A stretch of DNA of 39,157 bases, taken from IMG/VR virus record IMGVR_UViG_3300015264_000037, positions 1 to 39,157 of that record. The stretch is one strand, 5' to 3'. Shown piece by piece: positions 1 through 39,157 of the stretch (positions are counted from its first letter, which is position 1; each line of letters begins with the position of its first letter). Below the pieces are notes generated by a model. It saw nothing but the letters and a program-made list of their open reading frames with translations, was not told the origin of the DNA and made no database searches. Position numbers and translations under genes: made by a program. The stretch is from a virus.

Positions 1-22
1 GAACATCTGCAGCGCGTAGTAC

Positions 23-160
23 ATGATGTGCTTCGATCGCTTGGTCTCGTCCAGGCTCGCGGTGGCCTGCACCGAGGACCGCGGCCTCTCCGCCGGCGCC
101 CTCTTCCGCATTTGGCTGGTCGAAGAATACACGCGCATCTTCGGAAAGGACGTGGCGTGA
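23..160 (+). CDS. Small or partial hypothetical protein upstream of the nuclease
   Basis: This 45-codon frame (begins MMCFDRLVSS, ends RIFGKDVA) has strongly G/C-rich third positions, typical of real coding here. Its TGA overlaps the nuclease ATG as TGATG, which suggests translational coupling. There is no clear ribosome binding site before its ATG, and a TAG lies just upstream at 17-19. It may be the C-terminal part of the gene that starts at 39083, reached through a frame change near position 40-55, or a small gene of its own. Function unknown. Confidence 0.4.
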   Translation: MMCFDRLVSSRLAVACTEDRGLSAGALFRIWLVEEYTRIFGKDVA

Positions 161-1272
161 TGCAAATCACCGCATCAAAAACTGCTCTCCTCTTGCAGTG
201 CCCACGCCCATTCTCCAAAGGAGTAGAGATTGACCCCTCTGACCCCGGCGAGGCAGCACTCTACGGACAACAATTCCACGCTGCGATGGCCACCATGCTT
301 TGTCATTGGATGAACCCGGAGGAAAATCTGGGGCTCGTTTATCTAAACGACCTTAGACCCGAGAGTGTTATTGATGACTTGACACGCCATGTCTTCCGCG
401 CCTTGGATGAACTCCAAGCGTGGATGAAACCAGACGGGAACCCCTTCGGACTTCAATTTGAGGTGACCGAGGTCGAGTCAAGCCGCGCCCTCGAACTCGG
501 AGATGATGGCCGCGCCCGCAAAATCGTCCTCAACGACCCCGACGGCGCACACGAATACGAGGACCTACAAGTCACGGAGATGGGTTGCACTGCAGATGCC
601 ATTCTCGAGGCCCCGCGCCCTGAAGGTGGCATCTTCCGGGTAGTGCTGGACCACAAGACTGGGGAATACGACGCATCATCCTATATGCGCCCTGCTGAGA
701 ATGAGCAGATGCAAAGTCTCGCGTTGGCATGGGGCGCACACGCGGTGGCCATTCTCCACACGCCACGGCAATCGGCCCCCGTCATCTATTCCGAGACCGT
801 CAGTCTCGACAAGTTTAAAGCCGACTTGTGGGCAGCTAACCGATTGCGGGAATCCGGATTCCTTCGGCCCGGGCCCGAATGTAAATACTGCCCCGCGAGA
901 GCTTCTTGCCCCGCCAAACAAGGCGAACTCATCGCCTCAACAAGCAAGATGATTCGCCCGCTGCTCCAGTCCGCACCGATGGCAATGAGTCATACCGCCA
1001 TCGACAAGGGCCATTTTCACTTACTCCTTTCCGAGTTCGACAAGCTCCAAAAACAGGCGCGCGCTCAACTTCGCGAGGAGGTCCGCGGGGGCGCCATCAT
1101 CGAGCGGCCCGACGGCAAAGTGTTGGAGCTGGTGATGAAAAATGTCGAGCGGCTTTCGAAGAAATCAATCATCGAGGCATACGGCAAAGTGCGCGGAGAA
1201 GAAGTGCTGCAGCGGCTCCGCGATGACGGCGCCCTGAGTGAAGTCCCCCAAGAGGAGCTACGAGCCAAATGA
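160..1272 (+). CDS. Cas4/RecB-like PD-(D/E)XK nuclease with Fe-S cysteine cluster
   Basis: A 370-aa protein with the hallmarks of the RecB/Cas4/AddB nuclease family, which cuts DNA ends with Mg2+ and carries a 4Fe-4S cluster. Visible motifs are a YGQQFH segment near residue 80 (family Gx3H-like), D146, then D164-H165-K166 in VVLDHKTG, and EQMQSLALAW as a possible QxxxY-like motif. Cysteines C14 plus C241, C244 and C250 (C-x2-C-x5-C) match the one-plus-three cluster pattern. The first ATG after the upstream TGA is used; an in-frame extension toward position 1 is open but Arg-rich and unlike protein. It likely works in DNA-end processing or recombination with the helicase encoded downstream (inference). 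Confidence 0.75.
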   Translation: MQITASKTALLLQCPRPFSKGVEIDPSDPGEAALYGQQFHAAMATMLCHWMNPEENLGLVYLNDLRPESVIDDLTRHVFRALDELQAWMKPDGNPFGLQFEVTEVESSRALELGDDGRARKIVLNDPDGAHEYEDLQVTEMGCTADAILEAPRPEGGIFRVVLDHKTGEYDASSYMRPAENEQMQSLALAWGAHAVAILHTPRQSAPVIYSETVSLDKFKADLWAANRLRESGFLRPGPECKYCPARASCPAKQGELIASTSKMIRPLLQSAPMAMSHTAIDKGHFHLLLSEFDKLQKQARAQLREEVRGGAIIERPDGKVLELVMKNVERLSKKSIIEAYGKVRGEEVLQRLRDDGALSEVPQEELRAK

Positions 1273-1463
1273 GCGGGTTATATGATAAAATCGCACTGGT
1301 TGTGTGCGGGACCAAGAATTATACCATCGAGCTCACCATTATCGGGTCCGGCGAGATGAGTGATGACCAACCATACGACCAAGAAGTTGAACTCACATTG
1401 GCAGAGGCCGAAGAGTTGGCACGCCACCTATTGGCCACAATAAGAGGATTGCGGGTAGAATAG
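1269..1463 (+). CDS. Small hypothetical protein
   Basis: A 64-aa acidic protein beginning MSGLYDKIAL. Its ATG overlaps the nuclease stop as ATGA, so it is probably translated by coupling. The C-terminal half (LTLAEAEELARHLLATIRGL) is predicted helical and amphipathic, while the N-terminal half looks like beta strands. No signal peptide, membrane segment or known motif is seen. About 50 bases after its stop lie the next gene's start, promoter and dyad. Function unknown. Confidence 0.65.
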   Translation: MSGLYDKIALVVCGTKNYTIELTIIGSGEMSDDQPYDQEVELTLAEAEELARHLLATIRGLRVE

Positions 1464-1478
1464 CGAGCTAAATAATAT

Positions 1479-1506
1479 TTGACATCTCTTTGAGAGATGA
1501 TAAGAC
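1479..1506 (+). promoter_or_regulatory. Sigma-70-like promoter of the helicase gene with internal operator-like dyad
   Basis: A perfect -35 TTGACA (1479-1484) is followed after 16 bases by TAAGAC (1501-1506). The spacer holds a perfect 7-bp inverted repeat, CATCTCT-TTG-AGAGATG at 1483-1499, placed where a repressor would block polymerase. The next ATG (1514) begins 7 bases after the -10 box and has no Shine-Dalgarno in front, so the mRNA may be leaderless. Promoter and dyad are seen; repression is inferred. Confidence 0.55.
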
Positions 1507-1513
1507 TCTCCAA

Positions 1514-3139
1514 ATGAAGATAAGTCAACACGGCGCATCTTTCCTTCTGCGACACACTTCCTACAGCCCCGCCATGTTCGAAGCGGCGCGCGCCATCCCC
1601 GGCTGCGGCAAAGTCGACGGGCAAGCCATCTCTGGCTCCGCAGATGCCATTCGCTGCGCCATCAAATATCTCATCGAAAAGAAGGGTCTGAATGCTTCTG
1701 CGTTTGAGGACACTCAACTCTTAAATGTACGACTGGGGGTACTCAATAAAGAAGCTGGTGACTCCCGTCTCCGCAACTATCAACGAGAGGCTGTTGGATT
1801 CCTCTCGACTCAGCGGCGTGCCATTCTCGCTGATGACATGGGTCTCGGAAAGACGGCAAGTGCCATCTCGGCGGCCATCTCCTTCACCACTACCAAGCGT
1901 GTGCTCATCGTGTGTCCTTCCTATGTTCGCGGCGTCTGGTTCAATGGCCATGACGGCGGCGAGCTCGCGAAGTGGGCCAACATCGCTCATCGTAATTCGG
2001 CTCACGAAGAAATCTCCGGATTATCTGTCTACGAATGCAAAGGTCTCAAACCCAAAGACCCTCCACTCAACGCCTTCGACTTCATCATTTGCCATTACGA
2101 CATCCTGCATGCGTGGGCGGACAAGCTTGCCGAGTGGGCCCCCGAAGTCGTCATCTTCGACGAGTGCCACTACCTCATGAATCCAGAGACCAAACGCACG
2201 AAGGCGGCCAAACAAGTCTCCGAGCACGCTCCTTATGTTTGGGGCCTCAGTGGAACGCCGATGACGAACCGGCCCCGCGACCTTTGGGGCATTCTCGACA
2301 CCATCGTCCCCGGCCGCTTCGGGACCAACTTCTTCACGTTCGGTCTCCGATATTGCGGCGCAACCAAGAAGCAGGTAACCCCGGACAAGGCTGTCTGGGA
2401 CTTCGATGGCAAGAGCAACCTTGATGAACTTCGAGACCGGCTTCAACACATCATGCTGCGACGCACGAAGACCGATGTGGCTCTCGAGTTGCCGCCAAAG
2501 ACCCGACAATGCATCCGAGTTGACGTAGGGCGCAACGGCGTGCCGCCAACCTTCTCCATTGAAGGGTTCAATGCAGCACGAGGAAACATGCGCGCGGCTC
2601 TTGCAGTCGCGGCAGATGCCAAGCTCAAAGACTCCGCCGTGCCACTCATCAACGAACATCTCATCTCAGGAAGCAGGGTTGTCGTCTTCACCTACCGGCG
2701 CGCGGTTGCGGAATATCTGGCCAAAGAATGTGGTGGGGCTCTCATCCACGGCGGCATCTCCCAAGCCCGGCGCGAAGCCACCTTGCATGAACTCCGCCTG
2801 CGCCCTTCTTCTCTACTCTGCGCAACCATCGACGCTGCCAGCACCGGCATCGACCTCTCCTACGCCGACGTGGCGGTCTTCGTGGAGCTCACCTACGAGC
2901 CGCACGAGCTCCTCCAAGCTGAGTCCCGCCTCCACCGATTTGGGGCCAAGAGCCCAGTGCTCATCCAGTATCTCATTGCCCGCGGCACCACCGATGAATT
3001 GGTGGCCGACGTGGTCATCAACAAGCTCGACGCGCTGGAGTCAACCATCGGCGGATTCGCCGAGACAGGCATGACCGGTGATTTGCGGGAAGATGCCGAT
3101 TCAATCATGGCTGATTTATACAAGAGGTTGGGATTATGA
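1514..3139 (+). CDS. SNF2/DEAD-like superfamily 2 helicase
   Basis: A 541-aa SF2 ATPase of the SNF2/SWI2 type. In order: QxxxV-like RNYQREAVGF before motif I; Walker A ADDMGLGKT with K113; motif Ia VCPSYV; DECH box at D216-H219; motif III LSGTPMTNRP; and in the C-terminal RecA lobe VVFTYRRAV, DAASTGIDL (motif V) and QAESRLHRFG (motif VI). All catalytic motifs are intact. Such phage proteins translocate on dsDNA and serve in replication or recombination. ATG 1514 is preferred because the promoter -10 lies 7 nt upstream; TTG 1490 would add 8 residues but falls inside the dyad. It lies between the Cas4-like nuclease and the deoxyribosyltransferase-like gene. Confidence 0.85.
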   Translation: MKISQHGASFLLRHTSYSPAMFEAARAIPGCGKVDGQAISGSADAIRCAIKYLIEKKGLNASAFEDTQLLNVRLGVLNKEAGDSRLRNYQREAVGFLSTQRRAILADDMGLGKTASAISAAISFTTTKRVLIVCPSYVRGVWFNGHDGGELAKWANIAHRNSAHEEISGLSVYECKGLKPKDPPLNAFDFIICHYDILHAWADKLAEWAPEVVIFDECHYLMNPETKRTKAAKQVSEHAPYVWGLSGTPMTNRPRDLWGILDTIVPGRFGTNFFTFGLRYCGATKKQVTPDKAVWDFDGKSNLDELRDRLQHIMLRRTKTDVALELPPKTRQCIRVDVGRNGVPPTFSIEGFNAARGNMRAALAVAADAKLKDSAVPLINEHLISGSRVVVFTYRRAVAEYLAKECGGALIHGGISQARREATLHELRLRPSSLLCATIDAASTGIDLSYADVAVFVELTYEPHELLQAESRLHRFGAKSPVLIQYLIARGTTDELVADVVINKLDALESTIGGFAETGMTGDLREDADSIMADLYKRLGL

Positions 3140-3501
3140 AAAAGTACGCCTACTTCTGCGCTAAATGTCAATCGACCAAGACAGACCCTACATGGGCACG
3201 AGAGTTCGCGAAGACCATCGGGCTCGACTTGTGGGTGCCCGCCGAACATGTTGTAAACTGCAAATATCCTGATGGCGCCCTCGAATGCTTCGAAGCCATC
3301 AAGGGGGCTGAGTGCGTCATCGTCCAACCGCCAGTGGGCGCTGACTGCGGCTGGGAGATGGGAGCGGCGCATGTTCTGGGCAAATCTACCTTCCTCTTGA
3401 AGCCGCTCCCGGAGGATGACTGGATGACGAAAATCGGGGTCACCCCATGCCCCTTCGGAGCCATTGAAGTCTTGAGGCAAATAAGGCGCGCCGAGCCATG
3501 A
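3136..3501 (+). CDS. Nucleoside 2-deoxyribosyltransferase-like protein
   Basis: A 121-aa protein whose ATG overlaps the helicase stop (ATGA). The segment VIVQPPVGADCGWEMGAA followed by LGKSTFLL resembles the active-site stretch of the nucleoside deoxyribosyltransferase/TIR-like Rossmann fold, in which the Glu of a G-x-x-x-E-x-G pattern is the nucleophile. The family exchanges or hydrolyses the base of deoxynucleosides or related nucleotides. An N-terminal CAKC pair is seen. The substrate cannot be read from sequence; nucleotide salvage and NAD-type hydrolysis are both possible. Part of the rightward operon. Confidence 0.55.
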   Translation: MKKYAYFCAKCQSTKTDPTWAREFAKTIGLDLWVPAEHVVNCKYPDGALECFEAIKGAECVIVQPPVGADCGWEMGAAHVLGKSTFLLKPLPEDDWMTKIGVTPCPFGAIEVLRQIRRAEP

Positions 3502-3779
3502 AGCAGTTCAAGAAAAACGGGGAATGGATGTTCGACACGACCATTCCGCAGCCTGAAACTCCCCCAGCACCGACGTCTGAATTCTTGCAATTCATCGAAA
3601 TTCTCGAGCCCTCAGCGGGTATTTTCACCGTCAAGATAGGCGGAAAATATTGGCGGACATACGTCGGTCTGGTCCGCAAGTTCAAATCTAAAGAACGCAT
3701 CATGGAAATCTTGCCCAAGACCATGCGCAAGCTCGTGTCAGAATATGAGGAACGGGAAGGCGAATTGTCAAATGACTAG
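3498..3779 (+). CDS. Hypothetical protein
   Basis: A 93-aa protein beginning MKQFKKNGEW. The ATG overlaps the previous stop as ATGA. It has a Pro-rich segment near residue 20, a beta-like middle (GIFTVKIGGKYW) and a charged helical C-terminus. No recognised domain, signal or membrane segment. It sits in an unbroken coupled operon with the deoxyribosyltransferase-like gene, so it is probably co-expressed. Function unknown. Confidence 0.65.
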   Translation: MKQFKKNGEWMFDTTIPQPETPPAPTSEFLQFIEILEPSAGIFTVKIGGKYWRTYVGLVRKFKSKERIMEILPKTMRKLVSEYEEREGELSND

Positions 3780-3963
3780 AGATAAAATGTTGGCAACTTT
3801 GACTTACACCTTGGCAGAGTACGTCGCTTGTAGCCCGCACCTTCATGAACAAATAGTCGAGGCCATGTTATGGCTCGCCGATGAAGGCCACCGGATTCAA
3901 GTCATCGAGACCAAAGACATTCCGAAGTCACATCCGCTTCAACATGGGTGGCTTCTCAAATGA
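3772..3963 (+). CDS. Small hypothetical protein
   Basis: A 63-aa protein beginning MTRDKMLATL. The chosen ATG overlaps the end of the preceding gene by 8 bases and has a GGAAGG-type ribosome site about 15 bases upstream inside that gene. An in-frame ATG at 3745 would add 9 residues but overlap more. It is mostly helical with no Cys cluster or membrane segment. The stop overlaps the next ATG (ATGA). Function unknown. Confidence 0.6.
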   Translation: MTRDKMLATLTYTLAEYVACSPHLHEQIVEAMLWLADEGHRIQVIETKDIPKSHPLQHGWLLK

Positions 3964-4445
3964 GCCATCAGCGGCAACTCTGCTTTGACTATTTGGGGTG
4001 GGACATACCTATGATCGATCAGATTCTGGTGGACAGGAGTGAAAGCAAGACTGATAAACCCGCCCGCCCGGACTTGTGGCCGTCACATCGCGTGGTACAC
4101 TGCGCCGTACCCCCCATGTCCTTCGAACAAGTACATGACATCCACCACAAGTTGGACCGCATCCTCGAGATGCTCAGCCAGCTTACTTGGCTCCTCGCCA
4201 AAGAAAGTGCACTCACCATGGCAGCTCTCGACGACCTCACCGCGCAAGTCAAAGCCAACACCGATGTGGAGGCTTCGGCCATCACCCTGATTCAGGGTCT
4301 CGCCGATGCGCTCAAAGCGGCGGGCACCGACCCCACCAAACTTGCCGCTCTCCAGCAGCAACTGCTCACCAGCCAGACGGCACTTGCCGCCGCCATCACC
4401 GCCAACACCCCGGCTGGTCCCCCCGCTCCGGCACCGACTCCGTAG
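3960..4445 (+). CDS. Hypothetical coiled-coil protein, last gene of the rightward arm
   Basis: A 161-aa frame from the ATG that overlaps the previous stop. The N-terminal ~52 residues look unstructured. From M53 (ATG 4116) there is a helical segment (EQVHDIHHKLDRILEMLSQL), and from M87 (ATG 4218) an Ala/Thr/Gln-rich coiled-coil-like region ending in a Pro/Ala tail. The last part resembles small phage proteins of unknown role. A weak promoter, TTGTGG (4074-4079) with 16 bases to TACACT (4096-4101), precedes ATG 4116, so a shorter product is possible. It faces the endolysin gene across 10 bases. Confidence 0.55.
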   Translation: MSHQRQLCFDYLGWDIPMIDQILVDRSESKTDKPARPDLWPSHRVVHCAVPPMSFEQVHDIHHKLDRILEMLSQLTWLLAKESALTMAALDDLTAQVKANTDVEASAITLIQGLADALKAAGTDPTKLAALQQQLLTSQTALAAAITANTPAGPPAPAPTP

Positions 4446-4455
4446 TCGACAGCTG

Positions 4456-5082
4456 TTATGGTTGCCACACCAAAACGTCGCGGGCGCCACCAGCAACAAC
4501 GGTGTCCGCGGCGTTGTGGAACAGCGTGAAGTTGAGACGGTTACGAATCACCAGCGTCCCCACTTCGGGGACCATCTTGCACTCCGCCGCTGCCTTCACG
4601 AAATCTTGCTTAGCGAGTGCGCCGCAGCACTTCGGGAACTTGGTCACCAGCCCGCCAAATCCCATCGCCCACACCATCGAGTGGGCCGCCAACTGCGCGT
4701 CCGCAGGCCACTCCTCGAACTGAGGGAACTTCTTCTTGAGCAGCCCATCATTTGCATCGAGCCGCTCTTCAATCAAGGCGCTGATTGCCTCATCGGAGAG
4801 GCGGATGTTGTTCGCCCTCAGGCCGAGCGCGTAGACCCATCCCCGTCGAGCACATTCGGGGTCACTCTTCACCGCGCTCCATGCCGCCAAAACTTCATCG
4901 TTGGTGGCCAACCGCCGTGACGGGAGAAGCATCCACGGCAGCCCCAATGCATCCGTGACCGGGTCAATCTTGTTGCCCATCCCTACGGTCACCAAGCCAA
5001 GAATGTCGGCATAGGGCCCGGGGACAATGCCCTCCAAGTTTTGATTGTAGTCGACCCAAACTTCACGGATGGCAGGATGCAT
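4456..5082 (-). CDS. Endolysin, GH24-type (T4 lysozyme-like) muramidase
   Basis: A 208-aa lysozyme-like protein. The start of the protein shows E17, D26 and T32 spaced E-x8-D-x5-T, the catalytic pattern of T4 lysozyme-type GH24 muramidases, within LEGIVPGPYADILGLVTVGMG. It would cleave the peptidoglycan sugar backbone at lysis. No signal peptide is seen, so export by a holin is expected. ATG 5082 is preceded by GGGAGA at good spacing; longer in-frame extensions are low-quality sequence. It is the last gene of the leftward transcript, after the small membrane and lipoprotein genes of the lysis cassette. Confidence 0.75.
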   Translation of the reverse strand: MHPAIREVWVDYNQNLEGIVPGPYADILGLVTVGMGNKIDPVTDALGLPWMLLPSRRLATNDEVLAAWSAVKSDPECARRGWVYALGLRANNIRLSDEAISALIEERLDANDGLLKKKFPQFEEWPADAQLAAHSMVWAMGFGGLVTKFPKCCGALAKQDFVKAAAECKMVPEVGTLVIRNRLNFTLFHNAADTVVAGGARDVLVWQP

Positions 5083-5107
5083 GATGGCGGTCTCCCTGGG
5101 CGCTTCG

Positions 5108-5287
5108 TTATTTGAGAGTCTCGGCTGCTTCGATGTCCGCTGCGATTCGGATAGCTCGCCGCTCCGCGGCTTGGAGAATATCACGGATATTGCTTCCGGA
5201 CGCAAGCTCGAGGAGTGCGTCAGCGACAACGTGAATGCCGTAGTCCTCCACCATCGCGACCAAGTCGCCTTGCCAGTCATTGCTCAT
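5108..5287 (-). CDS. Small hypothetical protein in lysis cassette
   Basis: A 59-aa acidic protein beginning MSNDWQGDLV, with a predicted helical C-terminus (RDILQAAERRAIRIAADIEA). The ATG overlaps the stop of the upstream lipoprotein gene (ATGA). It has no membrane segment or signal. It lies between the lipoprotein and endolysin genes and may be an accessory or unrelated to lysis. Function unknown. Confidence 0.6.
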   Translation of the reverse strand: MSNDWQGDLVAMVEDYGIHVVADALLELASGSNIRDILQAAERRAIRIAADIEAAETLK

Positions 5288-5484
5288 TTGCCACCATCCT
5301 TCATATCGAGTGCATCCGCACACGCGTTGTATGCTGCCAGCCGCTCCGCACCCGAGTCACCCACATCGCGAGCTCCATGGATACAAGATTGCAAATCACC
5401 TGCATATTGCACGTTCGCCGCACTGCACGCAGCAACGCAAATCAATCCGACCACTCCGCTCAACACCGCCATCATCAATCTCAT
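5284..5484 (-). CDS. Small lipoprotein, candidate outer spanin (Rz1-like)
   Basis: A 66-aa protein with a hydrophobic N-terminal signal ending in a lipobox, VAAC (C20), so it is predicted to be lipid-modified and periplasmic. The mature part is about 47 residues with two further Cys. In lysis cassettes such small lipoproteins are often o-spanins, which link to an inner-membrane partner to disrupt the outer membrane. No separate i-spanin is obvious, although the coiled-coil membrane protein at 5692-6129 could pair with it. It overlaps genes on both sides by 4 bases. Role inferred from context. Confidence 0.55.
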   Translation of the reverse strand: MRLMMAVLSGVVGLICVAACSAANVQYAGDLQSCIHGARDVGDSGAERLAAYNACADALDMKDGGK

Positions 5485-5684
5485 TTGCTCGAATCCTCCG
5501 ACTTTTCACCAAGTGCCCGACCTAGAGAAGTTGCCAACGCGGTGAGAGTTCCGAGGACGGGAATGAGCCATGTGCTGGCATCCGTCGGATATCGTTTCGC
5601 CAAGGCGACGCTCCCCCAGATGGCGGCCACCGTAACCACGAGACTGATAAGCGTCTGCCCGCGCCCCAAAAACCACTGCTTCAT
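5481..5684 (-). CDS. Small two-TM membrane protein, candidate holin
   Basis: A 67-aa protein with two hydrophobic segments, roughly residues 11-29 (LISLVVTVAAIWGSVALA) and 38-55 (STWLIPVLGTLTALATSL), and a short charged tail. Size, topology and position just upstream of the lipoprotein and endolysin match a phage holin, which forms lesions in the inner membrane to release endolysin. It lacks a recognisable family signature, so the call rests on context. ATGA overlap with the next gene. Confidence 0.55.
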   Translation of the reverse strand: MKQWFLGRGQTLISLVVTVAAIWGSVALAKRYPTDASTWLIPVLGTLTALATSLGRALGEKSEDSSK

Positions 5685-5691
5685 CCAATCC

Positions 5692-6129
5692 TCACTTTGC
5701 TCTCAACAGGTACGTCACGATGGCCACCACGTTCGCGACGCCGACGATGGGCAGAGCCCACTTGACAACATCGAGAATCGCCTTCGCGCGGTTCATGAAT
5801 TTCACCATCGTCATGATTTCGACACGCTCTTCAGCGTCGAAGCTGCCCTTGATGTCGTTGCGGAGTGAGTTCACATCGTCCTCCATTTCCGCAAGTTTAG
5901 CCTGCCTGTAGGCATCTCGGGAGAAGAGCTCGCTGACCTGGCCCACGAGCTTTTCTTGACCGGCGCCGAGGAGTGCGACCCGCTCAAAGAATTGACCGGC
6001 TTGTTTTGCACGCTCACGTTCACGGCGCGCGAATTCCTTGTCCCTCTCACGCACCATACTGGTGAGGTCCGTGACGGAATCGCGGCGCGGGTCGCGGTCG
6101 CTCGGCGGGTCGCGGTCTCGTTCGGCCAT
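5692..6129 (-). CDS. Coiled-coil protein with C-terminal membrane anchor (lysis-associated)
   Basis: A 145-aa protein. Residues about 1-115 are highly charged and helical (heptad-like ERERAKQAGQFFERVALL and EMEDDVNSLRNDIKG). It ends with one hydrophobic segment (ALPIVGVANVVAIVTYLL) and RAK. The layout resembles XhlA-like lysis helpers, or possibly an i-spanin in reverse topology. A GTG at 6189 overlaps the fibre gene stop (GTGA) and would add 20 residues; neither start has a good ribosome site. It precedes the holin candidate by 7 bases. Confidence 0.55.
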   Translation of the reverse strand: MAERDRDPPSDRDPRRDSVTDLTSMVRERDKEFARRERERAKQAGQFFERVALLGAGQEKLVGQVSELFSRDAYRQAKLAEMEDDVNSLRNDIKGSFDAEERVEIMTMVKFMNRAKAILDVVKWALPIVGVANVVAIVTYLLRAK

Positions 6130-6185
6130 ATCGTTGCTCTGATATTGTGCATCATGTCGAGCTCCGCGTCGAGTTGCACGCGTTG

Positions 6186-8051
6186 TCACATTGCCAAGAG
6201 AATAGGTTTCACCAAGTTGGCGACGACGTTGTAGCCGAGGTCCGTAAGGTGGATACCATCCGTATAGTAGAGGGGGTCGGCGGCATTGGACAATCTGGGG
6301 TCCAGGGACAAGGAGCAAATCCGGTCGAACACCGCCCCGGAGTTGGCAGCCACCATCGGGTTGACCGCCAGCCGCGTGGTCTCATTTGCCCCTGTCCATA
6401 CTGAGTTGCGCGCGATGCAGTCGAGCATCAACACCAACCCGCCATGTTGCCGAATCTTGGTCGACCAGCTCACGAGATGCGCGAAGGATGTTGCCGCGTC
6501 GTAGCCACCCGTCGCGATGTCGTTGGTGATTTCCCAAAGCACCCAAACCTGTTTGCGTGCGATAGTTTGCTTGGATAGTGATGTCAGCCCGTCGAGTAGC
6601 GAGAAAGTCTGGAAGCCCGGGTTCCCATCTTTCTGGTATGTGTACCCATTCGGCAATTGATGCCCGAGCACGTTGACGAAGTCCGTGTTGTTTGGGTCCG
6701 TCGCTCCACTGCCAGCAATCAGTGAGTTGCCGCTGAAGATGACGTCTGCATATTGGTCAGCATATTTGCCTGACAAATAGCTCATCATCTGGAGAATTTG
6801 AGCGGGCGAATCGGCACCATCTATGCGAATGATTTCCGCGACGTCACCATTCACGAGTGAGTTACCACCGAAGGGGCCGTTGCCGATGACCATGCCCGAC
6901 ATCACATCCGAGGCAACCGTGCCCGTGATGAGAAGGCCCGTCGGCGACTGTCCATAGAGCTTCGTGGAAGCTCCGTTGGAGACCCACGCGAAGACCGACT
7001 TGCGGTTGGCAACCGTGCATTGGCCGCTCAATGTTCCCGCAGACCCGGCCAACTGGACTTGCGATGCACCCAATGCCCCAAATGGATTGCCGCCAACATT
7101 TGACCAAGTGCAATCAGTCCCGAAGAAAGAATCCTGACCAACCCAATAAATAGTGTACGGAACTGCCTGATTCCCAGAGGCGAACGTGTTGATGTGCAAA
7201 TCGACGTTCCCTTGTGGCGATGGGAAGTGGACCGTCGTTCGGTTGTTGTAGCGGGCATCCGGGCTTGTTCGCGTCGGTCGATTTGCATCTGTAGCCTGAG
7301 CGACATGATTCAAGTTGCCGGAGATATCGTTCCACTGCGACACCTTGGTGGAGACCATCGTCATCGTCGCAGGGTCGCTGTCATGCCACTGCTTGAGCGC
7401 CGCGCCACGTGCCGTCGGGATGATGTCGACTGAATAGGAAGCAGCGAGAGTCCCGGTCTGCAAGTCTGGATTGCGGACCACGACATTCTTGAATCCAGAT
7501 GAACTAAATGCCGCTGTCGTAGCGGTGATGTTGGTGCTGCTCACCACTACGTTTCCAGTAGCCAAATTCCCATCGACCAAAATGACGGCCCCCAATTGGA
7601 TGCCGGTGCCGATGACCGAGATGAACGTGCCGCCAGCTTGCGGCCCCGCGGGCGGTGAGAGTGAGACAACAATCGGAGGACCCGAAGGCGCACTCGATGT
7701 TGACTCGAGAAAGTTGAAGGCAGTCACGGTGCTTGAAGAGGAGTCACTCACGGTCACCACGAGGCTGATGCCTGCGATGACACTCGCATTGCTGACCGCC
7801 GTCGAGGCCGGGAAAACAATCTGCCACCCGTTATATTGACCGGGGCGCCAAGAATATGTCAGTTGATGCAAGCCAGGATAGCCGGGGCAGAGTAGAGTGA
7901 ACTCTGCACGCTGAATCCCCTGCGTGTTCTGCAATGCAAATATCAGCGGGTTCCCGGGAGTGAAGATTCCGATGGCGCCAGCCGTGAGGTTGACCGGGGC
8001 GCTGGTCCCGTCTTTGATGCTGATGAGCGCATTGACTGCCGTGAGACTCAT
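6186..8051 (-). CDS. Tail fibre/spike with IPT/TIG-like and SGNH-hydrolase domains
   Basis: A 621-aa virion protein. Residues 1-115 form a module shared with the protein at 18436-19467. Residues about 130-205 look like an IPT/TIG beta-sandwich (PPAGPQAGGTFISVIGTG). About 215-425 is a concanavalin/LamG-like region. From 437 to the end is a GDSL/SGNH-type hydrolase: S443 in FSGNSL, N510 in EITND, and D598/H601 in DGIHLTDLGY form a plausible catalytic set. It may deacylate host surface glycans during adsorption (inference). GAGGGGG precedes the ATG. Confidence 0.7.
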   Translation of the reverse strand: MSLTAVNALISIKDGTSAPVNLTAGAIGIFTPGNPLIFALQNTQGIQRAEFTLLCPGYPGLHQLTYSWRPGQYNGWQIVFPASTAVSNASVIAGISLVVTVSDSSSSTVTAFNFLESTSSAPSGPPIVVSLSPPAGPQAGGTFISVIGTGIQLGAVILVDGNLATGNVVVSSTNITATTAAFSSSGFKNVVVRNPDLQTGTLAASYSVDIIPTARGAALKQWHDSDPATMTMVSTKVSQWNDISGNLNHVAQATDANRPTRTSPDARYNNRTTVHFPSPQGNVDLHINTFASGNQAVPYTIYWVGQDSFFGTDCTWSNVGGNPFGALGASQVQLAGSAGTLSGQCTVANRKSVFAWVSNGASTKLYGQSPTGLLITGTVASDVMSGMVIGNGPFGGNSLVNGDVAEIIRIDGADSPAQILQMMSYLSGKYADQYADVIFSGNSLIAGSGATDPNNTDFVNVLGHQLPNGYTYQKDGNPGFQTFSLLDGLTSLSKQTIARKQVWVLWEITNDIATGGYDAATSFAHLVSWSTKIRQHGGLVLMLDCIARNSVWTGANETTRLAVNPMVAANSGAVFDRICSLSLDPRLSNAADPLYYTDGIHLTDLGYNVVANLVKPILLAM

Positions 8052-8063
8052 AAATACCCCCTC

Positions 8064-8492
8064 TTAGAACAGCAAAACGCCCGTTGCAGTGGTGCCAGTT
8101 TGACGAACGATGGCGATGGCAAGTGGCAACATGGTCCCCACGAGCAGGCCGCTCAGCGTGGTGTCGGCGGTGTCATCTGCCAAACGGACAACTACTGCAC
8201 CAGTTGTCAAAACGTAAAGGTAGCGACTGCAGACCGCCAAAACTTGGTCACCACCACCGACTGAAATCAGCAAGCCACTGCGAGCTGACTCCGAACTTGT
8301 TCGCAAGCGTCCACGTCGGTCAACGCGCATGTTGGCCTGTCGGCCTTGCCCCCCACTGGCTGCATTCTGCAATCCATTGGTCTGTTTCCAGACATCGGGG
8401 CTGACGCCAGGAGCAGGCCCCGGCGCGGTCGCCGAGGCCGCACTGACATTCACCCCTTCACCATCATATGAACCGCTGATTCCTGCACTCAT
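8064..8492 (-). CDS. Hypothetical virion-associated protein
   Basis: A 142-aa protein beginning MSAGISGSYD. The N-terminal half is Gly/Ala/Pro-rich and probably flexible. The C-terminal half has alternating hydrophobic beta-like stretches (GGDQVLAVCSRYLYVL, LLVGTMLPLAIAIV). It lies between the large internal virion protein (ATGA overlap) and the SGNH fibre, so a minor tail or fibre-attachment role is likely. No family recognised. The second hydrophobic stretch could be misread as a membrane helix but fits a beta-rich fold. Confidence 0.6.
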   Translation of the reverse strand: MSAGISGSYDGEGVNVSAASATAPGPAPGVSPDVWKQTNGLQNAASGGQGRQANMRVDRRGRLRTSSESARSGLLISVGGGDQVLAVCSRYLYVLTTGAVVVRLADDTADTTLSGLLVGTMLPLAIAIVRQTGTTATGVLLF

Positions 8493-11326
8493 GATTTCTC
8501 CTCTTGGCTTGACCCGCTCTCAAACATGCTTCCCATCATTGTAGCAAGCTTCATAGGTTTGGAGCGGCTTCCGCGTTTGCTTCCACCGGGTGGGGGCGGG
8601 CCAGGTTTGGGACCTTGCGCCGCATACATCTTCTGCTCTTGTTGAATGAGGTCTGCCTGCAGACTTGGGTCAGTGGCTTCGTCGAACAAGATGCCGAGAC
8701 GCACTGCAGTTTGATACGGAACCGGAGTCGTTCGAGAACTGCATGCAAGCTTTATCCGCTGCTGCGCCTCCGCGTAGTATGCCGGGTAGACACTCTTCAG
8801 TGCATCCACTTCTTCCAGTGTCCCATGTCCCTTGAGTACATGGCGGATGATTGAATCCGGTCCACCCTCAACTGCATCTACTGCCCGCAGAAATCCGGTC
8901 ATCGCCGGCTTGCTCACCACGGGCTTCACATTTGGCGTGAGTGAGGGAGCAGCATCCTTGCCCGTGAATCCAGGTGGAAGTTTGGTCCCGAGATAGCGAA
9001 CCGCTGCGGATGCTTTCGTGTTCACCGCAGCGGCTACTTCAGGAGCGTGACCCGAGAGCGGAGCGGTTTGTGTATGGAGGTGCTTGTCGACTGCTTCGGG
9101 GGCCGCAGCCAATGCCGCGATCCGTGTAGCCTCTTTCTCAAATCTTCCGGCGCCAAAGTCGCGCGGCTTCATTGGCACACGCTCATCCTCGGCGCGCCCG
9201 AGTGCGATGTGAATGGCCGAATCTAATTTCCCCATTGAGGAGGCATGCATCTCGCTCAAGCCGCCAAATGTTCCGAGCTTGTCGAGGAGCACGGCGAGCG
9301 TGGCGTTCCCGCGTTGCCGGACCTGATGATGTGCGGCACCGAGGAGCATGCCGCCAATGCCGCCACCGAGCGCGTGCCCTGCAGCTTCACCGGCCATCAT
9401 GCCCATCATTCCCGCGCCATAATCGCTCGGGCTCACCAGACGATTCCGAAGCTTCGCGGTCACGGCATCTGTAGTCACATCGTTGATGAACCGAGTCTCA
9501 GAGTAGCGAGCCTTCGCGGCGAGATATTCACTCTTCCACGCGCCATTGCCAGCCTCTTTGGCGGCCGCCTCGCCAGCGTTCATGATTGAATCTTCGAGCG
9601 TGCGCCCAGCCGCTTTTCGCCCTTGCGCGAGAACAGTATCCGTCTGCCAGTTGATGGTTCCCTCGAGTCCGCGACGTTGTTCCAACAAAGACCGGATGGG
9701 GATTTGAGTATCTCGAATCGGCACGCCTGTCACTTCACCAAGCGGCGCATAAATATTGGCGAGCTCCTTGGCCTTGTTGCGAATCTCCGCAGCGGCCGGG
9801 TTGAATCCCAGACGCCGCTCAAAATCTTTTGCGCGCGCCTCCAGAGAATCAATCACATCGCCAAGCTTCACCCCACTGGACCCGAGCTTATCAACTGTCT
9901 CACTCAAGCCCTCGACCGCAGATGTCTCAGCAACGGATGCCTTCTTCGCGATGTTCTCGATGTTGTCCCCAGCCTCGACGATTCCCTCTGCCCGCAGTCG
10001 ATTTGCAATTCGCCCTTGCGCGTTCTCTCCACCAAATCGGTCTTTCATCTGCTCAAGGAAAGACTTCTTGTTCGCGCTGATGGCGCGAATATATTGCTCG
10101 TCGGCCGCTTCAGAAATCTTCCCACCGCCCGGCAGATGCTCTTGGATGGTGGAGAATGCTTTCCCCAAGAGGGGCTCGGCGGCGCCCATCGCTCCACCGA
10201 GGGCGCCCGCGAGGAGTGCTCCATGGCCAGCCGCCGCGAGGATACCTTCCGCGGTTAGCTCCTTATTTTGGAGTGTGGCATCAGAGACTTCGGCGCCCGC
10301 ACTCCAAAGGCCGCCTTCGACGATTGCCTTTGCCGCTCCCGTGATGGCCTTCTGTCCACTGCGTCGAAGTAGCCCCTCTGCGCCAGTGCCGACCAATTTG
10401 GTCGCAACTTCTCCGGCCAATTCGCCCGCAGCGCCGATGCCCCGCGGCACGCTTCCAAGGATGTCTGCAACACCGGCTTCATCGCCAAACAGCATCGGGG
10501 CGACGGCGCCGGTGATTTCTCCCGCCATGGAGATACCGGGGTTGGCCTCTTGAATCCCTCGGAGATGCGCACGAGTTTTTTCGGCGGCACCTTCCCCACC
10601 AAAAAGCCCCGCTGCTCCAACTGCAAGCGGGTCACTCAGTCCCGCAGTGAGGCCCCGTGCTGCGCCCTCGCCAGCTGCAATGAGGCCGCCGCCAAATCCG
10701 CCGTACTCTTTCTGGAGAGCATGCTTGTTGGCTTCTTCGGCATTTGCGAGACGGCCACCACCTTTGAGAAATGCACTCGCTTGTTCCGCTGGTACCTCTT
10801 TGAGAATCCCTGTCGCCGGGTCGATAAGCGGAACAGAGCTGCCCTTGACCCAACCAAATTTCCCTGAAGCAACAGCAGATGCAGCTTGGCCTGCGGGAAC
10901 ATCATGGAGGCCGCCATCACGCCCAACAAGTTGCACTGTATGGCCGCCAGGAGCCGATGCCGCGGCCATCGAGCCAGCCGTGGGCGGCACATCATCGACA
11001 CCGACACCTGCAGTTGCCGGCTTCCCCTCATAGAGTTTGGCCTGGTCGTTGTGGAGGCTCTCAGCATATTTGGTGGCGGCGTCCGGAGTTGAGAATTTGC
11101 CGAGATGCGCCCCAGTCTTGTGATAGAGGTCAACGGCTTCTTTATTGGAGAGAATCTTTCCTTCGGGTGAGACTGTCGGCACCAAGATTTCGTGCCCACC
11201 TTCGCCGAACGACATCGAGCGAACGGTGGAGATTGTGCCATCTGCATTCTTGACGATGGGGCGGTGGAGTAGGTCGATATTCCCAGCTTCGACGAGCCCA
11301 GAATCTTTGGTGCCAGGAGCCGGCAT
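8489..11326 (-). CDS. Large Gly/Ala-rich internal virion (DNA-ejection type) protein
   Basis: A 945-aa protein. Residues ~15-95 form a compact domain with NADGTISTVRSMSFGEGG and a DAATKYAESLH end, which I know from large podovirus-type virion proteins. Then follow Gly/Ala-rich hydrophobic stretches (~215-400) typical of ejected proteins that insert in the host envelope, long helical charged regions (~400-640), and a Pro/Lys-rich C-terminus. No lytic transglycosylase motif is seen. It starts directly after the stop of the preceding gene (TAA-ATG). Likely a component delivered with DNA; inference from composition and position. Confidence 0.6.
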   Translation of the reverse strand: MPAPGTKDSGLVEAGNIDLLHRPIVKNADGTISTVRSMSFGEGGHEILVPTVSPEGKILSNKEAVDLYHKTGAHLGKFSTPDAATKYAESLHNDQAKLYEGKPATAGVGVDDVPPTAGSMAAASAPGGHTVQLVGRDGGLHDVPAGQAASAVASGKFGWVKGSSVPLIDPATGILKEVPAEQASAFLKGGGRLANAEEANKHALQKEYGGFGGGLIAAGEGAARGLTAGLSDPLAVGAAGLFGGEGAAEKTRAHLRGIQEANPGISMAGEITGAVAPMLFGDEAGVADILGSVPRGIGAAGELAGEVATKLVGTGAEGLLRRSGQKAITGAAKAIVEGGLWSAGAEVSDATLQNKELTAEGILAAAGHGALLAGALGGAMGAAEPLLGKAFSTIQEHLPGGGKISEAADEQYIRAISANKKSFLEQMKDRFGGENAQGRIANRLRAEGIVEAGDNIENIAKKASVAETSAVEGLSETVDKLGSSGVKLGDVIDSLEARAKDFERRLGFNPAAAEIRNKAKELANIYAPLGEVTGVPIRDTQIPIRSLLEQRRGLEGTINWQTDTVLAQGRKAAGRTLEDSIMNAGEAAAKEAGNGAWKSEYLAAKARYSETRFINDVTTDAVTAKLRNRLVSPSDYGAGMMGMMAGEAAGHALGGGIGGMLLGAAHHQVRQRGNATLAVLLDKLGTFGGLSEMHASSMGKLDSAIHIALGRAEDERVPMKPRDFGAGRFEKEATRIAALAAAPEAVDKHLHTQTAPLSGHAPEVAAAVNTKASAAVRYLGTKLPPGFTGKDAAPSLTPNVKPVVSKPAMTGFLRAVDAVEGGPDSIIRHVLKGHGTLEEVDALKSVYPAYYAEAQQRIKLACSSRTTPVPYQTAVRLGILFDEATDPSLQADLIQQEQKMYAAQGPKPGPPPPGGSKRGSRSKPMKLATMMGSMFESGSSQEEKS

Positions 11327-12907
11327 TTACTCCTCATCCTTCTCGGACGAAGACTCAGACCCGCCGCCACTTGGAGCGGCCCCTCCGACTCTCTTGGCGG
11401 CTTCCGCAGCGCTCATACCTCCACGTGCCACCAAAGCTCGGAGGGCATATTTCTGCTTGATGCGCTCCTCCGAGTCGCTCGGCTTGATGAGCAGCGCCTC
11501 GGCCATGTGCTCTTGCGCCTCCGGAGTTCGCGCGCCGAGCTCCTTATGCGCAAATCCCAAAACCGGCGTGTTGGCCGCCTTGATTGCGAGCTCCTTACGC
11601 GCACCTTCAGTCCCTTGAAACAATGGGCCCACACCAGGAAGATGGCTCAATCCCGCAGTAATTCGCTCGCCAACACCCAAAGCTTCTGGGGCATTCTTAC
11701 TGCTCTCGAGAAGGTTCGAATTTGCCAAATCCCCAGCAGCTGGATTGCCAGCATGTCCTGGCTTGACCAATGTGGGTAGTCCCTGCGTGGGCGCCGCGCC
11801 ACGGAGTGCCAGCGCCGCTTGGATGGCCTGCGGCATCGAGACGGCTTGGCCGCTCTTGTAGAGTTCGAACGCGCGTTTCTGGTCCTCAGCGGTGATGCCT
11901 CCCGCGGTGCCACCTTGTTGCCAATGCTCAAGGCCTTGGTGAAGCTTGGCTTGCTCCAACTGAATTTGAGCGCCGAGGTCTTTGGCCCGTGCTTGTAGAA
12001 TCGGCGACTGACTTCGTAGCGCCTCACTTTGCGCTTGCAACTTGAACTGCTCGAGCATCTGCGCTCGCGCCGCCAAATCTGCCGCGCTTTCATCGCCGAA
12101 CTGCTTTATCTTCTGCGCATAAATGTTGTATGCGACTTCGGACTTCTTGCCCTTCTGCACGATGTTCGCCTTCTGCGCGGCGATGTCGTTGTCGACACTC
12201 TTGTTCATCAGGTCGAGTGCTGGATTACCATGCCCCTGACCTTGGGAGAGGCCACCCAAGATGATGCCGATGACGCCGAGCACTTTCTCGCCGGCGTTCT
12301 TGCTCCCCCACCAGCGACCGGGGTCCTCTTTCTGATTTGCAGCTTCGTCTTGCAGTCGCTTGTAATCGTTCATCTGCGCGTCGAGTGCCTCGGTGCGTTT
12401 TTGCCGAGCGGCATTTTCTGCGAACATCTGCTTCCCAAGTTGGGCGGACTGTTGTTCGTAGAGTGAGGCCATCCGCTGATTAGCGGTGTCTTGCGCCGTG
12501 GACTCTTGAGCGGGCACCGCGCCACGTTGTTGCATTGCGGTGTCATATTCGTTGCGGATTCCCGGACTCACCAGCCCAATTGAATGTGCAGGCGTTGTCT
12601 TCTGAGCGGGCAATGCGAAGGCTGGAGCTTTCTCCGCCTCCCCGCCGCTGGGCTGCGTGTCGAAGACACCTTCTGCGCGTGGAGCTCCACCACCTTGGGA
12701 TGCCTGTTCCGGCATCGGAGTGATGGGGCGTGTGAGCTGTTGGCGAATTGACTCCTCACGAGAAGGACCACCGTTGAAGGAGCCCCCGCTTGGGATTTCA
12801 TGCGCCATGGGAGCCGGCGGGGGAGGGCCACCAACTGGTTGTGACTGGTCAAGCCATCCTTGCGCCTGTAATTTCGCAAGGAGATCCGGGTCAATGGGAG
12901 TTGCCAT
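11327..12907 (-). CDS. Putative internal virion protein
   Basis: A 526-aa protein beginning MATPIDPDLL. The first 130 residues are Pro/Gly-rich and disordered. The middle (EKVLGVIGIILGGLSQG then NPALDLMNKSVDNDIAAQKA) shows a pattern I associate with phage internal virion or scaffold-like proteins: a short hydrophobic loop followed by a long Gln/Ala coiled coil to ~330. The C-terminus has SAAEAAKRVGG and an acidic tail. Its ATG overlaps the upstream stop by one base (TGATG). It lies in a block of three huge low-complexity virion genes. No enzymatic motif seen. Confidence 0.6.
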   Translation of the reverse strand: MATPIDPDLLAKLQAQGWLDQSQPVGGPPPPAPMAHEIPSGGSFNGGPSREESIRQQLTRPITPMPEQASQGGGAPRAEGVFDTQPSGGEAEKAPAFALPAQKTTPAHSIGLVSPGIRNEYDTAMQQRGAVPAQESTAQDTANQRMASLYEQQSAQLGKQMFAENAARQKRTEALDAQMNDYKRLQDEAANQKEDPGRWWGSKNAGEKVLGVIGIILGGLSQGQGHGNPALDLMNKSVDNDIAAQKANIVQKGKKSEVAYNIYAQKIKQFGDESAADLAARAQMLEQFKLQAQSEALRSQSPILQARAKDLGAQIQLEQAKLHQGLEHWQQGGTAGGITAEDQKRAFELYKSGQAVSMPQAIQAALALRGAAPTQGLPTLVKPGHAGNPAAGDLANSNLLESSKNAPEALGVGERITAGLSHLPGVGPLFQGTEGARKELAIKAANTPVLGFAHKELGARTPEAQEHMAEALLIKPSDSEERIKQKYALRALVARGGMSAAEAAKRVGGAAPSGGGSESSSEKDEE

Positions 12908-14658
12908 CAGATGGCCTCACTTGCAATTCCGCTCATGTCTATGCCACTCGATGCCGCATTTAATGCAGATGCCGCACCTTGTTGCTTGGCCATATTCGAA
13001 GCATTTATCCATTGCGATCCAATGGGGCCAAATGCAGATGCGTTTGCCCCAGCGCCAAATTGTTGTTGGGGGGCTTGCATAGGTGGTTGTTGACCGACAA
13101 CTTGTGGGCCTGCAGCGCCATTCATCATCGCGGGGCTTACTGCAGCTTGTGGATTCGTAGTTGGCCCCGAAGGAGTAGAATCTCCGCCACCCATTATTCC
13201 ACCCAACATGCCGTCTCCAAATGTGCCGTTTGAGGGGACGCGTCGACCATTAATCGGCCCGGCACCATGTGGCCGATTGACTGCTTGCTGCTTCTCATTT
13301 TTATCAAGCGGACCAGTGAGAAGCTTGCGCAGTTCGCCAGTGCGGTCGTTCTTCGCGAGCAGGAAATCTGGCTCTTCTCGAATAGTCCATGCCGCACTTC
13401 CACCACCAGGTTCCTGGAACTGCATGTCTCCATATTGAGCATCACCAAATTTGGTTTCGCCGCGTTGCAGATTATTGAGGCGTTCGTTCAGACGGGCAAT
13501 TCCCGCCAACGCGAAGTTGGTAGCCTCAGGAACCTTCACGCCCATGCCGCCACCCGGATATGGTGCCACCAACTTGCGCCCAGCGTCCGTGGATGCGAGC
13601 TCCTGGGCCATCACGCCGGTTTGTGTGCCCCGGGGCTGGCCCGGCACATTGTATTCGTATTGGTGTGCGCCGAGAGCACTGAGAGCTTCATCGAGCTTCG
13701 GCCCCGCATCGCGGATATTATTCTTCGCACGCGCATCCGACAACATCATCGCCGCGCCCGCGGCACCCACAAGACCAGCAATCCCAGAGCTGGCATTCTT
13801 TGCATTAGACTCATTTAGTTGATAGGCATTATTTTGGTTACCTTGAGCAGCTTGAAGAGCCTCGGCTTGCGCGTTGAATCCAAGTTGTTGGTACCCTAGT
13901 TGACCTTGTTGATTGAGCGCATTTTGCCCAGCTTGGAGTTGCGCCTGATTGTAAGCGTTTCCTTGCAGTGCGTTGGCGCCCTGCATCCCCAAATTTGCAT
14001 ATCCTTGCTGCTGCGCACCGAGTTGATTTTGCATCTGATTGGCTGTCGATGCATATTGACTTTGCGCTTGCTGCATCTCTTGGGCGCGAAGTTGGGCGGC
14101 TTGATTCGCAGCCTGTTGGCCTTGCACGCCATTTTGCGAGAGAGCATTCTTCTGCGCATTGGCCAGTCCAGCTTGGCCTCTGGCGCTGTTGGCCATCGCC
14201 ATGTTGGCTTGCATAGCTTGGTCGGTCCCAGCTTGCAGTTGGGCCTGCGCCGCAGAGGGCCCATATCCATTGGCGGCTTGCGATAGCTTCTCAAGGGATT
14301 CGTTCTGAGCGTTCTGCGCTTGCTGGTTGTAGAAGCGTGCATTTTCTTGACCGGTTGCCGCGCCCTCCATTTGCCCTTGGATGGCGCGTGTGCCCTCCTC
14401 ACCGATTGTGGGTGCAGCATTGGTGCCAGTGGCCGCGGCATGCTGTTGGTAGTAGTGCGACATGCCACCAGCGGCGGACGGCGTACCGCCAAAATAAACT
14501 TGGTCTGGCGCGTTAGCTTGGCCGAAGACGCTACCTAGAACGTCATTACCACCGTTGTTGTAGCTACCTGGAGAGCTGGTGCCAAATTGTTGATTAGGGT
14601 CGAAGCTTCCGGAGAAAGCATCATTCGCTCCGGTCCAATCCATTGTTGACTGACCCAT
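12907..14658 (-). CDS. Gln/Ala-rich virion protein with internal S74-type chaperone domain
   Basis: A 583-aa protein. Residues ~100-285 are extremely Gln/Ala/Asn-rich coiled coil. At 306-392 is a peptidase S74/intramolecular-chaperone-like domain: LSDARAKNNI (S307-D308 as candidate cleavage dyad), YEYNVPG, GVMAQEL, and a terminal helix LAGIARLNERL. Unlike typical endosialidase-type chaperones, this one is followed by about 190 more Pro/Gly/Gln-rich residues. Whether it self-cleaves cannot be judged. AGGAGA lies before ATG 14658. Probably a virion-internal or tail-hub component. Confidence 0.65.
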   Translation of the reverse strand: MGQSTMDWTGANDAFSGSFDPNQQFGTSSPGSYNNGGNDVLGSVFGQANAPDQVYFGGTPSAAGGMSHYYQQHAAATGTNAAPTIGEEGTRAIQGQMEGAATGQENARFYNQQAQNAQNESLEKLSQAANGYGPSAAQAQLQAGTDQAMQANMAMANSARGQAGLANAQKNALSQNGVQGQQAANQAAQLRAQEMQQAQSQYASTANQMQNQLGAQQQGYANLGMQGANALQGNAYNQAQLQAGQNALNQQGQLGYQQLGFNAQAEALQAAQGNQNNAYQLNESNAKNASSGIAGLVGAAGAAMMLSDARAKNNIRDAGPKLDEALSALGAHQYEYNVPGQPRGTQTGVMAQELASTDAGRKLVAPYPGGGMGVKVPEATNFALAGIARLNERLNNLQRGETKFGDAQYGDMQFQEPGGGSAAWTIREEPDFLLAKNDRTGELRKLLTGPLDKNEKQQAVNRPHGAGPINGRRVPSNGTFGDGMLGGIMGGGDSTPSGPTTNPQAAVSPAMMNGAAGPQVVGQQPPMQAPQQQFGAGANASAFGPIGSQWINASNMAKQQGAASALNAASSGIDMSGIASEAI

Positions 14659-14669
14659 GATAAAGTCTC

Positions 14670-17600
14670 CTAGGTGCGCTGTCCGGGCGGGAGGTTTGCG
14701 TAGCGACCGCCATCCTCAACGCCCACTTCCATGGTGATAGAAGACCACTGAAATCCTTGTCCTGTAATATAGCCCCCAATTGGGGGACTATCCACCAAGG
14801 TGACCTGAATTGCCTTCGCTTTTTGGTTGCCGACGAGATGCTCCACATCGATTTGCGGGTAGCGGTCGAAGGCCAACATCTGCACGTCCGTGAAGGTGGA
14901 CGTTTCGGTGTAATAACTTGCCGGAGCGTAGTCGAACTGGAAGCTCATGGAGAGTTGTGCCAAGTCCAGGCGGTCGCTCTGGAGCTGCACCCGCCAAAAT
15001 CGGGCGAACCCACTCAGCGCTGGCTTGAACCATGCCGAGGTAAAAGAAGCTGTCACCCACCGAGGCACATTGTTGACATTGACATCTGCATAAGCGTTTG
15101 TCGCGAGCACACCGCTGCTCTCCCGGTAGACGCATCCGGAATAGTCGGCCCAATGAACGAGGGGGATGTTGACTCGTGAGGCATCGAGCATGACGCCGAG
15201 TCCACCGGCGACCCAAGTTGTCCGGGCTGCGGCGCCATCGTTCGCGCCCACGAAAGAGAAGTGCGTGTCGGAACTCCAGCACTGATTCACGTAGTCGTAG
15301 ACGAGGCGTACGCCATCAGTGCTCGAGATGAGTGCATCAGTGGGCGCCATCTCGAAGTAGATGAGGCTGTTGCTTGGATGTACTGCCACTCCGGTGCAAA
15401 TAGGATTGGCCGTAATCAAGTCCTCAACGGGTCCGCTCAAATAGTGCACCTGCAAGTCACGCGAGAGCAAGTAGATGCCGCCGCCGCCATTCGGCGCACC
15501 GATGGGGGACATGAACACGCACCCAATTTCCGTGACTGCAATGCTTCGTTGGTCGATGGCACCCACGCTGCTGGGAACAGGCTGCGGGGGGTTCGTGAAA
15601 TCGTTGGCTGCTCCCGTGTCGAGTGGCCCATCACCAACTACATACTCAATCCCGTAGGCAGCGTTCCCTCGGCGAACGAAGAGAATGAGCTTTTCGTCCA
15701 TTGACGCCATCGCAGTGACATCGCCCGTCGCGTTGAAATTCATGGCCTCATTGAACCCGGGCGCCTCGCCGCTGGTCAGAGCCTTTGAAGGCCACACTGT
15801 AGTCGGGTCATCACATCCAGCGAGAAACCACCGATTCTTGTGGGTGATGCAAATCTTACTGGAAGAAGGACAGAAATTATCGAGCACTCCGCCAGTTGTA
15901 TAAATAAGAGGGGCCGTAATATCTACATTTATAGAACCATCATCAACATATGTTATTACCCCAATACTAGTGTCATTGGTGAGGGTATTAAATTTATAAT
16001 AAATAGATCCATTATTTACTGTCTTATATAAGACAATTCTAACTGGTTGAGCAAAATTTTGAAATAGACTATGGTTCGCTCCGACTACTGTTGGCGCATT
16101 GCGCGTTCGCCATGTGACCCCCATGGTTGGAATTTGAATCGCCACATTTTGGGCTATAGGCGCAACATTTATAGGGGGAGATGTTGCACCTCGGTGAATA
16201 TTGCCTATGGCATCTGTCCATTCATATACAATGAGATAGCTGAATGTGCCCGTAAGCGCGCCGGCATTTATGAGAGTAAATATACACTCTGGATACCAAA
16301 GAAACCCCATTTCTGCTGGAGTCTGCTCATCGAATGTAAATGGGACGCCCGCACTTAGGCCAGAAAGATTGCTGCCGGCAATCGTGCCGCCAAAATATCT
16401 AGTCTGAGAATTGAAGTCAAATGTTTGAATAAATAAGCCGGCGCTAGAACGTGTTTGACTAACATAAATGATAGTAGCTAATGTTGATGTACCCAATAAT
16501 ACTAATTTCGGTGGAGAAATCTGTCCGCCAGGGCCCGTATCTCCTTCACTCACTCCAAGTGTTTTACTCAATCGAGGAGCTACAGTCGCAATCAAGCGTG
16601 CCGGCACATCGCTAGCTATCCCACTTCCGAAAGTAGAACCACCACTCGCGAAAAAATCAAAACATACAAGTGCCTGCGTCCCCTGAAGAGATGAATTAGT
16701 ATTTACTAAAGCATAGCAGCGAGGGCCTTCAGCAGTATTAACTATACATGGCTTACTACAAAGCATAACTCCAAATGTCTTTCTGAGTGGAGTTCCCCCA
16801 GTGCCCCCGCCACCAGATGCGGTCACTTGCTGACCCATAACAGCATTCAAAAATGGTGGGCTAGTTCGTTGATATTCGGTCCAAAATATAATGGCTCCTG
16901 ATGGGGCCACTCTAATAATACCTATTTGAGCAAAGCCAACAAGACTACCGTCAGCATTCAATAAAAACGGCGTACCGGATGTGTGTGCTGTATCGTCAAA
17001 TGGCCATGCCTCAAATTGGTGTACACTGCCAGTATTGATGCTATATGCCACCCACCCACTCTCTGTATTGGTTACCATAACAGCAACGGATGTCGGTGTT
17101 CCGGCTGTAAGTGGTGCGTGAGAATAAGTGGCATTTGCAATGAATGTTGATGCGGCTACTGTCGCACCTACTACATTGGACCCTTTGAAATATCCCAAAG
17201 CAAATCGTGTAGAATCATTGCCCACGGGCGCCATATCAAATAAATCAAGAAACGCGCCCGTGACAGTATCGAATAAAACAGGAACTGACCATCCAGCAGA
17301 AATGTTAGTCAAATCTATCTTTGATAGATAAATACCGGCCGTCAAAACGGGCTGCGCGACGAATGCCACAATAGCAATATTCCCGCATACAACTACTTTA
17401 GACAATAATCCTGTATGCCCCCCATTGTCGATGGTAGCTGAAAGCACTACTTCTCCTGAAGTAGCATCTACTATAACTCCTTGTATGTTTGTTCTTCCGC
17501 TGATAACTAAACTGGGAAATGTGACCACATAATATCCCAAACTTGTAGCAGCATAATCGATGTCACCACCAATTCCAGATACGGCTGCAACTGGGATTCT

Positions 17601-17930
17601 TACATCTGCGACCGCCTCCGGAGCTGCATCTATCAGAGTCCACCCTGCCCGGGAATCTGAATATGATGAAAACTTGTAGCCATCAAATAAGAGAGGCGCA
17701 CGCCCGTAATTGACACCTCGCACGGCTTGTGCGGCCGTGAGTGTGAAACCTTTACCCTGCAAAATATTGGTGAGCTGTTTGGAGCCAAGTCGCTTGCGGA
17801 TGCCGCCCATCTTGGTCCGCACACAATTCTGCATCGTGACTGCGCCGTCGACGGTCAACGTACGCGAGTCACTTTCCTGATTCAAGCCGCTGCTGAGCGG
17901 AGCTTCGATGAGTGCTTTACGGAGCGGCAT
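14670..17930 (-). CDS. Very large tail structural protein (nozzle/hub-like)
   Basis: A 1086-aa, beta-rich protein beginning MPLRKALIEAP and then SSGLNQESDSRTL, a start seen in phage tail or stabilisation proteins. Region ~660-830 (KNRWFLAGCDDPTTVWPSKA, ASMDEKLILFVRRG, GCVFMSPIGAPNGGGGIYLL) reads like repeated propeller blades of tail nozzle or needle-complex proteins. ATG 17930 is used, with GAGGG about 8 bases before; a TTG 6 bases upstream is rejected. Codons ~80-680 (about 15890-17690) are clearly AT-rich compared with both ends. It sits between the internal virion block and the adaptor/fibre genes. Confidence 0.6.
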   Translation of the reverse strand: MPLRKALIEAPLSSGLNQESDSRTLTVDGAVTMQNCVRTKMGGIRKRLGSKQLTNILQGKGFTLTAAQAVRGVNYGRAPLLFDGYKFSSYSDSRAGWTLIDAAPEAVADVRIPVAAVSGIGGDIDYAATSLGYYVVTFPSLVISGRTNIQGVIVDATSGEVVLSATIDNGGHTGLLSKVVVCGNIAIVAFVAQPVLTAGIYLSKIDLTNISAGWSVPVLFDTVTGAFLDLFDMAPVGNDSTRFALGYFKGSNVVGATVAASTFIANATYSHAPLTAGTPTSVAVMVTNTESGWVAYSINTGSVHQFEAWPFDDTAHTSGTPFLLNADGSLVGFAQIGIIRVAPSGAIIFWTEYQRTSPPFLNAVMGQQVTASGGGGTGGTPLRKTFGVMLCSKPCIVNTAEGPRCYALVNTNSSLQGTQALVCFDFFASGGSTFGSGIASDVPARLIATVAPRLSKTLGVSEGDTGPGGQISPPKLVLLGTSTLATIIYVSQTRSSAGLFIQTFDFNSQTRYFGGTIAGSNLSGLSAGVPFTFDEQTPAEMGFLWYPECIFTLINAGALTGTFSYLIVYEWTDAIGNIHRGATSPPINVAPIAQNVAIQIPTMGVTWRTRNAPTVVGANHSLFQNFAQPVRIVLYKTVNNGSIYYKFNTLTNDTSIGVITYVDDGSINVDITAPLIYTTGGVLDNFCPSSSKICITHKNRWFLAGCDDPTTVWPSKALTSGEAPGFNEAMNFNATGDVTAMASMDEKLILFVRRGNAAYGIEYVVGDGPLDTGAANDFTNPPQPVPSSVGAIDQRSIAVTEIGCVFMSPIGAPNGGGGIYLLSRDLQVHYLSGPVEDLITANPICTGVAVHPSNSLIYFEMAPTDALISSTDGVRLVYDYVNQCWSSDTHFSFVGANDGAAARTTWVAGGLGVMLDASRVNIPLVHWADYSGCVYRESSGVLATNAYADVNVNNVPRWVTASFTSAWFKPALSGFARFWRVQLQSDRLDLAQLSMSFQFDYAPASYYTETSTFTDVQMLAFDRYPQIDVEHLVGNQKAKAIQVTLVDSPPIGGYITGQGFQWSSITMEVGVEDGGRYANLPPGQRT

Positions 17931-17941
17931 GAACAAGACCC

Positions 17942-18424
17942 TCAGAATACGTAAATATCGAACGTGCCATCACTTATGGAAAGCAGCGGGACCACGGTAT
18001 CCGCTCCGACACCAGTCGGGTAGGAGCCATCGATGAACGCACCGGCACCGCTGCCGAATGAAGCGCGTACGCAAAAATAACCCTGCCATGGTCGCCCCAA
18101 GCCATGCGCCAACGCGATTGTCTGTCCGGAGGCAAATGTCACGGAGCGTAGAATGTTACCGGGGACAAGTTGGTTGGTAGAGACCACCCCGAGAATTTGG
18201 AGTGTGCTCTCCTGCATCCTGTTGAGGATGTCATACAGCTTGCTGCTCACTGCAACGTCCGCGGCGGTGAAGAAGACGCGCCGCAGGGTCACCCACGCCT
18301 TTGTGGATATCGAGAGTGGCGCCCCGGCGGGAACCGCTTTGTTCCCTTGAGTCTTGGCAGTCTGCTCCTGACTGAGGATAGAAGACGCGCGTGGCGCCGC
18401 AACCTTATTGGGTGTTGTCGCCAC
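17942..18424 (-). CDS. Hypothetical tail-associated protein
   Basis: A 160-aa protein starting at GTG 18424, with GCGAGGA at good spacing and no nearby ATG. The N-terminus is polar. From ~60 onward are beta-like segments including TIALAHGLGRPWQGYFCVRA, a phrase I recognise from small phage tail or host-interaction proteins of unknown function. Tightly spaced (11 bases) before the 1086-aa tail gene. Function unknown; probably a virion part. Confidence 0.6.
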   Translation of the reverse strand: MATTPNKVAAPRASSILSQEQTAKTQGNKAVPAGAPLSISTKAWVTLRRVFFTAADVAVSSKLYDILNRMQESTLQILGVVSTNQLVPGNILRSVTFASGQTIALAHGLGRPWQGYFCVRASFGSGAGAFIDGSYPTGVGADTVVPLLSISDGTFDIYVF

Positions 18425-18435
18425 GCTGTCCTCGC

Positions 18436-19467
18436 TCAGACCTGATTGAAGATGCCGACCGTGACCACGCTCTGGTCAGCGGTGTTGGCCGTACCTGCAG
18501 CGACGCTGGCTTGCACCGTCGTCGTCGCCGTTCCGAGCGCCCCGGGCGTGGGGGCCGCCGCAGTGTTGTACATGATGGTCGCCGTCACCGTGCCACCAGA
18601 AGCCGTACGGTCGACAAGCACCAGTGATTGGGTAGCAGATAGGATGGGCACGTTGGCCAGAACCTTGTTGCCCGAAGCGGTCAGCGTCGTGCTCTGGATA
18701 ACGGTCCGCGGGTAGATTGTGAACGAAGTCACTCCAACGGTGTTGGTCGTGCCGGTGTTGGTGACAACCCAAGTGGTGAGCGCGAAAACTGTCCCTTTGG
18801 CAACAAGAATTTCAGACTTGTTCGGGATGGTATTTCCTTGCGCCCACGCCGAGGCTTGAACCGCAATGAATTTTGCACCCGCAGCTCCCACTGCAGTGAT
18901 GACATAGAGGCCAGCATCAACTGCCGACCCGGCAATGCCTGGCGGGAGGAGGAAGGTGTCTCCGACCGCCGGAGTAACACCATCCGCCATGGTGCTCGTG
19001 ATGGCCCCGTTGGCGTTGCCTGTCAGTGTGCCGGAGACGTTCGTGTATGCCGGGAGCGCGGCAACCATCACGTAGTCAGCGCTCGTCTGGAAGTCGAGCA
19101 GCGACCCGCCCTTGCTCTCGATGTAGTTGTAGCTACTTGCGATTGCAGAGACGCCATCACTGATGGTGACCGCCACCAAGATACCCGAGAGCGTGGTCGC
19201 ACTCGAGACTTCCGTGTTCGCTGGCATCACGACCGGCCACGCATTCACCTGTCCCGGGGTCCAGATGAATGTGTTCTGATGCAGCCCAGGATAACGAGGG
19301 CAGATGAGCGTATATTCTGCGCGCGCAATTCCCGTCGTCGACTGGAGGGCGAAAGTGACCGTGGCGCCGGGCGTGAAGAGTCCAATACTGGTGCCAGAGG
19401 TGAGGTTGACGGCGGGCAACGGCCCGTCTTGAATGCTGATTTGAGCGTTCGTAGTCGTGAGAGCCAT
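18436..19467 (-). CDS. Fibre-like virion protein sharing an N-terminal module with the SGNH fibre
   Basis: A 343-aa protein. Residues ~1-118 match the first ~115 residues of the fibre at 6186-8051 (shared FALQ, RAEYTLICP/RAEFTLLCP, YPGLHQ, WxPGQ, N/FLES). Residues ~125-250 contain GVTPAVGDTFLLPPG and DAGLYVITAVGAAGAKF, a pattern common in phage structural proteins. The C-terminal ~100 residues are Thr/Ala-rich beta. ATG 19467 is chosen; upstream in-frame codons lie in the intergenic gap. Likely a second fibre or a capsid/tail decoration using the same docking fold. Confidence 0.6.
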   Translation of the reverse strand: MALTTTNAQISIQDGPLPAVNLTSGTSIGLFTPGATVTFALQSTTGIARAEYTLICPRYPGLHQNTFIWTPGQVNAWPVVMPANTEVSSATTLSGILVAVTISDGVSAIASSYNYIESKGGSLLDFQTSADYVMVAALPAYTNVSGTLTGNANGAITSTMADGVTPAVGDTFLLPPGIAGSAVDAGLYVITAVGAAGAKFIAVQASAWAQGNTIPNKSEILVAKGTVFALTTWVVTNTGTTNTVGVTSFTIYPRTVIQSTTLTASGNKVLANVPILSATQSLVLVDRTASGGTVTATIMYNTAAAPTPGALGTATTTVQASVAAGTANTADQSVVTVGIFNQV

Positions 19468-19496
19468 GGTAAATCTTTCTGGGCTACTTGCCCAAA

Positions 19497-20246
19497 TTAG
19501 TAGCCAGGACGGCCAATCCAACCGTCATTGAGAGAGACATCCTGCACGCGCATCGGATTCTCTGCGTCGTGTGTGACCAGCATCGCCATGATGCGCTGCT
19601 CTTCTTGTTGTTGGCGAGCCATGAGCAAATTGGCGTGGTCGAATCGCTCTTGTTTAGTGAGAAGCTTGATGGCGGCGTCGAGAACAGCATGCTCCTCGAA
19701 GCCATTGATGCCATCAAATGTGTCGCCACCGGAGACAAGATTTGCGAGTGTTGGGTAGTACCAGAGGGTGCAATTGAATTGCCCATTTGGCATCGGAATC
19801 AATTTGATTGAATCCGTTCCAGAGTTCGCCGATGACCCGTCTACCTTGCCGATGAACTGATAGAACACTGGCTGGGAATAAATCCAACCGGGATACCATT
19901 TGAATCGATTCCGCTCGCTCCACATGAATGGTCTAGCAGCGATAACGATTTGTTGGCCGAATGAGACATCAAGTCCCTTCCCCTTGTAGAAGTTGGAGAC
20001 GTTGATGTCTTTTCCAGCCCCGATGACGTACGTGTCTTTCGCATTCACCGTGTTGAAGTTCACCGAGCTTAAATAATAAGGTTGGTCTTGTTGCGCGATA
20101 ATCAAATCGTACAATTTGGCCAGTCCCTCATTGATGTTGTCGATGAGCTCCGCAGCAGTGTAGAGCGAAGAGTTGCTCGCCACTTCGACATTTGCCCGCT
20201 GCTTCACGCGGCTTTGCAGAGTCGTGAGTGATACGAGGCGAGCCAT
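19497..20246 (-). CDS. Putative head-tail adaptor/tail tubular-like protein
   Basis: A 249-aa protein beginning MARLVSLTTLQSRVKQRANV. An early helix pair with AELIDNINEGLAKLYDLI, a beta-rich centre (PFMWSERNRFKWYPG, YQFIGKVDG) and a C-terminal helix rich in Gln/Glu (ALLMARQQQEEQRI-type) resemble podovirus adaptor proteins that bind below the portal. Position, just after the capsid cluster and before tail genes, supports this. Family membership was not tested. Confidence 0.6.
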   Translation of the reverse strand: MARLVSLTTLQSRVKQRANVEVASNSSLYTAAELIDNINEGLAKLYDLIIAQQDQPYYLSSVNFNTVNAKDTYVIGAGKDINVSNFYKGKGLDVSFGQQIVIAARPFMWSERNRFKWYPGWIYSQPVFYQFIGKVDGSSANSGTDSIKLIPMPNGQFNCTLWYYPTLANLVSGGDTFDGINGFEEHAVLDAAIKLLTKQERFDHANLLMARQQQEEQRIMAMLVTHDAENPMRVQDVSLNDGWIGRPGY

Positions 20247-20249
20247 GGC

Positions 20250-20525
20250 CTATTTCTCCGCACCCAACATCGCGCCGGATTCGGAGTCGGGGGCCATTTC
20301 CATATCGTCTTCGCCGGGAGGTTTCATGGTGAGGTTGAGCGCGGAGAATGCATCGCGGACACCCGCTGCATCCTTGGCGTGGATGGCGTCGATGAGAGCT
20401 TGCGCCGCACCGGTGCCATCATCGTCTGCAGGTTCATCGTCCGCCATAATGACAGCATCTTTTCCCTTGCCGCCACCGAGGATTGCGCCGAGCGGGTCAT
20501 CTTTGGAGATGTCACTTTTTGCCAT
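20250..20525 (-). CDS. Small acidic protein of the head cluster
   Basis: A 91-aa acidic protein beginning MAKSDISKDD. It has a Gly-rich stretch, DDEPADDDGTG, then a helix (AAQALIDAIHAKDAAGVRDAF) and a Met/Asp/Glu-rich tail. Similar small acidic proteins with a DA..V.DA..A helix occur next to capsid genes in other phages; role unknown. The gap to the adaptor gene is only 3 bases. No Cys, signal or membrane segment. Confidence 0.6.
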   Translation of the reverse strand: MAKSDISKDDPLGAILGGGKGKDAVIMADDEPADDDGTGAAQALIDAIHAKDAAGVRDAFSALNLTMKPPGEDDMEMAPDSESGAMLGAEK

Positions 20526-20532
20526 TTGACAC

Positions 20533-21036
20533 CTACGGTTTCACGTTGTTGACGGTGGAGTCCCGCAACCAAAGGTGGAAGCCGATTCGATAGGTCGGAC
20601 CGAAATCCGTGAGTGTGCCGCCGCTCGTGAACGCGTTGAACGTGAACGTCGGTGCCTTACCGCCCGTCGACAGATTGGTGGGCAACGTGAGAAGTCGAGC
20701 CGTGTTGGTCAGCGTGCCGGCTGACGGCGGGATGACATGTGCTTCCCAATCGATGGCATCGAGATAAGAATCCTCGAGTGTCAAGGTGTAGACACCCGCA
20801 CTCACCCAAATGATTCCGGGGATTGACGAGATGCCAGACTGCGCGCTTGGCTTGAGCGCCATGATGGCTTGCTGATTCGGCGCATACCCGAAGCCCAAGC
20901 CCTTGACGGAAGTGGGGTCGAATGCACCGTTTGCGCCAGCACCGCCAACGCCGGTTGGAGCGGCAAAACTCCCGAAAATGTGGACCGCGCGCTTGACAAG
21001 CAAATAATGACCGCGGTCATAATTACGACTGGACAT
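20533..21036 (-). CDS. Hypothetical head protein (decoration candidate)
   Basis: A 167-aa beta-rich protein beginning MSSRNYDRGHYLLVKRAVHIFG. Contains GVYTLTLEDSYLDAIDWEAHVIPP and a C-terminal YRIGFHLWLRDSTV. It directly follows the major capsid gene (TAA then ATG), the usual place for capsid decoration or stabilisation proteins in phages with this gene order. No family recognised; the call rests on position and composition. Confidence 0.55.
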   Translation of the reverse strand: MSSRNYDRGHYLLVKRAVHIFGSFAAPTGVGGAGANGAFDPTSVKGLGFGYAPNQQAIMALKPSAQSGISSIPGIIWVSAGVYTLTLEDSYLDAIDWEAHVIPPSAGTLTNTARLLTLPTNLSTGGKAPTFTFNAFTSGGTLTDFGPTYRIGFHLWLRDSTVNNVKP

Positions 21037-22272
21037 TTACCACGTCCCGTGGAGGTTGTAGCCGGGCGCCTCGCAGCCGTAGTTGAAGTAACCGCCCATG
21101 CGCCACTGGTAACCGTCGTTGTTTGCTTCACGGAGCATCTTGAGGCCATCATCGTCGAGGATACGCGGAACGCCCTTCGCGGACTTGAGGACCCAAGTGT
21201 CCATTTCTAGCAGAGCAAACTGTCCACGGGGGATGTTCACATCAGAGAATACCTTGATGGTGGAATCTGGTCCTTCGATTTGGAGTGCGCGAAACCCGAT
21301 GTCGCCGTCGGTGCTGACAACCGGCTCATAAATCGCCTTCGACCCGAGGCTCTTGACCAAATCGGCGCGGTCAAGGTTGTTGATGAAGCACGTGAGGTCT
21401 TCAGCGCCTTCACGCGACGCCAATTCCGCAGCGTCGATGATGGTTTCTTCCTTATTGCCGCCGTTGCCGTTGTAGCGGATGCCGGCGAGACGCACGACAT
21501 CGACAGAACGATCGACGCCAAAATGAGAATCACCAGCCACCGGCGCCACTGCCGGAATCCAGCGGAAAACACCCGCGGGGCCGAGGCTGTAGTCGCCGTT
21601 TCGGAAGAGGAAGTCATTTATCGTGACGCCGGTAACCGTGTTGATGTTGGCGTTGAAGGTGATGGTGCCGGCAGTTCGGTCGACCGCGACCACCGTCAAC
21701 GGGCCATTGACGCGCACGCCGCCGAGCGCCCCGCCGTTGTTGTAGCCATCATCAATCGAAAAATCGACTTTCATCGCGACTTCGAAGCCCACGATATCTG
21801 CAGCCTGAAGAAGCGTTCCGACCGTGGTGGCCACCGTGCTGTTCGCAAGCTGTCCACGCTGTCCACCGCCATTGCGCCAAGCGCAAATCTGGAGAGAGCG
21901 ATTCAAGTTGCGCATGCTCCCTTCCATTTCGCCGCGGAGCGTGTTGTAGATGGTATTCTCATCGCCATCGCCCGCCGCGAGAGCTTCTCCGCTGATGCCG
22001 GAGACCTGATAATCCTTGGCGCGCGTCAGCAGGAAGCCGACATCACTGCTGCTCGTCGCATTCGCCATCGCGACTTGTAGATTGAAGGAGCCACCTTGCG
22101 GAGCGCCATATCGAAGAGAGATGCGGGCGTTATTGCCGCCAAACTTTTCGTCCTTCCGAATCTGCCCGATGAAGGGGGCCTTTCGATAGAACATTTGATG
22201 AAAGACTTTTTGGTCGTAGCGCGTCTTCAAAATATTGGTGAGCGCTGCGATAGTTGCGTCGCCAGCAGGCAT
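21037..22272 (-). CDS. Major capsid protein
   Basis: A 411-aa protein beginning MPAGDATIAALTNILK, with a helical N-terminus, KAPFIGQIRKDEKFGGNN, a long E-loop-like section (GGSFNLQVAMANATSSSD), beta-rich A/P-domain-like stretches and a conserved-looking end (DDDGLKMLREANNDGYQWRM, then a Tyr/Gly-rich C-terminus). Order portal-scaffold-this gene and size fit an HK97-fold capsid protein assembled with a separate scaffold. GAGG lies before the ATG. No protease domain is fused or adjacent. Confidence 0.8.
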   Translation of the reverse strand: MPAGDATIAALTNILKTRYDQKVFHQMFYRKAPFIGQIRKDEKFGGNNARISLRYGAPQGGSFNLQVAMANATSSSDVGFLLTRAKDYQVSGISGEALAAGDGDENTIYNTLRGEMEGSMRNLNRSLQICAWRNGGGQRGQLANSTVATTVGTLLQAADIVGFEVAMKVDFSIDDGYNNGGALGGVRVNGPLTVVAVDRTAGTITFNANINTVTGVTINDFLFRNGDYSLGPAGVFRWIPAVAPVAGDSHFGVDRSVDVVRLAGIRYNGNGGNKEETIIDAAELASREGAEDLTCFINNLDRADLVKSLGSKAIYEPVVSTDGDIGFRALQIEGPDSTIKVFSDVNIPRGQFALLEMDTWVLKSAKGVPRILDDDGLKMLREANNDGYQWRMGGYFNYGCEAPGYNLHGTW

Positions 22273-22299
22273 GGGGAACCTCTAATGTGGATGAGAAAA

Positions 22300-23247
22300 C
22301 TACTTTTTGGTGCGAGCGATACGGTCAGACTCAGAGGCTTTCCTCAACATCGCCAAGTCAGCTTCGACTTGCTCCTCGTGTGTCTTCTGTCTCACCTGCA
22401 CCGGCTGTTTCTTCCCACTTGCTGGCGGGGCAACCTTCGTCGGCGTTACTGCGGCCGACTGCGCGGGGGGCGTTGCACCGAGCAATGTGCTCCGGCGTTC
22501 CGCTCTACTATTGTGCTCTTGTTCTGCACGTTTTTCAAGGTATGCAGCAACTTCGTGTCCAGTATAAGTTTTCCCGTTCTCTTTGGCCCAATTGGCTACT
22601 GCCCTGGCTTGGGCGAACACTTCACTTTGGGTAAATTCGGCGTTCAGAAACTTGAATTGCTTGGCTTGTTCGGGCCCGGTTACCCACAAGGTGAATTGGC
22701 GGATGGTGCCTTCCTCTTGCGTCTTTTGAACCTCCGCACGCCGCTTTGTCTCTTCCTCTTCTCGAGCCTTGGTGGCTCCGGTGATTTCCTCGAGTCGCGC
22801 TTCGAACGCAGCTTTCTGCGCCGCCATCTCCTTCTGCATCTGAATGATTTGCGCTTCGGGAGTCCCTTGCGCGACAAGCTCGCGGAGATGAGCGTTGACA
22901 TCGACCCCGGGCTTGAGGAGGGGATTCCCCTGCTTGTATTCTGCAAGCTCTCTCCGCAGCTCGGCCATCTCAGTGGCACGCGTCTTCTCCGCAGCAGACA
23001 TCGACTCGGCATGCTGTTTCCGTTCATGCTCGAACTGCTGCCGCTCTTGATGCAATGCATCACTCTTCCGCTTCACACGGTCTAGGCGGGCACGCTCCTC
23101 GGCGCGGACGCGAGCAGCTTTGGCAGCCTCCCCCGGCGAAAGCGGCTCGGCCAGAATCTCCGGAGTGGCCGGTTCCGGGGGAAGTTGTGCCGCAGCCGGG
23201 GCCACTGCCGCAGCGGGTTGGAGGTCAACTGAATTCTCGAGACTCAT
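22300..23247 (-). CDS. Scaffolding protein
   Basis: A 315-aa, highly charged, almost wholly helical protein. Ala/Pro-rich N-terminus, then coiled coil from ~40 to ~195 (AEERARLDRVKRKSDALHQE; MAAQKAAFEARLEEITG), a short structured part (TLWVTGPEQAKQFKFLNAEF) and a basic C-terminus, the usual capsid-binding end. Placed between portal and major capsid genes, overlapping the portal stop by 4 bases (ATGA in the gene order shown by spacing). Scaffold role is inferred from these traits. Confidence 0.75.
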   Translation of the reverse strand: MSLENSVDLQPAAAVAPAAAQLPPEPATPEILAEPLSPGEAAKAARVRAEERARLDRVKRKSDALHQERQQFEHERKQHAESMSAAEKTRATEMAELRRELAEYKQGNPLLKPGVDVNAHLRELVAQGTPEAQIIQMQKEMAAQKAAFEARLEEITGATKAREEEETKRRAEVQKTQEEGTIRQFTLWVTGPEQAKQFKFLNAEFTQSEVFAQARAVANWAKENGKTYTGHEVAAYLEKRAEQEHNSRAERRSTLLGATPPAQSAAVTPTKVAPPASGKKQPVQVRQKTHEEQVEADLAMLRKASESDRIARTKK

Positions 23248-25217
23248 GTGGGCATAACTCCGTTGGCGCCCGGGGGCGGCATAGGTGCGCCGGGGGCCGC
23301 AGGACCTCCAGCGGTTGGCATTGGGGGCGCGCCGGGGATTGGCCCACCTGGCGGCATGGCTCCGGGGGGCGGCATCGGGGGAGGGGGCGGTTTCATAAGC
23401 CGATTGGCCTGATTGATGAAATCTTGCACCTGGCTCAAATATTGCTCATCAACTTCTTTGAGCTCAGCCAAATTGCGCATCTCGGTCGCAATCTCGACTG
23501 CTTCAGGGAGATTGAGGAACGGGTGCGGAGCATATCCACCTTCGCCACGCAGCATCCGGCCGACCATCTTCTCGACAAGCTTGCGGCTAGCCTCTTTCCG
23601 CTTGCGAATTTGCATGAGGTCAGCCATGCCGACCATTTCAACCACATCTTGTGGGCTGAAGGCGCCGAGCTGCAGGAGGTCTTGAGCCGTCGAGAGTTTG
23701 CCGGGCAATGTGCCAGGAAGTGCAGATGTCGTCTCGACATACATGACGAAATCATCCGGGTCCTCAAGCTTCTTCCAGTCGATGCTCTCAAATCCGTCAT
23801 CAGCTTGGGTACGAACTTCGTAGACGCCCTTCTTTGCGAGAGATTTGGCGGCCGCGGCAATCAACATGCCATCCGCCTCAACTGCTCGCTCAAATCGGGC
23901 GCCCTTCTCGAGGAGAGTCTCCGTCTGTTGGTCTGCATAAACTCGCTGGGCTTCACCGGAGTCGAGACCCACCGGACGTTGTGCCGAGGCGGCCTGCTCG
24001 TTCACGCCGGCGAGCTTGTAATATTGCCCGACAAGCGCCCAGAGATGCGAGTAGACTTCTGGCGAGATAATTGCCGGCGCCTGATATTGCGGCGGTGTCC
24101 CCTGATAACGAAGCAAGGTGCTCAAATCATTATTTATGTGGGAGAGCTGGACTTTCGACCCCATCTCAACTAAATAATGACCCTTGATGAGATGGTGGCC
24201 ATTTTGAATATCTCTGACGAGTTTATTTATCTCTGCCTGAATCCCAGCCCCGAGTTCGACAAGACCTTGGCCGTAGAAGCCGACAATCGGGTCGCCCCAT
24301 CGGTACCAACTGAGCTCCGTGCAATATTCGTCAATGGGTCGGTCAATCAGAGTGCAATTCTCTACACCAACGACATAGCGACCGTCAGCGGCGCCGCAGC
24401 CCGAGGGGCGATGCCACGCTTCTTCGATTCGAACCCGGTTGCTGGTCTGCGTGAACCCAAATTCGGCGTCGTTGTCTCGAAGTCCCTTCAATCTCTTCAG
24501 CATGTCGAGCTTGTAGGCGATGCATGCGTCATCGCCATCCGCATACCACCGCTGATTCAAGCTGGCATTCACCATCACTTCGGCGCGATGCATCAACACG
24601 AATCGGTCGACATAGTAGCTCAAATAAATGCAGCGGGGGCCATCCCAAAGCGTGCCGCCATCCGTCATCGCCTCGCCGTCATCGAAGATAACTTCGTAGG
24701 GCATCATTCGGAGCACATCGACGTCCATCTCATCATAGTTTGGACGGATGCGGGAAAAGCCCGTGCCAAAGACGCAGGCATCGCGCCCCTTGGCTACACT
24801 CTTGGCATAATAGTCCGTACACCGCATGACACCGTCGATGCCATATTCGAGTTGCTCGGCGGCTGCCTGTTTCTCGTAGTCTCCACCGATGGTGGCAACA
24901 CTGACCCGCGGCTTGCTCTTGGAGAAAACTCGCGCGCATACCGCGTCGACCACATTGCGCGACACGTTCAGGGAGAGCTTGGCCCCGCCGACCCCGGGTG
25001 TGCTTTTGACATAGTTGTCAACCGCGAGGCCACCACCCGCAGGGGGAAGGCCTCCGGCATACATGCTCCCATAAAGGAGCAAGTCCCGCTTTCGGTCCTG
25101 ATTGCGTACAATGTGGTCGATAACAATGTGAAGCTTCTCATGCGCCTTTGGGTCTTCCTCATCGCGCGCATCGTCGGGGCGAACCCACCAAAGTTTTTCG
25201 GTTTCAGTGATGGGCAT
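23244..25217 (-). CDS. Portal protein
   Basis: A 657-aa protein beginning MPITETEKLWWVRPDDARDE. Middle segments such as VGVENCTLIDRPIDEYCTEL and SWYRWGDPIVGFYGQGLVEL, together with NKLVRDIQNGHH, resemble podovirus-type portals, where the C-terminal helices form the DNA channel. Residues ~600-657 are Pro/Gly/Met-rich and probably disordered. Location between terminase and scaffold is canonical. It forms the DNA-translocating ring at one capsid vertex. The gene before it ends 4 bases upstream. Confidence 0.8.
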   Translation of the reverse strand: MPITETEKLWWVRPDDARDEEDPKAHEKLHIVIDHIVRNQDRKRDLLLYGSMYAGGLPPAGGGLAVDNYVKSTPGVGGAKLSLNVSRNVVDAVCARVFSKSKPRVSVATIGGDYEKQAAAEQLEYGIDGVMRCTDYYAKSVAKGRDACVFGTGFSRIRPNYDEMDVDVLRMMPYEVIFDDGEAMTDGGTLWDGPRCIYLSYYVDRFVLMHRAEVMVNASLNQRWYADGDDACIAYKLDMLKRLKGLRDNDAEFGFTQTSNRVRIEEAWHRPSGCGAADGRYVVGVENCTLIDRPIDEYCTELSWYRWGDPIVGFYGQGLVELGAGIQAEINKLVRDIQNGHHLIKGHYLVEMGSKVQLSHINNDLSTLLRYQGTPPQYQAPAIISPEVYSHLWALVGQYYKLAGVNEQAASAQRPVGLDSGEAQRVYADQQTETLLEKGARFERAVEADGMLIAAAAKSLAKKGVYEVRTQADDGFESIDWKKLEDPDDFVMYVETTSALPGTLPGKLSTAQDLLQLGAFSPQDVVEMVGMADLMQIRKRKEASRKLVEKMVGRMLRGEGGYAPHPFLNLPEAVEIATEMRNLAELKEVDEQYLSQVQDFINQANRLMKPPPPPMPPPGAMPPGGPIPGAPPMPTAGGPAAPGAPMPPPGANGVMPT

Positions 25218-25221
25218 GAAT

Positions 25222-25503
25222 CTACTCTAGCTCAAACACGCTGGGGTCGAGCATACGGTCGCACTGTTCAGCAGATAAATCCCAGATTCCAAGTTTGGCC
25301 CGGATGTCCTCCCGCGCATTTTCCACGTGTGCGTCACGCCGCGCCTCGGGCGTATCCTCGACGGCAGCCTTCTTCTCGAGCGCTTCGACTCGACTCGGCG
25401 CCCTCGGCTCCGGGCCGAGCGTGATGCCAAAAGCTGCAATCACTCCGAGCTCACGCATCAAGGCGACAGTCACGCGCAATTCGTCTTCGGTTGCTACATC
25501 CAT
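25222..25503 (-). CDS. Hypothetical protein between TerL and portal
   Basis: A 93-aa protein from ATG 25503, which overlaps the last codons of TerL. Begins MDVATEDELRVTVALM. A short hydrophobic segment (ELGVIAAFGITLG) is followed by charged helical sequence rich in Ala/Glu/Arg. No domain recognised. Upstream in-frame ATG 25533 lies inside TerL and adds 10 residues. Coupled expression with TerL and portal is likely. Confidence 0.6.
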   Translation of the reverse strand: MDVATEDELRVTVALMRELGVIAAFGITLGPEPRAPSRVEALEKKAAVEDTPEARRDAHVENAREDIRAKLGIWDLSAEQCDRMLDPSVFELE

Positions 25504-26906
25504 TCGGAACTCTCCTCTTCTTCGTTGCGACACGCGAGCCGCTCGAGCTCCATGTCCATCGCCGCGATGTCCTCTGGTGACCCTTTCACCGGGCGCTCCT
25601 CTTTGGGCTGCTCATTGTAGGCGTTGCAGGCCCGCCAACCATAGAGAGTAGCATCGGCGGCATGGTTATTGAATCCTTCAGCCTCCTTGGTGCCTTCTGC
25701 ATTGGTAGGCAGTTCGAGCCACTCATCCACCAAATCTTTGCACGCGCCATCCGCCGAAATCTTCACACGCCCGGCGGCCAAGTCGGAGTTGAGCAAGGAG
25801 ATATACCCCCATTTATTGGTCTTCTCTGCTGGCTCAATTGGCAACCGGAATCGCTTCCTCAGTTCCATTTGGAAGAGCTTCCCCATGCCACCAACATCGC
25901 CCACAATCTTCACGAAGTGAAACTCGCGGTCGAGAGCGGTCACCTCGCGTGCCACATCGGCCACGAGCCCAGTGAGCCGATATGCCTTGACAATATAGAT
26001 ACATGGGTCGTGGTCTCGCCATCCGAGAACCGAGAGAGCATTCTGGTCTTTGACGCCGAAATCGAGAGCGAGCAAATAATGGTCAAGTGTTGGCATCTTA
26101 TTTGCCGCCATGTAGTTGCGGTCTTCAGAGAATTGGCCATACACCAAGCCCCCGCCATCCCGCACCCAAATCCCGTCCCGCAATTGCTGACGGGTAACAG
26201 GGTCGAGGCGGTCGAGCGTGGTCATATATTCGGCCAAGTCGAGACTCGGATTGTCCTTTGCCAACGCCGCAATGAACGCTCCGGGCGCCCCAGCCTCGAC
26301 GAATTGGCGGCGCACCCAATCGTGCCCAATCCCACCCGGGTTGGCGGAGAAGCGTGCGCGGATGGGCACATCACTGCCAGCCAGTCGACGGAGGCGACTC
26401 GTCAAATATCGTACCCGGCTCTCGGGAAATTGTGTGGCCTCATCGACACCGAGGTATTGAATCTCCGCACCCTGGTACCGGTCTTTGTCATTCTCGGACT
26501 CAAGGTAGCCAAATGTGATAGTGGCGTTGGAGGGGAATGTGAGACGTCTGTCCTCATCATTCCACTTTATGCCATGCCGATTACGCCACCATTGAAGACC
26601 ACGATCCATGATGGCCCCAGGCAGTGCCAAATCCTTATATGTCTTACGAATAATGAGAGCGGCGTACCTTGGCACATGAACATACTGCGCCGCGCACATC
26701 AGTTGGGCATCACTCTTGCCGCCCCCCGCCGCGCCTCCATAGAGAGCTTCCCTATCAGTTAGCCGGAGGAACTCGAGCTGCTTGGGGTGCGGCTTGTGTG
26801 GCAACATATGTGCCGTTGAAGCTGGCATCACGCCATTCGCGATGAGCCAGCGGCGCCGCAGCTCGGCGGCCGCAGCCGATACAGATATTGCCGCCGCCGA
26901 GCTCAC
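25494..26906 (-). CDS. terL: Terminase large subunit (TerL)
   Basis: A 470-aa packaging motor and nuclease. ATPase domain: Walker A GGAAGGGKS (K64), Walker B YLGVDEA (D155-E156), coupling region SANPGG. RNase H-like nuclease domain: D282 in LALDFGVKDQ, D337 in VGDVGGMG and D418 in HAADATLYG give the three metal-binding acidic residues. It drives DNA into the prohead through the portal and cuts the concatemer. The ATG overlaps the previous stop (ATGA). The ATPase fold begins after a ~40-residue Ala-rich leader. Confidence 0.93.
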   Translation of the reverse strand: MSSAAAISVSAAAAELRRRWLIANGVMPASTAHMLPHKPHPKQLEFLRLTDREALYGGAAGGGKSDAQLMCAAQYVHVPRYAALIIRKTYKDLALPGAIMDRGLQWWRNRHGIKWNDEDRRLTFPSNATITFGYLESENDKDRYQGAEIQYLGVDEATQFPESRVRYLTSRLRRLAGSDVPIRARFSANPGGIGHDWVRRQFVEAGAPGAFIAALAKDNPSLDLAEYMTTLDRLDPVTRQQLRDGIWVRDGGGLVYGQFSEDRNYMAANKMPTLDHYLLALDFGVKDQNALSVLGWRDHDPCIYIVKAYRLTGLVADVAREVTALDREFHFVKIVGDVGGMGKLFQMELRKRFRLPIEPAEKTNKWGYISLLNSDLAAGRVKISADGACKDLVDEWLELPTNAEGTKEAEGFNNHAADATLYGWRACNAYNEQPKEERPVKGSPEDIAAMDMELERLACRNEEEESSEWM

Positions 26907-27307
26907 GACTTGGATTCCACACCTGTTGGGCTCGTATCTTGCTGAAAGGCGCGCCCCTCGGATAAGGTGTCGGGCGCAAAAAATGCGAGCCGGCTCACAA
27001 TGTCGGTAAACCGGTTAGTGCTCCACCCGGCCCCCTTCCGGATTGTCAGGGAGCTCTTCATCTCCGGATGAACTCGACTCGCCCCATGAACAGCTTCTCC
27101 ACTACTGGGGTCAATCCGCACGCCGCCGCACCGAGCCCATATCTCAATCTCGAACTCGTTGTCACGTTCTATGCCATAAGCATCCACGGCGCGCTTACAG
27201 ATGGCACACTTTGGCCAGTTGAGGAGCCCTTGGCGAGCTGTAGTTCGCGGGAGAATCAATCCTCCAGCTGGTGAGTTTCGGCGGGTGAGCCGGCGGAGGA
27301 AGCTCAT
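26903..27307 (-). CDS. Hypothetical protein upstream of TerL
   Basis: A 134-aa protein from ATG 27307, which overlaps the previous stop (ATGA). Basic N-terminus (MSFLRRLTRR), then a single CAIC pair in WPKCAICKRAVDAYG, and a mostly polar C-terminus. The single Cys pair with a nearby Cys (ARCGG) might bind zinc. Not recognised. Coupled to TerL. Confidence 0.6.
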   Translation of the reverse strand: MSFLRRLTRRNSPAGGLILPRTTARQGLLNWPKCAICKRAVDAYGIERDNEFEIEIWARCGGVRIDPSSGEAVHGASRVHPEMKSSLTIRKGAGWSTNRFTDIVSRLAFFAPDTLSEGRAFQQDTSPTGVESKS

Positions 27308-27516
27308 GCCTTTGGCCACCCATCCGGCGCTGCATGCCCTTCACGTTCGAGAGTGGCGAGGCATACATTGCACACGCCGCCGGTCCGACCGCGCTCGAGT
27401 TGGCGCGGGCACCAAGCACAATGGTGCCGCCGCGCCCGCGCCACTTCTTTGCGCACGCTCAACACAAGGAGCGGAAGCGCTGCGCCGATGAAGAAGGTGA
27501 TAGCAGCGAGAATCAT
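27304..27516 (-). CDS. Small membrane protein with zinc-ribbon-like cysteines
   Basis: A 70-aa protein. Residues 1-21 are a membrane segment (ILAAITFFIGAALPLLVL), followed by a basic stretch and two Cys pairs, CAWC and CNVC, 13 residues apart, which could form a cytoplasmic zinc ribbon. ATGA overlaps at both ends. It lies in the packaging cluster, where a membrane protein is unexpected. Role unknown. Confidence 0.55.
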   Translation of the reverse strand: MILAAITFFIGAALPLLVLSVRKEVARARRHHCAWCPRQLERGRTGGVCNVCLATLEREGHAAPDGWPKA

Positions 27517-27791
27517 TTCTTCGCCACTCGCTCACCAGGTGATTCACGCCATGCCAACACATTGCTCAGCGGCACATGCTCTGGCGGGCCCGAACATTCC
27601 GGATGCTGAACGATGATGACCCCACGAGCTTCGTCGAGCCAGAGGCGGAAATGCTGCTTCGAAGACAACCGATTGTTCGGCATCTCCCTGCTGACCAAGA
27701 CTGTCTCGCGAGTCGGATATTGGTCAAGAAGCTTGCCGGGTGCGTTAATGGCATTCACGAACTCAACCCGGTCCAACTTTATTTGGCTCAC
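27513..27791 (-). CDS. Hypothetical protein
   Basis: A 92-aa protein beginning MSQIKLDRVEFVNAINAPGK. Alternating beta-like segments (TVLVSREMP, GVIIVQHPEC) and a closing VPLSNVLAWRE resemble a small beta-barrel; I cannot name the family. Both ends overlap neighbours by 4 bases (ATGA). Similar small proteins occur upstream of terminase genes in phages. Function unknown. Confidence 0.6.
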   Translation of the reverse strand: MSQIKLDRVEFVNAINAPGKLLDQYPTRETVLVSREMPNNRLSSKQHFRLWLDEARGVIIVQHPECSGPPEHVPLSNVLAWRESPGERVAKK

Positions 27792-28021
27792 TTTTTGCTC
27801 CCGTGCTTGTACTTGGCATTCTCGGTCGGGCTACCCTCATGGATGGCTCCGCGGCTGCCCTTCATCTGCTTGTGGCTCTGCTCATGAGAGCCATCCGCAC
27901 TCTTGGGCAGCTCCTTGCCCTTAGACGCCTTGTCAAATTCGTCGACGGTGGATTTGGAGATGTCGCCGCGCTTCTCGGCGGCATGAAAAAACTTGCGCTG
28001 CTTGTCACTCTTGTACGGCAT
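27788..28021 (-). CDS. Small basic protein (common phage family, function unknown)
   Basis: A 77-aa, Lys/Ser-rich hydrophilic protein beginning MPYKSDKQRKFFHAAEKRGD, followed by VDEFDKASKGKELP. I recognise this opening from many short phage proteins next to terminase genes, without known function. It could bind nucleic acid given its charge. The gene sits 3 bases downstream of TerS. Confidence 0.65.
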   Translation of the reverse strand: MPYKSDKQRKFFHAAEKRGDISKSTVDEFDKASKGKELPKSADGSHEQSHKQMKGSRGAIHEGSPTENAKYKHGSKK

Positions 28022-28024
28022 GAT

Positions 28025-28489
28025 TCACTCCTTGGTTCCTGTCTTCTTGCCCGAGGCTTCGGCACGTTTCAGCTCGGCGGCCGACATGATTGCCTCCTCC
28101 AAATCTGCGAGTGGTACTTCCTCCAATGAGGAATTGGAATTCGCGGCTTGGAGCAGCTTCGCCTTCTCGGCGGCCGGAGTGATGTCCCCCCATCTTGCCC
28201 GGTTGCGCCGCTGCAGCCACCAAGCCATCCCTTGCCACCCTAGTGCGCCCTCTCGGATTCGCTCCATTGCCTCATCCTCCGCGAACGCTTCTGCATCTCG
28301 CATCTGAAGAGCAAACCCGATGTAGTCCTCATCGCCTCGACATCCGCGTTCGAGCCATCCTCTAAAGGTGGAATAGTTCACGCGAGATATGCGACATGCG
28401 TTGATGCGCGTGTTCCCTCGCTTGAGGGCATCCACGAGTTTTCGGATGACGATATCGTTGAGGGCAGTGGGGCCAAGAAGACGGGGCAT
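28025..28489 (-). CDS. terS: Terminase small subunit (TerS)
   Basis: A 154-aa DNA-recognition subunit. Residues ~12-45 contain a helix-turn-helix (KRGNTRINACRISRVNYSTF then GWLERG), followed by EDYIGFALQMRDAEAFAEDEA and WQGMAWWLQRRNRARWG, a pattern typical of phage terminase small subunits with a central oligomerisation helix. The acidic/Ala-rich C-terminus would contact TerL. Located upstream of TerL with four small genes between. Family call by motif; packaging-site sequence not identified. Confidence 0.8.
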   Translation of the reverse strand: MPRLLGPTALNDIVIRKLVDALKRGNTRINACRISRVNYSTFRGWLERGCRGDEDYIGFALQMRDAEAFAEDEAMERIREGALGWQGMAWWLQRRNRARWGDITPAAEKAKLLQAANSNSSLEEVPLADLEEAIMSAAELKRAEASGKKTGTKE

Positions 28490-28509
28490 GATGTTTGAAT
28501 TTAGCTCGG

Positions 28510-28671
28510 CTATGACAAGCGCGCAATCTCCCGCACATCGACGAGACGCCCATTCTCATCGCGGACGATGTCCTCCACTTCCTTGATTCGTGGATGCTCA
28601 CAACAAGCGGTGAGCCGCTGTTGATGGGTGACACATTCCCGGCCGCAGTTGAAACACATCAGCGCATTCAT
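28510..28671 (-). CDS. Small zinc-ribbon-like protein
   Basis: A 53-aa protein from ATG 28671, overlapping the stop of the HTH gene (ATGA). Begins MNALMCFNCGREC. CFNC...C plus a later CC pair suggest one zinc site. The rest is acidic (IKEVEDIVRDENGRLVDVRE). No other feature. It closes the early cluster just before TerS, with 20 non-coding bases between. Confidence 0.55.
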   Translation of the reverse strand: MNALMCFNCGRECVTHQQRLTACCEHPRIKEVEDIVRDENGRLVDVREIARLS

Positions 28672-29165
28672 GCTTTCGGCGCGCCCTTCCTCGGCTTGCC
28701 GAGACCAACATGCCGGAAGAATTTCTTCTCGATGATTTCCCTCAACTTGGGGCCCGGGTTGAACGTGCCTTTCTCGAGGTTGCACATGTGCGGCTGCAGG
28801 ATGTTGAAAAACTCAGCAAATTGCGCTTGCGTATAGCCGAGCTCCAAGCGCTTCTTGCGGAGCATCAGCCCCCACTTCTTGTTGCCATCGCGGCGGCGAT
28901 CTTCTGGCTTCCAACCTTTGGGGCCTCGATTGCTCTTGTACGGCTCCTCCGCCTTCTTCTTCGCCTTCACAACCTTCTTCTTCGGCTTTGCTGTTTTCGC
29001 TGCTTTCTTGGGCGCCAATGCCTTCATCTTGGCGCGATGAGTGTCGCGATATTGTTTCAACTTCTCCGGGTCGCGGTTCTTTTTCGCCGGCGGTTCCGGC
29101 GAAGTCATAGGCGATTCTTCGATTTGAATGTCTTCAGGAATCAACAATAATATTTCGCCGGTCAT
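28668..29165 (-). CDS. XRE-like helix-turn-helix DNA-binding protein
   Basis: A 165-aa protein. Residues 20-95 are Lys/Pro/Ala-rich (histone-tail-like, e.g. AKTAKPKKKVVKAKKKAEE). Residues ~100-150 form an XRE/Cro-type HTH: RKKRLELGYTQAQFAEFF and LQPHMCNLEKGTFNPGP. Likely a transcription regulator or nucleoid-type binder. It sits between the DNA polymerase and packaging genes, a natural place for an early-to-late switch, but targets are unknown. The operator-like sites elsewhere in the window are candidates. ATGA coupling at both ends. Confidence 0.7.
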   Translation of the reverse strand: MTGEILLLIPEDIQIEESPMTSPEPPAKKNRDPEKLKQYRDTHRAKMKALAPKKAAKTAKPKKKVVKAKKKAEEPYKSNRGPKGWKPEDRRRDGNKKWGLMLRKKRLELGYTQAQFAEFFNILQPHMCNLEKGTFNPGPKLREIIEKKFFRHVGLGKPRKGAPKA

Positions 29166-30670
29166 AAATTACTCCACCTGTCACTATATTTTAAATCTAT
29201 AGGTAAAATAAGCTTTCCACCTGCAGTGTCAATAGGTCGAGCCCAAATTTCTGCAATCAAATCGTGGGCCTGATCCACCATATTGTCGGGCACGTCATAA
29301 ATGCAAGCATCGTGCACTTGTGCGACAAGATGTGGGCCGATTGCCGTGGTCGAGAGCTCAATAGTCCGCTCATTCATGACGTCCGCCAGCCCCGATTGAA
29401 TCGGGTAGTTGGCCACATCCGTAATTTTCGGGTACCACCCGAGCCACCGCAGACGCCCGAGAAACGGAGACCGCATGCACCCAAGTCTCTTGACGGCTGC
29501 GAGATTTGCATCCACCCACCGGTAATAGGTGCGGTAAGCGGCATGCAACTTGTCAAGAATGAGGCTCACCGCACTCATCGAGACATCGAATCCCTTGCTT
29601 CGAAGCGTCACGTAGACCTTCTCCATCTCAGCGCAGTAGGAGATGGCAAATCCCAGATTTTTCGCGATGTCGCGGAACTTCTTGCCCCGCGCCGGGTCTT
29701 TGAGGGCAAGCTTGTCATCCAGCCATCCGCGGGCCGCGACCTCGGGGAAGACCGCCTTCGCATTGTTGGCATGCACATCTCCTGTACACGCTGCGATGAA
29801 GTTGGCATCATTTGACAGATAGGCGGCCAAGCGCATCTCCGCCTGACTCACATCGTAGTACACGAATGTATGTCCAGTCCGCGGCACATAAATCTCCCGC
29901 ACCCGACCCTCAGGTGCCCCCGGGGCATATCGCGGCACCGACTGGAAGCGGCAAGAGAGGCGACCGCTCACGGTCCCGAACGGCTTCCAGTTGTAATGTG
30001 CCCGCTGCGTTGTCGGGTTCAATTCCACGGCATCCAAATAAGTGGACTTGATTTTGCCGGCCAAACGCCAAGTCAGGAGAGCGGCCGCAAACGCCGCATG
30101 CTTCTCGTTGCCGCTCATCCGGAGCCCTTCGAGTGTCTCGTTCGCCGTGGACGCTTGTCCCTTCGGTGTGACGATGACATAGCGGGCGCCGAGACTCTGA
30201 GGGCTGAAAAGATGGTGGCGAACGGAGTCAAGCTTGCCTGGCATGAAAGATTGGTCATTCACGATGGCACGGAGCTCACCTTGAAGCTCTTGGCGGCGAG
30301 TGGCCAACAGCTCACTGAGTTCCTGCTTCCGGCCTACGTCCACACCAACCCCAGACCGAATCATCTCGCGACAGACCGCCGCCAACTTCCGGTCATGCTC
30401 ATAGACATGCCGCTCCGATTCGAGGTCACCTTGCATCCGCACCCAACTCTTGATGGTGAGAATGGCGTCGGCGGCATTGTATTTGCAGAGGTCCTCCCCG
30501 CTCAACTGGTCCGGTGTTGTTCCCTTCTCATCCTCGGAGCCGCCCTTGAAGAGACGCTTCCATGGCCGCGCATCCGTGTAGCAGCTGGCGACGTGGTCAA
30601 GCCGCTGCGGCAAATGGGACGCGAACGAGTGGTGGGCGAGAAGCGTGTCATGACAATTTGCAAACTTCAT
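29162..30670 (-). CDS. Family-A DNA polymerase, with the C-terminal part of a split 3'-5' exonuclease
   Basis: A 502-aa polymerase whose start falls inside an exonuclease domain. Residues 1-80 hold DTLLAHHSF and exo III (Y64-xxx-D68 in YNAADA), but exo I and II lie in the separate gene at 30834-31802. Polymerase motifs: SGRLSC (~235-240); motif A YYDVSQAEMR (D273, E278); motif B R333...K337...F341...Y345 in RDIAKNLGFAISY; motif C QVHDA with D454. Two departures: YCA where YG is usual, and HDA where HDE is usual. Both catalytic Asp are kept, so synthesis is likely possible. ATGA-coupled to the 56-aa zinc-ribbon gene. Confidence 0.85.
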   Translation of the reverse strand: MKFANCHDTLLAHHSFASHLPQRLDHVASCYTDARPWKRLFKGGSEDEKGTTPDQLSGEDLCKYNAADAILTIKSWVRMQGDLESERHVYEHDRKLAAVCREMIRSGVGVDVGRKQELSELLATRRQELQGELRAIVNDQSFMPGKLDSVRHHLFSPQSLGARYVIVTPKGQASTANETLEGLRMSGNEKHAAFAAALLTWRLAGKIKSTYLDAVELNPTTQRAHYNWKPFGTVSGRLSCRFQSVPRYAPGAPEGRVREIYVPRTGHTFVYYDVSQAEMRLAAYLSNDANFIAACTGDVHANNAKAVFPEVAARGWLDDKLALKDPARGKKFRDIAKNLGFAISYCAEMEKVYVTLRSKGFDVSMSAVSLILDKLHAAYRTYYRWVDANLAAVKRLGCMRSPFLGRLRWLGWYPKITDVANYPIQSGLADVMNERTIELSTTAIGPHLVAQVHDACIYDVPDNMVDQAHDLIAEIWARPIDTAGGKLILPIDLKYSDRWSNL

Positions 30671-30837
30671 TCAAGGTCTCGACGCAAATTATCAATGTAC
30701 TCCCAGCAAAGACAAATCTCGGTATATTCGCCACCAGAGTTGTCAAATTCAACGATTACACCTTCATAGCCACATTTATCACATTTAGAGTTCAACCGTT
30801 CGCGAATACAACCACCACCCAAGTCTATTTTCTTCAC
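30667..30837 (-). CDS. Zinc-ribbon micro-ORF inserted between the two exonuclease halves
   Basis: A 56-codon GTG-started frame (KKIDLGGGCIRERLNS...). It has two Cys pairs, CDKC and CLC with intervening CG, giving a probable zinc ribbon (C19, C22, C42, C44 and C10). GTG overlaps the UDG stop as GTGA, and its TGA overlaps the polymerase ATG as ATGA. It is AT-rich relative to both flanks. The bases TGAAG occur at each junction. It separates exo motif II from exo III in what is normally one protein. Function unknown; see findings. Confidence 0.65.
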   Translation of the reverse strand: MKKIDLGGGCIRERLNSKCDKCGYEGVIVEFDNSGGEYTEICLCWEYIDNLRRDLE

Positions 30838-31802
30838 CACACTACCCCATGGCTCTCAAGCACCAGCAAATCGAAATTCTGCCCGTTGTGGAATACCACC
30901 GAACCGCAGGTTCCTAGCCAACGCCCAACGAATCCGGAATAATCATCATCCCAGGGCCAAATCTCCACCACGGCGCCCTTCTCATCAGCAAATCCAATGC
31001 TGAGGATGTTGCACTCGAGCGGCTTGATGCCGTCAGTCTCGATGTCGCAGCTGATGGCTCCGACCTTGTGGAGCCGCTCGAGAACCTCGGGGCTTCCGAC
31101 GCGATAGTTACACTCATCCTCAAATGGCGCCGTCACTTCTCCGCGCACAACTCGACCGGCCCGGCGGAAATCAAGTTCGGAGATGGGCTTCCACGTGTCA
31201 GCCCGCAGCACGAAAGCAGGGTGGATGCTTGGCAACACGATGCGGCCTGCAATCTTCTGACGGCCACGCAATATCTCGCCGCGAAGGATGTCCTTCTTGA
31301 AAGCAGCCTTGACTACTTTCTCCTCAATTTCGGGGGCGGTCCAAATAAATCCACGAGCCGTAAGAATATTCCGTACTCCAAGACTTGAGCGGGCTGCTGT
31401 CTTGCCCAACGCCAGAATTGGAGCTTCTCCAGACAGCGCAACAATCTCGTTGAGGAGCCTCGGCGCGCAACATTCGGCGGCACGTTCATTGTCGTCGTCG
31501 CTTTCTCCGCGGCATAGGGCTGCATTGGTGATGTGGCAGTTGTTGCGTGGAATCTTGGCATCTCGTCGCAATCGCTCATCGAGGAACTTGCCGCTCAGTC
31601 CAGAGAAAGGAATGCCAAGCTTCTCCTCGACTCGCCCCGGCCCTTCGCCCACCACCACCAGCCGAAGTGTGTCCCTGGACGGCTGCGGCGGCACGACGGT
31701 GTTGCCCGCCAAAGGGCAGAGGTCACACCGGGCACCGTGGGCTGGGGCATCATAGAGGACGGCGGCCTCCGGGAGGGTGACGGGAGATTTAAGAGGGGTC
31801 AT
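30834..31802 (-). CDS. Family-4-type uracil-DNA glycosylase fused to N-terminal half of a 3'-5' exonuclease
   Basis: A 322-aa protein. UDG part: C26-x2-C29, C97 and C111/C112 for a 4Fe-4S cluster; GEGPG (52-56) leading to GIPFSGLSGK; NAALCRGE; and IHPAF (H194-P195). It removes uracil from DNA. From ~245 begins a DnaQ-like exonuclease: exo I D253-I-E255 in CDIETDG and exo II HNGQNFD (D311). The protein then ends at 322, where such domains normally continue to exo III. ATG 31802 is used; a TTG at 31829 would overlap the upstream stop. Neither has a good ribosome site. Confidence 0.8.
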   Translation of the reverse strand: MTPLKSPVTLPEAAVLYDAPAHGARCDLCPLAGNTVVPPQPSRDTLRLVVVGEGPGRVEEKLGIPFSGLSGKFLDERLRRDAKIPRNNCHITNAALCRGESDDDNERAAECCAPRLLNEIVALSGEAPILALGKTAARSSLGVRNILTARGFIWTAPEIEEKVVKAAFKKDILRGEILRGRQKIAGRIVLPSIHPAFVLRADTWKPISELDFRRAGRVVRGEVTAPFEDECNYRVGSPEVLERLHKVGAISCDIETDGIKPLECNILSIGFADEKGAVVEIWPWDDDYSGFVGRWLGTCGSVVFHNGQNFDLLVLESHGVVW

Positions 31803-31825
31803 GCTGGGCTCGGGGGGCCGCCATT

Positions 31826-32014
31826 TCAATTTGGGTTCCGGGCAACTGCGGTGAACCAAGCCGAAAAATATCGGCCCTGCTGAATGCGGAAAGATTCCTC
31901 TCGCTCCTCGCGCTCACGGCACATCTTTTGATAAACTGGGCGCGCCAAATCCAGTGCCATCTCTAGACCTTCTACTGTACAGAGATGATTATCATATTTA
32001 TAAAATATGTCCAC
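31826..32014 (-). CDS. Small hypothetical protein
   Basis: A 62-aa protein with a GTG start at 32014, preceded by AGAAGAGGG at good spacing. It begins with an aromatic segment (DIFYKYDNHLC) followed by a charged helix (YQKMCREREEREESFRIQQG). No domain recognised. It is the first gene after the 280-base non-coding block and lies just upstream of the UDG gene. AT-richer than most neighbours. Confidence 0.6.
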   Translation of the reverse strand: MDIFYKYDNHLCTVEGLEMALDLARPVYQKMCREREEREESFRIQQGRYFSAWFTAVARNPN

Positions 32015-32040
32015 TTATCCCTCTTCTAAATAAATAGAGT

Positions 32041-32295
32041 GGCTGTTGTCATTTAGCTTGCCACTAGCTGGGCGTGAACGTGGACAACTCACGACCGGGC
32101 TCGAACACCACATTCCCGGTAAGCCCTCAGAGTCGCCGTCTCTGGTGTGGTGGGCTATGTTGAAGGGTCTTATACAGACTCGGCGGATGACGTGTGCACG
32201 CGAAACCGCTTACTGATGCCCGGTGCCACTTGTCGGATTCGCACCGCACTGAGGTTCATCACCTCGACTACAGCGTCGCTGCTCAGTGGCCAAAC
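32041..32295 (-). ncRNA. Candidate structured RNA with a cloverleaf-like module
   Basis: About 280 bases without a convincing gene (32015-32295). On the minus strand, 32224-32290 folds on paper as a cloverleaf: terminal stem GCCACT/AGTGGC (6 bp), then CAGC-GAC-GCTG, GAGG-7 nt-CCTC and CGG-TGCGAAT-CCG. The last two have 7-nt loops and the third resembles a T-arm. U33 is absent from the middle loop and the D-like loop has 3 nt, so it is not a canonical tRNA. A second hairpin, CAGAG-7 nt-CTCTG (32128-32144), is enclosed by ACACCA/TGGTGT, and ACCGGG/CCCGGT (32094-32120) is an alternative stem. No known RNA family recognised. Confidence 0.35.
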
Positions 32296-32403
32296 TCACA
32301 ATTTATCTTTAACACTATTTTGCCAAATGGCAATCAAATTAATCGCGAGCACCGATAATATTGCTCCAATAGGCGGCCCAAGAAGTGCAACGTACCAGGG
32401 CAT
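32296..32403 (-). CDS. Micro-membrane protein (35 aa)
   Basis: ATG 32403 overlaps the upstream TGA by one base (TGATG). The peptide begins MPWYVALLGPP and is a single hydrophobic helix (GAILSVLAINLIAIW) with a short polar end (QNSVKDKL). One membrane span, no Cys. Coupling and clean composition favour a real gene; the size allows chance. It is the last gene before the structured non-coding block. Function unknown. Confidence 0.5.
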   Translation of the reverse strand: MPWYVALLGPPIGAILSVLAINLIAIWQNSVKDKL

Positions 32404-32639
32404 CATAGCCGTGACTTGCTTCCGCGGTTTTCGAGGCAATATTTGCAGAGGCACAAGTCTTCTTCCGACTTTGGGCGATGTGTGACGGCTGCAAGCGCCT
32501 CAATAAGCCGCAATTCTTCGATGGGCGCCTCGAGCGGTGTCTCCAACCGGCGTACAAGTTTGGCGCACAAATTGGCTGCTGCAGCCAACACCTCACGAAC
32601 GCGGGGGTCCGGAAACTGGGGATAATCTTCAGGTTTCAT
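32403..32639 (-). CDS. Hypothetical protein, paralogue of the next gene upstream
   Basis: A 78-aa protein beginning MKPEDYPQFPDPRVREVL. Its first ~55 residues match the protein at 32636-32833 in layout (PEDYPQFPDPRV/YPEDFPGVDDSKV, AANLC/AVNLC, LVRR/VSRR, LIEALAAV/LAEALVAI). It adds a C-terminal CLCKYC that could hold zinc. The ATG overlaps the paralogue's stop (ATGA), consistent with a tandem duplication. Mostly helical. Function unknown. Confidence 0.65.
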   Translation of the reverse strand: MKPEDYPQFPDPRVREVLAAAANLCAKLVRRLETPLEAPIEELRLIEALAAVTHRPKSEEDLCLCKYCLENRGSKSRL

Positions 32640-32833
32640 TTGCGCCCCGGGCCACTGCAGCTAAAGGGGATGGCTACCAGCGCCTCCGCAAGCTCTTGCT
32701 CTCGGCGCACAATCTCAGAGGGCAATGAGTCAGCCCGGCGAGACACAACTTCACAAAGATTCACCGCGGCCACCAAGGCCGCCTTCACCTTCGAGTCATC
32801 AACACCGGGGAAGTCTTCAGGGTAGCGCTTCAT
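32636..32833 (-). CDS. Hypothetical protein, paralogue of the next gene downstream
   Basis: A 65-aa protein from ATG 32833, beginning MKRYPEDFPGVDDSKV. The start overlaps the lipoprotein gene stop (ATGA); a longer upstream frame is Arg-rich noise. Shares its helical core with the 78-aa neighbour but lacks the C-terminal Cys cluster, ending CSGPGRK. Function unknown. Confidence 0.6.
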   Translation of the reverse strand: MKRYPEDFPGVDDSKVKAALVAAVNLCEVVSRRADSLPSEIVRREQELAEALVAIPFSCSGPGRK

Positions 32834-33156
32834 TTGGTTGCCCCTGGCAGCGGCATGAACATCACGAACCCGGGGTTGACGCAATCGGCGGTTGCCTGCG
32901 CGCCGCCTTCGACTTCCTCCCACTGGATGGGGACAGTAGTGATCTGCTCGTTCCAGTGAGAAGCGTCATGGGAAACTGCAACTGTCGAGAGCGCAAGGTC
33001 TCGGACTCGAGCGCCGGAGAACGTGGCGGTTACCTGCAGCGTCTCTGAACAGTCCACTCGAACTGGAGTAGACATCGACTGGGGCGAAGACTCTTGCCCG
33101 GAAGCGGCGGTGCAACCGGAGAGTGCGACCAAAACTGCAACCAGAAAAGTTTTCAT
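32830..33156 (-). CDS. Predicted lipoprotein in the early region
   Basis: A 108-aa protein with an N-terminal signal (MKTFLVAVLVALSGC) ending in the lipobox LSGC (C15). The mature domain is beta-rich with two more Cys (VDCSE and ADCVNPG) that could form a disulfide. Predicted periplasmic, membrane-anchored. It is far from the lysis cassette and embedded in coupled early genes, so a role at the envelope of the infected cell, such as blocking a second phage, is possible (inference). Confidence 0.6.
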   Translation of the reverse strand: MKTFLVAVLVALSGCTAASGQESSPQSMSTPVRVDCSETLQVTATFSGARVRDLALSTVAVSHDASHWNEQITTVPIQWEEVEGGAQATADCVNPGFVMFMPLPGATK

Positions 33157-33494
33157 AGCGTCTCCAATGCTTTGGTCAAATGTGCCCGAGCAAGCTCAAC
33201 ATAGCAATTATTTAGGCCGCTTCTTTGTGCCAAAGAAAGCTGATCATCTGCTCGGCGCGCCAGCAACTGCACTTCGACAAGGCGAGTCTCGAGGGCGGCT
33301 ACCCGCTGCGCAACCTCGGTTAGGTGGAACGAGATGGGCGCATCCAGGGCGCTTGGCTCCTCGAGGGCATCAATCTCCGAGAGCGGCTCCTCTGGCCCTC
33401 CTGGTGTCACATCCACCGGAGCATGTAGATGCAACGGACACCTCAAAGGCTCCGAGAGCGGCCGCTCACACTCAGAGCAAAAATAACTGTTCAT
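33153..33494 (-). CDS. Hypothetical protein with N-terminal zinc-binding cysteines
   Basis: A 113-aa protein beginning MNSYFCSECERPL, with CSEC and a further C at 19 (RCPLHLH) suggesting a zinc site. An acidic linker follows, then a helix from ~60 (EVAQRVAALETRLVEVQLLA) to the C-terminus. ATGA overlaps with both the micro-membrane gene upstream and the lipoprotein gene downstream. Function unknown. Confidence 0.65.
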   Translation of the reverse strand: MNSYFCSECERPLSEPLRCPLHLHAPVDVTPGGPEEPLSEIDALEEPSALDAPISFHLTEVAQRVAALETRLVEVQLLARRADDQLSLAQRSGLNNCYVELARAHLTKALETL

Positions 33495-33604
33495 TTGAAC
33501 ACCTCTTCTAGAATCAGCACGATGATAAATGTCAACCCCACAACAACGAACCCCACCATTGCTGAGTCAAGCAAGAGTCGACTCCCGCCCCTTCGTTTTT
33601 GCAT
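33491..33604 (-). CDS. Micro-membrane protein (37 aa)
   Basis: Starts MQKRRGGSRLLLDS, then a single membrane helix (MVGFVVVGLTFIIVLILEEV) near the C-terminus. Its TGA overlaps the ATG of the zinc protein downstream (ATGA), typical of true genes here. It overlaps the 42-aa gene upstream by 38 bases in another frame. No clear ribosome site; reinitiation is plausible. Function unknown. Confidence 0.5.
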   Translation of the reverse strand: MQKRRGGSRLLLDSAMVGFVVVGLTFIIVLILEEVFK

Positions 33605-33695
33605 GAACAAGCTTACCGCGACGAGGTGCCCGGGGCATGGCCGGCGGCGCAGGCTTCCGAGGATTCTTGTAAATGACATGAACAACTGTAACCAT
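33567..33695 (-). CDS. Small basic protein (42 aa)
   Basis: A 42-aa, Arg/Lys/Pro-rich protein beginning MVTVVHVIYKNPRKPAPP. Its ATG has a strong site, AGAGGAGAA, 5-13 bases upstream, which is the main support for a real gene. The charge suggests nucleic acid or protein binding. A stable hairpin (33723-33738) lies between it and the gene upstream. Function unknown. Confidence 0.55.
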   Translation of the reverse strand: MVTVVHVIYKNPRKPAPPAMPRAPRRGKLVHAKTKGRESTLA

Positions 33696-33722
33696 TTTGG
33701 TTCTCCTCTGCGGTCGCCCGCT

Positions 33723-33738
33723 GCCCCCTTTCGGGGGC
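33723..33738 (-). promoter_or_regulatory. Stable GNRA-type intergenic hairpin
   Basis: On the minus strand GCCCCC-GAAA-GGGGGC forms a 6-bp all-GC stem with a GAAA tetraloop. It lies between the stop of the 61-aa gene and the 42-aa gene. It is not followed by a U run, so it is more likely an mRNA stabiliser or processing site than a factor-independent terminator. Confidence 0.5.
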
Positions 33739-33746
33739 CATCTGAT

Positions 33747-33932
33747 TCAGCAGTTGGCGAAGATGGGGTCTTCGAGGTCAAGGTCCCACACCTTGACTCG
33801 GCACCCTTCGGCGGCGAGGCGGCGGCCCTCTGTCAGGGCGCAGCCCTTGTTGCTGCTGCGGCCGAAGGTCTGGCTCGAGCCGTCATGGTTGATGGTTACG
33901 ATTTCGAAGGACTTGTTGTCGGCGAGGTTCAT
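33747..33932 (-). CDS. Small hypothetical protein with its own promoter
   Basis: A 61-aa protein beginning MNLADNKSFEIVTINHDGSS, with GRRLAAEGCRVKVWDLD near the end; it looks like a small alpha/beta unit. A promoter with -10 TATAGT ends 7 bases before its ATG and no Shine-Dalgarno is present, so a leaderless transcript is possible. The repeat array upstream (33953-33993) suggests regulation. Function unknown. Confidence 0.65.
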   Translation of the reverse strand: MNLADNKSFEIVTINHDGSSQTFGRSSNKGCALTEGRRLAAEGCRVKVWDLDLEDPIFANC

Positions 33933-33939
33933 AAGAGAG

Positions 33940-33993
33940 ACTATATCTCAGATATTTGAGAGCGCAAGGTCAATCTCAAATAAATCTCAAATA
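33940..33993 (-). promoter_or_regulatory. Promoter with operator-like repeat array
   Basis: Minus strand: -35 TTGCGC (33967-33962), 16-base spacer, -10 TATAGT (33945-33940). Upstream, TATTTGAGATT occurs twice in perfect tandem (33993-33983 and 33982-33972). An inverted partial copy, TCTCAAATA (33961-33953), lies in the spacer. The first repeat overlaps the last codons of the upstream gene. The arrangement looks like an activator or repressor site set; binding protein unknown. Confidence 0.5.
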
Positions 33994-34271
33994 TCTCTCC
34001 CGACCCCCAACCGCCGAAGCAAATCCTTCAACAGCTTCGCTTCCGCTTCGGTCCGGTCTCGGGAGATAGCGTGAAGCCGATGCTCATCCAGAGGGGGCCC
34101 CTCCCAAGCTGCCTCATAAACTCCATAAGCGCGGCGAACATGCAGATGGCGGAGACCACCGACCTTCTTGTCATACTGCTCACCAGCTGAGTGCAACGAG
34201 AGAGGAGCCGACTGGAGCGGAGCGTTGAGCAGGCGAGAACGGTTGCTCTCAGGCTTGACGCTGTCGCTCAT
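33987..34271 (-). CDS. Hypothetical protein
   Basis: A 94-aa protein from ATG 34271, with GAGGAGG in front. Begins MSDSVKPESNRSRLLNAPLQ. N-terminal half is polar; the middle has VRRAYGVYEAAWEG and the end is helical (EAEAKLLKDLLRRLG). No domain recognised. Overlaps the upstream gene by 23 bases. Confidence 0.6.
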   Translation of the reverse strand: MSDSVKPESNRSRLLNAPLQSAPLSLHSAGEQYDKKVGGLRHLHVRRAYGVYEAAWEGPPLDEHRLHAISRDRTEAEAKLLKDLLRRLGVGRDI

Positions 34272-34422
34272 TGGGCCACCTCCTCTTAGTGCTGGGCGGC
34301 CCCTCGAGGTCATTTAGGACATCGTCCACGTCGATGGGGATTCGCACGACGAGGGGCACGTGGGCTCGAGGCGTCTCCGGCGCTACGTCGGCGGGGTTGG
34401 TGCTGTCAAACAGAAGGGGCAT
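34249..34422 (-). CDS. Small hypothetical protein
   Basis: A 57-aa protein from ATG 34422, with AAAGGA upstream. Begins MPLLFDSTNPADVAPE and is Pro-rich with a central beta-like run (VPLVVRIPIDVDDVL). Overlaps the DUF3310-like gene by 17 bases and the next gene by 23. No motif recognised. Could be an anti-host peptide or a spurious frame kept open; two overlaps and a ribosome site favour a gene. Confidence 0.5.
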   Translation of the reverse strand: MPLLFDSTNPADVAPETPRAHVPLVVRIPIDVDDVLNDLEGPPSTKRRWPNERQRQA

Positions 34423-34825
34423 CCTCAGAATCCTTTGCTGCAAATTCCGCTTTCAGAGCTGCCTTCTCAAGGCGGCCAATCTCCCGAATGACATGCCATG
34501 CTGCCTTCCGGAGGTCCTCAACTCGAGTGGCGGCGTTCTTCTCGCCGGCACGCCAGATATATTTGATGGCAGCGCCCAAGTTGTAGTTCATGTGCTCAGC
34601 GATGGTGATGCACTCCACCCCTGACGGATGACTTGTGTAGTGCGGCGGCTTATTCACCAAGTCCGGCGCGGCAGTTTTCGGATGCCGGTCATCCAAACTC
34701 CCTTTACCTCGACATGAGTGACAATTGAATCCCATCGGTGTTTGAACGCCAAATTTATTGGAATCCAAATCTTCTTGAGGTATGTAACCTTTGGAATTAC
34801 AGATGTTACATAGAATGGTGTTCAT
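34406..34825 (-). CDS. DUF3310-like protein with N-terminal zinc ribbon
   Basis: A 139-aa protein. CNIC (6-9) and CHSC (~35-38) form a DnaJ-like zinc ribbon. From ~57 on is the DUF3310 core: VNKPPHYTSHPSGVECI, AEHMNYNLGAAIKYIWRAGEK, then RVEDLRKAAWHVIREIGRLE. The family is common in phages and thought to act in nucleotide metabolism, but its activity is not proven. ATGA overlap with the upstream gene. Confidence 0.75.
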   Translation of the reverse strand: MNTILCNICNSKGYIPQEDLDSNKFGVQTPMGFNCHSCRGKGSLDDRHPKTAAPDLVNKPPHYTSHPSGVECITIAEHMNYNLGAAIKYIWRAGEKNAATRVEDLRKAAWHVIREIGRLEKAALKAEFAAKDSEDAPSV

Positions 34826-35109
34826 TTGCAGTGTTCTCCTCTCTCAATTTGTTGCGCTAACATCTCCCTCTCGGCACTACACGCCGAACCATCTTCGTTG
34901 GGCTTACGCAGGTAGCGGACGATGACATCTCGCTCTAACTGGCGGCCTGATTGAGCTGCTCCCTGAAGAGCCTCCAATAGCCGCTCATTCTCAAGAGAGG
35001 CTATTGGAGGCTTGGGTAGTGAATCTATAATCATCTCATCAATGCTCGGCGTATGGCACCAAATACACTTGCACTCTGGTGTACACGGAGTCCGAAAGAT
35101 ATTTTTCAT
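34822..35109 (-). CDS. Hypothetical protein with Cys cluster
   Basis: A 95-aa protein beginning MKNIFRTPCTPECKCIWCHT. Four Cys within ten residues (C9, C13, C15, C18) could bind zinc. The rest is helical (ENERLLEALQGAAQSGRQLE) with LAQQIERGEHCK at the end. ATGA overlaps at both ends. Unknown function. Confidence 0.6.
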   Translation of the reverse strand: MKNIFRTPCTPECKCIWCHTPSIDEMIIDSLPKPPIASLENERLLEALQGAAQSGRQLERDVIVRYLRKPNEDGSACSAEREMLAQQIERGEHCK

Positions 35110-35432
35110 CGGCCACTATGCCTCGGGTCATTGCCGCTGCGGCCCGGCGGGTGGGTTGGCAGAGGACCACAATTTATCACTGCTGCGACCTCTGGTTCTC
35201 CAGACACGAACAGCTTGTCACTCTTCACACCAGGCATCTTCTTCTTCAGAGCGCCCGGAGTTGCGGCCGCAACCTCTGCACCATCGCCGCATGCTTCACA
35301 CCCTTCTTCCGGAGGACAGTAGCGCGGCGTCAACTTGGCGTTCTTTGCTGCTCTCAGAGCAGCGGCCCTCGCCGACCGTTTCGCCTTCGTGTTCCCTCCA
35401 ACCCCACCCGATGTCTTTTGATATTCCCTCAT
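35106..35432 (-). CDS. Hypothetical basic protein behind a structured leader
   Basis: A 108-aa protein from ATG 35432, with TTGGAGGT as a strong ribosome site. Begins MREYQKTSGGVGGNTKAKRS. Basic Ala/Lys-rich first half, then CPPEEGCEACG (three Cys, possible zinc site) and a Pro/Gly-rich end. Its mRNA leader contains the three-way-junction element at 35448-35515. Function unknown. Confidence 0.6.
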   Translation of the reverse strand: MREYQKTSGGVGGNTKAKRSARAAALRAAKNAKLTPRYCPPEEGCEACGDGAEVAAATPGALKKKMPGVKSDKLFVSGEPEVAAVINCGPLPTHPPGRSGNDPRHSGR

Positions 35433-35447
35433 AAAACCTCCAATAAT

Positions 35448-35542
35448 GGGGCGAAGGCAAAGGTGTATCAGCACCTCTCAACAGGAAAATCCCTGTCCGA
35501 ACTACCTTTCGCCCCGGTGGCGCGGAGGGGAATCGAACCCCT
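35448..35542 (-). ncRNA. Structured leader RNA with T-arm-like hairpin
   Basis: Minus strand: outer stem GGGGCGAA/TTCGCCCC (35515-35508 with 35455-35448) closes two inner hairpins, ACAGG/CCTGT (35496-35481) and AGGTG/CACCT (35476-35461), a neat three-way junction ending 6 bases before the ribosome site of the next gene. Just 5' of it, AGGGG-TTCGATT-CCCCT (35542-35526) is a textbook tRNA T-arm followed by CCGCGCCA, yet no matching 5' acceptor (GGCGCGG) is found nearby. It could be a riboswitch-like leader, a degenerate tRNA or an attachment-site relic. The rest of the gap (35543-35686) holds small hairpins such as GCCCG/CGGGC but no gene. Confidence 0.4.
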
Positions 35543-35686
35543 CAAACCTCCGAGCGGGACTTGTGCGCGCTCATCGTCGCGAGCTCACTGCCATCCAGCC
35601 ATCAGGTCGTGCCTAAATGCCCGTCTTTCCGGGCTGTCAGGAGAGGAGCCAGAAAAGGCCAACTGGTCCCCTAAATCTCCAATCGT

Positions 35687-36196
35687 TTAGCGGCGCGCCT
35701 TCTTCTTCGGCGGCCCATCATCATTCAGTGGCAAAGACTCTTGCAAGCTGCCGCGAGGCGCAGTGAAGAGCAGCTTGGTCCGCACCTCGCCGGTCTGCTT
35801 GTCCGATTCGTGCTTCGTCCATACGACAGCGCGATTCGATTCGATGTCGTTGATGAACGAATCAAGGTCCGACGCCTTCTCAATGCTGGTGATGCGGGGC
35901 GCATCAATCTTCAAGCCGGCGCAGAAGTCCCGCAGCCGCAACCGGGACATTTTCGCGGCGTTGTGCGTCTGCGGGAAGAACACGATGAACTCCGAGACCT
36001 TCGCGCCGACGTGCCCTTCATTCCCATCCGTCAACGCCTCGTCCAACTTGGCATCCACGATCAACATAGGATATTTATCCTTGCTCGTCGCCGCGACCTT
36101 CACCTTGAAGGAAGCGACCCATTGCCCCTCTGGCGCATCCGGGGGAATCTCGCTCATGTCCCCTGTCTCAACGCGCGTAAACTGAATCTCACTCAT
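35687..36196 (-). CDS. Putative ssDNA-binding/recombination accessory protein
   Basis: A 169-aa protein beginning MSEIQFTRVETGDM. Beta-rich N-terminal ~90 residues (WVASFKVKVAATSKDKYPML; SEFIVFFPQ), a short helical region with RLRLRDFCAGLKI, then an acidic-to-basic tail ending PKKKARR. Gene order next to the Sak4-like ATPase and the size suit a single-strand DNA-binding or DUF669-like partner. The tail is basic rather than the acidic tip of bacterial SSB. Function inferred from context. ATGA overlap with the ATPase gene. Confidence 0.5.
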   Translation of the reverse strand: MSEIQFTRVETGDMSEIPPDAPEGQWVASFKVKVAATSKDKYPMLIVDAKLDEALTDGNEGHVGAKVSEFIVFFPQTHNAAKMSRLRLRDFCAGLKIDAPRITSIEKASDLDSFINDIESNRAVVWTKHESDKQTGEVRTKLLFTAPRGSLQESLPLNDDGPPKKKARR

Positions 36197-36945
36197 TTGA
36201 CTGTCTCTTTCTTTGACCCTGAAGGTCCTGCCTTGTTGTGTTGCGTCATGGCCTCCCAGAGGAGACCAACATCTGCGGGGAGCGTGCTCACACCTGGAAG
36301 GTTACGGCAGCCCGGTCCCCACACCCCAGTGCTCGAAGTGATGAAGTTACGCTTCTCCCCTTTCTTCTCCAAGAAGATGACATCCTGAAAGGCGGCGGGG
36401 ACAATGACCCGCAACTGCCCAACCAACATCGGGGCAATCCCTTCTCCTTCCTTGTCCAATTGGTTGTCAATCAGAGCGCCCGCCACATCTACCCAATGAG
36501 AGTTGACGATGATGTGCGCCGGAATCTCAAAGAGGCGGTCAAGAATATTGAGAATGTGCTTGCGGAATTTGGGATGGTAGCGGCGGCCGTCGGCTTCCCC
36601 TGCTCCATTCTCCGTAGCCTTAGCAAATATCTCCTCAGCGCGCCAGCAATATTTGGTGATTGTGTCCCACACAATTGTCTGGTAGCGCCCACTTTTCACG
36701 CCCTCGCGAGCCGAGTGAATGCATTTCTCGATGTCACGGAGATTGTCTCCGAGCGCCATGTCGAATTCAAATTGGTCGGTGAATTGGAGCACGGGCCGCA
36801 GTGAGTAGCGGTCGTCGGAATTTATCACGTAGGAGAAGCCCGGGGCCGATTTAATTATGGTGCAACTCTTGCCACTCTTCGGGGAACCGAGCACTAAAAG
36901 TCGCAAATAGCTGCTGGCTTCCACTTCACATGCCGGGTGGGGCAT
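36193..36945 (-). CDS. Sak4-like RecA-family recombination ATPase
   Basis: A 250-aa RecA-core ATPase. Walker A GSPKSGKS (20-27), an acidic INSDDR turn near residue 43, Walker B QTIVWDTITKY, and AHIIVNSHWVDV as the strand before the sensor. Short RecA-like phage proteins of this type (AAA_24/Sak4) promote single-strand annealing with an SSB partner. ATG 36945 overlaps the upstream TGA by one base (TGATG); GTG codons just upstream are not needed. C-terminus is polar and Lys-rich. Confidence 0.75.
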   Translation of the reverse strand: MPHPACEVEASSYLRLLVLGSPKSGKSCTIIKSAPGFSYVINSDDRYSLRPVLQFTDQFEFDMALGDNLRDIEKCIHSAREGVKSGRYQTIVWDTITKYCWRAEEIFAKATENGAGEADGRRYHPKFRKHILNILDRLFEIPAHIIVNSHWVDVAGALIDNQLDKEGEGIAPMLVGQLRVIVPAAFQDVIFLEKKGEKRNFITSSTGVWGPGCRNLPGVSTLPADVGLLWEAMTQHNKAGPSGSKKETVK

Positions 36946-37148
36946 CACGCGCACCAGCGGTCAAATTCAATATCTTTAGCTTCTAATGCCGCTATTGCTA
37001 ACCCGTCAGGATTCTTGTACCCACTTGCAATAGCCTCGAGGACTTTGATATAAAGTTCATCTTCTGCGATGTGCGCAGCCTCATGGTCCCCATCTTTAGC
37101 GAGCAACTCTATCTGGTCAACCATCGCCTCAACCACATTGATATTCAT
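36945..37148 (-). CDS. Small hypothetical protein
   Basis: A 67-aa acidic, helical protein beginning MNINVVEAMVDQIELLAK, ending IEFDRWCA. ATGA/TGATG overlaps at both ends. No Cys cluster, signal or membrane span. Co-transcribed with the Sak4-like ATPase. Unknown function. Confidence 0.6.
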   Translation of the reverse strand: MNINVVEAMVDQIELLAKDGDHEAAHIAEDELYIKVLEAIASGYKNPDGLAIAALEAKDIEFDRWCA

Positions 37149-37354
37149 GTTTTCCCCACTCGGCGGTTCGAGTTGTAGCTGCGGAAGTCCAACAACACGG
37201 AGCGTTTTGCAAATTCCATTTGTGCCTGCCTACGCACACGTTCCTGAAAAAGCTCCGCCAAGGTTCGGTCATTCAGCCACCAAAAAGGGACCGTCAGGCC
37301 CATCATTCTGGCTACACTCCGGAGACGGAAATAGCGAGCAATTGCGGCCATCAT
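37145..37354 (-). CDS. Small basic hypothetical protein
   Basis: A 69-aa, Arg-rich protein beginning MMAAIARYFRLRSVARMMG, with a hydrophobic patch LTVPFWWL and a helix LAELFQERVRRQAQMEFAKR. The charge suggests nucleic acid or membrane surface binding. ATGA overlaps at both ends. Function unknown. Confidence 0.6.
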   Translation of the reverse strand: MMAAIARYFRLRSVARMMGLTVPFWWLNDRTLAELFQERVRRQAQMEFAKRSVLLDFRSYNSNRRVGKT

Positions 37355-37521
37355 TCCGCCACCTCGAACACTTCCAACACGACGCCGTCTACATCATGAA
37401 GCTCGATGGCCTCACCAGTCTCGGTTGCCTCCGAGCGTAGAGTATCCTTCACCACCACACGGAAGTCATCATCATTTGCGTAAGATGCCGTCTGCTTCTC
37501 GGTCAATTGACAAGTGCTCAT
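37351..37521 (-). CDS. Small acidic hypothetical protein
   Basis: A 56-aa protein from ATG 37521, beginning MSTCQLTEKQTASY. AGGAGAG gives a good ribosome site. Acidic and beta-like at the end (IELHDVDGVVLEVFEV). First gene after the promoter at 37575-37602. It may be an anti-host or DNA-mimic type peptide, but that is a guess. ATGA overlap with the next gene. Confidence 0.6.
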   Translation of the reverse strand: MSTCQLTEKQTASYANDDDFRVVVKDTLRSEATETGEAIELHDVDGVVLEVFEVAE

Positions 37522-37574
37522 TTTAGCGTCTCTCCTGGTCGGTGTCTCGTTGATGTCTCGTCTCGACAAGACTC

Positions 37575-37602
37575 AATCTATCTTACTCCTAGATAGAGTC
37601 AA
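37575..37602 (-). promoter_or_regulatory. Leftward promoter with dyad between -35 and -10
   Basis: Minus strand: -35 TTGACT (37602-37597), 16-base spacer, -10 TAGATT (37580-37575). The 7-bp inverted repeat TCTATCT-7 nt-AGATAGA (37577-37597) spans the spacer and overlaps both boxes, a good operator position. It would drive the 37521-35687 gene run. A second inverted motif, GTCTTGTCGAGACGAGAC, lies just downstream in the leader. Confidence 0.55.
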
Positions 37603-37606
37603 GGAT

Positions 37607-37840
37607 TTATTTTCGCCCCTTCCAAATCTCGCCCGCTCGAACCTTTAGCGACCTCATCTTTCGGAGGTCATCCCGGCAATCCTTGAGCACAACCTTGGAG
37701 GTTTTGACGTTCCACCCATCCCAACCGGTCGCTCGCCTCTCCCACCCTCGCGCCTCCTCCTCCGCGATATCGATGAGCCTGTCGAGATGAGCAACAATGA
37801 TGGTGTAAACTTCTCCAGAATAAAACTCCGTCCGCTTCAT
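37607..37840 (-). CDS. Small basic hypothetical protein
   Basis: A 77-aa protein beginning MKRTEFYSGEVYTIIVAHLD, with AAGGAG before ATG 37840. Mostly helical and Lys/Arg-rich (EEARGWERRATGWDGW; DDLRKMRSLKVRAGEIW). No domain recognised. Lies between the repeat-rich gap downstream of the RepA-like gene and the next promoter. Function unknown. Confidence 0.6.
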   Translation of the reverse strand: MKRTEFYSGEVYTIIVAHLDRLIDIAEEEARGWERRATGWDGWNVKTSKVVLKDCRDDLRKMRSLKVRAGEIWKGRK

Positions 37841-37865
37841 TCTTCATCACTCCTTCTTACATCCA

Positions 37866-37953
37866 CTGACGGTCTTGACGCCCGGTCTCCCCCTTAAGGG
37901 GGGGAGATCTAGACCGGCCGGACATTGCCAGACCAGCGGGTCTAGACCAGCCG
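37866..37953. repeat. Palindrome cluster between the RepA-like gene and the next gene
   Basis: A non-coding gap (37841-37953) dense in symmetric sequence: TCTCCCCC-TTAA-GGGGGGGAGA (37886-37907), the perfect palindrome GGTCTAGACC (37939-37948), a second TCTAGACC (37908-37915) and GACC repeats between. CTGACGGTCTTGAC (37866-37879) recurs inverted at 39091-39104. No U run follows the hairpins in the leftward direction. Could serve as terminator, protein-binding site or replication origin; not decided by sequence. Confidence 0.45.
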
Positions 37954-39057
37954 TCATTGCCCGTCATCAACCCACACGTGGGCACGAGTTATCGTCCGGC
38001 CACTTTTTACACCCTGGACGCTGATGGCCTCGCCATGAGCCTCAACCGCAGCGGCACACCGAGACCCATTCAGCCCACACTCCTTGCGGAGGGCCTCCGT
38101 CCCCAAGCCCTCGGCTCCTGCTGCCATCAGGGCGCCCCTTACGAGCTCCTTATCAGCCAGGAGCTGCGCATCAGCCTTAGACTCCTTCAAGACCTCCTTG
38201 GCTGCTTCCTCGTCCAACTGCGAGCACCTGAGGCCGCGGTGGCCTTGCGTGTCCTCTATACGAAGCCAGAACGGCTCGACATCACGCCCATGGGTCCGGG
38301 TCTTCTCGGTCGTGACTTCGAATGGGGCATACTTTTTTCCATAGAAAACCATGATGTGGTCACACGCATCGGGGATTCCTGATGTTCCACGGATGCTCTC
38401 CTTGCGGCCATCCCGCGCCACACCCTCTGGAGTGCCCTTCTTGCCGTGATGAATGACAAGTGCCCGGCAGCCTGTCTCCACGCTCATCGAGGCAAGAAAG
38501 TCCAAGCCAGCGCGGAATAGGGAGCTGTTCTCGTCGATGCCCGGCATGCTTGGCCGCAACGCATCAATGATTACCAAATCACGGTCTTTCATGGCTTCAC
38601 GCCACACCCGCTCCCGCTTGGCTGATATTTCACTCAGTCGCAGCTCCTTCGGATAAATCTTGACGGCCAGATTTTTCTCGAGAAGAGCTTCATTTGCTCG
38701 CATGTCAAGAGCAATTCTCTGGTATCTTTCAGCCGTTGTATACGGCCCCTGTTCCAAATCAATGTGGGCCACCCTAAACGGTCGGGTGACGGGGAATTCG
38801 CCCCACAATTTGGCGCCGGTGCAGAGGCTCACGACAAGGCTCTGGAGAGCAATGCTCTTGCCCACGAAGCTGTTGCCCGCAATCATGTGCGGCGCCCCGC
38901 CTCCGGACACCAGGCCAAGTCGCTCGCAGAGGTAGTCGGGCCGGACAAGAGGCTTCTTGATGTCGGACCATGTGAGCCAAGGGGAATCGTCATTCGGGGG
39001 CGGAGGAAGCGCTCGCAAGGTGCTACCCGCGTCCGAGTCGTTTGGGGTTGACGCCAT
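37954..39057 (-). CDS. RepA-like/AAA_25 hexameric helicase-type ATPase
   Basis: A 367-aa RecA-fold ATPase. Walker A AGNSFVGKS (K67), HIDLEQGP after beta-2, Walker B DLVIIDALRP (D165), ALVIHHGKKG (H203-H204, helicase motif 3-like) and SIRGTSGIPDACD (motif 4-like region). The C-terminal ~70 residues look like a winged helix (GALMAAGAEGLGTEALRKEC). Family proteins load or act as replicative helicases in phages and plasmids. The ATG lies 11 bases from a -10-like TATAGT with no Shine-Dalgarno. First gene of the leftward arm. Confidence 0.8.
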   Translation of the reverse strand: MASTPNDSDAGSTLRALPPPPNDDSPWLTWSDIKKPLVRPDYLCERLGLVSGGGAPHMIAGNSFVGKSIALQSLVVSLCTGAKLWGEFPVTRPFRVAHIDLEQGPYTTAERYQRIALDMRANEALLEKNLAVKIYPKELRLSEISAKRERVWREAMKDRDLVIIDALRPSMPGIDENSSLFRAGLDFLASMSVETGCRALVIHHGKKGTPEGVARDGRKESIRGTSGIPDACDHIMVFYGKKYAPFEVTTEKTRTHGRDVEPFWLRIEDTQGHRGLRCSQLDEEAAKEVLKESKADAQLLADKELVRGALMAAGAEGLGTEALRKECGLNGSRCAAAVEAHGEAISVQGVKSGRTITRAHVWVDDGQ

Positions 39058-39068
39058 CTAAGTGCTAG

Positions 39069-39096
39069 ACTATACCTAAGACATGTCCAAGTCAAG
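39069..39096 (-). promoter_or_regulatory. Promoter of the leftward arm
   Basis: Minus strand: TTGACT (about 39095-39090) then TATAGT (39074-39069) with a 15-base spacer, or TAGTCT (39072-39067) with 17. GGACATGTCT is a short palindrome in the spacer. The -35 lies in the 14-base repeat CTGACGGTCTTGAC shared with 37866-37879. The start of transcription would fall within a few bases of the helicase ATG at 39057. The divergent gene at 39083 begins inside this region. Confidence 0.5.
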
Positions 39097-39157
39097 ACCG
39101 TCAGGTACAACAGCGCGGGAGGTGCGAAAGCCGGTGAAGACGCAGCAATTCACCGTG
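39083..39157 (+). CDS. 5' end of a rightward gene, running off the window
   Basis: An ATG-started frame stays open for 25 codons to the last base. The peptide begins MSKSRPSGTT and is basic. It is divergent from the RepA-like helicase gene, whose promoter lies in or just before its first codons. If the window is a circular genome, the frame continues in phase into position 1 (next residues EHLQRVVHDV). That supports an opening made inside this gene, but this is inference. No function is recognised. Confidence 0.4.
   Translation, partial: MSKSRPSGTTAREVRKPVKTQQFTV

Follow-up and report, generated by a model that had tools for sequence, protein, structure and literature searches.

The window, meaning the whole stretch of DNA that was analysed, is the IMG/VR virus record IMGVR_UViG_3300015264_000037, 39,157 bases from an uncultured virus. 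Profile matches reveal a terminase large subunit and a portal protein, and judged from this gene content the virus is a tailed phage. On the minus strand a gene encoding UDG, exo I and exo II (hereafter the N gene) is followed by a 56-codon ORF and this in turn by a gene encoding exo III and the polymerase (hereafter the C gene). The features of the locus are the following:

30834..31802, minus strand: N gene, UDG with exo I and exo II, 322 aa, ending with W322
31194..31673, minus strand: UDG domain, residues 44-203 (Pfam PF03167, E=1.6e-19)
31038..31046, minus strand: exo I motif, D253-I-E255
30870..30890, minus strand: exo II motif, HNGQNFD (D311)
30834..30837, minus strand: GTGA overlap of the N-gene stop and the middle-ORF start
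30667..30837, minus strand: middle ORF, 56 aa, GTG start, CDKC and CLC (CxxC...CxC)
30667..30670, minus strand: ATGA overlap of the middle-ORF stop and the C-gene start
29162..30670, minus strand: C gene, exo III and a complete family A polymerase domain, 502 aa
30467..30481, minus strand: exo III motif, Y64-N-A-A-D68
29852..29854, minus strand: polymerase motif A aspartate, D273 (YYDVSQAEM)
29309..29311, minus strand: polymerase motif C aspartate, D454 (QVHDA)
28668..29165, minus strand: HTH regulator-like gene, joined to the polymerase gene by an ATGA overlap

The N-gene product ends in ...SHGVVW and the C-gene product begins with MKFANCHDT. The N gene matches the UDG superfamily profile PF03167 above its cut-off and so belongs to this superfamily; its assignment to the family 4 type is not certain, because the score against TIGR00758 (E=1.8e-20, 73 bits) lies under the 125-bit cut-off. 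A UDG preceding the 3'-5' exonuclease domain in a phage family A polymerase fusion is also found in many uncultured relatives. The UDG of poxviruses, D4, acts as a tether; by analogy, the fused UDG may serve either in repair or as a tether of this kind. The C gene matches Pfam DNA_pol_A (PF00476, E=4.7e-33) and contains motifs A, B and C, with D273 and D454 aligned. The DxE of exo I, the D of exo II and the YxxxD of exo III are all present in the window, but they are spread over two genes, which are out of phase with each other. The middle ORF has a GC content of 41% as compared to 56% for the genome. Its CxxC/CxC spacing makes it a candidate zinc ribbon; with this short query of 56 aa, nothing in Pfam, PHROG or NCBIfam matched significantly, and no homologues were found at E<=1 in phage records or in 17 related virus records. 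An earlier note, made from the letters of this DNA, had described UDG, exo I and exo II followed by a stop, exo III and all polymerase motifs in the second gene, an AT-rich ORF with CDKC and CLC in between, and GTGA and ATGA links between halves out of phase. Each of these observations was confirmed.

Close relatives of the window were obtained from IMG/VR (L001, L002, L003, L004 and L006; Pol 69-78% identical to the window). All five records are cut at the very residue where the window is (...GV[VS]W / MKFAN.HDT): the first gene ends in HGVVW throughout the close group except for HGVSW in L006, and the second gene starts with MKFAN.HDT. Every member of the group uses GTGA and ATGA. The content of the gap, however, changes. 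It is the 56-aa CxxC ORF in the window, an ORF of 86 aa in L001/L002, a hydrophobic one of 29 aa in L003/L004 and one of 81 aa in L006, and these four are mutually unrelated; the 81-aa and 86-aa ORFs found no matches among phages. In each of them the linked frame is open and the other two frames contain stops. Letter shuffling puts the probability of such an open frame at 0.014 for the window, 0.016 for L001/L002, 0.33 for L003/L004 and 0.05 for L006. TGAAG, reported by the earlier note at both junctions, is found there in the window and in L006, but is absent from L001/L002 and L003/L004; it was therefore rejected as a target-site duplication. The RTGA overlap is the only junction feature constant across the close group. 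Neither in L006 nor in the more distant L033 is the C-gene start preceded by a Shine-Dalgarno match, which fits translational coupling. Recurring as it does in its relatives, the split in the window is, on the compared sequences, more than chance. Exo II and exo III in separate genes without the 56-aa ORF, an arrangement that the earlier note had set against its own proposal, is thus the state of the close relatives.

Altogether the sampling is small and comprises about 12 distinct lineages, nearly all of them uncultured; a scan of bacterial genomes returned a distant PolA as its sole match. The same domain order and motifs are found in a single ORF in L021, L027, L024, L041, L044 and the annotated ctSAF950 and ctsm1931 (MW202622.1, MW202658.1); L023, which goes with L024, and L019 are unsplit as well. 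These homologues continue uninterrupted across the cut site. A comparison with the intact fusion, proposed by the earlier note, was run with the fused protein of MW202622.1, which aligns end to end with N plus C, no residues being lost at the cut. The unsplit homologues likely represent the ancestral state. In two further arrangements the gene is split with nothing between the halves: in L031 the second frame is +1 and the stop is TAA, and in L026 and L030, which come from two metagenomes and are identical over 12 kb, the junction is TGATG and the frame -1. L033 carries a single 102-aa ORF of phrog_18063 in the joint, whereas the joint of L026 is empty, the polymerase DNA of the two being 88% identical. 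In L032 (2980-3992) four small ORFs, mostly ATGA-chained, occupy the joint; the first belongs to phrog_2831, the second weakly to phrog_1311 and the third to phrog_18063, and a search with the first gave no matches among phages. Inserts thus range from less than 100 bases to approximately 1 kb (L032). The family phrog_18063, present in the two joints of L033 and L032, elsewhere forms free-standing small genes (VarioGold VG_p31, Mx1). The idea of a new kind of small mobile insertion, raised by the earlier note, does not agree with a gap that holds zero to four unrelated ORFs depending on the lineage, whose ends have nothing in common apart from the start/stop overlap, nor with a cargo that other phages carry as an ordinary gene on its own.

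On a tree calculated from 15 concatenated N+C sequences, in which the long branches of L019, L032 and MW202622 call for caution, the split state requires two changes. One split group consists of the window, L001, L003, L006, L031 and L032 (support 98/99.7); the other, L026 and L033, groups with the unsplit L024 (85/92). A single origin, with all split members in one clade, was rejected (p_AU 0.0038). The two changes together with this rejection indicate that the same loop was cut at least twice, or was cut once and then re-fused in one lineage. Both halves are under purifying selection: for the pairs with a usable dS, which is saturated in most, dN/dS amounts to about 0.1-0.2 for N and 0.05-0.12 for C, and the close pair L003/L004 gives 0.14 for N and 0.10 for C. 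With the cut at the same residue in five related records and an omega of about 0.1 in both halves, the earlier view that the split is settled holds.

Structure models place the cut in a loop. In the AlphaFold2 model of the fused protein of L044 (mean pLDDT 77) it falls in a coil (330-336) that connects the exo II helix (319-329) to the strand 337-340. From residue 229 to its end this model matches the Klenow fragment of E. coli DNA polymerase I and the Bst large fragment (Z 29-32), which have the same exonuclease-like and polymerase fold but, unlike the window, consist of one chain without UDG. When the second half of L026 was modelled alone, its exo stretch 1-56 had a pLDDT below 50, whereas the corresponding residues of the fused L044 model reach about 50-80; the low value of the lone fragment could stem from a shallow alignment.

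We consider it probable that the locus encodes a proofreading UDG-PolA stably divided into two chains at a loop, and that the joint is an ordinary operon boundary which gains and swaps accessory genes. A UDG-exonuclease-PolA fusion gene would have been cut behind the exo II helix, in the loop leading to the following strand, without loss of residues, so that the phage would now make two chains, one with UDG and exo I/II and the other with exo III and the polymerase. From the kept catalytic residues, the purifying selection and the models of fused and lone halves we infer that the chains most likely associate and together restore the exonuclease domain; the product would be a proofreading polymerase of two subunits that carries a UDG. 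N and C together would accordingly be expected to have exonuclease activity. The joint would have turned into a start/stop-overlap boundary like any other, and unrelated accessory ORFs could therefore enter and leave it. Since they start on the RTG of RTGA and end on the TGA of ATGA, the second half would remain translationally coupled to the first through them. That the joint acts like any operon boundary is suggested by the frequency of four-base overlaps (a mechanical count reads 20 of the 64 neighbour junctions in the window as such), by the varying length of other junctions between conserved genes (terS-like to g92, 1 to 335 bases; g92 to g138, 193 to 682 bases) and by the run of small ORFs directly upstream of the N gene (31859-34313), mostly without counterparts in related virus records, which appears to be a variable early region. 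On the other side of the locus, homologues of the HTH regulator-like gene sit after Pol in five of the five close records.

A stronger version, in which the joint is a recurrent gene dock, appears rather doubtful to us. The cut, made at least twice in the same loop on this view, would then be favoured because it allows proofreading or the UDG to be separated or adjusted, and the small coupled genes would set how much of the polymerase half is made or would influence replication.

Loss of proofreading, a possibility listed in the earlier note, would make the split the mark of a decaying exonuclease and the polymerase exo-minus. The C gene alone has a complete polymerase domain, and the Pfam exonuclease model stays below threshold on the N half as well as on the C half. 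Against this, the exo I, exo II and exo III catalytic residues are kept across the two chains in every split member, including those of the N half, which would otherwise be free to decay past the UDG, and N and C are both under purifying selection. We regard this explanation as unlikely.

Less likely again is a three-part enzyme, in which the gap protein is a bridging or regulatory subunit joining the halves. The window gap ORF could bind zinc, and four-base overlaps always link it to both halves. The halves can nevertheless hardly be joined through the ribbon protein as the earlier note had proposed. Relatives with this cut have no ribbon there: the close ones carry proteins that resemble neither it nor one another, among them the hydrophobic 29-aa peptide, and in L031 and L026/L030 the unchanged cut has no gap protein at all. 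The protein of the window has no homologue in the 17 related records. It is therefore no required bridge in the group. The ribbon ORF would rather be a replaceable passenger than a part of the enzyme, the CxxC ORF being the one that the window virus presently carries; this cargo without relatives may still have a function tied to the polymerase.

It is very improbable that the insert is removed or skipped to give one chain, by self-splicing RNA, an intein, translational bypass or frameshift. Admittedly the cut is clean with no residue missing, group I introns are frequent in phage polymerase genes, and the Pol of L033 has an intein-like insert elsewhere. However, the window and five relatives gave no Rfam match and the inserts are short, unrelated and without shared features; a group I or II intron was rejected on these grounds, in line with the earlier note. 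Every insert is open in the linked frame with the start/stop overlaps retained, and no intein motifs were found at the end of the N gene. The empty joints differ in phase, -1 in L026 and +1 in L031, so there is no common frameshift, and a programmed one was rejected. An assembly or sequencing artefact, conceivable since the records are uncultured metagenome contigs, has practically no probability left and is already refuted for the group, as contigs assembled independently from several metagenomes share the junction and L026 and L030 are identical over 12 kb.

Two further observations concern the polymerase domain itself. In L026 (5804-7369), L030 and L033 (9414-12035) the motif C segment RIVAQIHDAAIIEF stands directly before motif A (LFYYDLSQ) and motif C is missing from its usual place, so that the order is C-A-B. 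The segment is identical to that of L044 at 11 of 14 positions. The order is seen in two identical contigs from different metagenomes (L026, L030) and in a third that is 88% identical (L033). An AF2 model of the C-only polymerase of L026 (pLDDT 78) still matches Klenow (Z 28). C-A-B is the motif order of permutotetravirus and birnavirus RNA polymerases. The permutation in this family A polymerase can be likened to that of these RdRps (PMC4666646); our literature search found no case of a family A polymerase with C-A-B order. This polymerase is possibly more interesting than the split itself and merits its own study. In addition, the polymerase domain of L033 is interrupted in frame, at about 10764-11822, by an intein-like insert of 353 residues (CLDEDTEAL...FITGN/T). 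This insert is flanked by ..TDVSN and TPIQGG.. and is absent from the near-identical L026.

Divided phage polymerases have been described before. In the OM43 phages MEP401 and MEP402 and their relatives PolA is spread over two ORFs separated by a small unknown one, and the authors asked whether the interruption is an intron, which they could not tell (PMC10580990; OP830906). The likeness to the window is one of architecture, a family A polymerase as two ORFs with a small ORF in between. In the MEP401 type it is the polymerase domain that is cut, and the description mentions no UDG. In the window it is the exonuclease domain, relatives have another gap ORF or none, and unsplit homologues are known. 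In jumbo phages the Pol III alpha subunit is split (PMC7824862), again a replicative polymerase in two chains, of an unrelated family and with an unrelated cut. No account of a T4-type split gp43 was found in our literature search. What is new here is that the cut falls in the exonuclease domain, that a UDG is part of the fusion, that fused and empty intermediates exist and that the content is swapped.

With this locus, nature has set up a fragment-complementation experiment on a proofreading polymerase of replication: the exonuclease active site is divided over two chains, relatives have the unsplit form, and the change apparently took place at least twice. The tolerance and subsequent exploitation of gene fission by phages become directly testable. 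Moreover, the small ORFs that interrupt polymerase genes in other phages may likewise be passengers that are exchanged at a coupled joint and not introns.
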